46,467 nucleotides of DNA from Rhizobium sp. Q54 (GTDB lineage Bacteria > Pseudomonadota > Alphaproteobacteria > Rhizobiales > Xanthobacteraceae), in NCBI GenBank assembly GCA_945870035.1, contig CAMBQQ010000023.1:1-46467 (forward strand), given 5' to 3'. The notes beneath the pieces are model-generated. The model saw only the letters and a program-made list of their open reading frames with translations. It was not told where the DNA came from and did not search any database. Each line of letters starts with the position of its first letter. The first letter of the stretch is position 1. The translations under genes were made by a program, and so were the position numbers. Positions 1 to 46,467 of this stretch are shown piece by piece.

Positions 1-2
1 CC

Positions 3-62
3 GCCCAGAACCTTCGGAAACTTGCAAAGCTGATCCCGGTGCCGGACCTGAAACCAGCCTGA
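3..62 (+). pseudogene. C-terminal tail of a transposase (IS1182-like), cut by the window edge
   Basis: The first reading frame open from base 3 encodes 19 residues ending at TGA (AQNLRKLAKLIPVPDLKPA). The segment NLRKLAKLI is typical of the very C-terminus of DDE transposases of the IS1182 type, as I recall them. The following bases to about 160 include a run (GGACTTTTTCAACAAAATCGG, roughly 129-149) that resembles the terminal region of such elements. The gene body lies outside the window, so whether it is intact cannot be judged. It would mark the outer part of the island as IS-rich. Confidence 0.45.
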
Positions 63-188
63 CAACAGATCCGGTAGCAAAGGCGGGTGCCGTCAATCTC
101 GCGGCGCGGTCTACTTCGCTTTACAGTCGGACTTTTTCAACAAAATCGGTCAGAAGCGGACATGTTGGTAATTTGAACCTTGAGCTTC

Positions 189-653
189 TCACCGGCTGCA
201 CCGCCAAGAAACGTAGACCCGGCCCGGCTGGTCCAACAGCGGTTCGATTTTGTAAGTGAAAGCCCGAGCGCAGGTCGTGTCGTTGCCGATCAAAGAAATA
301 AGTATTTCAAACGGCGGTTGATTTTCGTATTGAAAGTCGGCCGCGCAATACCTGGCATTGTTGGCTTCGTCGTATTTCACTTGCCGCACGTTCACGATCG
401 AAGCGGACCATTTTTCAATCGCAGCTAAGATCGCTGGAGTTCTCGGACCGGGCGATCCAGTGGAATAGATTTGGGTGGCGGCGGCCTTCAGCTTTCCAAG
501 TGTCCCGAACATAACGATCCGTTTGACCCGGTCCGTATTGCAACCGTCGATTTCTTCGGCGAATGCTGGGGACCCGGGCAGACTGAGAGCGACGAGCGCA
601 CCAAGGAGCGTCATCCGGACGTTCATGTGACGTTGAGTGAAGTTTCTAAGCAT
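189..653 (-). CDS. Small secreted protein of unknown function
   Basis: The protein has 154 residues. The N-terminus carries basic residues, then a hydrophobic stretch (about residues 14-26) and a likely signal-peptidase I site after AFA (about residue 32), so the mature protein of about 120 residues should be periplasmic or secreted. Four cysteines in the mature part (in GCNTD, RYCAAD, TTCAR and SWRCSR) could form two disulfides. The start at 653 is supported by a GGGGAG Shine-Dalgarno sequence a few bases upstream; an internal ATG (MNVRM) ten codons later also leaves a usable signal peptide. I do not recognise the family. It is divergent from the Xre regulator at 744, and they share a 90-base promoter region. 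Confidence 0.7.
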   Translation of the reverse strand: MLRNFTQRHMNVRMTLLGALVALSLPGSPAFAEEIDGCNTDRVKRIVMFGTLGKLKAAATQIYSTGSPGPRTPAILAAIEKWSASIVNVRQVKYDEANNARYCAADFQYENQPPFEILISLIGNDTTCARAFTYKIEPLLDQPGRVYVSWRCSR

Positions 654-743
654 ATTTCTCCCCTAAACGATGCGGCCCTAGGGCTCCACGTTTTGTTCAG
701 TATATCGAGGTGTATATTTCGCACAATACGGTTTGCTTCGCGG
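654..743. promoter_or_regulatory. Divergent promoter region with operator-like palindrome at its right edge
   Basis: This AT-rich interval separates the secreted-protein gene (minus) from the Xre gene (plus). On the plus strand a TATATT hexamer near 713-718 lies about 16 bases after a TTTTGT hexamer and could be a promoter for the Xre gene. An inverted repeat with perfect 7-base arms, CGCGGAT and ATCCGCG, spans 739-756 with a 4-base spacer and covers the Xre start codon. Promoter assignment is by eye only. Confidence 0.4.
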
Positions 744-977
744 ATGGATATCCGCGAAGTCTTCGCTGCGAATGTCAGAAAACTGCGTAATGACCGCGGT
801 CTGACCCAAGACGACCTCGCCTATGAGGCGAAGGTCAGCCGCGGCTACCTTAGTCAGCTGGAAAAAGGTGTCTTTTACGCGAGTCTCAAGATTATCGATC
901 GGCTGGCAAAGGTCTTAAAAGTAGACCCAGCAATGCTTTTGGAACGTCCGTCTAAGCGGCGACCCAACAAGGGCTAA
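744..977 (+). CDS. Small Xre-family transcriptional regulator
   Basis: This 77-residue protein consists almost entirely of one Cro/C1-type helix-turn-helix (about residues 7-66): FAANVRKLRNDRGLTQDDLA, then SRGYLSQLEKG as the recognition helix and SLKIIDRLAKVLKVDPAMLL to close the fold. The size and layout match controller proteins of restriction-modification systems and small phage or island repressors. No restriction or methylase gene is visible beside it. I chose ATG 744 because the fold starts there; the frame is open further upstream to 471 but that part overlaps the divergent gene. There is no clear Shine-Dalgarno sequence, and the start codon sits inside a palindrome (739-756), which suggests autoregulation. 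Confidence 0.85.
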   Translation: MDIREVFAANVRKLRNDRGLTQDDLAYEAKVSRGYLSQLEKGVFYASLKIIDRLAKVLKVDPAMLLERPSKRRPNKG

Positions 978-1013
978 ATCCGCTGGAGAACCGGCATCGA
1001 CTGCCCTGCTCGC

Positions 1014-1343
1014 CTAGTATTCGTCCGCCAGCATGATCGTCATCACCCGCCGCGTGACAGAAGGGTTCGCTGGATCCGGCGAATCAAAACGCATCTCCAG
1101 ATCGTAGTAGTCCAGTTTAAAGAAAATCTGGGCGCCTTCCGCTTCAAAGGCCCCAAAATCGTGTTCTTCATGCGGATCATTGGCCTTACAGAAGGCGTCG
1201 TAGGTGGCGATGGTCTGGATGATCCGGCTCACTGCCCCTGCGCCTAGAGCGGCTATTCCCGGTGTGATGACAGCAGTGCCACCTGTCAGGTGACGGCGAA
1301 ACTCGTCGTTCAGAGTGCGCGTCTTTGTGGTCGCATTCGACAT
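1014..1343 (-). CDS. DUF3768 family protein
   Basis: The protein has 109 residues. The pattern near the N-terminus (LNDEFRRHLTGG, then VITPGIAALG at about residues 24-34) followed by an acidic DPHEEHDFGAFE segment, a KLDYYD segment and a C-terminal RRVMTIMLADEY is the DUF3768 signature. This is a soluble domain of unknown function found widely on plasmids, integrative elements and symbiosis islands of Hyphomicrobiales. It is on the minus strand just downstream of the 274-residue unknown, with about 40 bases between them, so the two may be co-transcribed. Family membership supports the reading of this region as mobile; it gives no biochemical function. Confidence 0.8.
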   Translation of the reverse strand: MSNATTKTRTLNDEFRRHLTGGTAVITPGIAALGAGAVSRIIQTIATYDAFCKANDPHEEHDFGAFEAEGAQIFFKLDYYDLEMRFDSPDPANPSVTRRVMTIMLADEY

Positions 1344-1382
1344 GCGTTAGTCCTTTTCAATTGTGCTGAAAGATTTGAGGCG

Positions 1383-2207
1383 TTACTTGTCGGCGGCGGC
1401 AGGCGCCGGCTGCGCTGGTATCTGCGGGCAGAGCAAGGCAATCTGAGAAATTGACCGCGCGAACTTGGGTACCGTTTTGAAGTCACGCCATCGCAGGACG
1501 ACGCTCACATCGTCGACCTCCGCGATCAAGGCTTCCCACCAACCCTCGGTGGCGCTCTGTTGGCCGAGGACCAAATGGCCTGGCTTGAGACTGGCAAAGT
1601 CCTTTGAAAGGCCGGGCGCCGCATCCGCGAGGTCCGCGGGGGACGAATAAGCAGGCGTGTACGGCAGCGCGACCGCGTAGCGATGGCGCGTTACCGTGAT
1701 GTCAGGATAGTCACGCGATCGAAGGAGGAGCATTTCTCCGTCGACGGCCTCGACCGCAGTAGGCCAGAAACCAAGGCTCGGATCGTCCGCCTGGGCGATA
1801 ACGACATGCCCTATCTTGATATGATCCCAGTTGGCTGCCAACTTTTCCTGCGGAAACAGCGGCATGGGTTTAGGCGCCTCAAGTTTTAGCGCATTGAGAA
1901 GCTCTCGGAACCGTTTGGGTTGAATGTTCGGTATAAACTCCGATCCGCTCGCGTGAACCTGCCCAGCCTTAATGCCCATTAGAGCTGGGGCAATCATGTC
2001 GAACTTTGCGACGTATACAGCTAAATTCAATTGGCTGGCGGCTTGACGCGCGAGTTTAAAGTCGGCCTCCGCAAACAGCCCCGCGCGTGGCTTGCCTTCT
2101 TCGTCATAGCCATAGGCCAGCATTACCAGCTCGGCCTTCGCGTTCGGCTTAGCGGGAGGCGCTTTGATCTTGGCCGGTGTCGACTTAGGTTTCGTCTTCT
2201 TTTTCAT
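1383..2207 (-). CDS. Island protein of unknown function, 274 residues
   Basis: The start at 2207 is chosen because AGGAG lies seven bases upstream; the frame is open 21 codons further but that part crosses a terminator-like hairpin. The protein opens with a strongly basic, Lys/Pro-rich tail (MKKKTKPKSTPAKIKAPPAK), which could contact nucleic acid. It then has an alpha/beta segment (about 25-110) and two similar stretches, IKIGHVVIAQADDPSLGFWPTAV and LKPGHLVLGQQSATEGWWEALI. These look like an internal duplication of a small beta-barrel-like unit, each followed by a hydrophobic strand and an RxRD/RWRD element (LLLRSRDYPD and VVLRWRDFKT). I know no function. The repeated GHvV-W pattern recalls Tudor/SH3-like or KOW-like units, but that is a guess. 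Confidence 0.75.
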   Translation of the reverse strand: MKKKTKPKSTPAKIKAPPAKPNAKAELVMLAYGYDEEGKPRAGLFAEADFKLARQAASQLNLAVYVAKFDMIAPALMGIKAGQVHASGSEFIPNIQPKRFRELLNALKLEAPKPMPLFPQEKLAANWDHIKIGHVVIAQADDPSLGFWPTAVEAVDGEMLLLRSRDYPDITVTRHRYAVALPYTPAYSSPADLADAAPGLSKDFASLKPGHLVLGQQSATEGWWEALIAEVDDVSVVLRWRDFKTVPKFARSISQIALLCPQIPAQPAPAAADK

Positions 2208-2233
2208 CGTAGGCTCCTCTTTGAAATGCAAAA

Positions 2234-2253
2234 GGGCTCCCGATCGGGAGCCC
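2234..2253 (-). terminator. Perfect palindrome followed by a T-run on the minus strand
   Basis: GGGCTCCCGA and TCGGGAGCCC form a perfect 20-base palindrome, followed on the minus strand by TTTT. It lies about 33 bases after the stop of the glycosylase-like gene (2287) and before the ribosome-binding site of the next gene at 2207. It should therefore end the integrase-glycosylase transcript. Confidence 0.75.
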
Positions 2254-2286
2254 CATAAAGTCGTCTTCAATCATCTCCGCCTTACG

Positions 2287-3354
2287 CTAACTCACATTGA
2301 TAGACCTTCTCCGGCAGCGTCTGAACACTCGGCAGTTTGCTCGCTGCACGCACCGAGTGCCGTCTTTGATCCGAACACTGTTACAGATTGAGAATCCATC
2401 TTGTGCGCACCAGCGCCATAAAGCGTGCTGGACGAACCGAGGGAAATTACGCGGGTATGTGTCATTGAACTCGCGGGCATCGATCTGACCCGAGATGCGC
2501 TCGATGATCTCCGCGCAACCGTTTTTGCCGTAACACCGCTCACCGTAGTGATGCTGCGCGCCGAAGCTACGCAGAATGCCGGTCCGGTGTAAAAGCTTGT
2601 GAACGAGAGTGTCGATGGCAATCATGCCCCCACCGACATCCCTCCAATGCGTCCATTTGACAGGCGCGGCCAGAAGCAGCGATGCAAGGGTCATGCTCAG
2701 CACCTTGTCGGCAATTCCATAGACCTGACGAAGCGGGCCGATCAGCGACTCGCGCAGTCGCCTCGAATATGTCTCCGGGACCGAGCGTGGAACAGATTGC
2801 AGTTGACCACTCACCCACCCAACAAGGTCACCGTTGGCGACGTCGCGCATAAAAAAGTACAGCGAGTAAGCTGTCTGGTTTAGGCGCCCATTGCGCAGCA
2901 CGTCCCTAGGAACCGGGCAGCGCGCAAAGTGCTCCGGACGCTCACACGTTTTCTTCGATTTCGAGTATCCACACCGCGAGAAAGTATGGTATCCGCGGAG
3001 CTTCGGACAGGACGGCCCCTCGGCCAATCTCGAGGCGATGTTATCCCACGTCGGCGCACCGTTGATCTCCATGTAGGCCGCAGCGGTGCGATCGGAAACG
3101 CCCTGAAACGAGAGAGCGCGTACCAGCCAATTAAACAGAGCCGGCGTATCCTGCTGCGCAACAGCTTCACCGAGCGGTTTCGTCGCACCCTCTGACTGGA
3201 CATGCTCCAGCAAGCGATGCGATCCCGCGAGGCAACAAACCGGATACACGATATGCACCGCATGTCGAAGCGCGGCACTGGATGAAGTCGTAGTTCGTCT
3301 GGAATCAGCTGCCAGATGTATCTTACCCGTCCCAATTTTTTTATAGGAGGCCAA
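2287..3354 (-). CDS. HhH-GPD-like (DNA glycosylase superfamily-like) protein, overlapping the integrase
   Basis: The protein has up to 355 residues. The core VYGIADKVLSMTLASLLLA (about 211-229) followed by MIAIDTLVHKLLHRTGI (244-260) matches the helix-hairpin-helix and catalytic-Asp pattern of endonuclease III-type glycosylases, with Lys217 and Asp248 in the positions of the nucleophile and the general acid/base. QGVSDRTAAAY near residue 84 resembles the first helix of that fold. Two cysteine groups stand out: C116, C128, C137 and C146, and a C-terminal set (316, 324, 335, 341) that could bind a metal or Fe-S cluster. I recall close relatives annotated only as hypothetical in alphaproteobacteria. 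The frame begins with TTG at 3354, 14 bases inside the integrase end, so translation is probably coupled; the exact start is uncertain. The activity is inferred from motifs only. Confidence 0.7.
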   Translation of the reverse strand: MASYKKIGTGKIHLAADSRRTTTSSSAALRHAVHIVYPVCCLAGSHRLLEHVQSEGATKPLGEAVAQQDTPALFNWLVRALSFQGVSDRTAAAYMEINGAPTWDNIASRLAEGPSCPKLRGYHTFSRCGYSKSKKTCERPEHFARCPVPRDVLRNGRLNQTAYSLYFFMRDVANGDLVGWVSGQLQSVPRSVPETYSRRLRESLIGPLRQVYGIADKVLSMTLASLLLAAPVKWTHWRDVGGGMIAIDTLVHKLLHRTGILRSFGAQHHYGERCYGKNGCAEIIERISGQIDAREFNDTYPRNFPRFVQHALWRWCAQDGFSICNSVRIKDGTRCVQRANCRVFRRCRRRSINVS

Positions 3355-3916
3355 TCAAACGCCTCTGCGCCTCAGTATCGTACGCGATGTATTTTTCCGT
3401 GGTCTGGATCGATCGATGCCCCGCCAGCGCCTGGATATCTCGCAGCGAGCCGCCGGCCCTGTGGACCGATTTGGCCGCTCTCGTGATGAACGTGCGGCGC
3501 CCACTGTGCGACGTGCAGCCTTGTAATCCGATAGCAGTGTAAGCACCCTTGAAGAAATTGACTATCGATACGGGCGTCATTCGACCACCCCGCTCTGATC
3601 TCGCAACCGGTCCCACTCCGTTGCAGACACGCTTCAAGGCTTCGAGCGCGCTCCGCAGCTCAGGATGCATTGGAATGGTCCTGCCGTGCTTCTTTTTTGC
3701 TATTCGATCTTCCAGAGCGATGGTTGATCCCACGTTTCCGGAAGCATCCAGAACCATGCTCCAATCGAGTTTCGATATCTCCGCTGCGCGCAATCCTGAT
3801 TTGAAGCTCAGGAGCGCGATCACGCGGTTTCGCAGTGGATGTCGGCGGCGAGAGAGTTCGGAGAGAAGTAGTGCGATTTGGGGCGTGTCTAAAATCTTGG
3901 CTTGTCGGCCGGCCAT
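3341..3916 (-). CDS. Tyrosine recombinase, catalytic domain only
   Basis: The 191 residues cover only the C-terminal catalytic domain of phage-type integrases (about 300-400 residues are usual). The full set of active-site residues is visible: Arg43 in KSGLRAAE, Lys75/76 in KKKHGR, His137 and Arg140 in HSGRRTF, His167 in LAGHRS, and the nucleophile Tyr176 in TTEKYI. The N-terminal core-binding domain is absent. Such short XerD-like enzymes are common on rhizobial plasmids and islands. GAGAG lies five bases before ATG 3916. It is followed by a 14-base overlap with the HhH-GPD-like gene. It could mediate excision or integration at tRNA-Phe, but it lies about 6 kb from that site, so it may instead be a passenger recombinase. 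Confidence 0.9.
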   Translation of the reverse strand: MAGRQAKILDTPQIALLLSELSRRRHPLRNRVIALLSFKSGLRAAEISKLDWSMVLDASGNVGSTIALEDRIAKKKHGRTIPMHPELRSALEALKRVCNGVGPVARSERGGRMTPVSIVNFFKGAYTAIGLQGCTSHSGRRTFITRAAKSVHRAGGSLRDIQALAGHRSIQTTEKYIAYDTEAQRRLIGLL

Positions 3917-4207
3917 TCGCTCTCTTCGATTCGATGGCCTAGCCTAGCACAAAAAATTTGGCCGACATATGAGAATCGATTCATATCGACACGCCAAACT
4001 CGTGAAGAAACGTACGAAATCGACTGTGATTTCGCGCTTAGCGCGTCTACTTCGATGCGCTCAATTGAGATTGTCGGCGCGCCAAGTTCTGATGTACTCG
4101 GCGTGAGATCGAGCGGCGCGCCTATCGCGTCTTGCAACTCACAATGTTCGCGGTGGCGCGCCGATCTTCAGAAATTTATCACTATCGACCGTAGAAGGTT
4201 TCAGGCG
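3917..4207. other. Intergenic stretch upstream of the recombinase
   Basis: These 291 bases lie between the recombinase start and the end of the next minus-strand gene. I see no supportable gene. A short open frame on the minus strand (3889-4137) has no family signature and overlaps the recombinase start. GGCGCGCC occurs twice, near 4077 and 4115, and may be two halves of an inverted arrangement. The recombinase promoter must lie here, but I cannot place it. Confidence 0.4.
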
Positions 4208-5047
4208 TTAGTTTTTAAGTTGATCGGCATTCGGAAGTTGGGGCTTCACCGGCGTCTCCGCTCGTACGAAGTAGTTGAATGCCTCCTTTTTTTCAAATCC
4301 GACAACATCTAACCCTGCGAGAACATCGAAAGCCGGCACATCTCGTCTGTTGAGACCTGCAGCAACACCTGCCTTGGTGGGCTGCCACCGACGAATGCCG
4401 TCAGTGCCCAGGGCTCGACGCATTAATCCACGAGCCTGCAACTCATCAAGAATTTCGTCAATATCATCATCCCACGCCTGAGCGTCGGTTATACCGCACC
4501 ACGCGCCCTTTGGCGTTGCTATCATCAGGTCTTCTCCTTTCTCGCCTAAAACACAGCAAGCGTTTCCGATGCGCAGCATTTCAGAAACTGGATCACCGTC
4601 GTCAGGCTGCGTCTCGAACTCGCCGGGCAAATCGGTGAGAGAAAAAAACGTGATTCCCGCTCCATTATCGCGAAATGCCGCCTGACCTTCGAGAACCAGC
4701 ACCGTCAAGGTCAACAACGCGCGCAACTCAAGCCTACCGTCATTCCTCTGGAAAAATGGCTCTAGACAGGCCAACCCGCGATTGACAAGAAACTCCTCAA
4801 GTACAATGTCGCAAATAAACTCTGCGGGCTTTCCATTGCGATAGATCGGACCGGCGAATATCTGTGTATCCAAGGCGAGACGCCAGCTCGGCTGCTCTGC
4901 ATCCTCAAATTTGGCCCATCCTAGCGACTCGCATATTTTTAGGTCAGTCGGCGAAGGTGGCTTGCCCCAGAATTTTGTGAGTTCGGGATCGACTTTCACG
5001 TTGCGTTTCGCGTTGTATCGCAATTTCAGTTTTCGGTTATTCGACAT
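4208..5047 (-). CDS. Island protein with a C-terminal winged-helix-like segment
   Basis: This 279-residue protein starts at ATG 5047, preceded by GGAGG at good spacing. Residues 1-100 contain a basic N-terminus (KLKLRYNAKRNVK) and a mixed alpha/beta region. The middle is hydrophobic and helical (LRALLTLTVLVLEGQAAF). The C-terminal part has DEILDELQARGLMRR followed by IRRWQPTKAG, which resembles the helix-turn-strand-wing pattern of winged-helix proteins. The same pattern recurs in the two small paralogs at 6093 and 6546. The gene has its own upstream motif TTGTAAA 46 bases before the start codon, shared with its neighbour at 5148. No family is recognised, and the DNA-binding role is inferred. 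Confidence 0.65.
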   Translation of the reverse strand: MSNNRKLKLRYNAKRNVKVDPELTKFWGKPPSPTDLKICESLGWAKFEDAEQPSWRLALDTQIFAGPIYRNGKPAEFICDIVLEEFLVNRGLACLEPFFQRNDGRLELRALLTLTVLVLEGQAAFRDNGAGITFFSLTDLPGEFETQPDDGDPVSEMLRIGNACCVLGEKGEDLMIATPKGAWCGITDAQAWDDDIDEILDELQARGLMRRALGTDGIRRWQPTKAGVAAGLNRRDVPAFDVLAGLDVVGFEKKEAFNYFVRAETPVKPQLPNADQLKN

Positions 5048-5092
5048 GATAGACCTCCATTCGACCGACGGCATGCCGGTCGTGCGAGGATC

Positions 5093-5100
5093 TTTACAAG
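5093..5100 (-). promoter_or_regulatory. Shared upstream motif, copy 1 (CTTGTAAA)
   Basis: On the minus strand CTTGTAAAGATCC begins here, 46 bases before the start codon at 5047. The same TTGTAAA core occurs upstream of three other island genes, followed by GAT-C in two of them. Some 12-13 bases downstream of the core it is followed by ACCGGCATG, also seen at copy 3. It could be a promoter element or operator. Confidence 0.5.
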
Positions 5101-5110
5101 TCAAGAAATC

Positions 5111-5143
5111 CGCTCCCGGGGCATCATTGGCACCCCGGGAGCG
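5111..5143 (-). terminator. Hairpin terminator after the DUF5131 gene
   Basis: The perfect 11-base arms CGCTCCCGGGG and CCCCGGGAGCG are separated by an 11-base loop, and on the minus strand GATTTCTTG follows. It begins five bases after the DUF5131 stop codon (5148) and separates that gene from the next cassette. Confidence 0.75.
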
Positions 5144-5147
5144 TTGC

Positions 5148-5927
5148 TCAGTCCCGTCTGGCGTCGTCTGATCCGGAGGAGCCAAAGCGCTTTAGTCGCC
5201 CTCGCGGAAATTCCCGCAAAAGAAGGTCACGGGGGATTTCAGCTTTTTTGGTCATCGGTTTCATAAAGAACGGCACATCATGATCGCGACAGTCATGCAT
5301 CAGATTGCGAGCCCATTGTCGTTCAAAGACGCGGGACTTCGCGCTGGTCTCACCGCCGCAGATGACCCAGTCCGGTACTGGGCCGCGCACCGGCAGGACT
5401 AGCCCTCCGACAGGCCGCTCGTAGCTTATGAACCGGACTGCGGCAGGTATCTTGCTCAAGGTAGCCCAACGTCGGTCAAAGTCGTTCTGATCCGTAGCAG
5501 TCGTCCCGAGCCAGACGTTGCGCCACGGCCACGGACGTAAACCTTCAATCGCAAGCGGCAGCATCTTGGATAGGTTCTCGGGGCGCTCAGTCAGAAACAA
5601 CCAGTCGAGGCGGCGTGTTCTGTCGACCAGCCTGAACAGATCAGCGCGCCACCGCGGGGGCAAGGTCTCGTCACAGAGGTTGTCGGCGCAGGTAAACAGA
5701 ACTCGGCGCCGAACATCCTGCTTCTGAGCACGTTCGTTCCAAAGAAGTGGTTCATGCCAAATCGCCTCCGAGGCCCTAACTCGCTTACCGTCGGCGCTTA
5801 AACCCCGGCGTCTGAACTCATCCACTATCGACTCGTCATAGCGATAGTCACAATGCGACGATATCCTAGGAGTATCCGTCCAAGGCCAGAAGGTGTGGTC
5901 GGTCCAGTTAGTTTTGGGTGATCGCAT
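5148..5927 (-). CDS. DUF5131 (phage Gp37/Gp68) family protein lacking the cysteine cluster
   Basis: This 259-residue protein starts at ATG 5927 with GGAG upstream; 33 further in-frame codons upstream look untranslated. The family pattern is clear: NWTDHTFWPW near the N-terminus, PPRWRADLFRLV, LDWLFLTERPENL, NVWLGTTATDQNDFDRRW, AVRFISYERPVGG, DWVICGGETS and VPFFMKPM. DUF5131 proteins are encoded by phages and mobile elements and normally carry a GC-x-x-x-SPGC-x-x-C set of cysteines after the first motif, thought to bind a metal or Fe-S cluster. Here that stretch reads WTDTPRISSHCDYRYD and keeps only one of the three cysteines. The protein may have lost that activity or changed it. The gene has its own upstream motif and terminator. 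Confidence 0.8.
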   Translation of the reverse strand: MRSPKTNWTDHTFWPWTDTPRISSHCDYRYDESIVDEFRRRGLSADGKRVRASEAIWHEPLLWNERAQKQDVRRRVLFTCADNLCDETLPPRWRADLFRLVDRTRRLDWLFLTERPENLSKMLPLAIEGLRPWPWRNVWLGTTATDQNDFDRRWATLSKIPAAVRFISYERPVGGLVLPVRGPVPDWVICGGETSAKSRVFERQWARNLMHDCRDHDVPFFMKPMTKKAEIPRDLLLREFPRGRLKRFGSSGSDDARRD

Positions 5928-5972
5928 GATTTTGACTCCAAGCAGAAGCAAGCAGGTCGCCTGCGTGGAATC

Positions 5973-5980
5973 TTTACAAC
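5973..5980 (-). promoter_or_regulatory. Shared upstream motif, copy 2 (GTTGTAAA)
   Basis: On the minus strand GTTGTAAAGATTCC begins 46 bases before the DUF5131 start codon, exactly the spacing seen at copy 1. The region upstream is AT-rich (GTTAAAATGTGAATTTGTAC), unlike its surroundings. Confidence 0.5.
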
Positions 5981-6055
5981 GTACAAATTCACATTTTAAC
6001 ACGCGATGCCCACGGCGAACGTTCAATCAATTAAGAACGGCAACGCGTTAGGAGA

Positions 6056-6082
6056 GCTCCGTGTAGGCGTTCTACACGGAGC
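6056..6082 (-). terminator. Hairpin terminator after the 137-residue paralog
   Basis: Perfect 11-base arms GCTCCGTGTAG and CTACACGGAGC flank a 5-base loop. The hairpin starts 11 bases after the stop of the gene ending at 6093 (minus strand). No long T-run follows, so efficiency is uncertain. Confidence 0.6.
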
Positions 6083-6092
6083 CCGCCTACGA

Positions 6093-6506
6093 CTACGACG
6101 ACCGCTTTTCAAAGAGGCCGGTTTCGTCTCTGAGGGTCTGCATCTGGTCCTTTCTCTCAAGCACGTTATCCAGGCCAAGTTCGGAGAAGGCATCGGTCAG
6201 AGCCTTATCGTATGATGCTAGAACAGATTTCTCACCCTTTCGCGTGAGGCACCAAAACCAGTCGTCTTCCTTTCGACGAAGACGGATCAAGCCGAGAGAC
6301 TCTAGTTCATAGACAATCTCGCGTCCGCAATTTTCATCTAGTTCGTAATCGCGGAGATCCTCGCAAAAGCTACCAGCAGTAATACAGAACCTCTCCTCGC
6401 CGTCGATCACTCTCATAATGATCTCTTTTTCTTTGCAAAGTTGCTCAAGCGCCTCATCGATCTCCTTGCTGTGCTTCTTTCCGCGAATTTCGCTTAGTAA
6501 AATCAT
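6093..6506 (-). CDS. Island protein, tandem paralog 1 (winged-helix-like)
   Basis: This 137-residue protein starts at ATG 6506 with GGAG seven bases upstream. Residues about 40-105 hold ITAGSFCEDLRDYELDENC, then REIVYELESLGLIRLRRKEDD and WFWCLTRKGEKS. The same block occurs in the neighbouring gene (6546-6980), with matching EDLR, LDENC, RE, YELES, LRR and W-W-T-G positions. The helix-strand-wing pattern suggests a winged helix. The N-terminus is charged and helical. It is 40 bases downstream of its paralog, so they are probably co-transcribed. Codon use is less GC-biased than in the chromosomal genes. I do not recognise the family. Confidence 0.7.
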   Translation of the reverse strand: MILLSEIRGKKHSKEIDEALEQLCKEKEIIMRVIDGEERFCITAGSFCEDLRDYELDENCGREIVYELESLGLIRLRRKEDDWFWCLTRKGEKSVLASYDKALTDAFSELGLDNVLERKDQMQTLRDETGLFEKRSS

Positions 6507-6545
6507 CGTTCGCTCCGTTCAGCTGTCGTACTAATTGATTGGAAT

Positions 6546-6980
6546 TCAAGCTGGGTCGCCGGCATGCCCGGCGGGATCGGCCTCCATCGCGGGGCCATCT
6601 CTTACATCCCCTAGGCCAAGTCGGCGTTGTAGTTGTTCGGTAAGACCGAGATCAACGAGGACGACGTGCAGAGGCTTTTCGTGCGAGCACAAACCTACCC
6701 TGCGACCAGCTAACGTCGGTTGCCAAACCCAGCCCGCCTCTGTTCGGCGAAGACCCAAGAAACCTCGGCTTTCAAGTTCATAGGCAAGCTCGCGGATGCA
6801 ATTTTCATCCAGGTCGGCTTCTCTGAGATCCTCAAACATGTACCCGGCACTCGGATAAAGCTTCTCTTCGCCCCCTCCGGTTATGACTTGATGCAGACGG
6901 CCTTCACTAATCAACCGATCCAATACGCCGGAATCATTACCGCAACGACGCATCTCAAACGATTGTTCGATATCGGACAT
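6546..6980 (-). CDS. Island protein, tandem paralog 2 (winged-helix-like)
   Basis: This 144-residue protein starts at ATG 6980, with a strong AGGAGG six bases upstream. The shared block reads SAGYMFEDLREADLDENC, RELAYELESRGFLGLRRTEAG and WVWQPTLAGRR, which aligns without gaps to the paralog at 6093. WQPT-AG also matches the 279-residue protein at 4208. The C-terminal tail (about 25 residues, Gly/Ala/Asp-rich) has no counterpart in the paralog. The upstream motif TTGTAAA lies 60 bases before the start. The duplication plus shared regulation suggests related but separate roles, perhaps as small DNA-binding regulators. This is inference. Confidence 0.7.
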   Translation of the reverse strand: MSDIEQSFEMRRCGNDSGVLDRLISEGRLHQVITGGGEEKLYPSAGYMFEDLREADLDENCIRELAYELESRGFLGLRRTEAGWVWQPTLAGRRVGLCSHEKPLHVVLVDLGLTEQLQRRLGLGDVRDGPAMEADPAGHAGDPA

Positions 6981-7039
6981 GTTCGTCCTCCTATAAGCAA
7001 ACGGCCAAGCACAAGCACATGCCGGCCTTGCTCGGAGTA

Positions 7040-7047
7040 TTTACAAG
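7040..7047 (-). promoter_or_regulatory. Shared upstream motif, copy 3 (CTTGTAAA)
   Basis: On the minus strand CTTGTAAATACTCC begins 60 bases before the start codon at 6980. About 13 bases further on it is followed by GCCGGCATG, nearly the same as the ACCGGCATG after copy 1. Confidence 0.5.
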
Positions 7048-7125
7048 TGTCGCTATGGACCCCATCGGTAGCGCGGTTCACGCTTGAATGCCCCGAGGGT
7101 CAACAACGGACGACCACGCCGCATC

Positions 7126-7776
7126 CTAACCGCAAGAAACCTCACCCACCGTTTTCGGCAGGACAATCAAATCATCGATCTCGAACCAAGGTCGCTTCAT
7201 CGACTTGAGAGCATAGTCAGTCACGTACCCAGGCAAATGCGTTACTCGTTCAACATGCACCTTGCGAAGCTTGCGCGTGGTGAATGCCCTTTGATGTTCC
7301 TGAAAATACTCATCGAGAAACTGCTTTATCTTGCCACGCCTATCCGCAGCACAAACCCCATGCATATGCATCCCGTCGTTTGTCGTAATCTCTTTGAAGG
7401 AAAGCGAACGTTTTGCCGATTTGTAGACCGACGTATCTGGGTACAAGAGCATAAATGGCAAAAGACGATGGCCCGCTTTAGTGCTGGGTTTCCTTGAAAC
7501 TCTCGTAGCTAAACGGGAATAAAAGATTTCGATCTCCTCTTTCATCCTCGCAACCTTGGTTTTCTTGTTATTGCCAACTGAGTTGAAGAGAAACGTAAGT
7601 ATGTAAACATCGTACCCCTGATTCCACTTCCTCTCTATGAGTTGCATGTAGCCATTCAATAGCTCTGCTCTGATAAGCAAATCAGCCTTTGACACTCTGT
7701 CAGCTTTAGTCTGCTTTGGTTCACCCCATGCATGTACTCGTTTTGTCTTTTTGCTGTTTTTTCGTGATTTTGACAT
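7126..7776 (-). CDS. HUH-endonuclease-like protein (possible replication or transfer initiator)
   Basis: The protein has 216 residues if it starts at ATG 7776. Three features in order recall HUH endonucleases and rolling-circle Rep proteins: a strand YILTFLFN (about 58-65, like Rep motif 1), HMHG with His137-x-His139 (motif 2), and DYALKSMK with Tyr188-x-x-Lys191 (motif 3). The N-terminus is very basic. I recall relatives in rhizobia annotated as hypothetical. The gene is visibly AT-richer than its neighbours, which suggests recent arrival. The start is unsure: the frame stays open to a TTG at 7929, and no good ribosome-binding site precedes 7776. Nicking activity is inferred from the motif order alone. 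Confidence 0.65.
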   Translation of the reverse strand: MSKSRKNSKKTKRVHAWGEPKQTKADRVSKADLLIRAELLNGYMQLIERKWNQGYDVYILTFLFNSVGNNKKTKVARMKEEIEIFYSRLATRVSRKPSTKAGHRLLPFMLLYPDTSVYKSAKRSLSFKEITTNDGMHMHGVCAADRRGKIKQFLDEYFQEHQRAFTTRKLRKVHVERVTHLPGYVTDYALKSMKRPWFEIDDLIVLPKTVGEVSCG

Positions 7777-7936
7777 GAGTATGCATATCGAAATCTTTCG
7801 ACTCCGAGCCTTTCCCTGATGAGGCGGGGCGCTATTTGGTTGGCAACTCCAACGGAAATTTCGTGATCCCGCAGTGCCTCTCTCGATGCTGGCGAGTCCA
7901 ACGGATCGATGAACGAGCGGCACTATCAATTAGCTA

Positions 7937-7944
7937 TTTACAAG
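7937..7944 (-). promoter_or_regulatory. Shared upstream motif, copy 4 (CTTGTAAA)
   Basis: On the minus strand CTTGTAAATAGC begins about 160 bases before ATG 7776, or just before the TTG at 7929. The spacing is unlike the other three copies. Either the gene has a long leader or its start is wrongly placed. Confidence 0.4.
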
Positions 7945-8011
7945 GTGCCTTTTTATCGCACCGAAGGCCCCGCGGAGTGCGCCCTCGGCCCCTCGTGATG
8001 TCACCGCCGAG

Positions 8012-8557
8012 CTAGGTAAACTCAGAGGCTGGAATAACTAAGTCATCCCAGCTCATGCCGATCTTCAACCGGGTTTTATTCACTGTCGAAACTGCTTTGG
8101 CTCGGGAAGCGCCATTCATTGTATGCAGGCCGGACAGCCCTAAAAGCAACGTCTTGCGCAACGTCTCATTTTGGTTCGGGTTCGACTTCGGCTTTGCTTC
8201 ATTTTCGACCCAAACATCATCTGAGTCTTCCACTTCTGAGCTGGCTTTTTCGGAGATTTTGTTGGACCGATCTTTAGGCGCCTCAACGCTCTTCGCGCGT
8301 TCACGCTTTGCTTTCGATTGTGGACCGAATGGCGTGTCGGTGGGAAAGCAGGCTTTTTGCCAGGTGAGCATTCGACTTACCCAAGGCTCCGATTTTCCAA
8401 CAGCGAGAGCAATTGATGCCTGGGTCTCCCCGGCCCGTAGAGCGGCAGCGAGATGATCCGCAGCCTCGCGCGCAGATTTTTCGCCGGCTTTTATTGCGGC
8501 CTTAGCGGCCGTCAGATGCCGTTGCGCACCACGCGGGTCGTTTTCGTCAGCTGACAT
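8012..8557 (-). CDS. Putative HTH protein of the island
   Basis: This 181-residue protein starts at ATG 8557, with GGAGA upstream; the open frame continues upstream but overlaps the next gene. Residues about 10-45 form an Ala-rich amphipathic helix (AAKAAIKAGEKSAREAADHLAAAL). GETQASIALAVGKSEPWVSRMLTW follows, a helix-turn-helix similar to those of KorB/ParB-like and sigma-like regulators. The centre (about 75-125) is a polar, Lys/Ser/Glu-rich linker, probably disordered, and the C-terminus is a short helical segment. It is 47 bases downstream of the excisionase-like gene, so the pair may form an operon. It may regulate island genes, but this is inferred from the helix-turn-helix only. Confidence 0.65.
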   Translation of the reverse strand: MSADENDPRGAQRHLTAAKAAIKAGEKSAREAADHLAAALRAGETQASIALAVGKSEPWVSRMLTWQKACFPTDTPFGPQSKAKRERAKSVEAPKDRSNKISEKASSEVEDSDDVWVENEAKPKSNPNQNETLRKTLLLGLSGLHTMNGASRAKAVSTVNKTRLKIGMSWDDLVIPASEFT

Positions 8558-8604
8558 TCGTTTCTCCAATTCTGTGGAAAGCAGGGGATGAGAGTTAGAT
8601 ACGG

Positions 8605-8802
8605 TCAGGAGCGCGGGACGGCATCCTCTTTGATGACGGGACGCGCGGCTAACCAAGCTTTGAGCTCGGACTCAAGGATGATCGTTCGACGGCCAACTTT
8701 TCGTGCGATCAGGCGTCCGAGCTTGATCTCGGCATAAATGGCCGTGCGGCCTGCACTCGTCAGATCGCAGACATCTCGGATGCTGTAGGCAAATTTCGGC
8801 AT
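8605..8802 (-). CDS. Excisionase-like helix-turn-helix protein
   Basis: This 65-residue protein is nearly all one winged helix-turn-helix of the MerR-like excisionase/HTH_17 type: YSIRDVCDLTSAGRTAIYAEIKLGRL, then ARKVGRRTIILESELKAWLA. The pattern of a turn with SxxTxY-like recognition helix, a G-R-L strand, K-x-G-R-R and a final L-x-x-W-L helix is diagnostic. Such proteins act as recombination directionality factors or small regulators of mobile elements. It sits about 1 kb from tRNA-Phe, the expected place for an Xis relative to an attachment site, although the recombinase itself is 5 kb further away. Confidence 0.8.
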   Translation of the reverse strand: MPKFAYSIRDVCDLTSAGRTAIYAEIKLGRLIARKVGRRTIILESELKAWLAARPVIKEDAVPRS

Positions 8803-8861
8803 CGATGGTCACTCACGTTGTGGGGACAACATGATCCAGAGCCTAAATCGAATCCACGGAT

Positions 8862-9557
8862 TTAAAGGGAGCGCCGGGAGCGTAAGTAGTCGCGGTGTCG
8901 GCGCTCCAATCGCTTCGCTTTTGATTCAATGGTGGCAAGGCCGATTGCACGATTCGCGACCTTCAGCGCGGCGCTTGGTACTGACAAATTGACATCAGCC
9001 TCCATCATGCGGGCCATCTCGGCCACTAGCGGCTCGTCGGCAGAACGAAAAGATCCGCTGCCAGGTGGCCTTCCAATTTTGGTCGCGTCCGGAAATGCGG
9101 CATCGAACCAATGCTTGAACTCGTTCTTCATGAGAAAAACTGGACGGGCTTTTCCTAAGATCACGCTGCCGGTCGGTCCGAAGAACGCGTTATCCGGATC
9201 GATGTGGGAGAACATCATTCCGTGCAGACATTCCAGCGGCGGCATCCATCCAGAAGTCGGAAGCTGCAAAATGATGCCCGAAGCGGGGTGAAGAACGCAC
9301 GCTGTGATGTTGCCAATCGCGAGTTGAGATCTGAATAAAATGTCCGCCGCTAGCTGACGAATAATCTCGTCCGAGTGTTCGAGGCCGTAGTCTTCTATTT
9401 CCGCTTGGCGGCACCCTTCGAGAAATCCGATCAAATCGGCGCCTTCAATTCGCTGGTAAAAGTTCGCGTCCTCGAATGCTTCCTGAACAATCAAATCGAA
9501 AGCGTCAGGCAAACTGATGGCGTCCAGCGGAATGAGATCGTCAGATTGCGCGGTCAT
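8862..9557 (-). CDS. Conserved-type island protein of unknown function
   Basis: This 231-residue protein starts at ATG 9557. The first 70 residues are acidic and helical (LPDAFDLIVQEAFEDANFYQRIEG). The middle has hydrophobic strands (ITACVLHPASGIILQLP) and the motif GRPPGSGSFRSADEPLVAEMARMM. The C-terminus is basic and helical (ESKAKRLERRHRDYLRSRRSL), suggesting nucleic-acid contact. No signal peptide or membrane segment is seen. It is the gene nearest to the tRNA-Phe end of the island and is followed after about 60 bases by the excisionase-like gene on the same strand. I do not recognise the family. Confidence 0.65.
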   Translation of the reverse strand: MTAQSDDLIPLDAISLPDAFDLIVQEAFEDANFYQRIEGADLIGFLEGCRQAEIEDYGLEHSDEIIRQLAADILFRSQLAIGNITACVLHPASGIILQLPTSGWMPPLECLHGMMFSHIDPDNAFFGPTGSVILGKARPVFLMKNEFKHWFDAAFPDATKIGRPPGSGSFRSADEPLVAEMARMMEADVNLSVPSAALKVANRAIGLATIESKAKRLERRHRDYLRSRRSL

Positions 9558-9814
9558 GCCAAATTATACGAGATAAATCCCGCACGTTCACGGACGTTCG
9601 CGGGCGGCCATTCCGTAGATGTTGTCTGGTCTTCAGCTGATCAAGGTGACCAATACGGTGTGTTTGTGACGGCAAGTCGATCATCACCACGTCGGCAGCA
9701 ATTCTTTTGCGTGGCACACCAGATTACTGCGCCCCCGGCGCGTCCCCCGGGGAAAACCCCGCTATCAGGAAATAGTACCGAGCTATAGAATGATAGATGT
9801 TTCAACATCTTAGA
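9558..9814. other. Island end: non-coding stretch next to tRNA-Phe
   Basis: No gene is supported here. The right end holds AGATGT-TTCA-ACATCT (9795-9810), a perfect 6-base hairpin 4 bases past the tRNA CCA, which could terminate tRNA-Phe. GCGCCCCCGGCGCG and CCCGGGGAAAACCCCG near 9730-9765 are further palindromic runs. I looked for a second copy of the tRNA 3' end within the window and did not see one, so the other attachment site must lie to the left of base 1 or be lost. Confidence 0.5.
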
Positions 9815-9890
9815 TGGTGCCCGGGGGCGGGATCGAACCACCGACACTGCGATTTTCAATCGCATGCTCTACCAACTGAGCTACCCGGGC
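9815..9890 (-). tRNA. tRNA-Phe (GAA)
   Basis: The 76-base gene on the minus strand runs from GCCCGGGTAGCTCAG to CCCGGGCACCA with CCA encoded. The acceptor stem GCCCGGG/CCCGGGC pairs perfectly. The anticodon loop TTGAAAA gives GAA (Phe), and the T-loop GGTTCGATCCC is present. Its 3' end faces the island on the left, the usual geometry for integration at a tRNA gene. It is the last element of the yacG operon region. Confidence 0.95.
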
Positions 9891-9991
9891 GCCGACGCCT
9901 TCCCGAAACGGCCGGGGCAAGGCGAGCGCCGCGTTATAGAGGGCCGCTTCTGGCCTGTCCAGAAGCCAATCCGGCCCGTCGAAACAAAGGT

Positions 9992-10567
9992 TTAGACCCC
10001 GATCGCGGCCCGGAACCGGGCTTTCAGCACGGTGCCGTCGCGCTCCGGCAGCACCCGCGGCGGATCGGCGATGGCAATGGCGAGGCGCGCAAACAGCGGG
10101 CCGGACAGCTCCTTGAGCCGGGCGGCGAGATCGGCCAAAGCCGCCTCGTCCGCGACATCGAGACAGGTAGCGATGCCGCAGGAGCGGGCGACGCCGAGCA
10201 GGTCGACGCCGCCTTTATGCGTATGGCTCGGCTGCATGCCGGTCTCGCCGTAGTGGCCATTGTCGAAGACGACGACGGCGAGGTTTTGCGGCTGCTTGAT
10301 GCCAATAGTGGCGAGCGCACCCATCCCCATCAGCATCTCGCCATCGCCGGTGACGACCAGGACGCGCTTGTCCGGTTGCGCCAGCGCAAGACCGAGGCCG
10401 ATCATCGCGGCGCCGCCCATCGCGCCCCAGAGATAAAAGTTGCGGTCGTTGTCGCCGGCGGCAGCGAGATCCCAGCAAGTCGAGCCGAGGCCGGGAATGA
10501 CCAGAAGGTCGTCCTTGCGATCGGCCAGCAAGGTTGCCATCGCGGCGCGGCGTTCCAGTCCGCTCAT
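9992..10567 (-). CDS. ThDP-dependent decarboxylase, PP-domain subunit (sulfopyruvate/phosphonopyruvate decarboxylase beta-like)
   Basis: This 191-residue protein matches the C-terminal thiamine-diphosphate (PP) domain of 2-oxo acid decarboxylases. GDGEMLMGMGALATIG followed by VVVFDNGHYGETG is the ThDP/Mg binding motif (GDG to N, about 28 residues apart). The start at ATG 10567 overlaps the stop of the upstream subunit (ATGA), so the two are translationally coupled. The split into separate PYR and PP subunits is that of ComD/ComE sulfopyruvate decarboxylase. Some phosphonopyruvate decarboxylases are single-chain relatives. The substrate is not known from sequence. Context with an AMP-dependent ligase suggests a small 2-oxo acid to aldehyde or acid route. 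Confidence 0.8.
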   Translation of the reverse strand: MSGLERRAAMATLLADRKDDLLVIPGLGSTCWDLAAAGDNDRNFYLWGAMGGAAMIGLGLALAQPDKRVLVVTGDGEMLMGMGALATIGIKQPQNLAVVVFDNGHYGETGMQPSHTHKGGVDLLGVARSCGIATCLDVADEAALADLAARLKELSGPLFARLAIAIADPPRVLPERDGTVLKARFRAAIGV

Positions 10568-11094
10568 TTGGTCCACACTTTCTTGCCGATCAATTGCTGC
10601 GACAACAACAAAGCGGCGATGCGCTCGTCGCCGAAGACGTGCTGCACGGCGCGTTCGGCCAGACCTTCGACTTCTTCAGGCTTTGTCGCGCGATAGATTT
10701 CCGCTTCGCTCAAGCGCAGCACCGGATCGACGATAGAGCCCATCGGCTCCTGCCATGGATTGAACTCTTCCCACTCGCCGCGCATGGTGATCATCATCAA
10801 CAGCGGAAAGCGGCACGAGCGCGCCAGCGACAGCATGTTGATGCAATTGCCGACGCCGCTCGACTGCATCAGCAGCACCGCGCGTTGCCCGCCGAGCCAG
10901 GCGCCGGCGGCGAGCGCGACGCCTTCCTCCTCGGTGGTCAGCACCACGTCGTGAATGTCGGGATCGGCGCGGCAGCGGTCGATCAAGCGCGCGTGGCCGG
11001 CATCGGGCACATAGCCAACCTGGCGGATGCCGGCGCGTTTGAGTGTGCCGTAAAGTTTCTCCGGCCAGTCGACGGTCGCGGTCGGCGCATTCAT
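10564..11094 (-). CDS. ThDP-dependent decarboxylase, PYR-domain subunit (ComD-like alpha)
   Basis: This 176-residue protein is the N-terminal pyrimidine-binding domain of a ThDP enzyme. VGYVPDAGHARLI is the first strand-helix. VVLTTEEEGVALAAGAWLGG contains the conserved Glu that activates ThDP. AVLLMQSSGVGNCINML and FPLLMMITMRGEW are the standard core strands. It ends in the ATGA overlap with the PP-domain subunit and begins 4 bases inside the end of yacG, so the three genes are coupled. Together the two subunits should form a heteromeric decarboxylase of the sulfopyruvate/phosphonopyruvate type. Confidence 0.8.
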   Translation of the reverse strand: MNAPTATVDWPEKLYGTLKRAGIRQVGYVPDAGHARLIDRCRADPDIHDVVLTTEEEGVALAAGAWLGGQRAVLLMQSSGVGNCINMLSLARSCRFPLLMMITMRGEWEEFNPWQEPMGSIVDPVLRLSEAEIYRATKPEEVEGLAERAVQHVFGDERIAALLLSQQLIGKKVWTK

Positions 11095-11300
11095 GATCGG
11101 TCACCTTCGTCGCCATCGGCCGGCCTGGTGCCGTCCTCGTCTTCGTCGTCCTTGACCGGCACGGCATAGACGCCGGTCAGCCAGCGGTTGAGATCGATGT
11201 CGGAACAGCGCTTCGCGCAGAACGGCTTGAACGCGACATCGGTCGCCTTGCCGCAAATCGGGCAACTGGCGGCTTTGGTCTGGCGGGCGATTTCGTTCAT
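11091..11300 (-). CDS. yacG: DNA gyrase inhibitor YacG (zinc-binding)
   Basis: This 69-residue protein has the four YacG zinc ligands C13-x2-C16 and C28-x3-C32 (CPICGK and FCAKRC), then the family motif SDIDLNRWL. The C-terminal tail is very acidic (DDEDEDGTRPADGDEGD). YacG is known from E. coli to bind GyrB and inhibit DNA gyrase. Its start codon overlaps the stop of the acyl-CoA ligase (ATGA), and its own end overlaps the decarboxylase subunit. In many Hyphomicrobiales it directly follows maf and precedes tRNA-Phe; here three other genes are interposed. Confidence 0.92.
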   Translation of the reverse strand: MNEIARQTKAASCPICGKATDVAFKPFCAKRCSDIDLNRWLTGVYAVPVKDDEDEDGTRPADGDEGDRS

Positions 11301-12820
11301 GAATTCGTGCTCTTGGCGCGTCGCTCATCCTGAGCGCGCAGTTCGGTTTTCAATATCTTGCCGTAGTTGTTTTTCGGCAGCGCGTCGACAAAAACATAAT
11401 CCTTCGGCCGCTTGAAGCGGGCAATGTGCGAAAGACACAGCGCATCGAGTTCCGAGCGCGGCGCCGAGCCGACGACATAGGCGACCACCGCCTCGCCCCA
11501 GTCGGCGTCGGGGCGGCCGATGACCGAGACTTCGCGCACCGCAGGGTGGGTCAGCAGCACTTCCTCCACTTCGCGCGGATAGATGTTGGAGCCGCCGGAG
11601 ATAATGAGGTCCTTGGAGCGATCCTTCAGCGTCAGATAGCCCTCGGCGTCGAAGGCGCCGACATCGCCGGTATGCAGAAAGCCGCCGCGCAGCGAAGCGG
11701 CCGTCGCCTCCTCGTTGCGCCAATAGCCGGCCATGACGACATCTCCGCGGCAAAGGATTTCGCCGGTCTCGCCGGTAGCCACCGGATCGTCGTCGGCATC
11801 GGTGACCATGACCTCGACGCAGGCGTAAGGCCGGCCGCAGGAGGCGAGCCGTTCGCGCCAGCGCGGATGATCGCGGTCGGCGATGTCCTGCTTGGTCAGC
11901 GTCGTGATGGTCATCGGCGATTCGCCCTGGCCGTAGATTTGCGCGAGCCGCGGGCCGAAACGGTCGAGCGCGCGCAGACAATCCTCGACATACATCGGCG
12001 CGCCGCCCCAGATGATGGTGCGGATGTTGCCGACGTTACACTCGCCCGGCGCATCGACCAGACGCTTGATCATGGTCGGCGCGGCGAACAAAGACATGCG
12101 CGGCCAATGATTGAACAACGCGAAAACTTCATCCGGCTCGAAGCCGCCGCTTTCGGGGATAACCTGCACGCCGAGTCGCGCGACATGCTGCATGATGTAA
12201 AGGCCGGAGCCATGGCTCATCGGCGCGGCATGCAGAATGGCGTCGCCGGGCGACACCGGATCGACTTCGGAGCCGTAGGCTTGGCTGGCGATGGACAGAT
12301 TGCGATGCGTCAGCATCGCGCCTTTTGGTTTGCCCGTCGTGCCCGATGTGTAGAACAGCCAGGCGAGATCGTTGCCATCGCGCGGCACGACATCGACTGC
12401 GTCCGACGTGAACAGCAGTTCGTATTCGGCGCTGCCGATGGTAAGCAAGCGTTCAAGAGATTTCGGCGCATGTGGCGCGATTTCGCTGTCGATGCCGGGC
12501 GAGGCAAAGCACACGCGCGCGCCGGAATGCTCGAGGATATAGCCCAACTCGGCGCCGTGCAGTTTCGCGTTGGCTGGTACGGCAGCACAGCCTGCGTGCC
12601 AGATGCCATAAAGCAGCGCGAGATAGTCCGGCGAATTCTTCGCGGCAATGGCGACGCGGTCGCCGGGCCTGAGTTTGAATGTATCGCGCAGCGCGCCGGC
12701 AACGCGCGCCGCGCGTTGCGCCAGTTCACCATAGGTCATCGCCACGCGCGTTCCTGATGCGGCGGCGGGCAGCGTGGGGTGCGAAAGACCGGAACGGTAA
12801 AGCCAGAGGGCGGAGTTCAT
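11297..12820 (-). CDS. AMP-dependent acyl-CoA ligase (ANL superfamily)
   Basis: This 507-residue protein has the expected length for an acyl-CoA synthetase. The P-loop-like A3 motif WLFYTSGTTGKPKG is intact, followed by the A5-type YGQGE, the A7/A8 motifs LHTGDVGAFDAEGYLTLKDRSKDLIISGGSNIYPREVE, and a final A10 lysine in PKNNYGKILK. It should activate a carboxylic acid to an acyl-adenylate and then a CoA thioester. The acid cannot be read from the sequence. It starts 18 bases after the maf stop codon and overlaps yacG by 4 bases, so it is embedded in the maf-yacG operon with the two-subunit decarboxylase downstream. Confidence 0.88.
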   Translation of the reverse strand: MNSALWLYRSGLSHPTLPAAASGTRVAMTYGELAQRAARVAGALRDTFKLRPGDRVAIAAKNSPDYLALLYGIWHAGCAAVPANAKLHGAELGYILEHSGARVCFASPGIDSEIAPHAPKSLERLLTIGSAEYELLFTSDAVDVVPRDGNDLAWLFYTSGTTGKPKGAMLTHRNLSIASQAYGSEVDPVSPGDAILHAAPMSHGSGLYIMQHVARLGVQVIPESGGFEPDEVFALFNHWPRMSLFAAPTMIKRLVDAPGECNVGNIRTIIWGGAPMYVEDCLRALDRFGPRLAQIYGQGESPMTITTLTKQDIADRDHPRWRERLASCGRPYACVEVMVTDADDDPVATGETGEILCRGDVVMAGYWRNEEATAASLRGGFLHTGDVGAFDAEGYLTLKDRSKDLIISGGSNIYPREVEEVLLTHPAVREVSVIGRPDADWGEAVVAYVVGSAPRSELDALCLSHIARFKRPKDYVFVDALPKNNYGKILKTELRAQDERRAKSTNS

Positions 12821-12838
12821 ACGCGCCCCTTGCGTGGA

Positions 12839-13462
12839 TCAGACAGCATTCAGCCAGCCGAAGCGGATCGGATAGCCCTCGCCGCCGAGCAGCGCCATGG
12901 TTTCGTAAAGCGGCAGGCCGACGACATTGCTGTAGGAGCCGACCATCTTGACGATGAAAGTGCCGGCGATGCCTTGCGCGGCGTAGCCGCCGGCCTTGCC
13001 GCGCCATTCGCCGGAGGCGAGATACGATTCAATGTCTTCCGACGACAGCCGCTTGAAACGCACGCGCGTTTCCACCAGCCGCTGGCGGAACGACTCTTTC
13101 GGCGTCACCAGGCAGATCGAGGTATAGACGCGGTGGTTGCGGCCGGACAGCAGGCGCAGGCATTGCTGCGCTTCGTCGAGCAATTCGGCCTTGGGCAGAA
13201 TGCGGCGGCCGACCGCGACCACGGTGTCGGCGGCGAGAATGAACGAGCCGCGCAATTCGTCGTCGAGCTTGACGTTGTTGAGCGCCACCACCGCCTTTTC
13301 CTTGGCGAGGCGATTGGCATAGGCGCGCGGGATTTCGCCGCGCTTCGGCGTTTCGTCGACGTCGGACGGCTTGAGCGCGTCGGGCTCGATGCCGGCCTGA
13401 TTGACCAGAGCCAGCCGCCGCGGCGATCCGGAAGCGAGGACGAATTTGGGACGGCCGATCAT
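12839..13462 (-). CDS. maf: Maf-family nucleoside triphosphate pyrophosphatase
   Basis: This 207-residue protein has all Maf signatures: LASGSPRR at the N-terminus, [16 protein letters not shown] and ILAADTVV (with the catalytic Asp), and GYAAQGIAG and VVGLPLYE towards the C-terminus. Maf proteins hydrolyse modified or canonical NTPs (for example dTTP, UTP, m7GTP) to monophosphate and pyrophosphate, and some block septum formation when overproduced. Its place upstream of yacG is conserved in Hyphomicrobiales. The long intergenic repeat (13576-13747) separates it from the phosphatase gene upstream. Confidence 0.93.
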
Positions 13463-13575
13463 GAGGTTCCGGTATCGAATTTAAGTGAAAAACAGCGCGA
13501 ATGCGGGCGGAAACTAGCGGAACGGGGGGTGAATCGCAAACTGCACACCGCGGCAGTGCGACGGACGCTCTTCTT

Positions 13576-13747
13576 CCCCTCTCCCCATAGGCGAGCGGAC
13601 GCTCGCCGTTCGGCGAGCTATGTGGGAGAGGGTGGCGAACGAAGTGAGCCGGGTGAGGGGTCGGAGTCAGCGTGTGGACAGACCCCTCACCCGCCCTCGC
13701 TCGGCTTCGCCTCCGCTCGGGCACCCTCTCCCACAAGGGGAGAGGGT
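13576..13747. repeat. Intergenic palindromic repeat element (CCCTCTCCC type)
   Basis: The element begins with CCCCTCTCCCC and ends with GGGGAGAGGG. Inside is a second inverted pair, GGTGAGGGGTC and GACCCCTCACC, and smaller palindromes such as GCGAGC-GGAC-GCTCGC. It fills most of the 310-base gap between maf and the phosphatase gene. This kind of element is scattered through Hyphomicrobiales genomes. No gene is visible in the gap; in particular I do not see infA. Confidence 0.8.
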
Positions 13748-13772
13748 TAAGAGCGCGCGCATCCGCGCATCA

Positions 13773-14240
13773 CTACTCATTCCCTCCACCGCCCCGTCCA
13801 AACCGCTTGCGGATCTGCGCCATCAAGGTGTCGCGGACCTCGCGGTAGGCGTCGAGCTTCTGCTCGCGCGAACCCTCAATGCCGGTCGGATCGACGGTCG
13901 GCCAGTATTCGACATCGGCAGCGGCGACGCGGGTGAGATCGAGCGCCTTGTGGTGCGCGGGCGGCGACAAAGTGACGATGAGATCGAAGTTGAGGCCTTC
14001 AAGGTCTTCAAGTTCCTCGAAATCGATCGGCTTGTGGCGTGAAATGTCGATGCCGAGCTCTTCCATCACCGCGACGGCAAAAGGATCAAGCTCGCCCTTC
14101 TGCACGCCGGCGGATTTGACGTAGACCGATTTGCCGAGCAACTGGCCGAACAGGCCCGCCGCCATCGGCGAGCGCACCGCATTCATGCCGCAGGCAAACA
14201 ACACGGCCTGTGGCTTTGACGGGCGCTCCGGCGCTGCCAA
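13773..14240 (-). CDS. Low-molecular-weight protein tyrosine phosphatase / ArsC-like
   Basis: This 155-residue protein has the LMW-PTP fold. The P-loop CGMNAVRS has the catalytic Cys17 and Arg23 (C-x5-R), and a conserved Asp lies towards the C-terminus (VDPTG). The family includes tyrosine phosphatases and thioredoxin-type arsenate reductases; without other reductase cysteines in evident positions, the phosphatase role is more likely. The start is a TTG at 14240 with GGAAGGGG seven bases before it, four bases after the UPF0262 stop. It belongs to the murA-hisD operon set. Confidence 0.85.
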   Translation of the reverse strand: MAAPERPSKPQAVLFACGMNAVRSPMAAGLFGQLLGKSVYVKSAGVQKGELDPFAVAVMEELGIDISRHKPIDFEELEDLEGLNFDLIVTLSPPAHHKALDLTRVAAADVEYWPTVDPTGIEGSREQKLDAYREVRDTLMAQIRKRFGRGGGGNE

Positions 14241-14244
14241 ATGT

Positions 14245-14742
14245 TCACCCCTTCCAGTGCAAGACGCAAATCAAGGTGAACAGGCGGCGCGCGGTGTCGT
14301 GGTCAACGGTGACTTTTTCCTTCAGCCGTTCCATCAGAATGTTGGAGCCGTCGTTGTGAATGCCGCGGCGGCCCATATCGATGGCTTCGATCTTGTCCGG
14401 CGTCGCGGTGCGGATCGCCTGATAATAGCTGTCGCAGATCATGTAGTAGTCTTTGACGATTCGGCGCAAAGGCGACAGCGAGAACAGATGCGCGACGACC
14501 GGCGTGCCGTCTTCGAGACGGATGTCGAACACCAGCCGATTGTCGTTGATCGACAGATGCAGCGCGTAAGGCCCGCCGCCATGGCCGACCGGAGCGAAAT
14601 GATTCTGTTCGAGCAGGTCGTAGATGGCGATGGTGCGCTCGTGCTCGACATCCGGATTGGAGCGGCCGATCGATTCCTCGTCGAGGGTGACCGAGACCAG
14701 GCGCTGCTTCATCGCAGCCGGCGTTGATTTGGCGGGGCTCAT
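14245..14742 (-). CDS. UPF0262 family protein
   Basis: This 165-residue protein matches UPF0262, an uncharacterised family conserved next to hisD in alphaproteobacteria: [20 protein letters not shown], then [49 protein letters not shown] and a C-terminal [13 protein letters not shown] 14742 overlaps the hisD stop (ATGA), so translation is coupled. There is no signal peptide; it is probably cytoplasmic. The function is unknown. Confidence 0.9.
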
Positions 14743-16034
14743 CTGAGGTTGAGACGGATGGCGACCGAGCGCGCATGGGCATCGAGCCCTTCGGCCTTGC
14801 CGAGCGTCATCGCGGCGGGACCGAGCGCGCGCAACTGATCCGGTCCGCATTTGAGCAACGACGTGCGCTTCATGAAGTCGAGCACGCCGAGGCCGGACGA
14901 AAAGCGCGCCGAGCGCGCCGTCGGCAGCACATGGTTGGAGCCGGCGACATAGTCGCCGATGGCTTCCGGCGTATGCGCGCCGATGAAAATGGCGCCGGCA
15001 TTGCGGATGCGGTCGACATAGGAGTCGGCGTCCTCGGCGGCGATTTCGAGATGCTCGGGCGCGATGCGATCGATCAGCGCGATGGCGTCATCGAGGCTGG
15101 CGACGGTGATGATGGCGCCGAAGTCGCGCCACGACGCGCTGGCGACATCCGCGCGCGGCAGCGTCATCAGTTGCGAGGTCACCGCGGCCTCGACCTCGAC
15201 GGCCAGACCCGGATCGTCGGTGATCAGGATCGACTGCGCCGAGGCGTCATGCTCGGCCTGCGCCATCAGATCGGCGGCGATCCAGTTCGCATTGCCGGTC
15301 TTGTCGGCGAGGATGAGCACTTCAGACGGGCCGGCGATCATGTCGATACCGACAGTGCCGAACACCAGACGCTTGGCCGCCGCCACATAAGCATTGCCGG
15401 GGCCGACGATCTTGGAGACCGGCGCGATGCTCTCGGTGCCGTAAGCGAGCGCGGCGACCGCTTGTGCGCCGCCGACGCGATAGACCTCATCGACGCCGGC
15501 GAGCTTGGCGGCGGCGAGAACCAAAGGATTGAGTTTGCCGTCCGGCGCCGGCACCACCATGACGAGGCGCTCGCAGCCGGCGACCTTGGCCGGCACGGCG
15601 TTCATCAGAACGGAAGACGGATAGGCGGCGGTGCCGCCCGGCACATAAAGGCCGACGGCTTCGATGGCGGTCCAGCGGGTGCCGAGTTCGACGCCGATCG
15701 AATCGGTGAAGCGGTCGTCCTTGGGCTTCTGCCGCAGGTGATAAGCGACGATGCGGTCGCGCGCGATCTTCTGCGCGTGGACGGCTTCCGGGTCGCAAGC
15801 GGCCTCGGCGGCATCAATCTCGGCCTGGCTGACGCGCAAGGTCTCCGGCGTCAGCGTGACCCGATCGAACTTGGCGGTCAGATCGATGAGCGCCTGGTCG
15901 CCGCGCGCCTGGACGTCGGCGATGATGGCGCGCACGGCCGTCTCGACGTCCGGCGCCGCTTCGCGCTTGGCGGCGAGGAAGGCCCGGAAACGGGCTTCAA
16001 AATCGGGGTCGGTGCTGTCGAGGCGAATGGGCAT
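14739..16034 (-). CDS. hisD: Histidinol dehydrogenase
   Basis: This 431-residue protein catalyses the last two steps of histidine synthesis, oxidising L-histidinol to L-histidine with two NAD+. Family motifs are all visible: [86 protein letters not shown], the catalytic Glu-His pair in RIAPEHLEI, and GSNHVLPT. Length is normal. It sits between DUF2948 and UPF0262, the order usual in Hyphomicrobiales. Confidence 0.97.
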
Positions 16035-16081
16035 GTCAGGTCAATGGCGCGCAGCGGCGGGAACGTCAACCTTGGGCCGCC

Positions 16082-16537
16082 TCAGGCCTTGTCGGCCTCG
16101 GCGTGCTGCGGGCACTTGGCCGCGGTCCAGACCGGGCCGAGATCGACCAGTTCGGCCTCCAGGCATTCGACCTCCAGCCGCAGCACCGCGCCACCGGAGA
16201 AAATCAGCGAAACCACGCCGGACGGGCTGTCGGTTTCGGCGAATTCGACGGCCAGAAGGTTGAGGACGGCGTCCTTGCCGGCCGGGTCGAGGCTGCGGCA
16301 TTTGCAGGCCGTGACCCGCTCGAAGCGCAAGGCCGAGCGGCGGCGGCGGTATTCCGGCTTGTCGGACTGGGCGCTTTCCCAATCGAAACGGTTGAGCGCC
16401 ACGACGACGCGGTGTTCGCCCGCCCGCCACAGCACATCGGAAACCTTGACCACCGCGTCCTGCAAGTGGGTCGACACCACTTCAAGATCCTCTTCGTCGA
16501 GGACGGCGAATTTCAATTGGTCGATGGCCTGGGTCAT
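16082..16537 (-). CDS. DUF2948 family protein
   Basis: This 151-residue protein starts at ATG 16537 (MTQAIDQLKF); an in-frame TTG eight codons upstream is possible. The pattern LKFAVLDEEDLEVVSTHLQDAVVKV, then LNRFDWE, YRRRRSALRFERV, VLNLLAVEF and GAVLRLEVECLEAELVDLGP is that of DUF2948. This soluble family of unknown function lies between murA and hisD in alphaproteobacteria. Here the ModA-like gene is inserted between it and murA. It ends 47 bases before hisD and is probably in the same transcript. Confidence 0.88.
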   Translation of the reverse strand: MTQAIDQLKFAVLDEEDLEVVSTHLQDAVVKVSDVLWRAGEHRVVVALNRFDWESAQSDKPEYRRRRSALRFERVTACKCRSLDPAGKDAVLNLLAVEFAETDSPSGVVSLIFSGGAVLRLEVECLEAELVDLGPVWTAAKCPQHAEADKA

Positions 16538-16611
16538 GGACGTGGCGGCTCCCGTCCCCAAAACCTAAGAACGAAGGCGCGTAGCCGCAAGATGCGGCAT
16601 TTCGGCAAAGC

Positions 16612-17316
16612 CTAGAAAGCCGGCTCCATGCCGGCGGCGGTCCAGCGCGGCCGGGTCGCCGGCCCGGTGAGGAAATCGAGAAAGGCCTGCGCACCTTGCG
16701 TTTTCGCCGAACCGGCGTGGATGGCCGCCGTGTACATGTTCTTGAAGTTCAGGTCGCCCGGCAGGGGGCCGAGAATGGCCAAGCCTTTGACCGGCAAGGC
16801 CTCGCTGATCAACGTGGTGCCGAAGGCGGCGCGGCCTTCGGCAATCGTGGTGGCGACATCGAAGCCGCCTTTGCACAGCACGGCCTTGGCATTGATAGCA
16901 TCGGCAATGCCGAGCTTTTCGATAAGCGCGGCGAACATGATGCCGCCGGACCCGCCAGCCTTCGGATCGGTCCACGCGACTGACGGCGCATCGAGCAGCG
17001 CCTGCTTGAAGGCGGCCGGCGTCGAGATGTCGGGCTTGGGCGCGCCGTCGCGGACGATCACGCCGGTCACGGTCGAGGCCAGGTCGCGAATGCTGCCGGC
17101 CTTGAGCAGGCCGGCTTTGTCGAGCGCCGCGATGCCGGATTCGGAGATCATGATGAGGTCGGTCGCCTCGCCGGCCTTGACCTTGTCGCCCTGCGCGCCG
17201 GCGGTGCCGAAATGGAGGTCGAGCTTCATGCCGCTGTCGCGTTCGAACTCTGCGGCCAGCGCAACAACCATCACCTTCACAGCGCCGGCGGACATGATCT
17301 TGATGATGTCGGGCAT
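16612..17316 (-). CDS. ModA-like substrate-binding protein without a signal peptide
   Basis: This 234-residue protein has the type 2 periplasmic-binding fold of molybdate-type binding proteins: IKIMSAGAVKVMVVALAAEFERDSG, VKAGEATDLIMISESGI, VTGVIVRDG, AWTDPKAGGSGGIMFAALIEKLGI, and C-terminal AQAFLDFLTGP. The start ATG 17316 has AAGGA upstream, and the mature-type fold begins at residue 4, so no export signal is seen. No permease or ATPase gene is nearby. It may be a cytoplasmic ligand-binding protein, or an export signal may have been lost. It lies between repeats and murA on one side and DUF2948 on the other. Confidence 0.8.
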   Translation of the reverse strand: MPDIIKIMSAGAVKVMVVALAAEFERDSGMKLDLHFGTAGAQGDKVKAGEATDLIMISESGIAALDKAGLLKAGSIRDLASTVTGVIVRDGAPKPDISTPAAFKQALLDAPSVAWTDPKAGGSGGIMFAALIEKLGIADAINAKAVLCKGGFDVATTIAEGRAAFGTTLISEALPVKGLAILGPLPGDLNFKNMYTAAIHAGSAKTQGAQAFLDFLTGPATRPRWTAAGMEPAF

Positions 17317-17336
17317 GCGGGTTCCTTCTTCTTAAT

Positions 17337-17506
17337 CCCTCCCCGGTTACGGGGAGGGTGGACGCGAGCCATAAGCGCTTTTACGCGCGTCTTCAACGCG
17401 CTTTGGCGAAGCGTCCGGGTGGGGCGATGTCAAATGGAGAGATGACCCCACCAGACACGCTTTCGCTATTCGCTTCGGCGGGCCACCCTCCCGTTTCAGG
17501 GGAGGG
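17337..17506. repeat. Intergenic palindromic repeat element (CCCTCCCC type)
   Basis: The outer parts CCCTCCCCGG...CGGGGAGGGTGG and CCACCCTCCC...GGGGAGGG are mutually inverted, and an inner pair GGTGGGGCGATGT / GATGACCCCACC lies between them. It fills the gap between murA and the ModA-like gene. It resembles the element at 13576 in design but not in sequence. Confidence 0.8.
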
Positions 17507-17517
17507 ATAAGAAGCAC

Positions 17518-18807
17518 TTACGAACTGATCCGCTCGATCACCGCTCCGCAGCGCGACAGTTTCTCTTCGAGCCGCTCGAAGCCGCGGTCGAGATGATAGA
17601 CGCGGTTCACCATGGTCTCGCCTTCGGCGGCCAGCGCGGCGATGACAAGCGACACCGAGGCGCGCAAATCCGTGGCCATCACCGGCGCGCCGCGCAGGCG
17701 CTTGACGCCTTCGATGGTCGCCTTCATGCCGTCGAGATGGATGCGGGCGCCGAGACGCGCCAGTTCCTGCACATGCATAAAGCGGTTTTCGAAAATCGTC
17801 TCGGTGATGTGCGAGGTGCCGTTGGCCAATGTCATCAGCGCCATCAATTGCGCCTGCAAGTCGGTCGGGAAGCCGGGGAATGGCGCGGTGGTCACATCGA
17901 CCGGCATCAGCGCCGCGCCGTTGCGCGAAATGCGGATGCCTTCGTTGGTCGACGTGATCGTGGTGCCGGTCTGCGCCAGAACGTCGAGCGCGGATTGCAG
18001 CAATTCGGGCCGCGTGTTCTGCAACAGCACGTCGCCGCCGGTCATGGCCACGGCCATGGCATAGGTGCCGGTCTCAATGCGGTCCGGCAAAACGGCGTGA
18101 TGCGCGCCATTTAGCGTGGCGACGCCTTCGACAACAAGACGAGACGTCCCGATGCCGGTGACTTTGGCGCCCATCTTGTTGAGGCAGTCGGCGACGTCGC
18201 CGATTTCCGGCTCCTGCGCCGCGTTGTCGATCACCGTGGTGCCGCGCGCGAGCACGGCGGCCATCAGCGCGACATGGGTGCCGGAGACCGTCACCTTGGG
18301 AAACTTGATCTCGCCGCCGCGCAATCCATTCTTGGCGCGAGCGATGACATAGCCACCCTCGATCTCGATCTCGGCGCCCAACTTCTCCAGCGCCATAATG
18401 AGCAGATCGACCGGGCGCGTACCGATGGCGCAGCCGCCCGGCATCGACACCTTGGCCTCGCCCATACGCGCCAGCAACGGCGCGATGACCCAGAAGCTCG
18501 CCCGCATGGTCGAGACCAGTTCGTAAGGAGCCGTGGTGTCGACGATGTTCTTCGCGGAAATGTGCAGCGTGCGGCCGGAGGCCGGCTCGTCGTTCAGGCG
18601 CTTGCCGGCGATCATGATGTCGACGCCGTGATTGCCGAGAATGCGCTGGAGCTGGATGACGTCGGCCAGCCGCGGCACGTTTTCCAGGACCAGCGTCTCC
18701 GCCGTCAGCAGGCTGGCGATCATCAGTGGCAGCGTGGCGTTCTTGGCGCCCGAAATCGGGATCGCGCCATTGAGACGCTGGCCGCCGACGATGCGTATCC
18801 GATCCAT
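17518..18807 (-). CDS. murA: UDP-N-acetylglucosamine 1-carboxyvinyltransferase
   Basis: This 429-residue protein catalyses the first committed step of peptidoglycan synthesis, transferring enolpyruvate from PEP to UDP-GlcNAc in the cytoplasm. The N-terminal GAKNATLP carries Lys22 and Asn23 of the active site. The loop [13 protein letters not shown] has the catalytic Cys126 (Cys115 in E. coli), so the enzyme should be fosfomycin-sensitive in principle. The C-terminal [24 protein letters not shown] is typical. Length is standard. It heads the conserved murA-hisD-maf group. Confidence 0.97.
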
Positions 18808-18952
18808 TCTAGTCGCCCCGGCTGCCCTGTTGGAGAATTCCGGGCCGATCTATGGACCGCCGGACGCCCTCCTGCAAAGCACAAACTGCCGGAGGGTTAC
18901 CATCACTGGCCTGGCAAATAAGGCAAAAACCGGTTCCGGCCAGCGGGCAGGA

Positions 18953-19141
18953 TCAGGGATTTTCGTCGCCAGACGCGGCTTTATCGCCCCTGCCGCGCTC
19001 CTCAGTGCCGCGGCCGCGCTGTTGCGCCTTGCGCCGGAGCAGATTTTCCCGTAGCGCAGCGGCCAGCCGCGCGTCGCGGTTGTTGGGTGCGCTGGATTTC
19101 TTCTGCTTTTTGCCGCTTTCGTCGCCCGCCATGGCCCTCAT
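18953..19141 (-). CDS. Small basic conserved-type protein upstream of murA
   Basis: The protein has 62 residues from ATG 19141 or 59 from ATG 19132 (MAGDESGKK). The sequence is highly charged: KKQKKSSAPNNRDARLAAALRENLLRRKAQQRGRG and then an acidic/basic tail. RDARLAAALRENL-RRKAQ is a pattern I recall from short hypothetical proteins of Hyphomicrobiales near murA. It probably forms a single long helix. No function is known. It is on the same strand as murA, about 145 bases upstream. Confidence 0.65.
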   Translation of the reverse strand: MRAMAGDESGKKQKKSSAPNNRDARLAAALRENLLRRKAQQRGRGTEERGRGDKAASGDENP

Positions 19142-19272
19142 TATCGGGACCGGGGTCCGGTTGACAAGTTCACGCAAAATTCAGGGCTGGACAGGTACTT
19201 ACCTTGCATCCTAAAGGGGCGTTGTGGCAGTTTCCGCCGCGTTCGCCCCGGGCACTCACGGGTGCGCCTTTA

Positions 19273-19347
19273 GCTGCCGTAGCTCAGTGGTAGAGCACCT
19301 CATTGGTAATGAGGAGGTCCACAGTTCGATCCTGTGTGGCAGCACCA
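19273..19347 (+). tRNA. tRNA-Thr (GGT)
   Basis: The 75-base gene begins GCTGCCGTAGCTCAG and ends GGCAGCACCA with encoded CCA. The acceptor stem pairs GCTGCCG with TGGCAGC (one G-U pair). The anticodon stem CCTCA/TGAGG encloses a loop with GGT (Thr, ACC codons), and the T-loop GTTCGATCC is present. A TGGACA hexamer at 19188 and CTAAAG at 19211, 17 bases apart, could be its promoter. Confidence 0.95.
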
Positions 19348-19707
19348 TTTCTTCCCTTTCAAAATCAGCACTTGTGCGATTTTCCGTCGAGAACAGATCG
19401 CGCTCGCTCATGTTGTGTAGTGCGGCAAAGGTCCGCCCGGGCCGTGTGTTGCCGGCAAAGTTTGTTCAGCCCTGCATTTCGGTGCGGGTGCGGGACGGGA
19501 CGAATTATGACGCCACGCCGGCCACGACAGAAAACCGGTTCATTCAAGCGGCAACTGCCCCGCGATCTCGCGCACGCCATGGGCGGCGCTGGCGCAAATG
19601 GCGGACGACACGATCGAATTTACGATGCACCGATTGCCAACAGCGGATTAATCATCGCGGGTTCTACCGTGTAGTAGATTATGGCCCAAGCTTGCGGGAC
19701 GAGCAGT
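19348..19707. other. Gene-free stretch downstream of tRNA-Thr
   Basis: These 360 bases lie between tRNA-Thr and the end of the HEPN-like gene. An open frame on the plus strand starts inside the tRNA and has no family signature, so I do not call it. Base composition falls towards the right, as in the following gene. I see no repeat of the tRNA 3' end here or just beyond the HEPN-like gene. Confidence 0.4.
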
Positions 19708-20337
19708 TCACGCGATCACTGCGTCTAATTCTTGGTTCATTTCGAACATGAGGAGTATCAAGTCGCCCGGATAAAGATCGTCTATGAAAAGTTCATGCCC
19801 ATTATTTTGGCTGGTATAAGAAAGGCCGTACCACGTCACCGACGGCTCGTCTTCATCATCGATCCGTATTCTATTGTCATGAGATATGGCGTTACGAACT
19901 GCCCACCCGAAGCGCCATGTTTTCGGCCAATGCTTTCGGCCTCCCTTGTGCTGGCGCAACAGAGATTTATAGGTCTCAAAATATTCGACAAAATATGGGG
20001 CGACCAAATTCAGATAAACCCTTCGAGTGGCTTCAGTGAAGGGGACCATTCCTTGCGGTGGTGCGATCTTTTGAACCACAAGCAGTTCAATCTCGTCTGG
20101 TAATATCCCCTTCAGCGCGGCCTGCAATGGGCCGTATATAGGAAGAACGATCTGGAGATTAGCCTGACTGCAGGCGAATATGGCGTTATCCTCAATCCCA
20201 CGAAATCTAAACTCGCCATTTTGAATGACATTGCCCGCAATTGCGAATGCAGACGTCGCGATAAGAATGGAATTAACACGACTATGAAGCCGGTGACGAT
20301 CCTTAACGGTAAGCCATTTTATAAGTGGCGGCGTCAT
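19708..20337 (-). CDS. Lone protein with a HEPN-type RX4H motif
   Basis: This 209-residue protein starts at ATG 20337, with GAGGAAA upstream. It is mostly helical. AVRNAISHDNRI (about 146-157) contains Arg148-Asn-Ala-Ile-Ser-His153, the R-[N/D]-x3-H form of the RX4-6H motif that marks HEPN-domain ribonucleases, sited in the second half of a helical bundle as expected. FVEYFETYKSLLRQH just upstream would be the preceding helix. The gene is AT-richer than the flanking chromosome and sits alone behind tRNA-Thr, suggesting acquisition. HEPN proteins act as RNA-cutting toxins, defence effectors, or inactive scaffolds. No partner nucleotidyltransferase (MNT) gene is adjacent. Confidence 0.6.
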   Translation of the reverse strand: MTPPLIKWLTVKDRHRLHSRVNSILIATSAFAIAGNVIQNGEFRFRGIEDNAIFACSQANLQIVLPIYGPLQAALKGILPDEIELLVVQKIAPPQGMVPFTEATRRVYLNLVAPYFVEYFETYKSLLRQHKGGRKHWPKTWRFGWAVRNAISHDNRIRIDDEDEPSVTWYGLSYTSQNNGHELFIDDLYPGDLILLMFEMNQELDAVIA

Positions 20338-20454
20338 CGGGTTTCCTCGCCTCAGAGTAACTACTAGACGGGTCGCCGGAGAATAAGACAATCGATCCGG
20401 GATCAGAAAGTCCGCCGGCGCTTTGCGAAAGTGCGACGCTTTTCTGCCCCCGCC

Positions 20455-21798
20455 TCACCTCACCAGGCACGGCCGCTTGTCGTCAAATTTCCAGCCCGGA
20501 ATCAGAAACTGCATCGCCAGGGCATCGTCGCGCGCGCCGAGGCCATGCGCCTTGTACAGCGTGTGCGCCTTTTCCAGCTCGCCCTCGTCGATCTCGATGC
20601 CCAATCCCGGCTGTTCGGGAAGCGCGATCTTGCCGCCGACGATCTGCAACGGATTTCGCGTGAGCCGTTGGCCGTCCTGCCAGATCCAGTGGGTGTCGAT
20701 GGCCGTCACCTTGCCCGGCGCCGCCGCCGCGACATGGGTGAACATCGCAAGCGACACGTCGAAGTGATTGTTCGAATGCGAGCCCCAGGTCAGGCCGTTG
20801 TCGCGGCAGGTTTGCGCGACGCGCACGGAGCCTTGCATGGTCCAGAAATGCGGATCGGCGAGCGGAATATCGACGGAGCCGAGGCGCAGTGCATGCGAAA
20901 GCTGGCGCCAGTCGGTCGCAACCATGTTGGTCGCCGTCGGCAATCCTGTCGCGCGCCGGAATTCGGCCATGACCTCGCGGCCGGAGAAGCCATCTTCAGC
21001 GCCGCACGGGTCTTCGGCATAGGCCAGCACCCCATGCATGCCGGTGCACAGGCGAATCGCATCCTTGAGCGACCAGGCGCCGTTCGGATCGAGCGTCACC
21101 CGCGCTTTCGGAAATCGCTGCGCTAACGCCGTGACCGCCTCGATCTCGTCTTCGCCGAGCAGCACGCCGCCCTTGAGCTTGAAGTCCTGAAAGCCGTAAT
21201 GTTCATGCGCCGCTTCGGCGAGGCGGACGACCGCCTCCGGCGTCAGCGCAACGTCGTGACGCAGGCGAAACCAGTCGGTTTTCGATTTTGTGTCCTCGAC
21301 ATAAGGCAGGTTCGTCTTGTGGCGGTCGCCGATGTAAAAGAGATAGCCGAGCGTTTCGATGGCGGTGCGCTGAATGCCCTCACCGAGCAAAGCGGCGACC
21401 GGAACGCCGAGGTGCTGGCCCAGCAGATCGAGCAGAGCCGACTCAACCGCCGTCACCGCATGAATCGTGACGCGCAAATCGAAGGTCTGCTTGCCGCGTC
21501 CGGCGGCATCCTGATCGGCGAATTGCTCGCGGATCCCCGACAGGATCGTATTGCAGGCGCCGATGGCCTTGCCGACGACGAGGCTTTTCGCGCTTTCCAG
21601 GATCTGCCGGATCTTTTCGCCGCCCGGCACTTCGCCGAGCCCGGTGTGGCCGGCGTTATCCTTGAGGATGACGATGTTACGCGTGAAAAAGGGCGCGTGC
21701 GCGCCGCTCAAATTCAGCAGCATGCTGTCGCGGCCGGCGACGGGAACGACGCGCATCTCGACAACGACCGGCGCTCCGGCAACGGCTTCCCGCATCAT
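20455..21798 (-). CDS. gudD: Glucarate dehydratase (enolase superfamily)
   Basis: This 447-residue protein matches the length of bacterial glucarate dehydratase. It converts D-glucarate (and often L-idarate) to 5-keto-4-deoxyglucarate. Visible active-site elements are the Lys-x-Lys pair Lys207/Lys209 in FKLKGG, metal ligands Asp237 (LDPNG) and Glu262 (EDPC), the NMVATDW strand, and the His of [10 protein letters not shown], plus the C-terminal [10 protein letters not shown]. No glucarate transporter or aldolase gene is adjacent; the nearest sugar-acid gene is the IlvD-type dehydratase beyond the GGDEF-EAL gene. Confidence 0.93.
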
Positions 21799-21914
21799 TT
21801 CCCCGCCCTGAAAGTTTGTTGACGAGTATTCAGCGGCGGCAGACTAGGCCGGGGAAGGATGCTCAACAAGGTCGGCCGCGTGACTCGGCGATGTCTTGCG
21901 GCCTGCGCCGTGCG

Positions 21915-24197
21915 TTAGCCCCGCGCCACCAGCGCCACATGTGACGGCTTGCGGCCGACCAGCTTGGCATAGTCCTCAATCGGCATCGGGCGGCCGACGA
22001 GATAGCCTTGGATCGCGTCGCAGCCCTCGGCGGCGAGGAAGTCGCGCTGCTCCTCGGTCTCGACGCCTTCGGCCACCACCGGCACATTCAGCCCGTGGCT
22101 CAGCGCGATGACGGCGCGGATGATGGTCGCCGACTGCTGGCTGTGGCTGAGATTGGCGACGAAGGCGCGGTCGATCTTGATCTTGTCGAACGGGAACGAC
22201 TGCAAATACGACAGCGACGAATAGCCGGTGCCGAAATCGTCCATGGCGATGCGCACGCCCATGTTCTTGAGCCTGCGCAGCAGCGCGACCGCGCGGGTGA
22301 AGTCGCCGATCAGCACGCCTTCGGTGATCTCCAGCTCAAGTCGCGCTGGCGACAGGCCGGTGTCGAGCAGCACCTGGTGCACCAGGCTCGGCAGATCGCC
22401 GTGCTGGAACTGCACCGGCGACAGGTTGACGGCAATGTGCATCTTGCGCGGCCACGACGCCGCCTCGCGGCAGGCGGTGCGCAGCACCCATTCGCCGAGC
22501 GCGCCGATGATGCCGCTCTCCTCGGCGAGCGGAATGAACACGTCCGGCGGCACCAGGCCGTGGCGCGGATGATGCCAGCGCGCCAGCGCCTCGAAGCCGG
22601 TGATTTTTCCCGACATGTCGGCCTGCGGCATGTAGTGCAGCGTCAACTCGTTCTGTTCGACGGCCCGGCGCAGATCCTGCTGCAACATGCGCTTCTCGCG
22701 CAACTGCTGGTCCATGGCGATTTCAAAGAAGCGGATCGAGCCGCGCGCTTCCGACTTGGCGCGGAACATTGCGGCGTCGGCATTCGCGACCAGCGCCGTC
22801 GCATCGGTGCCGTCCTGCGGATAGATGGCGACGCCGACGGTGAAGCCGACGCGCATCTGATGGCTCTCAATGGTGATATCGGACTCGAAAGCCGCGCTCA
22901 GGCGCTCGGCCAGCGTCTCGGCCGACTCCGGCTGCTGCCCGGTCGGCGTGATGACGGCGAATTCGTCGCCGCCGATGCGCGCCAGGAAGGCGCCCTGGCA
23001 GACCTGCTCAAGCCGGCGCGCCACTTCGCGCAGCAGCGCATCGCCGACTGGATGGCCGAACACGTCGTTGACGGCCTTGAAACGGTCGAGGTCGAGCGAC
23101 AGCACGCCGAAACTTTCCTGTGCCGCCGCGGCGATAGCGATGGTGGCGCCGATACATTCGTTGAAGGCGGCGCGGTTCGGCAAATCGGTCAGCGAATCGT
23201 GGTGCGCCAGATGCTCGATGCGCTGCTCGCTGCGCTTGCTCTCGGTGATGTCGTTGATGACGGTGATGAGATATTTCGCCTCGCCGTCTCGATCCTTAAC
23301 CGGCAGGCGGGTCGCGGTGACGATGCGCGTGCCGTTGCCCGGCGTGACGACGCCGTGCTCGCCCTGATAAGTGATGTCACCCGACTCGAGGGCCCTTGTG
23401 TCTTCCGTGCGGATCGTTTCAGCAAGGCCGGGCGGCAGAATATCGGTGGCTCTTTTGCCGACGATGCCGGCGCGATCTATACCGAAGTAGAGTTCGGTGG
23501 CGCGGTTGATCAACAGGTATGTCAGAGCCGACGCATCCTTGACGATGATCGGCGACGGCACGTTCTCGACGATCATGTCGAGAAAGGCGCGCGTGTTTTC
23601 CAGCTCGCGTTCGGCCCGCTTGCGCACGGTGATGTCTTCATGCGTTGCCACCCAGCCGCCTTCCTTGGTCGGCCGGTTGACGACCAGGATGATGCGGCCG
23701 TCGTCCATTTCAATCTCGGCGGTGAAGACCTCGCCGCGGCGGAGTGTGGCGGTCATGTTCGCTTCGTATTCGGCCGGGTCGCAAGGCAGCATGCCGGCGG
23801 CATAGCGCGCGGCGAGCAGTTCGGTGATGTCCCAGCCGCGGCGAATATGCGGGCCGAGCTTGTACATGGTTTCGTATTCGCGATTCCAGACGACCAGGCG
23901 ATTGTGGCCGTCGAACATGCACAGGCCCTGGATCATATGGTTGAGCGCCACGTCGCGCCGCACATTCTGCTCGTGGATCTTGCGGACGGCACGCAGCACG
24001 CAATACGAAAAGGCGATACTCATGCCGAGCAACGCGCCGACGCCGAGCGCCAGTCCTGCCACAACGGCGGACAGCGACGCCCACGCCGTGACGACCGCAT
24101 GCAGCACGGCGAGCGCCGCAGCCAGGCCGGCGACGGCACCTATGCCGAGGCAGCGCCAGTCGCGGAATTTTGCCAGATAGCTCAGTGTTTCGACCAT
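21915..24197 (-). CDS. Membrane PAS-GGDEF-EAL cyclic-di-GMP protein
   Basis: This 760-residue protein starts at ATG 24197, preceded by AGGA; a GTG 19 codons upstream is possible. Two membrane helices lie near residues 15-65. Two PAS domains follow: MIQGLCMFDGHNRLVVWN, then FLDMIVENVPSPIIVKD. A GGDEF domain with intact IGGDEFA and the preceding DLDRFKAVNDVFGH comes next, then an EAL domain with FEALARW, NLSPVQF, ITEGVLI, DDFGTGYSSL and AEGVETEEQ. Both catalytic signatures are intact, so it could make as well as break cyclic di-GMP, with the PAS units as sensors. It is flanked by sugar-acid dehydratases on the same strand. Confidence 0.93.
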   Translation of the reverse strand: MVETLSYLAKFRDWRCLGIGAVAGLAAALAVLHAVVTAWASLSAVVAGLALGVGALLGMSIAFSYCVLRAVRKIHEQNVRRDVALNHMIQGLCMFDGHNRLVVWNREYETMYKLGPHIRRGWDITELLAARYAAGMLPCDPAEYEANMTATLRRGEVFTAEIEMDDGRIILVVNRPTKEGGWVATHEDITVRKRAERELENTRAFLDMIVENVPSPIIVKDASALTYLLINRATELYFGIDRAGIVGKRATDILPPGLAETIRTEDTRALESGDITYQGEHGVVTPGNGTRIVTATRLPVKDRDGEAKYLITVINDITESKRSEQRIEHLAHHDSLTDLPNRAAFNECIGATIAIAAAAQESFGVLSLDLDRFKAVNDVFGHPVGDALLREVARRLEQVCQGAFLARIGGDEFAVITPTGQQPESAETLAERLSAAFESDITIESHQMRVGFTVGVAIYPQDGTDATALVANADAAMFRAKSEARGSIRFFEIAMDQQLREKRMLQQDLRRAVEQNELTLHYMPQADMSGKITGFEALARWHHPRHGLVPPDVFIPLAEESGIIGALGEWVLRTACREAASWPRKMHIAVNLSPVQFQHGDLPSLVHQVLLDTGLSPARLELEITEGVLIGDFTRAVALLRRLKNMGVRIAMDDFGTGYSSLSYLQSFPFDKIKIDRAFVANLSHSQQSATIIRAVIALSHGLNVPVVAEGVETEEQRDFLAAEGCDAIQGYLVGRPMPIEDYAKLVGRKPSHVALVARG

Positions 24198-24365
24198 GGT
24201 TCCTGGCGCAGTTTTGCGAACGGCAAAGCGCCGTTCGGCCTGTGCGGAGACCACAACCTAGAGAGGACGGCTTCGGGCCATGTTAACGCGGGAGCGAGCG
24301 CAATCGTTAATCGCCGGTTAGCCCTACGATCCGGTAAAGTTTCGACGGTTCCGCCGGGCGCTTTA

Positions 24366-26081
24366 TCAGCGCGGCCGCAGGAACTCGAAATCGCAGCCCT
24401 GATCGGCGCCGGTGATTTCCTGCGCATAGAGCTTGGCATAACCGCGCGGCGGGATTTCCGGTGGCTTTTCCCGCGTCGTTTCACGCTTTTTGAGTTCCGC
24501 GGCATCAACCAGAAGATCGATCCGCCGGTCCTTGACCGACAGCTTGATGCGGTCGCCATTGCGCACCAGGCCGAGCAGGCCGCCGGAAGCGGCGTCCGGC
24601 GTCACATGCAGGACGACGGTGCCGAAGGCGGTGCCGCTCATGCGCGCGTCGGAGATGCGCACCATGTCCTTGATGCCTTTACCGGCCAGTTTTTTCGGAA
24701 TCGGCAGGTAACCGGCCTCCGGCATCGCCGAGGTCGAATGCGGCCCGGCGTTTTGCAGCACCAGGAAATCGTTGGGTTCGACGTCGAGATCGGGATCGTC
24801 GATGCGCGCGGCCAGGTCGGCGAGCGACGTAAACACCACCGCCCTGCCCTCAAGCTCGAACAGGCTGGCATCGGCGGCCGAGCGCTTCAGGATCGCGCCT
24901 TGCGGCGCCAGATTGCCGAACAGCGACACCAGTCCGCCGACCGGCTCCAGCGGTTCGGCGCGCGGCGCGATGACAGTGCGGTCGACGAAATCGGCGCTGT
25001 CGAAGCCGAGGCGCTCGCCCAGGGTCTCGCCGGTGATAGTGACGGCGTCGAGATGCAAAAGGTCCTTGATCTCGCGCATCAGCGCGCCCATGCCGCCGGC
25101 GGCGAAGAAGTCCTCCATGTAGCCGTTGCCGACCGGCTTCAGGTTCACCAGCACCGGCGTGGTGTCGGACAGCACGTTCAGCCGTTCCAGAGACACCGGC
25201 ACGCCGGCACGTCCGGCAATCGCGGTGAGATGAATGATGGCGTTGGTCGAGCCGCCGATGGCGAGCAGCACGCGCAGCGCGTTCTCGACCGATTTCTCAT
25301 TGACGATGCGCTGCGGCGTCAGTTCCGAACCGATCAGCTTGACGGCAAGTGCACCGGTCGCTTCGGCTGCGCGCAGGCGGTCGGCATGCACGGCGGGGAT
25401 CGCGGCGGTGCCGGGCAGGCACATGCCGAGCGCCTCGGTGATGCAGGCCATGGTCGAGGCGGTGCCCATCACCGCGCAACTGCCGGCGGTGGTGGCGAGC
25501 TTGCCCTCGACCTCGTTGATTTCCTTTTCGTCGATCGAACCGGCGCGATACTTCGCCCAGAATCTCCGGCAATCGGTGCAGGCGCCGAGACGCTCGCCGT
25601 GATGGCGGCCGGTCATCATCGGGCCGCCGATCAGCATCACCGACGGCCGGTTGGCCGAAACCGCGCCCATCAGTTGCGCCGGCACGGTCTTGTCGCAGCC
25701 GCCCATCAGCACGACGGAGTCCATCGGCTGGGCGCGCACCATTTCCTCGGTGTCGATCGACATCAGGTTGCGAAATTTCAGGCTGGTCGGATTGAGGAAC
25801 ACTTCGCCCAGCGAAATCGTCGGGAACTCGACCGGCAGCGCGCCGGCCGCCAGCACGCCGCGTTTCACCGCTTGCAAGAGTTCGGGGAAGTGGCGGTGGC
25901 AATTGTTGAAGCCGGAACCGGTGTAGGCGATGCCGACCACGGGCTTGGCCAGCATGTCGTTGGAATAGCCCATCGACTTGGCGAACGAACGCCGCAGATA
26001 GAGCGAGAAGTCGCGGTCGCCGTAATTGGTGAGACCGTTTGCGATGCCGACCGGCAATTCTTTTGTGACATTGTCGCTCAT
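24366..26081 (-). CDS. IlvD/Edd-family sugar-acid dehydratase, [2Fe-2S] type
   Basis: This 571-residue protein belongs to the dihydroxyacid/sugar-acid dehydratase family. Cys61 (FNNCHRHFPE), Cys129 (MGGCDKTVPA) and Cys202 (TAGSCAVMGTAST) match the three [2Fe-2S] ligands of L-arabonate dehydratase. NYGDRDFSLYLRRSFAKSMGYS at the start and the GACTDCRRFWAKYRAG segment are also of that subgroup rather than of branched-chain IlvD. The substrate is probably a pentonate or hexonate. Adjacent gudD suggests a role in sugar-acid catabolism, but the genes are 2.5 kb apart. Confidence 0.87.
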   Translation of the reverse strand: MSDNVTKELPVGIANGLTNYGDRDFSLYLRRSFAKSMGYSNDMLAKPVVGIAYTGSGFNNCHRHFPELLQAVKRGVLAAGALPVEFPTISLGEVFLNPTSLKFRNLMSIDTEEMVRAQPMDSVVLMGGCDKTVPAQLMGAVSANRPSVMLIGGPMMTGRHHGERLGACTDCRRFWAKYRAGSIDEKEINEVEGKLATTAGSCAVMGTASTMACITEALGMCLPGTAAIPAVHADRLRAAEATGALAVKLIGSELTPQRIVNEKSVENALRVLLAIGGSTNAIIHLTAIAGRAGVPVSLERLNVLSDTTPVLVNLKPVGNGYMEDFFAAGGMGALMREIKDLLHLDAVTITGETLGERLGFDSADFVDRTVIAPRAEPLEPVGGLVSLFGNLAPQGAILKRSAADASLFELEGRAVVFTSLADLAARIDDPDLDVEPNDFLVLQNAGPHSTSAMPEAGYLPIPKKLAGKGIKDMVRISDARMSGTAFGTVVLHVTPDAASGGLLGLVRNGDRIKLSVKDRRIDLLVDAAELKKRETTREKPPEIPPRGYAKLYAQEITGADQGCDFEFLRPR

Positions 26082-26163
26082 GATGCAAATCTTTCGCCGA
26101 TAGATGCGGCCGGGAGCAGCCGTGTCCGGCCGCGCGACGCGCCATGTCTCATCACCCTCTTAG

Positions 26164-26925
26164 TTACATTCCGGCCGGAATGCGAATCTTGACTGTGGGC
26201 CGTTGCGACCGGGGCAGCCTGGTCATTGCCATGGCGAAATATCCGAAATAACCGACGACCCAAGGCACCAGCCGAAAGGTCGACTGGCCGCCGAACAAAC
26301 GGTCGATCGAAATGATCGGCACTTCGCCGAGCTTGAAGCCAGCCAGATGCGCATTGATCGCCATCTCGAAAGCGATCGCCCAGCCGACCGATTTGGCATC
26401 GCGGCTCAGGCGCGGGAAATCGGCCCGGCGGAACATCTTGATCCCCGTGGTCGAGTCGGTGATGCCGGTGCCGGATAGCGCGTTCAAGAGCCAGTTGGCG
26501 GCGCGCGACAAGGCATGCCCGATCATCGAGCCGCCGAGCCGGCGGCCGCCGTGAGCATAACGTGTGGCGCTGACGAACTCGGCGCCCTCATCCATCAGCG
26601 CCAGCATGTCGTCGATGGCAAGCACCGGTCCGACCTCGTCGGCCGCGAACAGCAAGATCCGCTCGCCTTTCGCATCGGCGACGCCGGCGCGGATGGCGTA
26701 GGCGACGCCCTTGCCCGTCGTATTGAGCACCGGACGCACGCCAGGGAAGCTCAGGCGCGCTTCTTCCACCACCGCGATGCTGGCGTCTTTCTCGTCGTCG
26801 AAAATGACCAGGATCTCATGCGGCACGACCAGGGCCGCGTTCAGAATCCGCAGCATGACCCGCAGATTGAGAACCTCGTTGCGGACCGGCAGCAGGATCG
26901 AAAGTGTGACGGGCGTATCGATCAT
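26164..26925 (-). CDS. Family 2 glycosyltransferase (dolichol-phosphate mannosyltransferase type)
   Basis: This 253-residue protein has a GT-A fold: LSILLPVRNEVLNLRVML at the N-terminus, ILVIFDDEKDAS, TGKGVAYAIRAGVADAKGERILLFAAD, and STTGIKMFRRADFPRL in the acceptor region. It resembles DPM1-type enzymes that load a sugar onto polyprenyl phosphate at the cytoplasmic face. The usual metal motif DAD is AAD here, so the binding mode may differ. A C-terminal hydrophobic stretch (VVGYFGYFAMAMT) may touch the membrane. Its ATG overlaps the stop of the 709-residue membrane protein (ATGA), so the two are coupled and probably act on the same lipid-linked sugar. Confidence 0.85.
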   Translation of the reverse strand: MIDTPVTLSILLPVRNEVLNLRVMLRILNAALVVPHEILVIFDDEKDASIAVVEEARLSFPGVRPVLNTTGKGVAYAIRAGVADAKGERILLFAADEVGPVLAIDDMLALMDEGAEFVSATRYAHGGRRLGGSMIGHALSRAANWLLNALSGTGITDSTTGIKMFRRADFPRLSRDAKSVGWAIAFEMAINAHLAGFKLGEVPIISIDRLFGGQSTFRLVPWVVGYFGYFAMAMTRLPRSQRPTVKIRIPAGM

Positions 26926-29051
26926 GACACCTGCGCGGGCCGATAACAGAGAATGCGGTCAAGCACATCGTTCGTCCGCCGCCAGCCATTGCGTTCCAGC
27001 CAGGCCGGCAGATGACACTCGATGACGGCGCACACCACCAGCGCCGTCAGCAGCCACATGCCGAAATAATATCGCGGCGTGGCGGCATAGATCAGATCGA
27101 CGACATATTCGGCCATCACGGCGGCTCCGATCAACCGCAGCCACGGATCGTATTCGCGCCCGCGGAAAACGACATAGCCGACGGCGACGACAGCGGCCGC
27201 GTGAATGGGAATGGTCGCGGCCAGGTCGCCCGAGCCGTGCAGCCAAGCGCCGATCTGGACGACGGCGCGGGACAGATACTCGCCGCCCCAGTCGAGCCGA
27301 ATGAAATCGAGAAGCGCGGCCCCGTATTCCCACGGCGCCATGACATAGGTCCCGGGCAACTGCGCATTGCTGCTGAACAGCACAAACACCTTGCCGAAAT
27401 ACCAGTTGTGCAACGGCATCACCAACACCGGCAGAAACCCTATGCACAGGCCGGCCAGGCGGCGCCATTGGCCGCTGGCCAGCGCGGCCAGCCCGGCGCC
27501 GCCAAGCAGAATGCCCGGCATCGGCGCGACAATCGGTTTCATGAAGATCGCCAGCGCCAACAGCAAAGCCGCGCCGGCGGCCGAGCCCATATCGCGCGGC
27601 GCGCCGCCGCGCGGCCCGATCAGAACCCAGGCGCCCCAGAACAGGAATATGAACGCGATCGGATCGGCAAAGCCGTGCGAAGACCACTTCGCGTAGTGAA
27701 AGAAACTGGAGCCGAACACCGCGCCGGCCGGCGTCGCGGTAAAGATCAGCGCGACGCGCCAGGCGAAGGCATCGGACAGGAAACGCTTGAACAATGCGAG
27801 GACGACGATCGGCAACAACAGCATCAGCGACAGGTAACCGAGATTGGTGTCGCCGAAAACGATCATCTCAAGGGCCCGAAAATAGCGAAGCCCAGGGCCG
27901 CCATAGTAGTACACCGCCTCGCCGCCCATCAGCGCAGCCATGACATTGCCATCAATAAGATGCTGCAGGATTTCGCGGCCGACGCCGGTGTAGAACAACC
28001 CGTCGTCGCCACCGTCCATCGGGCGCCAGCCGCCGATGAAGCTGGCGTCGCTTATCGCAATGACGGTCAAAGCCAATCCGATAAGAATCAAGGGACGCGC
28101 GGTGTCCCGCAGACGCACGCGCACCAGCAAGACCAGCACGGCGACCAAGGCAAGCCACCGCGCCGCCGCCATGGCAATCAGTTTTGCATCGACCGACGCC
28201 GGCGCATCCAGCTTCATCGCCAAAACATTCGGCTCGATCGAAACCGCGAATATCTGGCTGCCGATATCCTGCTGGCCGATGTCGCGGCAGGCCATGTCGG
28301 CATGACGCACCGGCGTGTAGCGGCCATCGGCGCCCGGCCAGAGCAGATCGCCGCGCCAGCAAAGCTGCGCGCCGGCATAATCGGAGGGGAAGCGCAGCAT
28401 CATGAACCAGGGCATGGCGATGCGCCATCGGTCCAGCCCCATCCAGATTTTCGTGTTGCGATCGGCGCGATGGACATCGGGAGCCGCCGTATACCAATTG
28501 TAGCCGACGTCGTTGACGAAGCCGAGGCGCAGCCAGACCGGATTGTCGAAATCGATCGACGTCAGCGACCGGGAAAATTCCGCGTTCTGCAAAACCCCGT
28601 CGCCGGACAATGCATAAAGCCGGTCGGGGAATTTCTGATCCAGCCAGCAGCCCTCCGATTTCGGCTTGCAGTGTACCGAAGGCGGGTAAACCCTATCGAA
28701 CTCCGATTTCATGTAACGATAAACGTCGGGCGGCAACTGGCGCTCGAACACGTTGCCGGGCTTGACCGGCAGGAACACGTTCTCGCCTTCCGCGATCGGC
28801 GTCGGCGCAAGCAGCAGCGGCAAGCATGCGGCGACCGCAACCACGGCAACGGCGGCGAGCCAGTTGCGCAACCGCAAGGTCAGCGCGCCGCAAAACACCG
28901 CAACGGTGACGACCAGAAGCGGCGCGTAGCCTGACAACTGGTTGATCGGCAGCCCGACCGCCACGATCAGAAGCGCGAGCGCCAACAGACGCCACCAAGC
29001 GCTGCGCGTCACCGGAGGCGATGCGTCTGGTGTGTTGCCAAGCGCAATCAT
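26922..29051 (-). CDS. Large polytopic membrane protein, probable GT-C-type glycosyltransferase
   Basis: This 709-residue protein has three closely spaced membrane helices at the N-terminus, then a soluble, probably periplasmic segment of about 200 residues (VFERQLPPDVYRYMKSEFDR onward, with cysteines in HCKPKSEGCW), and then about ten further helices to the C-terminus. Layout and context with a polyprenyl-phosphate-type GT2 suggest a GT-C enzyme that uses lipid-linked sugars on the periplasmic side. No classic catalytic DD/DE motif was confirmed. It is translationally coupled to the GT2 gene and divergent from the acyltransferase gene, with 42 bases between them. Confidence 0.7.
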   Translation of the reverse strand: MIALGNTPDASPPVTRSAWWRLLALALLIVAVGLPINQLSGYAPLLVVTVAVFCGALTLRLRNWLAAVAVVAVAACLPLLLAPTPIAEGENVFLPVKPGNVFERQLPPDVYRYMKSEFDRVYPPSVHCKPKSEGCWLDQKFPDRLYALSGDGVLQNAEFSRSLTSIDFDNPVWLRLGFVNDVGYNWYTAAPDVHRADRNTKIWMGLDRWRIAMPWFMMLRFPSDYAGAQLCWRGDLLWPGADGRYTPVRHADMACRDIGQQDIGSQIFAVSIEPNVLAMKLDAPASVDAKLIAMAAARWLALVAVLVLLVRVRLRDTARPLILIGLALTVIAISDASFIGGWRPMDGGDDGLFYTGVGREILQHLIDGNVMAALMGGEAVYYYGGPGLRYFRALEMIVFGDTNLGYLSLMLLLPIVVLALFKRFLSDAFAWRVALIFTATPAGAVFGSSFFHYAKWSSHGFADPIAFIFLFWGAWVLIGPRGGAPRDMGSAAGAALLLALAIFMKPIVAPMPGILLGGAGLAALASGQWRRLAGLCIGFLPVLVMPLHNWYFGKVFVLFSSNAQLPGTYVMAPWEYGAALLDFIRLDWGGEYLSRAVVQIGAWLHGSGDLAATIPIHAAAVVAVGYVVFRGREYDPWLRLIGAAVMAEYVVDLIYAATPRYYFGMWLLTALVVCAVIECHLPAWLERNGWRRTNDVLDRILCYRPAQVS

Positions 29052-29093
29052 GTTCTAGGATAGCCCAATCTGACCTGAAACAACCGGGCCCCC

Positions 29094-29666
29094 ATGCCAG
29101 AATACCAGTCCAGCGCTTTTTTCAAGATCGGAATCGACGTCCACATCGGGCCCCAAGTCGATATCCGCAGGCCGCGTCTCGTCACAATAGGCGACCATGT
29201 CGCCATCGACAACGGGGCCTATATCACGACCGCCGCCGAAATCGAAGACTATGTTCATATCGGGCCCTACGTGACCGTGATCGGCGGCAAGCGCGCCAGA
29301 TTGATCATGCGCAACTTCACCAATCTCGCCGCCGGTTGCCGTGTCATCTGCGGCAGCGACCGGTTTATGGGTGAGGGCCTGATCGGACCGGCGTCGCTGC
29401 CCGATCGGTACAAGGATCGCATGAAGCTCGCTCCGGTCATTCTCGAAAACTTCGCCAATGTCGGAACCAACGCGGTGATCATGCCGGGCGTCACGCTGGC
29501 GGAAGGATCGGTGATCGGGGCGTGCTCGCTGGTCACCGCATCCACCGAACCGTGGACGATTTACACCGGCACGCCGGCGCGGGCGATCAAATCGCGGCCG
29601 CGCGACACCATGATTCGCTATGCCGCGGAACTCGGATACCTCAACGGCGCAAGGCCGAAACAGTAA
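29094..29666 (+). CDS. Left-handed beta-helix acyltransferase
   Basis: This 190-residue protein shows the hexapeptide repeat pattern of LbH acyltransferases: VHIGPQVDIRRPRLVTIGDHVAID, YVHIGPYVTVIGG, and near the C-terminus ILENFANVGTNAVIMPGVTLAEGSVIGACSLV and YTGTPARAIK. It probably transfers an acetyl (or formyl-like) group from acyl-CoA to a sugar. The last 26 bases overlap the end of the convergent aminotransferase gene. That pairing suggests N-acylation of the amino sugar made by the aminotransferase. Confidence 0.88.
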   Translation: MPEYQSSAFFKIGIDVHIGPQVDIRRPRLVTIGDHVAIDNGAYITTAAEIEDYVHIGPYVTVIGGKRARLIMRNFTNLAAGCRVICGSDRFMGEGLIGPASLPDRYKDRMKLAPVILENFANVGTNAVIMPGVTLAEGSVIGACSLVTASTEPWTIYTGTPARAIKSRPRDTMIRYAAELGYLNGARPKQ

Positions 29667-30756
29667 CCGCGCCGATCCGGTCGAAGTCGGCCTCGGTCAG
29701 GTCGAGGCGCGACGCCAGCCACATGCCGCGGCGGGAAATATCGATGCTGTTGGGAAACAGCCGGTCGTCGGCCCGGTACGGCGCCTGACGATGCAGGGGA
29801 TGCCAGAATGCACGATGCCCGATCTTGTCGGCGTCGAGCGCGGCGGCAACTGCGGCGCGGTCTTCGATCAACACATCGGTCCACTGCCGGACTTCGCCGG
29901 GCTCCGACAAAGGCGGCAGCGACAGGCCGGGCTGGTTGGCCAGCCGATCGGCATAGGCCTGATCGCGGCGGCGCGCGGTGGCGAGCCGCTCCTCGATCTC
30001 GTCGAATTGCGGCAAGGCGACCGCGGCCTGCAAATCGGTAAACTTGAAATTGAAACCGAGGACCGGATGGTCGTCGTCGCCGCCGCTGCCGCCGGTGCGG
30101 CGTCCCTGATCCTTCAGTTCGCGCAGCCGGTCATGCATGCCGGCATTGTCGGTGACGATCATGCCGCCCTGGCCGGCGGTGATGGTCTTGTTGGCGGAAA
30201 ACGAGAAGCAGCCGCACAAACCGGGCGATCCGAGCATGCGCCCGCCATGGCGCGACCCGAGCGCCTCGGCTGCGTCGCAGATGATCGCGATGCCGGCCTT
30301 GCGGCAGATCGGCTCAAGTCTCGCATAGTCGGCGCCACGGCCATTGACATCGACAGTCACCAGCGCGCGCGTGCGCGGGCCAATCGCAGCCTCGACGGCA
30401 TCCGGATCGACACCGAAACGCACCGGCTCGATATCGACCAGCTTCACGCTGGCGCCGGCCAGCCGGACCGCGTTGGCGGTCGCGATGAAGGTCAGATCGG
30501 GGACCAGAACTTCGTCGCCCGCCCCGATGCCCGCGGCCATCAGCGACAATGCGATCGCGGCGGTGCCGCTGGACACCGCAACGGCATATCGCGTACCGAC
30601 AAATGCCGCGACCTTGCGCTCGAATTCGCGGGCCAGCGGGCCGTCATTGATGTATTGGCGTTCCAGGACGTCGCGCAACCCATCGAGTTCGCGGTTGGTC
30701 AGATGCGGACCGAACCAAGCAATGGGCTTACGTGAACCGTCCGTCGAGTTTGCCAT
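29641..30756 (-). CDS. DegT/DnrJ/EryC1/StrS-family sugar aminotransferase
   Basis: This 371-residue protein is a PLP enzyme of the sugar aminotransferase group. It has VSSGTAAIALSLMAAGIGAGDEVLVPDLTFIATANAV, the PLP-ring Asp161 in CDAAEALGS, and the Schiff-base Lys190 in FSANKTITAGQGG, followed by GFNFKFTDLQAAVALPQ. It should convert a keto sugar nucleotide to the amino sugar. The 3' end overlaps that of the acyltransferase gene by 26 bases. Partners in the cluster (SDR, C-methyltransferase) could supply the keto sugar. Confidence 0.93.
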   Translation of the reverse strand: MANSTDGSRKPIAWFGPHLTNRELDGLRDVLERQYINDGPLAREFERKVAAFVGTRYAVAVSSGTAAIALSLMAAGIGAGDEVLVPDLTFIATANAVRLAGASVKLVDIEPVRFGVDPDAVEAAIGPRTRALVTVDVNGRGADYARLEPICRKAGIAIICDAAEALGSRHGGRMLGSPGLCGCFSFSANKTITAGQGGMIVTDNAGMHDRLRELKDQGRRTGGSGGDDDHPVLGFNFKFTDLQAAVALPQFDEIEERLATARRRDQAYADRLANQPGLSLPPLSEPGEVRQWTDVLIEDRAAVAAALDADKIGHRAFWHPLHRQAPYRADDRLFPNSIDISRRGMWLASRLDLTEADFDRIGAVTVSALRR

Positions 30757-30910
30757 GCCAGTTGAATTCGCCGAGAAAGTGGCCTTCCGGCCAGGTGCGA
30801 GAAACTAGTGGTTATCTACATCACGAATAACTAGAAATGCAAAGCCTCGCCCCCGCTTTCGAGAATTCGATGACCGACCCGGCATACGCCTCTTCCTGGA
30901 CGCCACGATC

Positions 30911-31909
30911 ATGAGCACGCCGCGAATTCTGGTGACCGGCGGATCGGGCTTCATCGGCTCGGCCTTGGTCAAGGCGCTGGTGAAGTCCGGCGCGCAGGTG
31001 CGCGTGCTCGACGATAATTCGCGCGGCCGGCCACGCCGCCTGCATGCGGTCGAGGAAGAGATCGAATTCATCGGCGGCGACATCCGCGACCCGGCCGCGG
31101 TCGACGCCGCGACCAAGGGCATGGACGAGGTACATCACTTGGCCTTCGTCAACGGCACCGAGTTCTTCTACACGCAGCCCGATCTGGTGCTCGATGTCGG
31201 CGTGCGCGGCATGATCAATGTCATCGACGCCTGCCGCAAGCATAATGTCGGCAACCTCATTCTCGCTTCTTCGTCCGAGGTCTACCAAACACCGCCGCAG
31301 GTGCCGACCGATGAGAGCGCACCTTTGTCGGTGCCGGACGTCCTGAACCCGCGCTATTCCTACGGCGGCGGCAAATTGATCAGCGAACTGATGGCGATCA
31401 ATTACGGCCGCAAGTTTTTCGAGCGCGTGCTGATTTTCCGCCCCCACAATGTCTATGGCCCGGACATGGGCTGGGAGCATGTGGTGCCGCAGTTCGCGCT
31501 GCGTTTGCAAAAGCTGAAAGAGGCGCAGCCGGAAGGCACATTGCACTTCGACATTCAGGGCAGCGGCGAGGAAACCCGGTCGTTCTGCTATGTCGACGAC
31601 CTTGTGGCCGGCGTCATGGAGATGCGCGACAAGGGCGAGCACCTCAATATCTATCATGTAGGCACCACCGAAGAGCTGTCGATTGCCGATGTGGCGCGCA
31701 AGGTCGCTGCCGCGGCCGGCCGGACCATCGAGATCGTGCCCGGCAAATTGCAGGCCGGCGGCACGCCGCGCCGCTGCCCTGACATTTCTAAACTCAGCGC
31801 TCTGGGCTATAGACCGCGCGTCACGCTCGACGAAGGCTTGAAGCCGACGCTCGACTGGTACTGGAAGAACGCCGACCTGGCCCCGAAAGATTTGGCGCCG
31901 AAGAATTAA
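30911..31909 (+). CDS. NAD-dependent epimerase/dehydratase (extended SDR)
   Basis: This 332-residue protein has the dinucleotide motif GGSGFIG (residues 10-16), Ser121/Ser122 in ASSSEVY, and the catalytic Tyr151-x3-Lys155 in YSYGGGK. The C-terminal half (VYGPDMGWEHVVPQF, SFCYVDDLV) is typical of nucleotide-sugar epimerases and dehydratases. Sugar specificity is not readable. The stop TAA shares a base with the start ATG of the methyltransferase gene, so the two are coupled. Confidence 0.92.
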   Translation: MSTPRILVTGGSGFIGSALVKALVKSGAQVRVLDDNSRGRPRRLHAVEEEIEFIGGDIRDPAAVDAATKGMDEVHHLAFVNGTEFFYTQPDLVLDVGVRGMINVIDACRKHNVGNLILASSSEVYQTPPQVPTDESAPLSVPDVLNPRYSYGGGKLISELMAINYGRKFFERVLIFRPHNVYGPDMGWEHVVPQFALRLQKLKEAQPEGTLHFDIQGSGEETRSFCYVDDLVAGVMEMRDKGEHLNIYHVGTTEELSIADVARKVAAAAGRTIEIVPGKLQAGGTPRRCPDISKLSALGYRPRVTLDEGLKPTLDWYWKNADLAPKDLAPKN

Positions 31910-33189
31910 TGGAGACTCCCTTGGGCCCCACCAAAATCGCGCGCAGCGCCGGCACCGGCGGCAGCGTCCCGGTCGAGCAGTGCCAGATCTGCGGTTCGGA
32001 AAAGCTCGATGCGGTGCTGTCGCTCGGCTACATGCCGCCGGTCAACCAGATGGTGCCGATCGGCCAGGTGCCGAAGCAGCAGCCGTGGTTTCCGACCGAC
32101 CTGTTGCATTGCCGCGACTGCGATCTGGTGCAGCTTGGCCTTGCCGTCGATCCGGTCATTATCTTCCCGCCGGAATATCCCTACACCTCGGGCACCACCA
32201 AACTGCTGCGCGACAATTTCGCCGACCTGCAGCGCGAAAGCGCCGCGATGCTGGGGCTCACCGAGAAGGACCTCGTCGTCGATATCGGCTCCAATGACGG
32301 CACGCTGATCTCGAACTTCCAGAAGGCCGGCAACCGCATTCTCGGCATCGAGCCGACCGATGTCGGCGACATCGCCAACTCCCGCGGCATCCCGACCATC
32401 AAGCGCTATTTCGGCAAGGCGGCAGCAGAGGAAGTGCTGGCCTCGCACGGCCCGGCCAAGCTCATCACGGCGGCGAATTGCTTTGCCCATATCGAGGACG
32501 TGCATGCCATCGTTGAGGGCATCGTCGCCATGCTCGGCGAAGACGGTGTGTTCATTTCGGAATCGCACTACCTCATTCCACTGCTCGACACGCTGCAATA
32601 CGACACCGTCTATCACGAGCATCTGCGCTATTATTCGCTGGCCAGTCTGAAGCATCTTTTGGAGATGCACGGGCTGGAAGTGTTCCACGCCCGGCCGATC
32701 CCGAGCCATGGCGGGTCGATCCGCGTTTATGCGGGACGCAAGGGCAAGCACAAGATCGAGGCCAGTGTGCAGAAAATGCTCGACGCCGAGCCGCGCGGCG
32801 AGGCCATGGCCAAGCGGCTGAAACAGTTCAAGCACGACGTGCTGCTGTCCAAGCTGCGCCTCTTGTCGATGCTCAAGGACCTCAAGGAAAAGAACGCCCG
32901 CGTCGTCGGCATCAGCGCACCGTCGCGCGCCTCGACTTTGTTCAACTATGTCGGGCTCGACGACGGCATCATCGATTATGTCTGCGAGATCCCGGGATCG
33001 CTCAAGATCGGCAAATGCATGCCGGGCACCGCGATACCGGTGGTCGACGAAACCCGGCTGTTTGAAGACCAGCCGGAATGCGCCATCATCTTCTCCTGGC
33101 ACATCGCCGACGAACTGGCGCCGAAGCTGCGCGCCAAGGGTTACAAGGGGCAGCTAATTTCGCCGCTGCCGGTGCCAAGGTTTCTGTAA
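31909..33189 (+). CDS. SAM-dependent sugar C-methyltransferase
   Basis: This 426-residue protein follows the three-part plan of TylC3/NovU-type C-methyltransferases. It has an N-terminal zinc-binding segment with C25-x2-C28 and C68-x2-C71, a Rossmann SAM-binding domain with VVDIGSNDGTLI (about 123-134) and the HIEDVHAIVEGI helix, and a C-terminal domain with HGGSIRVYAGRKG and ISAPSRASTLFNYVGL. YHEHLRYYSLASL carries the conserved YHEH. It should add a methyl group to a keto-deoxy sugar nucleotide. It is co-translated with the SDR upstream. Confidence 0.9.
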   Translation: METPLGPTKIARSAGTGGSVPVEQCQICGSEKLDAVLSLGYMPPVNQMVPIGQVPKQQPWFPTDLLHCRDCDLVQLGLAVDPVIIFPPEYPYTSGTTKLLRDNFADLQRESAAMLGLTEKDLVVDIGSNDGTLISNFQKAGNRILGIEPTDVGDIANSRGIPTIKRYFGKAAAEEVLASHGPAKLITAANCFAHIEDVHAIVEGIVAMLGEDGVFISESHYLIPLLDTLQYDTVYHEHLRYYSLASLKHLLEMHGLEVFHARPIPSHGGSIRVYAGRKGKHKIEASVQKMLDAEPRGEAMAKRLKQFKHDVLLSKLRLLSMLKDLKEKNARVVGISAPSRASTLFNYVGLDDGIIDYVCEIPGSLKIGKCMPGTAIPVVDETRLFEDQPECAIIFSWHIADELAPKLRAKGYKGQLISPLPVPRFL

Positions 33190-33211
33190 CGCTGGCCTTG
33201 GCCACCGTTAT

Positions 33212-33321
33212 CCGTCATCCTGAGGTGCGAGCGCAGCGAGCCTCGAAGGACGACGGCCCAAGAGTCAGAGGCCGTCGCCCTTCGAGGCTCGGCCAAGTGG
33301 CCTCGCACCTCAGGGTGACGG
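33212..33321. repeat. Intergenic palindromic repeat (GTCATCCTGAGGTGCGAG type)
   Basis: This 110-base inverted repeat runs from CCGTCATCCTGAGGTGCGA to TCGCACCTCAGGGTGACGG, with inner arms GCCTCGAAGG / CCTTCGAGGC and GACGGCC / GGCCGTC. It resembles a dispersed repeat common in Bradyrhizobium and relatives. It lies between the methyltransferase and Nudix genes and could attenuate transcription between them. Confidence 0.85.
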
Positions 33322-33330
33322 AGTTAGCGC

Positions 33331-33888
33331 ATGGGCGAATTCCCGAAGATCAATTCCCGCAAGACCATCGAGGTGTCGCCGTGGATGAAAGTGATCGAGC
33401 GCGAGGTGGCGTATAAAAACGGCACCACCGAGCTTTATCACGCCGTCGGCCAGCAGGATTACATCGCCATCGTCGCGCTGACGCCGGACGGCCGCATTCC
33501 GATCGTGCAGCAATATCGCCCTGCGGTGGAGCGCAAGACCTGGGAACTGCCGGCCGGCATGACCGATGCGGGCGAAGACCCGGCGCTGACGTGCGAACGC
33601 GAACTGATGGAAGAGACCGGCTATCCGGCCAAGGCGGTGCATGCGCTGGGCAGCTTCTCGCCGTGCACGGCGCGGCTGTCGAACCGCATCCATTCGTTTT
33701 TCGTCGAAACCGGGCCGCGCCCGCCGGGGGCGACCATCGAAGCCGGAATCGAATTGAACCTCGTCAGCCCGGACGAATTGGCCGCCATGATTATTTCAGG
33801 TGAATTCTCACTGCAATTGCATATCGGCGCCCTGATGCTGGCCGGCATGCGCGGTTTCATCGATCTGACGGCCTTTACGCCGCGCTAG
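33331..33888 (+). CDS. Nudix hydrolase (ADP-ribose pyrophosphatase-like)
   Basis: This 185-residue protein has a perfect Nudix box from Gly76 to Tyr98: G-x5-E82-x7-R90-E-L-M-E94-E95-T-G-Y. The preceding strands ([26 protein letters not shown]) are typical of the ADP-ribose/nucleotide-sugar pyrophosphatase subgroup. It probably hydrolyses an ADP-sugar or another nucleotide sugar. It closes the sugar cluster and lies just before the FNR-type box of hemA. Confidence 0.9.
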
Positions 33889-33901
33889 CGCGAGAGTTCA
33901 A

Positions 33902-33915
33902 TTGACCTCGGTCAA
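33902..33915. promoter_or_regulatory. FNR/FixK-type box upstream of hemA
   Basis: TTGACCTCGGTCAA is a perfect palindrome with the TTGA-N6-TCAA form of the alphaproteobacterial FNR/FixK site. Its right edge is about 97 bases before the hemA start. Oxygen-responsive control of hemA by FnrL or FixK is known in relatives such as Rhodobacter. Confidence 0.7.
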
Positions 33916-34012
33916 TGCCGGTACATTGGAATACGTTCAATTTCGCCTGTACAAAGGGCCTGGAACCGCTCTAAAAAGGCGGTGCGGCGCTCTGCGGGAA
34001 AGCGGAATTGCA

Positions 34013-35242
34013 ATGAATTACAACTACTTCTTTGTATCGGCCCTGGACAAATTGCGTGATGAGCGCCGTTACCGGGTATTTGCCGACCTCGAACGCATTG
34101 CCGGCCGGTTCCCGCACGCGCACTGGCATTCGCCGGAAGGCAAGCGCGACGTCGTCATCTGGTGTTCCAACGATTATCTTGGCATGGCTCAGCACCCGAA
34201 GGTGATCGGCGCCATGGTCGATGTCGCGGCCCGCATGGGCACCGGCGCCGGCGGCACCCGCAACATCGCCGGCACCAATCATCCGCTGGTCGAGCTGGAG
34301 CGCGAGCTCGCCGACCTGCACGGCAAGGAAGCGGCGCTGCTGTTCACCTCGGGTTACGTCTCCAACCAGACCGGCATCCCGACCCTCGCCAAGCTCTTGC
34401 CGAACTGCCTCATTCTGTCGGACGCGCTCAACCACAATTCGATGATCGAAGGCGTGCGGCAAGCCGGTTGCGAAAAGCAGGTCTGGCGCCACAACGACGT
34501 CGCGCATCTGGAAGAACTGCTCAAGGCCGCCGATCCGGCGCGGCCGAAGCTGATCATCTTCGAGAGCCTGTATTCGATGGACGGCGACATCGCGCCGCTG
34601 CATGCGATCTGCGATCTCGCCGACAAATACAATGCGATGACCTATGTCGATGAAGTGCACGCGGTCGGCATGTATGGCCCGCGCGGCGGCGGCGTCACCG
34701 AGCGCGACAATGCGGCCTCGCGCATCGACGTCATCGAAGGCACCTTGGCCAAGGCGTTCGGCTGCCTCGGCGGCTACATCACCGGTTCGGCCGAGATGAT
34801 CGACGCCGTGCGCTCCTACGCGCCGGGCTTCATCTTCACCACCGCGTTGCCGCCGGCGATCTGCGCCGCCGCCACCGCCGCAATCCGTCATCTCAAGACC
34901 TCGCAGTGGGAACGCGACCGCCATCAGGACCGCGCCGCGCGCGTCAAGGCCGTGCTCAATGCCGCCGGTCTGCCGGTCATGCCGTCATCGACCCACATTG
35001 TACCTGTGCTGATTGGCGACGCCGAGAAGTGCAAGATGGCGAGCGACATGCTGCTCGCCGACCACGGCATCTATATCCAGCCGATCAACTACCCGACCGT
35101 GCCGCGCGGCGAAGAGCGGCTGCGCATTACGCCGTCGCCCTACCACGACGACGTGCTTATCGACGCGCTGGCGGAAGCTTTGGTCGATGTCTGGGACCGG
35201 CTGCAACTGCCAAAGCGGCGCCAGCAACTGGCGGCGGAATAG
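34013..35242 (+). CDS. hemA: 5-aminolevulinate synthase
   Basis: This 409-residue protein starts at ATG 34013 ([15 protein letters not shown], the usual N-terminus); 37 further open codons upstream cross the FNR-type box and are unlikely to be translated. It condenses glycine and succinyl-CoA to 5-aminolevulinate (C4 pathway). The PLP lysine is Lys247 in [49 protein letters not shown] and [12 protein letters not shown] are diagnostic. Length matches alphaproteobacterial enzymes. Confidence 0.97.
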
Positions 35243-35255
35243 TTCTTCTTACCTT

Positions 35256-35304
35256 GCGCATGATCTTATCCGAAAACCGGTTCCCACTTTTCGGGATCAT
35301 GCGC
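35256..35304. repeat. Intergenic palindromic repeat (GCATGATC ... GATCATGC)
   Basis: GCGCATGATC and GATCATGCGC flank CCGAAAACCGGTTCCCAC and TTTTCGG. This element is very common in Hyphomicrobiales genomes. It lies between the convergent hemA and AbrB-family genes, reaches the stop codon of the latter, and may act as a bidirectional terminator. Confidence 0.85.
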
Positions 35305-36431
35305 TAATCCTGAAACGGCGTTTGCGGCGGCGGCGGCTTGGCTGAATCCCGGGCCGCCGCGTCAGGCTTGATTGCCGCGCGGACGTGACGCCGCACCACC
35401 CACGGCATCGTCAGCAGCACAAAGAAGATGCGCGTCAGATGATGCGCGCCGACATAGACCGGGTCGAGATTGAGCGCGAGCGCCAGCAGCAGCATCGCGT
35501 CGACAGCGCCCGGCGCATAGGCGATCATCACATCGGCCAGCGGCAAGGTCACGAATTGCACCAGCGCGCCGGCGAACAGCACGGTCATCAAGATCGCGAC
35601 GGCGAACGATCCGAAGGCGGCGCCGACATAGTGCAGCAGCATGCGCACCGGCGTATTGGCGAAGCGCGAACCGCCGACCGCGCCGAACCCGATCATCACA
35701 AGGAGAACCACCCACCACGGCAACTCGACATGAAGCAGGCCGCTGCCGTGCAGCGCCGCCGAGGTCAGCATCGAGCCGAACAGCAGGCCGCCGGGAAAAC
35801 GCACGCGATAGGCGACGATGGCCATCACCGTCGAGGCCGCGACCAGGATGGCGAGTTCGCCGAGTTGCGACGGGTCAAACGAACCGCCGAGCCTGCGCTC
35901 GGTGTGGCCGACCAATCCCAGTCCCGCAAGCAAAGCCGGAAAGCCGACGGCAATGATGACGATGCGGATCGTTTGCACGATGGCCACCGCCCGCACATCG
36001 GCCTTGAGATCGATGGCCATCGCCATCACCTGCGACAGACCGCCGGGCACGGCGGCAAGATAGGCCGTCACCGTGTCCCAGCCGTGCACCACGCGCAGAT
36101 AGGCCGTGCCGGCGACGCTGATGGCGATCGACGCCGCGATCAGCACGACGATGCTGAGAGGATAGGTGGCGATGCCGCGCAAGGTCTCCGGCGTCACCAC
36201 GGCGCCAAGCGAAATGCCGATCAGCACCTGCAGCACCTGCACCGTGCGCGGCGGAATCCACATCGGCCGGCCCGCCAGCGCGGCGATGGCGACGACAAGA
36301 ATGGAACCCGACAGATAGCCTGCCGGCATGCCCATCAGGCCGAAGGTCAGCCCGCCGGCGGCGGCAAAGGCCAATGTTTCCGCGACATTGCGGAAGCCGG
36401 AAATGCGGGTGAAAAGCGATGGCGGGGGCAA
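35304..36431 (-). CDS. AbrB-family membrane protein (duplicated domain)
   Basis: This 375-residue protein has about ten membrane helices arranged as two similar halves. Each has a MPAGYLSGSILV / FPGGLLFGSMLT type motif and an AYLAAVPGGLSQVM / IAYAPGAVDAMLLLALAL type motif. This is the AbrB family (PF05145), formerly called putative ammonia monooxygenase, now thought to be a transporter or regulator-linked membrane protein. The first usable start is a TTG at 36431; no clear ribosome-binding site is seen. The C-terminus is a short Pro-rich cytoplasmic tail. Confidence 0.85.
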   Translation of the reverse strand: MPPPSLFTRISGFRNVAETLAFAAAGGLTFGLMGMPAGYLSGSILVVAIAALAGRPMWIPPRTVQVLQVLIGISLGAVVTPETLRGIATYPLSIVVLIAASIAISVAGTAYLRVVHGWDTVTAYLAAVPGGLSQVMAMAIDLKADVRAVAIVQTIRIVIIAVGFPALLAGLGLVGHTERRLGGSFDPSQLGELAILVAASTVMAIVAYRVRFPGGLLFGSMLTSAALHGSGLLHVELPWWVVLLVMIGFGAVGGSRFANTPVRMLLHYVGAAFGSFAVAILMTVLFAGALVQFVTLPLADVMIAYAPGAVDAMLLLALALNLDPVYVGAHHLTRIFFVLLTMPWVVRRHVRAAIKPDAAARDSAKPPPPQTPFQD

Positions 36432-36546
36432 GGGGGACGACTTTCACCGAGCCAAACGTGAAGCGCACCGGCGCCACAGCTCGTCGGTGCGATCAATGCC
36501 GGGCGCGCGCGCCAAGGTCAAATGCCGGATCGGACTGGCGGTCCGG

Positions 36547-38673
36547 CTAAAACAGCAGGTCTCGCGTCAGCGTGTCGAGCACGCCGACCGCGTCCAGCGC
36601 GGCGCGCAGCCGCGCGCGGGCTGGGCGCGACAAGCCCTTGACCTCGACCTTGCTCCCCGGCGGCTGGCCGTCGGCAATGTCGGCCAATTGCTGCGACAGA
36701 ATGAAATCGAGAAAGTCGGCCTGGGCGCGAACCAGCGATTCAATATCATTCTCGCTCCGTCCGAGCGCGGCAACGCCGGCAAGCCGGGCCGGCGTCGCGC
36801 GTTCGAGCACATGATGGCGAATCGCCAGCACGCGCGCGGTGGTGACGAGATTGAACAGCCCCGCGCGCTTGAGATCGATGCGGCCGTCTTCGGTGCGAAT
36901 GCCGCCGAGAACCGTGAAACTTTGCGGCGCCTGCCCGGCGGTTTCGGCCAGCAATTTGGCGAAGCTGGCATTGTTCTGCGCCGCGTCAAAGCCTGCGCGC
37001 CAGATCTCGTTGGCAAGGCGGGCCTCGCCATAAACCGCGAGAAGATCGAAGAAGATATCGACCGACAGTAAATCCTCAGGCTTTGCCCGCGTGACCCAGG
37101 TGGCGACACGCGCACGCCAGGTCGCTGTCGAGCCGCGCCAGGCCTCGTTCTTTCCCATCACGCCGCCGGTGCAATACGGCACGCCGACTTCGTGCAGAAT
37201 GTCGGCGACGATGCCGCCGAACCGCGCAAACCAGTTATCGTTGGCCGATCCCGGATCGCCCTCGGCGAAGACAATGGCGTTGTCCTGGTCCATCGCCAGC
37301 AGGCTTTCGCCACGACCGGCCGAACCAAGCACACAGAGTGCAAAGGCGCAGGGCGGTGCGCGCTCCCCGTCGGCGAGCATCTTGCGCTCAGCCAGCACGC
37401 CGGCGCGGCGCGTCAGAGCGCCGAGTTCGCGCGAGATCACCGCGGCAATGTCGCGCGCATTGACGCCTTCCGCCACCAGGCCCGCCGCCATTTGTGGCAG
37501 TCGCGCCCACGCAGCCCCGAGCGCCTGGATGTCGTCTGCATCGTCGAGGGCGTCGCCGAGGATCGCGGCCTCCTGCGCGCGCAGCCGCAGCAGGTCGCGC
37601 GACGTCACCATGCCGCAGACATTGCCGTTGTCATCTTCGACAGCAAGATGCCGCAGCTTGAGCCGGCTCATGCGGCCAAGCGCGCGATAAACGAACGCGG
37701 CCGACGGCAAGGACGCTAGCGGCTTGCTGGCGAATTCCGCCACGGTACGGCCGAGCGCGGCAGCGCCATGTTCGCTGAGAACGCGCAGCATGTCGCGTTC
37801 GGTGAGGATGCCGGTATCGCGCACGCGCAACGGCGCATCAGGCGCAGCGCCCGCGGGCCCCACCAGCAGCGACGATATTTTTTCCCGCGCCATCCGGTTG
37901 AGCGCATCGCCCAGCATGCTGTCGCCGGCGACGAATTTGACAGGCACGCTCATCACGTCGGCGACGCGGTGCCGGTACGGGTAGGCATCAATGCGGGCGA
38001 GCGATGCCTCGGCGCGCGTATGCGGCGCCGCCACCGCGTCCTCCCAGCCGGCGCGATGCTGCTCGTCGAGCACGCCGGTCAAGGCCAGACAGGCTTTTTC
38101 GGCTTCGGCCAGTGTCCGGATATTGCCGGCGCGCAATTTCGGCAGCAGCGCCAGAAAAATCTTCGCAGTCAGGATGGCGTCACCAACCGCCGAATGGCGC
38201 CCCTCGACGGTGACGCCAAGCCAGCTTGCCAGATGCTCGAGCGTATAGCCGCCGAGACGCGGCTCGGCGACCTGTGCCAAAAGCCGCGTATCGAGCGTGC
38301 GCGGCGCCGTCCATTTCAGGCCAGCGCGCTCGCATTCGCGCTTGAGTACCGCGAGATCGAAACCCAACGTATGGCCGATCAGGATCGCTCCCGACATCGC
38401 CGTGGCCAGGTCCGGCCAGACGGCGGCAAAGCCCGGCGCATCCGCCACCATGACGTCGTCAATCTTGTGAATGCGGGTCGTCGCGTCCGGTATCGGCAGG
38501 CCAGGATTGACCAGTTGACGCTGACCGGCGCTCTCGACCAGCCGGCCGCCCTTCAGTGGCACCCTGCCGATCTCGACGATGCGCGCCTTGGACGGGTCAA
38601 GCCCCGTCGTCTCGGTGTCGAGAACGACGGCATCGAGTGAGATCAACGGCGTCGCATTGCCGGTCGTCGCCAT
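36547..38673 (-). CDS. Fusion of DnaQ-like exonuclease, CBS pair and DUF294 nucleotidyltransferase
   Basis: This 708-residue protein starts at ATG 38673 with an AGGGGG sequence upstream; an in-frame ATG 13 codons before is possible. Residues about 13-185 form a DEDDh exonuclease: VLDTETTGLDP (Asp19, Glu21), IGHTLGFDLAVLK, and RHSAVGDA. Two CBS domains follow (VADVMSVPVKFV ... VCGMVTSRDLLRL). DUF294 is next, with the nucleotidyltransferase signature LGSAGRGESLLAMDQDNAIVF, and a DUF294 C-terminal domain ends the chain. In gammaproteobacteria the exonuclease and the CBS-DUF294 protein are usually separate genes near acetate permease and CrbS-like kinases. Here they are fused beside the same partners. 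Confidence 0.88.
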   Translation of the reverse strand: MATTGNATPLISLDAVVLDTETTGLDPSKARIVEIGRVPLKGGRLVESAGQRQLVNPGLPIPDATTRIHKIDDVMVADAPGFAAVWPDLATAMSGAILIGHTLGFDLAVLKRECERAGLKWTAPRTLDTRLLAQVAEPRLGGYTLEHLASWLGVTVEGRHSAVGDAILTAKIFLALLPKLRAGNIRTLAEAEKACLALTGVLDEQHRAGWEDAVAAPHTRAEASLARIDAYPYRHRVADVMSVPVKFVAGDSMLGDALNRMAREKISSLLVGPAGAAPDAPLRVRDTGILTERDMLRVLSEHGAAALGRTVAEFASKPLASLPSAAFVYRALGRMSRLKLRHLAVEDDNGNVCGMVTSRDLLRLRAQEAAILGDALDDADDIQALGAAWARLPQMAAGLVAEGVNARDIAAVISRELGALTRRAGVLAERKMLADGERAPPCAFALCVLGSAGRGESLLAMDQDNAIVFAEGDPGSANDNWFARFGGIVADILHEVGVPYCTGGVMGKNEAWRGSTATWRARVATWVTRAKPEDLLSVDIFFDLLAVYGEARLANEIWRAGFDAAQNNASFAKLLAETAGQAPQSFTVLGGIRTEDGRIDLKRAGLFNLVTTARVLAIRHHVLERATPARLAGVAALGRSENDIESLVRAQADFLDFILSQQLADIADGQPPGSKVEVKGLSRPARARLRAALDAVGVLDTLTRDLLF

Positions 38674-38868
38674 GGCCGAGCCCCCTGCTCCATCTTCCGG
38701 TTCGGACCGCAGCATAGCCCGGCGGTTTAGCCAAAGGTTTTGACACAGGTCAGGCGCATTGCCGCATCGCACCGGCCAGCAGGCCCGCCGCGAAGCGCTA
38801 TCTAAAAGGCGGCAACAAGGCTAAAATTGTAAAGGTAGCTGAAGTTTAGCCGGGTTGTCGGAGCGCGC

Positions 38869-41800
38869 ATGCTGCAAGGCTGGGTCGTCATCGCGGTGGC
38901 GCTTGGGTATATCGGCCTGCTGTTTCTGGTCGCCAGTTACGGCGACCGCACCCGTGCGCAAACCAGCGCCGCCGGCGGCCATGCCACACGCCCCGTACTC
39001 GGCCGGGAGGGCCGCGCCCGGCTGATGATCTACCCGCTGTCGCTGGCGATTTATTGTACGTCGTGGACGTTCTTCGGCTCGGTCGGCTCGGCCTCGCGCA
39101 CCGGCTACGAATTCCTCACCATCTATATCGGCCCGGTGCTGATGATCGGTCTGTTCGCACCGCTCTTGGTGCGCATCGTGCGGCTGGCCAAAGCGCAGAA
39201 CATCACCTCGATCGCCGACTTCATCGCTGCGCGCTATGGCAAGAGCCAGGCAGTCGCCGCCGTGGTGGCGCTGATCGCCATCGTCGGCACCGTTCCCTAC
39301 ATCGCGCTTCAGCTCAAAGCCGTATCGTCGTCGTTGGAGACGATCCTCGCCCACATCACGCCGATCAGCGACTTGACGAGGCCGCTGCTCGGCGACATCG
39401 CGCTATTCGTCGCGCTGTCGATGGCAACATTCGCTGTTTTATTCGGCACCCGCCATATCGACGCCACCGAGCATCAGGACGGCTTGATGCTGGCGATTGC
39501 CACCGAGTCGATCGTCAAATTGTTTGCCTTTCTCGCGGTCGGCATCTTCGTCACCTTCTGGATGTTCGGCGGACCTGGCGCGCTGTTCGAGGCGGCGCGC
39601 GCCAATGACGCAACTTCCGCATTGTTCTCGCGCGAACCGGCCTTCGATGCGCTGATCGTCACGACGCTCTTGTCGTTCATGGCGATTATCCTTCTGCCGC
39701 GCCAGTTTCACGTTGCGGTGGTCGAGAACAACAACGAGAACGAGATCAAACGCGCGGTCTGGCTGTTTCCGATCTATCTGGTGCTGATCAACCTGTTCGT
39801 GGTGCCGATCGCGCTCGCCGGCCTTTTGACCTTCCCGGCCGGGACGGTCGACAGCGACATGTTCGTGCTGGCGCTGCCGTTGCAGACCGGCTCCTACGTT
39901 TTGACCATCGCCGCCTTTGTCGGCGGCCTGTCGGCGGCGACCGCCATGGTCATCGTCGAATCGGTCGCGTTGTCGATCATGGTGTCGAACGACCTGATCA
40001 TGCCGTTGGTGCTGCAAAGGCGCGAAGGCCTGCTGTCAGGCCGCGAGAATATCGGCAAGCTGTTGCTGATGGTGCGGCGGCTGGCGATCTTCGCCATCCT
40101 GCTGCTGTCTTATTTGTACTATCGCGCCGCCGGCGAGGCGCAGCTCGCCTCCATCGGCCTTTTGGCCTTCGCCGCGGTGGCGCAACTGGCGCCGGCCTTT
40201 TTCGGCGGCCTGTTTTGGCGGCGCGCCACCGCCGCCGGCGCCATTGCCGGCATGACCGCCGGCGTCGCGATCTGGGCCTATACCTTGCTGCTGCCGACCT
40301 TTGCCGACATCGGCTTGATCGGAAAACACATCCTCACCGAAGGGCCGTGGGGCATCGCCATGCTGCGGCCGCAGCATATGCTGGGTTTGAACCTGTCGCC
40401 TTTGGTGCATGGCGTGGTGTGGAGCCTGGCCGTCAACATCCTTTGTTACGTCGGCTTCTCGTTACGGCGCGAGCCGTCGCCGATCGAGCGCATGCAGGCC
40501 AATACTTTCGTGCCGTCCGACCTGACGCCGATGACGCCGAGCTTCCGGCTTTGGCGCTCGTCGGTGACCGTGGACGAACTCGTCACCACCGTGGCGCGCT
40601 ATCTCGGCGAGGAGCGCACGCGCGGCGCGCTGGAAACCTTCGCCGAGACGCACCGCATCAGCATGGACGGCAAGGACGAAGCCGACTTCCGGCTGGTGCG
40701 TCACGCCGAGCATATTCTCGCTTCGGCGATCGGCGGCGCCTCGTCGCGGCTGGTGCTGTCGCTTTTGCTGCGCAAGCGCACGGTGTCGACCAAGGCGGCG
40801 CTGAAACTGCTCGACGACGCCAATGCGGCGATCCAGTACAACCGCGAAATATTGCAGACCGCGCTCGACCATGTGCGCCAGGGCATCGCCGTGTTCGACC
40901 GCGATCTGCAACTGATCTGCTGGAACCGGCAATTCGGCGAAATCCTCGACCTGCCGCCCAGCCTGATCCGCAGCGGCGTGGCGCTGGCCGACATCCTGCG
41001 CTTCAACAGCCAGCGCGGCGACGTCCAGCCGGACCGCATCGAGGATTTCGTACGCGTACAGATCGAGCGCTACGTCTCCGGCAAGGAAGTGTTCATGGAG
41101 CGCTTCGCCGAAGCCGGCATGGTGATCGAGGTGCGCGCCAATCACATGCCGGACGGCGGCATCGTCACCACCTTCACCGATATCACATCGAGCGTCGAAG
41201 CGGCCGAAGCGCTCGAGCGCTCCAACGAAACGCTGGAGCGGCGCGTGCGCGAGCGCACCGAGGAATTGACTCTGCTCAACCTCGCGCTGGCCCGCGCCAA
41301 GGGCGAGGCCGACGCCGCCAATATTTCCAAGACCAAATTTCTCGCCGCCGCCAGCCACGACATCCTGCAACCGCTCAACGCGGCGCGGCTTTACGTCACC
41401 AGCCTGATCGAACGCGGCGGCCGCGACGACCGGCGGCTGGTCGACAATATCGACGCCTCGCTCGAAGCGGTCGAGGAAATCTTCGGCGCGCTGCTGGACA
41501 TGTCGCGGCTCGACACCGGCGCGATGCGGCCGGAGTTCTCGTCATTCCGCATCGACGATCTGATGCGGCAGATCGAACTGGAATTCGCGCCGATGGCCAG
41601 CGCCAAGGGTATCGATCTCAAATACGTAAGGTGCGGTCTGGTTGTGCGCTCCGACCGCCGCCTATTGCGCCGGCTGGTGCAGAATCTTGTATCGAACGCC
41701 ATCAAGTACACACCGGCCGGCCGCGTGCTGATCGGCTGCCGCCGCAACGACGCGAATTTGCGGATCGACGTTTACGATACCGGCGTCGGTATTCCGGAAT

Positions 41801-42423
41801 CGAAGCGGCGCGATATCTTCATCGAATTCCACCGCCTTGAGCAAGGCGCACGCATCGCCCGCGGCCTGGGTCTCGGCCTGTCGATCGTCGAGCGCATCGC
41901 CCGCGTGCTCGGCTCCGCCGTCGAAGTCGGCCAGTTGGCGAGCGGTGGCTCGCATTTCGCGGTCACTGTTGCGAGATCGAACGCGGCTCCGGTCGAACTG
42001 CCGTCGCGCGACGCCGCCCGCGTCGATCCGAGCCAGCTTGCCGGCACCACGGCGGTCTGCATCGACAACGAACCGGCGGTGCTCGACGGCATGAGCATGT
42101 TGTTGCGCGGCTGGGGCTGCGAGGTCATCAAGGCCCCCGACCTCGACATCGCCATGGCGGCAATCACCGAGGCCCCGACGCCGCCTAATGGATTGCTGGT
42201 CGATTATCATCTCGACCACGGCAACGGCATCGAGGCGATCATCGCCTTGCGCAAGCGTTGCGGACCGCTGCCGGCGATTCTGATCACCGCTGACCGGTCG
42301 CCGGCGGTGCGCGAGCATGCCCGCGCCGAGGACATTCAACTCTTGAACAAGCCGGTCAAGCCGGCGGCGTTGCGCGCGCTCCTGGCGCAATGGCGGGTGA
42401 TGCGGGTGGCGGCGGCGGAGTAA
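38869..42423 (+). CDS. Hybrid histidine kinase with sodium:solute symporter domain (CrbS/MxtR-like)
   Basis: This 1184-residue protein has about 13 membrane helices in residues 1-530 forming an SSS-family (PutP-like) symporter domain. A PAS domain follows (about 660-770, LDHVRQGIAVFDRDLQLICWN), then a coiled coil (about 775-820). The HisKA site is His830 in AASHDILQPLN. The ATPase has N-box LVQNLVSNAIKYT and G-box DTGVGIPESKR, and a C-terminal receiver carries the phospho-acceptor Asp1112. CrbS/MxtR proteins sense acetate-type substrates or flux and, with the response regulator CrbR/ErdR, control acetyl-CoA synthetase. The response-regulator gene and a two-subunit symporter follow directly. 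The ligand is inferred, not read. Confidence 0.9.
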   Translation: MLQGWVVIAVALGYIGLLFLVASYGDRTRAQTSAAGGHATRPVLGREGRARLMIYPLSLAIYCTSWTFFGSVGSASRTGYEFLTIYIGPVLMIGLFAPLLVRIVRLAKAQNITSIADFIAARYGKSQAVAAVVALIAIVGTVPYIALQLKAVSSSLETILAHITPISDLTRPLLGDIALFVALSMATFAVLFGTRHIDATEHQDGLMLAIATESIVKLFAFLAVGIFVTFWMFGGPGALFEAARANDATSALFSREPAFDALIVTTLLSFMAIILLPRQFHVAVVENNNENEIKRAVWLFPIYLVLINLFVVPIALAGLLTFPAGTVDSDMFVLALPLQTGSYVLTIAAFVGGLSAATAMVIVESVALSIMVSNDLIMPLVLQRREGLLSGRENIGKLLLMVRRLAIFAILLLSYLYYRAAGEAQLASIGLLAFAAVAQLAPAFFGGLFWRRATAAGAIAGMTAGVAIWAYTLLLPTFADIGLIGKHILTEGPWGIAMLRPQHMLGLNLSPLVHGVVWSLAVNILCYVGFSLRREPSPIERMQANTFVPSDLTPMTPSFRLWRSSVTVDELVTTVARYLGEERTRGALETFAETHRISMDGKDEADFRLVRHAEHILASAIGGASSRLVLSLLLRKRTVSTKAALKLLDDANAAIQYNREILQTALDHVRQGIAVFDRDLQLICWNRQFGEILDLPPSLIRSGVALADILRFNSQRGDVQPDRIEDFVRVQIERYVSGKEVFMERFAEAGMVIEVRANHMPDGGIVTTFTDITSSVEAAEALERSNETLERRVRERTEELTLLNLALARAKGEADAANISKTKFLAAASHDILQPLNAARLYVTSLIERGGRDDRRLVDNIDASLEAVEEIFGALLDMSRLDTGAMRPEFSSFRIDDLMRQIELEFAPMASAKGIDLKYVRCGLVVRSDRRLLRRLVQNLVSNAIKYTPAGRVLIGCRRNDANLRIDVYDTGVGIPESKRRDIFIEFHRLEQGARIARGLGLGLSIVERIARVLGSAVEVGQLASGGSHFAVTVARSNAAPVELPSRDAARVDPSQLAGTTAVCIDNEPAVLDGMSMLLRGWGCEVIKAPDLDIAMAAITEAPTPPNGLLVDYHLDHGNGIEAIIALRKRCGPLPAILITADRSPAVREHARAEDIQLLNKPVKPAALRALLAQWRVMRVAAAE

Positions 42424-42431
42424 TCTTCGCT

Positions 42432-42553
42432 GTCGTCCCCGCGAAGGCGGGGACCCATAACCACGATGCTCATGTCAGGAGCGGAAGAAAATCCAGTTCG
42501 GGAAACGTATTCTATAGTCACGGCGTATGGGTCGCCGCCTCCGCGGGGACGAC
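42432..42553. repeat. Intergenic palindromic repeat (GTCGTCCCCGCG type)
   Basis: GTCGTCCCCGCG...GCGGGGACCCATA at the left and TATGGGTC...CGCGGGGACGAC at the right are mutually inverted over 122 bases. It lies between the convergent kinase and response-regulator genes. Related sequences are frequent in Bradyrhizobium-type genomes. Confidence 0.85.
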
Positions 42554-42554
42554 A

Positions 42555-43232
42555 TTAGCTCTCCGCGCCTGCCCCTTGTGACCACTGGCCGTTTTCGATT
42601 TTGGCGGCGGCGATGACGGCCTGGGTGCGGCTTTCGACGCCGAGCTTTTGCAGGATCGCCGAGACATGCGCCTTCACGGTCGCTTCCGCGACGCTGAGCT
42701 GATAGGCGATCTGCTTGTTGAGCAGGCCTTCCGACAACATCATCAGGACGCGCACCTGCTGCGGCGTCAATGTCGCCATGCGCGCCATCAGCGCGGCAGA
42801 TTCCGCATCCGAGCCGGCTGACAGATCGACATCCGCCGGCGTCCAGACGCCGCCATTGAGAATGCGCGAGATCGCGGCGCGCATCGCCTCGACGCTCAAG
42901 GTTTTCGGAATGAAGCCGGAGGCGCCGAATTCCATGCAGCGGCGGATCGCGGCCGGATCGTCATTGGCCGAGACGACGATCACCGGCACGCTCGGATATT
43001 GTGCGCGGATATACATCAGGCCGGAGAAACCGCGCACGCCGGGCATCGACAGATCGAGCGTCACCAGATCGATATCGCCGCCTTTGTCGAGCAGGGCGAC
43101 CACGTCGTCGAAGGTGCCGGCTTCCAGAATATCGACACCGTCCAGCAGGCCGACGACCGCCTCGCGCAGCGCGCCACGGAACAGCGGATGATCGTCAGCA
43201 ATAATCAGCCGGTATTGCGCGACATCTTTCAA
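42555..43232 (-). CDS. NarL/LuxR-type response regulator (CrbR/ErdR-like)
   Basis: This 225-residue protein starts at TTG 43232, with GGAAGG six bases upstream; the frame is open further but that part lacks family similarity. The receiver has the acidic pair Asp13/Asp14, the phospho-acceptor Asp60 (VTLDLSMPG) and the Lys of FIPKTLS. A LuxR-type helix-turn-helix follows (LTPQQVRVLMMLSEGLLNKQIAYQLSVAEATVKAHVSAIL). It is the probable partner of the adjacent SSS-domain kinase and is divergent from the symporter operon, whose promoter region it may bind. Confidence 0.92.
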   Translation of the reverse strand: MKDVAQYRLIIADDHPLFRGALREAVVGLLDGVDILEAGTFDDVVALLDKGGDIDLVTLDLSMPGVRGFSGLMYIRAQYPSVPVIVVSANDDPAAIRRCMEFGASGFIPKTLSVEAMRAAISRILNGGVWTPADVDLSAGSDAESAALMARMATLTPQQVRVLMMLSEGLLNKQIAYQLSVAEATVKAHVSAILQKLGVESRTQAVIAAAKIENGQWSQGAGAES

Positions 43233-43792
43233 GCGACGCCTTCCTTCCACTGCGCTCGGCCAAGACCGGCATTTTTCAGCCTGGCCGAATGATCCTATGC
43301 GGCCCATCCGATAGCCTTCAAGAGCCGCGGGGCCGAGACCTTGCAAGGCACCATTACGCGCTTCATCGCCGGGTTGCCATGCGAAGTACAAATCGACGGC
43401 TTTATCGCCATTGCCATCTTGCGTTGCAGCAACCAGCGATACCGCATTGCAGCGTAATTTCACGCATTTAGCGCGTCGATAGGCTTGGAAAAACAGTCAC
43501 TTTTCCAAGGATATAAGCCCAAAGTCTTATAAGACGTCGGCCCGGTCGATGTTACGGTTTATTTACGTTGGCGACCCGGCGAGCAAAGACCGGGCGACAG
43601 TGCGGCGACTGGGGGGACGCCACTTTCAATCACGACATCCCCTGCGCCAAACGGAGTCCGCCACCTGCGGGCTCAAAACTTTATTCGCACCGGCGGCATC
43701 GCGCGCCGTGGCGGGCGGCCAGTCGAAGACCGGCGGCTAATAAACGAACAATGGCTCTTGATTTCGGAGTCATCAGCAAAGGGGAGACAATA
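43233..43792. promoter_or_regulatory. Long divergent intergenic region with two palindromes
   Basis: These 560 bases separate the response-regulator gene (minus) from the symporter operon (plus). They hold an inverted repeat CTTGGAAAA / TTTTCCAAG at 43484-43509 and a perfect 12-base palindrome GTCTTATAAGAC at 43524-43535, 14 bases apart. Both are AT-rich against a GC-rich background, which suggests regulator sites or a promoter. No gene is supported; open frames here have no family signature. GGGGAG lies just before the symporter small-subunit start. Confidence 0.55.
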
Positions 43793-44059
43793 ATGGCACC
43801 CAACACCGAAGCCGAACGCATTGAGGGACATTGGTCCAAGACCAGGACGTTGACATTCGTCATTCTGGGATTTTGGTTCGTGTTCGCGTTTCTGCTGCCC
43901 TGGAACACGAAGGCGCTCAACGCCATCCCGTTCATGGGCTTTCCGCTGGGCTTCTACTTCATCGCCCAGGGTTCGCTGATCGCATTCGTGGTCATGATTT
44001 TCGTCCAGAACTGGTTCCAGGACAAAATCGACGACGAATACGGCTTCCACGAAGAATAA
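43793..44059 (+). CDS. Sodium:solute symporter small subunit (DUF4212)
   Basis: This 88-residue protein starts at ATG 43793, with GGGGAG upstream. It has two membrane helices (about 24-40 and 53-77) and the family pattern HWSKTRTLTFVILGFWFVF, FLLPWN, FPLGFYFIAQGSL, then a charged end (NWFQDKIDDEYGFHEE). DUF4212 proteins are the small subunits of a subgroup of SSS transporters that includes acetate-type permeases. Its partner follows after 15 bases. Confidence 0.92.
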   Translation: MAPNTEAERIEGHWSKTRTLTFVILGFWFVFAFLLPWNTKALNAIPFMGFPLGFYFIAQGSLIAFVVMIFVQNWFQDKIDDEYGFHEE

Positions 44060-44074
44060 GGGGGGAAATCGCAC

Positions 44075-45892
44075 ATGTTTCGCTTACAAGGAAAACTGGT
44101 CGATAACCTTCCAAAGGTTTACGGCCTCTACACTGGCGGGTTTCTCATCTTCATCTTGTTGATGTCGATCCTCGACAAGATGGGCGTCAGCGCCCAGACC
44201 ATCGGCGTCCTGTTCGTCGCCTTTACGATCTGCATTTACGCGCTGATCGGCTGGCTGTCGCGCACCATGGAGCTCGGCGCTTACTATGTGGCGGGACGCG
44301 AAGTGCCTGCGGTCTACAACGGCATGGCGACGGCGGCCGACTGGATGTCGGGCGCTTCGTTCGTCGCGCTGGCCGGCGGCATCTACTTCGGCGGTTACGG
44401 TTACATGGCCTTCATCGTCGGCTGGACCGGCGGCTATGTTCTCGTTAACGCCCTGATGGCGCCCTATCTGCGCAAGTTCGGCTGCTACACCGTGCCGGAC
44501 TTTATCGGCACCCGTTACGGCGGCAACGTTGCTCGCTTTTGCGCGGTGGTCATCCTCGTCGTGGCGTCCTTCACCTACGTGACGGCGCAGATCGACGCGT
44601 CCGGCACGATCGCCGCGCGCGCGCTGAACATCAGCTACGCAACGGGCGTCTGGTTTGGCCTCCTGGCCATTCTGATGTGCTCGATGCTGGGCGGCATGCG
44701 GGCTGTGACCTGGACTCAGGTGGCACAGTACATCGTGCTGATCATCGCCTACCTGGTGCCGATCATCTGGATGTCGAACCGTCAGGGCTTCGGCATCATC
44801 CCGCACTTCTCGTACGGCGAAGCGATCCAGCGCATTCAGGAGCTTGAACCCATGGTCAAGCTTGGGTTGAAGGCCACTGAATCGTTCCCGGGCCGCAGCG
44901 TTCTGACGACCCCGTTCAATGCGACGGGCGCTCCGCTCGAAAGCTGGAAGTTTGCGACGCTTGCCCTCTGCATGATGGCCGGCACCGCGTCCCTCCCGCA
45001 CATCCTGATGCGCTACTTCACGACGCCGTCCGTCCGGTCGGCGCGTAAATCGGTGGCATGGTCGCTGTTCTTCATCTTCCTGCTCTACTTCTCAGCGCCT
45101 TGCCTTGCCACGCTGACCAAGCTCCAGCTACTCGATCCGAACCTCCCGACGGCCATTATCGGCAAGCCGTTCGCGGAAGTGGCGAACCTCGCCTGGATCA
45201 AGAACTGGGCGAGTGTCGGCATGGTGGTGATCTCGGACAGCAACAAAGACGGCATCTTGCAGATCAACGAGTTCTTCATGCGCCCAGACGTCGTCGTTCT
45301 GGCCACGCCTGAAATCGCCGGTCTGCCTTATGTCATCTCCGGCCTCGTCGCTGCCGGCGGTCTTGCCGCCGCCATGTCGACGGCGGACGGTCTGATCCTG
45401 GCGATTGCCAACGCGCTCAGCCACGACCTGTACTACAAGATGATCGATCCGAAGGCTGACGTCAGGCTGCGTCTCATCGTGGCCCGTGTCCTCCTTGTGA
45501 TCATCGGTATTGCGGCGGCTTCGATAGCCAGTCTGCAGATCACCGGCATCCTGGGTGCGGTGGCGTGGGCGTTCTGCTTCGCCTGCTCCGGTCTGTTCTT
45601 CCCGCTCGTTCTGGGCATCTGGTGGAAGCGGGCCAACCGTCAGGGTGCGATCGCCGGCATGATCCTCGGCTTCGGTGCGGGTTCGCTCTACCTGTACCTG
45701 CTGCAGACTGGCGCGATCACGCCGTGGATGGGCATTGACGGCCTTCGCTTCGGGATGATCGGCATGCCGGTCAGCCTCGTCTCGATGGTCGTTGTCAGCC
45801 TCATGACCCCGGCTCCGAGTGCAGACATCCAGAAGATGGTCGATGACACCCGTATTCCCACGGGCGGGACGATCCTCGACGCGGCGCACTAA
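44075..45892 (+). CDS. Sodium:solute symporter large subunit (acetate permease-like)
   Basis: This 605-residue protein has about 13 membrane helices. The SSS motifs AYYVAGREVPAVYNGMATAADWMSGASFVALAGGIYFGGYGY and GLAAAMSTADGLILAIANALSHDLYY are clear. It belongs to the large-subunit group that pairs with DUF4212. An extra-membrane loop carries a complete EF-hand-like calcium loop, Asp388 to Glu399 (DSNKDGILQINE). The probable substrate is acetate or another short carboxylate, inferred from the CrbS/CrbR-like neighbours. A strong terminator follows. Confidence 0.93.
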   Translation: MFRLQGKLVDNLPKVYGLYTGGFLIFILLMSILDKMGVSAQTIGVLFVAFTICIYALIGWLSRTMELGAYYVAGREVPAVYNGMATAADWMSGASFVALAGGIYFGGYGYMAFIVGWTGGYVLVNALMAPYLRKFGCYTVPDFIGTRYGGNVARFCAVVILVVASFTYVTAQIDASGTIAARALNISYATGVWFGLLAILMCSMLGGMRAVTWTQVAQYIVLIIAYLVPIIWMSNRQGFGIIPHFSYGEAIQRIQELEPMVKLGLKATESFPGRSVLTTPFNATGAPLESWKFATLALCMMAGTASLPHILMRYFTTPSVRSARKSVAWSLFFIFLLYFSAPCLATLTKLQLLDPNLPTAIIGKPFAEVANLAWIKNWASVGMVVISDSNKDGILQINEFFMRPDVVVLATPEIAGLPYVISGLVAAGGLAAAMSTADGLILAIANALSHDLYYKMIDPKADVRLRLIVARVLLVIIGIAAASIASLQITGILGAVAWAFCFACSGLFFPLVLGIWWKRANRQGAIAGMILGFGAGSLYLYLLQTGAITPWMGIDGLRFGMIGMPVSLVSMVVVSLMTPAPSADIQKMVDDTRIPTGGTILDAAH

Positions 45893-45912
45893 GTCGCGGC
45901 CAAGAACTAACG

Positions 45913-45945
45913 GGGGGCGGGTGAAAACCCGCCCCCTTTATTTTG
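45913..45945 (+). terminator. Rho-independent terminator of the symporter operon
   Basis: GGGGGCGGGT and ACCCGCCCCC form a perfect 10-base stem with a GAAA loop, followed by TTTATTTT. It lies 20 bases after the stop codon of the large subunit. Confidence 0.93.
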
Positions 45946-45966
45946 CCGGTATGATAGAAGGCTGCC

Positions 45967-46341
45967 ATGGACCCGCTCCCGACTTTTCCCCTCTCGAGTC
46001 TCCCGATCTGGGTCGTCGTCATCGACTACGTCCTCGGCATCATCATGTGGACGCTGATCGGGCGCGTCGCGATGAACTTCTTCCTGCCGGAAGATTCCAA
46101 CTTCTTCTTCATGAAGTTTTTCGTCAAAACGACCAACCCGCTGATCAAGCTGTTTTCGCCGATCACGCCGAGCTTCCTGCTCGATCCGCTGGTGCCGCTC
46201 TACGTGGCGTGGTTCTTCTTCATGATCCGCTTCTATCTGATGCCCTGGCTGCTCGGTTATTCCGTGCTGGGCATGCTGTCGTTCCCGCTCGAAGGCGAGA
46301 TCGCAGGGCTGATCTACTATTATGGGCACCTCGAAAAATAG
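45967..46341 (+). CDS. Small integral membrane protein (YggT-like appearance)
   Basis: This 124-residue protein starts at ATG 45967, with GAAGG five bases upstream. It has three hydrophobic stretches (about 12-32, 70-90 and 90-108). Between them are GRVAMNFFLPEDSNFFFMKFFVKTTNPLIKLFSPITPSFL, with the pattern of a conserved amphipathic segment as in YggT-family proteins (T-x-P-x2-K-x-F-x-x-I-T-P). The family assignment is tentative. It is just beyond the symporter terminator, so it should have its own promoter. Confidence 0.7.
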   Translation: MDPLPTFPLSSLPIWVVVIDYVLGIIMWTLIGRVAMNFFLPEDSNFFFMKFFVKTTNPLIKLFSPITPSFLLDPLVPLYVAWFFFMIRFYLMPWLLGYSVLGMLSFPLEGEIAGLIYYYGHLEK

Positions 46342-46401
46342 CATGCCCCTCGGCCCCGTGCGAGTCTGCTGCCCTGACGGCATGATTCTAGGAGACTGAC
46401 G

Positions 46402-46467
46402 ATGGGGCAGCTCGGATTTTTCGATGCGGATAATCGGCTGGCGGCACTATCGGCGAAAGGCGATCCG
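46402..46467 (+). CDS. IS5-family transposase, N-terminal start, cut by the window edge
   Basis: The last 22 codons read MGQLGFFDADNRLAALSAKG and continue past the window. This is the characteristic N-terminus of an IS5-group transposase as I recall it. GGAG lies eight bases before the ATG. The upstream bases near 46365-46400 would include the left inverted repeat, but I could not match it without the other end. Confidence 0.8.
   Translation, partial: MGQLGFFDADNRLAALSAKGDP

Follow-up and report, generated by a model that had tools for sequence, protein, structure and literature searches.

GPD, a protein encoded in the stretch of DNA analysed here, represents a DNA-glycosylase-like family that lives on mobile DNA, has invariant presumed catalytic residues and was overlooked by the sequence libraries tried. 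It is a remote HhH-GPD family rather than an ortholog of Nth (endonuclease III), and it has diverged past sequence detection. GPD adjoins INT, a stripped-down tyrosine recombinase, and the pair poses a testable question: why would an integrating element keep its own base-excision enzyme beside such a recombinase? It is quite plausible that GPD is a lysine-type HhH-GPD glycosylase/AP-lyase that belongs to the element core, shares a transcript with INT in the main clade and likely processes element DNA. The pairing suggests that removal of a base may be one step in the life cycle of such elements or in their defense against phages. If correct, either element DNA processing or phage defense by a glycosylase that does not have the Brig1 fold would be new.

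The INT-GPD gene pair

The window, meaning the whole stretch analysed, is contig C23 (46,467 bases) of a draft genome in 189 contigs (G000). INT (3341..3916, minus strand) encodes a 191-aa tyrosine recombinase that is nearly a catalytic domain alone and matches Pfam Phage_integrase. GPD (2287..3354, minus strand) encodes an HhH-GPD-like DNA glycosylase with two cysteine clusters, in which K217 and D248 are presumed catalytic. The GPD ORF spans 355 aa from a TTG codon, from which the numbering of K217 and D248 counts; a start at this TTG gives a 14-base overlap with the end of INT. By eye, an AGAGG stretch lies just 5' of the TTG; the GTG codons at 3258 and 3249 are alternative starts. Both ORFs and their overlap are thus as described by a sequence-only reading of this DNA. 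The translational coupling which that reading proposed is not a conserved property of the pair, as only 5 of 34 loci have a first GPD start codon that does not lie beyond the INT stop.

INT matches Phage_integrase over residues 9-180 (E 2.2e-18). R43 and K74 are present in 33 of 34 INT sequences, and H137, R140, H167 and Y176 in all 34 (window included; one row is a 73-aa fragment). By sequence, INT can be assigned to the tyrosine recombinases, with a catalytic domain that has the R, K, H, R, H and Y residues. The core-binding domain of simple recombinases was not found in INT, whose Pfam match begins at residue 9 of 191. The short length is typical of the group, the median INT ORF being 192 residues (34 sequences).

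Predicted fold and catalytic residues of GPD

An AlphaFold2 model of GPD, built with a 43-sequence alignment as input, has a pLDDT of 90.7 and a pTM of 0.88. A Foldseek comparison of the model with the PDB gave no match at an E value of 0.001, with human OGG1 ranked eighth (E 3.5). When Foldseek's 828 best chains were compared by VIA-align, the best structural match was endonuclease III (1orn; Z 13.1, 3.4 Å, 201 aligned residues), a Z to be read with the caution that mostly helical models may reach about 13-14 without a clear relative. HhH-GPD DNA glycosylases, by name, make up 45 of the 50 matches listed; the queuosine-salvage protein DUF2419 accounts for the remaining five. There is no uracil-DNA-glycosylase among the 50 matches listed, a listing that rules no fold out. 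By its fold, GPD is predicted to belong to the HhH-GPD superfamily, with a two-domain, all-helical core. The sequence-only reading had proposed this core, and the structural comparison, with endonuclease III as the top match, bears it out instead of pointing to its absence.

The GPD profile was also aligned by hhalign to 12 Nth-like sequences that had been chosen by motif in related genomes. The GIADK of GPD aligned with the GVGRK of Nth and IAIDT aligned with IAVDT, placing K217 on the Nth lysine and D248 on the Nth aspartate. The score was 29.7, compared to a maximum of 25.4 in 150 column shuffles and 13.4 for the reversed alignment. The hhalign probability was just 11.8%, and a forced global hhalign comparison of GPD with Nth gave no meaningful alignment. 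K217 and D248 are each invariant (43/43 sequences, window included); the alignment has 33 invariant columns among 330. In the model, whose numbering begins at residue 26, K217 becomes residue 192 and falls at the beginning of helix 191-203, and D248 becomes residue 223, immediately ahead of helix 224-232. A hairpin lysine of the bifunctional type and a putative catalytic aspartate, both recognized in the earlier reading, are therefore retained in the Nth register and conserved throughout the alignment.

Sequence libraries gave little on GPD. The best Pfam (E 0.11) and NCBIfam (E 0.045) matches were at chance level and below cut-off, and neither PHROGs nor PADLOC gave a match at E 1. PF00730 is absent from the seven families matched by any of the 43 GPD members at E 1. 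One search of PDB sequences was empty, and another gave only two chance-level cytochrome bc1 chains. It is conceivable that the helical model resembles HhH-GPD proteins by arrangement only, and that GPD is instead, for example, a metal-binding or iron-sulfur DNA protein. The lack of a significant Foldseek match and of a PF00730 match would fit, as would a Z inside the range cautioned for helical models. However, the predominance of HhH-GPD glycosylases among the listed matches (45/50), together with an independent sequence test that puts the lysine and aspartate in register at a score above all 150 shuffles, makes this explanation very improbable. Housekeeping repair is an unneeded role for GPD, since the genome carries two PF00730 genes besides it.

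Cysteine clusters

The two cysteine clusters pointed out from the sequence hold across the family. Nine of the 11 clustered cysteines (C116, C128, C137, C146, C274, C280, C316, C324 and C335) are invariant in 43/43 sequences, and the remaining two, C341 and C347, occur in 42/43. The iron-sulfur motif of the Nth/EndoIII subfamily is C-x6-C-x2-C-x5-C, which is present in the 12 Nth ORFs selected by that motif. The C-terminal spacing in the GPD of the window is C-x7-C-x10-C-x5-C-x5-C, which does not match the subfamily motif.

Distribution of GPD

A scan of one genome per species yielded 50 GPD loci. The hosts are mostly Bradyrhizobium, Afipia and other Hyphomicrobiales, and also include Methylobacterium, Microvirga, Methylocystis and Paracoccus. 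Other names (Formivibrio, Pseudonocardiales) appear on a few MAG records; the Pseudonocardiales contig has a twin filed under Hyphomicrobiales. Counting the genome of the window, GPD matched in 4 of 100 near relatives and, across the class, in 2 of 385 genomes, the other one of the two being a C-terminal fragment. Such sporadic spread fits a mobile gene. A tblastn search found GPD in seven plasmid records of Bradyrhizobium and Paracoccus. The family seemed to the sequence-only reading to be annotated only as hypothetical, and "hypothetical protein" is the annotation in six of these seven records, the seventh having none. One 573-kb plasmid of Bradyrhizobium japonicum carries two copies of INT plus a GPD that diverges from the family ahead of the final cysteines (L101 and L004), adjoining insertion-sequence transposase genes.

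GPD had no match among phages, and none among viral contigs with either the single sequence or the alignment as query. A Foldseek search of viral models with the GPD model gave nothing at E 0.001; a viral 3-methyladenine glycosylase ranked third (E 1.8).

Gene order around GPD

Neighborhoods were compared for 47 non-redundant full-length GPD members, window included. Duplicates (L001, L009, L010, L011, L037 and L047), fragments of fewer than 280 aa (such as L002, L007, L056-L058, L060 and L061) and L051, which has a stop inside the GPD frame, were left out before counting. The 43-row GPD alignment contains neither loci on plasmids nor those from genomes without a name. Of the 46 loci for which 1.2 kb or more of sequence upstream is available, 33 have INT at most 2 kb upstream of GPD in the same orientation; the association of the two genes noted in the earlier reading is thus a frequent one. 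Downstream, where at least 3 kb are available, a gene termed TUD follows GPD in 28/35 loci and a DUF3768 gene is present in 29/35; two Paracoccus plasmids have DUF3768 placed between INT and GPD. This gene order recurs across GPD loci while the remaining neighbors vary, which argues for a core function for GPD.

In the window, TUD (1383..2207, minus strand, probable ATG at 2207) encodes a protein with a C-terminal Tudor-like domain. The TUD model has a pLDDT of 79.2 and a pTM of 0.59. Its C-terminal 60 residues match Tudor (TDRD3; Z 8.3, a value near the noise level of the tool, 1.9 Å, 55 aligned residues), and nearly all structural matches listed are Tudor, chromo, agenet or related domains. 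The match likely names the fold predicted for TUD, not its function. The DUF3768 protein is encoded at 1014..1343 on the minus strand (PF12599, E 3.3e-32), and a convergent XRE-type regulator at 744..977 on the plus strand, as part of ORF 471-977 (HTH_3, E 2.1e-11). XRE-type homologs occur within 11 kb of GPD in 25/61 loci and lie on the strand opposite GPD in 23 of these 25.

On the other side of the pair, 5148-6026 encodes a DUF5131 protein that matches the PADLOC candidates PDC-M41B and PDC-M30B and has relatives near GPD in several loci. Positions 6093-6506 and 6546-6980 encode adjacent small paralogues (43% identical), the first without a Pfam match above cut-off. Homologs of the island protein encoded at 7126..7929 (minus strand; here the G7126 type) lie near GPD in seven other loci. 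This product has a weak REP_ORF2-G2P match (E 0.35) and, by eye, HxH and YxxxK-like stretches; it is possibly an HUH-type replication protein. Longer integrase-like genes of one of two clusters occur within 11 kb of GPD in 13/61 loci. Phage_integrase is matched by one cluster; the other has eight members, six of which resemble the 420-aa integrase of the island described below closely enough to match it.

Transcription and covariation of INT and GPD

A terminator-like hairpin lies after GPD and ahead of TUD (2233..2254, minus strand). A scan of window positions 900-4300 gave three terminator-like sites, compared to 3.7 in shuffles, and no promoter-like site. The window scan is no richer than the shuffles, and the informative hairpin evidence is therefore the comparison across loci. 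Defined as a stem of at least 6 followed by a T-rich stretch within 300 bases past GPD, a hairpin occurs in 24/47 loci, whereas 0.3 are expected from shuffles and 2/47 were found within part of the GPD gene itself. A stricter search after GPD gave 10/47 loci versus 0.02 expected. The INT-GPD junction has a hairpin in 0/33 loci, with 0.17 expected by chance. The presence of a hairpin after GPD and its absence at the INT-GPD junction make INT and GPD look co-transcribed. Judged from these sequences, INT-GPD is probably one transcription unit and TUD-DUF3768 the next. Alternatively, the hairpin could serve TUD as an attenuator instead of ending the INT-GPD transcript.

Pairwise distances of INT and GPD are correlated (r 0.78, 33 loci, permutation 0.001). 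TUD and GPD distances give r 0.81 (38 loci) and other pairs 0.66 to 0.71; each of these values reaches the permutation limit of 0.001. As all tested pairs correlate (0.66 to 0.81), common descent alone would suffice, and these values do not separate co-adaptation from it.

GPD without INT and INT without GPD

The tie between GPD and a recombinase is not strict in either direction. INT was undetected in 13/46 loci. In the GPD tree, 14 of 47 rows are tagged as lacking INT. Among them is L026, which is outside the INT count because no sequence upstream of its GPD is available. The tree requires three gains or losses of INT. Ten of the 14 rows make one group with support of 90/68, which is not strong. 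Its ten full-length members come from Methylobacterium, Microvirga, Methylocystis, Lichenifustis and Lichenibacterium, and all ten have a DUF927, G7126-type or, by eye, replication-like gene upstream of GPD. That GPD is kept near replication-like genes where INT is missing points to processing of element DNA.

Conversely, relatives of INT occur in 144 plasmid records of Piscirickettsia (P. salmonis), at about 45% identity among the matches listed, and in two of Skermanella; no GPD match was found at 1e-5 in these Piscirickettsia or Skermanella records. On a plasmid of Paracoccus marcusii, INT and DUF3768 occur with no GPD in 12.6 kb. Among the 100 near relatives, the INT matches of at least 59% identity adjoin GPD (3/3, including that of the window), and five INT matches at 34-40% have no GPD within about 1.5 kb. 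The genome of the window itself has a second short recombinase (G000:C135:736-1281, L099) that is 40% identical to INT and has no adjoining GPD.

Since INT has nearly nothing ahead of its catalytic domain, GPD might be a catalytically inactive HhH DNA-binding accessory that supplies the grip of the missing core-binding domain. The apparent shared transcription unit and the correlated divergence of INT and GPD would be expected of such partners. Nevertheless, an invariant lysine and aspartate (43/43) are unexpected in a dead enzyme, the group of ten retains GPD without INT, and the P. marcusii plasmid has INT without GPD, which together leave an inactive accessory improbable. Similarly improbable is a reading in which base excision is itself part of site-specific recombination: GPD would recognize a particular base or modification located in or close to the recombination sites, and its nick or abasic site would license, direct or protect the reaction of INT.

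The tRNA-Phe island and its defense genes

The copy of GPD in the window is part of a genomic island at a tRNA-Phe gene (9815-9890). The 48-base att core (9814..9861, minus strand) forms the very 3' end of tRNA-Phe and marks the island boundary. Among 42 other members of the genus, 28 have a best match to window positions 9000-11000 that starts at 9812-9815; in one of the 28 (G414), the contig itself starts at the tRNA-Phe boundary. A perfect copy of the 48-base att lies on a second contig, at G000:C19:13170-13217. In genome G397, the sequence past this copy is on the same contig as the tRNA flank, with order kept and about 6.7 kb apart, and the sequence past the C19 copy therefore looks chromosomal. 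We infer that the island comprises C23:1-9814, the part in the window, and continues with C19:1-13169. With a direct att repeat, chromosome on both sides and an integrase, it is a tRNA-integrated genomic island whose two contigs are joined by inference.

No clean empty site was found. In the stretches searched at the tRNA-Phe sites of G397 and G386, 0/12 island proteins were matched at 1e-8, and the sole match at the site of G407 was a 28% relative of the 420-aa integrase. A second copy of the tRNA end was not found in the searched stretches of 13 other loci and the window. The 420-aa integrase is of the arm type and adjoins the C19 att copy; INT is thus not the evident integrase of the island.

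C23 and C19 start with the same 149 bases (98% over 164), and an inverted repeat thus flanks the gap between them. These shared starts at first suggested an invertible segment, but an inversion by INT is not claimed. A 34-base part of the repeat recurs on C85 in both orientations (132-165 and inverted at 18849-18882), which transposon ends fit better than an invertible segment.

The C19 part encodes a C5 methyltransferase, homologs of MzaB, MzaC, MzaD and MzaE, and an AspBHI/Mrr-type methyl-directed nuclease; these genes span G000:C19:1140-11140 (locus L123). At 1e-15, PADLOC gave 70 families for 100 of the 288 GPD-neighbor ORFs and 3 for 100 of the 184 control ORFs, the controls being from two genomes of the genus. 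Among the 25 of the 70 families listed, 24 are GajB helicase models, each matched by at most three proteins. With a single helicase behind 24 of the 25, the ratio of 70 to 3 overstates the enrichment. Defense genes are present on the island of the window, and evidence for them on other GPD islands is thin.

These genes raise the possibility that GPD is an anti-phage or anti-plasmid effector that, like Brig1, Brig3 or restriction glycosylases, acts on incoming DNA by excising a modified or unprotected base, perhaps with TUD as a helper. MzaB-E homologs, a methyltransferase and a methyl-directed restriction enzyme on the same island, the PADLOC counts and the persistence of GPD where INT is missing are all consistent with such an effector. 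So is the existence of anti-phage glycosylases, to which the sequence-only reading had pointed. This precedent stands in part: Brig1 and Brig3 exist, but their fold is another one, as the available excerpts of the reports place both in the uracil-DNA-glycosylase superfamily (PMC11078745, PMC13160076). Moreover, GPD lies within the conserved order with INT and outside the variable cargo, it has no PADLOC match, and 24 of the 25 PADLOC families listed are GajB helicase models on few proteins. An effector is possible, but rather unlikely, and base excision as an element-core function is narrowly preferred over phage defense.

Proposed role of GPD

The sequence-only reading put forward two candidate roles for GPD, repair of recombination intermediates and attack on modified phage DNA. 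In the preferred reading, GPD would be a core gene of alphaproteobacterial islands and plasmids instead of part of their variable cargo. It would flip out and remove a base from DNA; K217 may then form a Schiff base, with D248 as the activating residue, and GPD would nick the strand. Its job would be the processing of the DNA of the element itself during recombination or replication, whether by removal of a lesion or modified base or by nicking, and not housekeeping repair.

Comparison with known systems

By its predicted fold, GPD joins a known superfamily; as far as the literature searches reach, neither the family nor its pairing with a minimal recombinase was found. For DUF3768, the literature search found no publication. 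A parallel with the abasic-site SRAP protein of strand-biased circularizing elements was considered and dropped, as Srap is a recombination auxiliary there according to the available part of the source (PMC10214605).

GPD is most similar to Nth and other lysine-type HhH-GPD enzymes in its predicted fold, GxxxK hairpin, VDT-type aspartate and C-terminal cysteine cluster. Unlike Nth, it is about 330 aa rather than about 220, has an extra N-terminal C4 site and another C-terminal cysteine spacing, lacks a PF00730 match and is located on mobile DNA. Like GPD, Brig1 and Brig3 are, in the excerpts available, of glycosylase type and outside housekeeping repair, some being among defense genes; Brig1 is termed monofunctional there (PMC11078745, PMC13160076).

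INT shares with simple tyrosine recombinases a catalytic domain with the conserved R, K, H, R, H and Y. According to the available text of PMC8138268, such recombinases usually consist of core-binding and catalytic domains, whereas INT has about eight residues ahead of the Pfam catalytic match. Finally, the island resembles tRNA islands with an arm-type integrase in its insertion at a tRNA 3' end, its 48-bp att duplicate and its 420-aa integrase at the far att. It differs from them in having a second, short recombinase adjoining a glycosylase-like gene.
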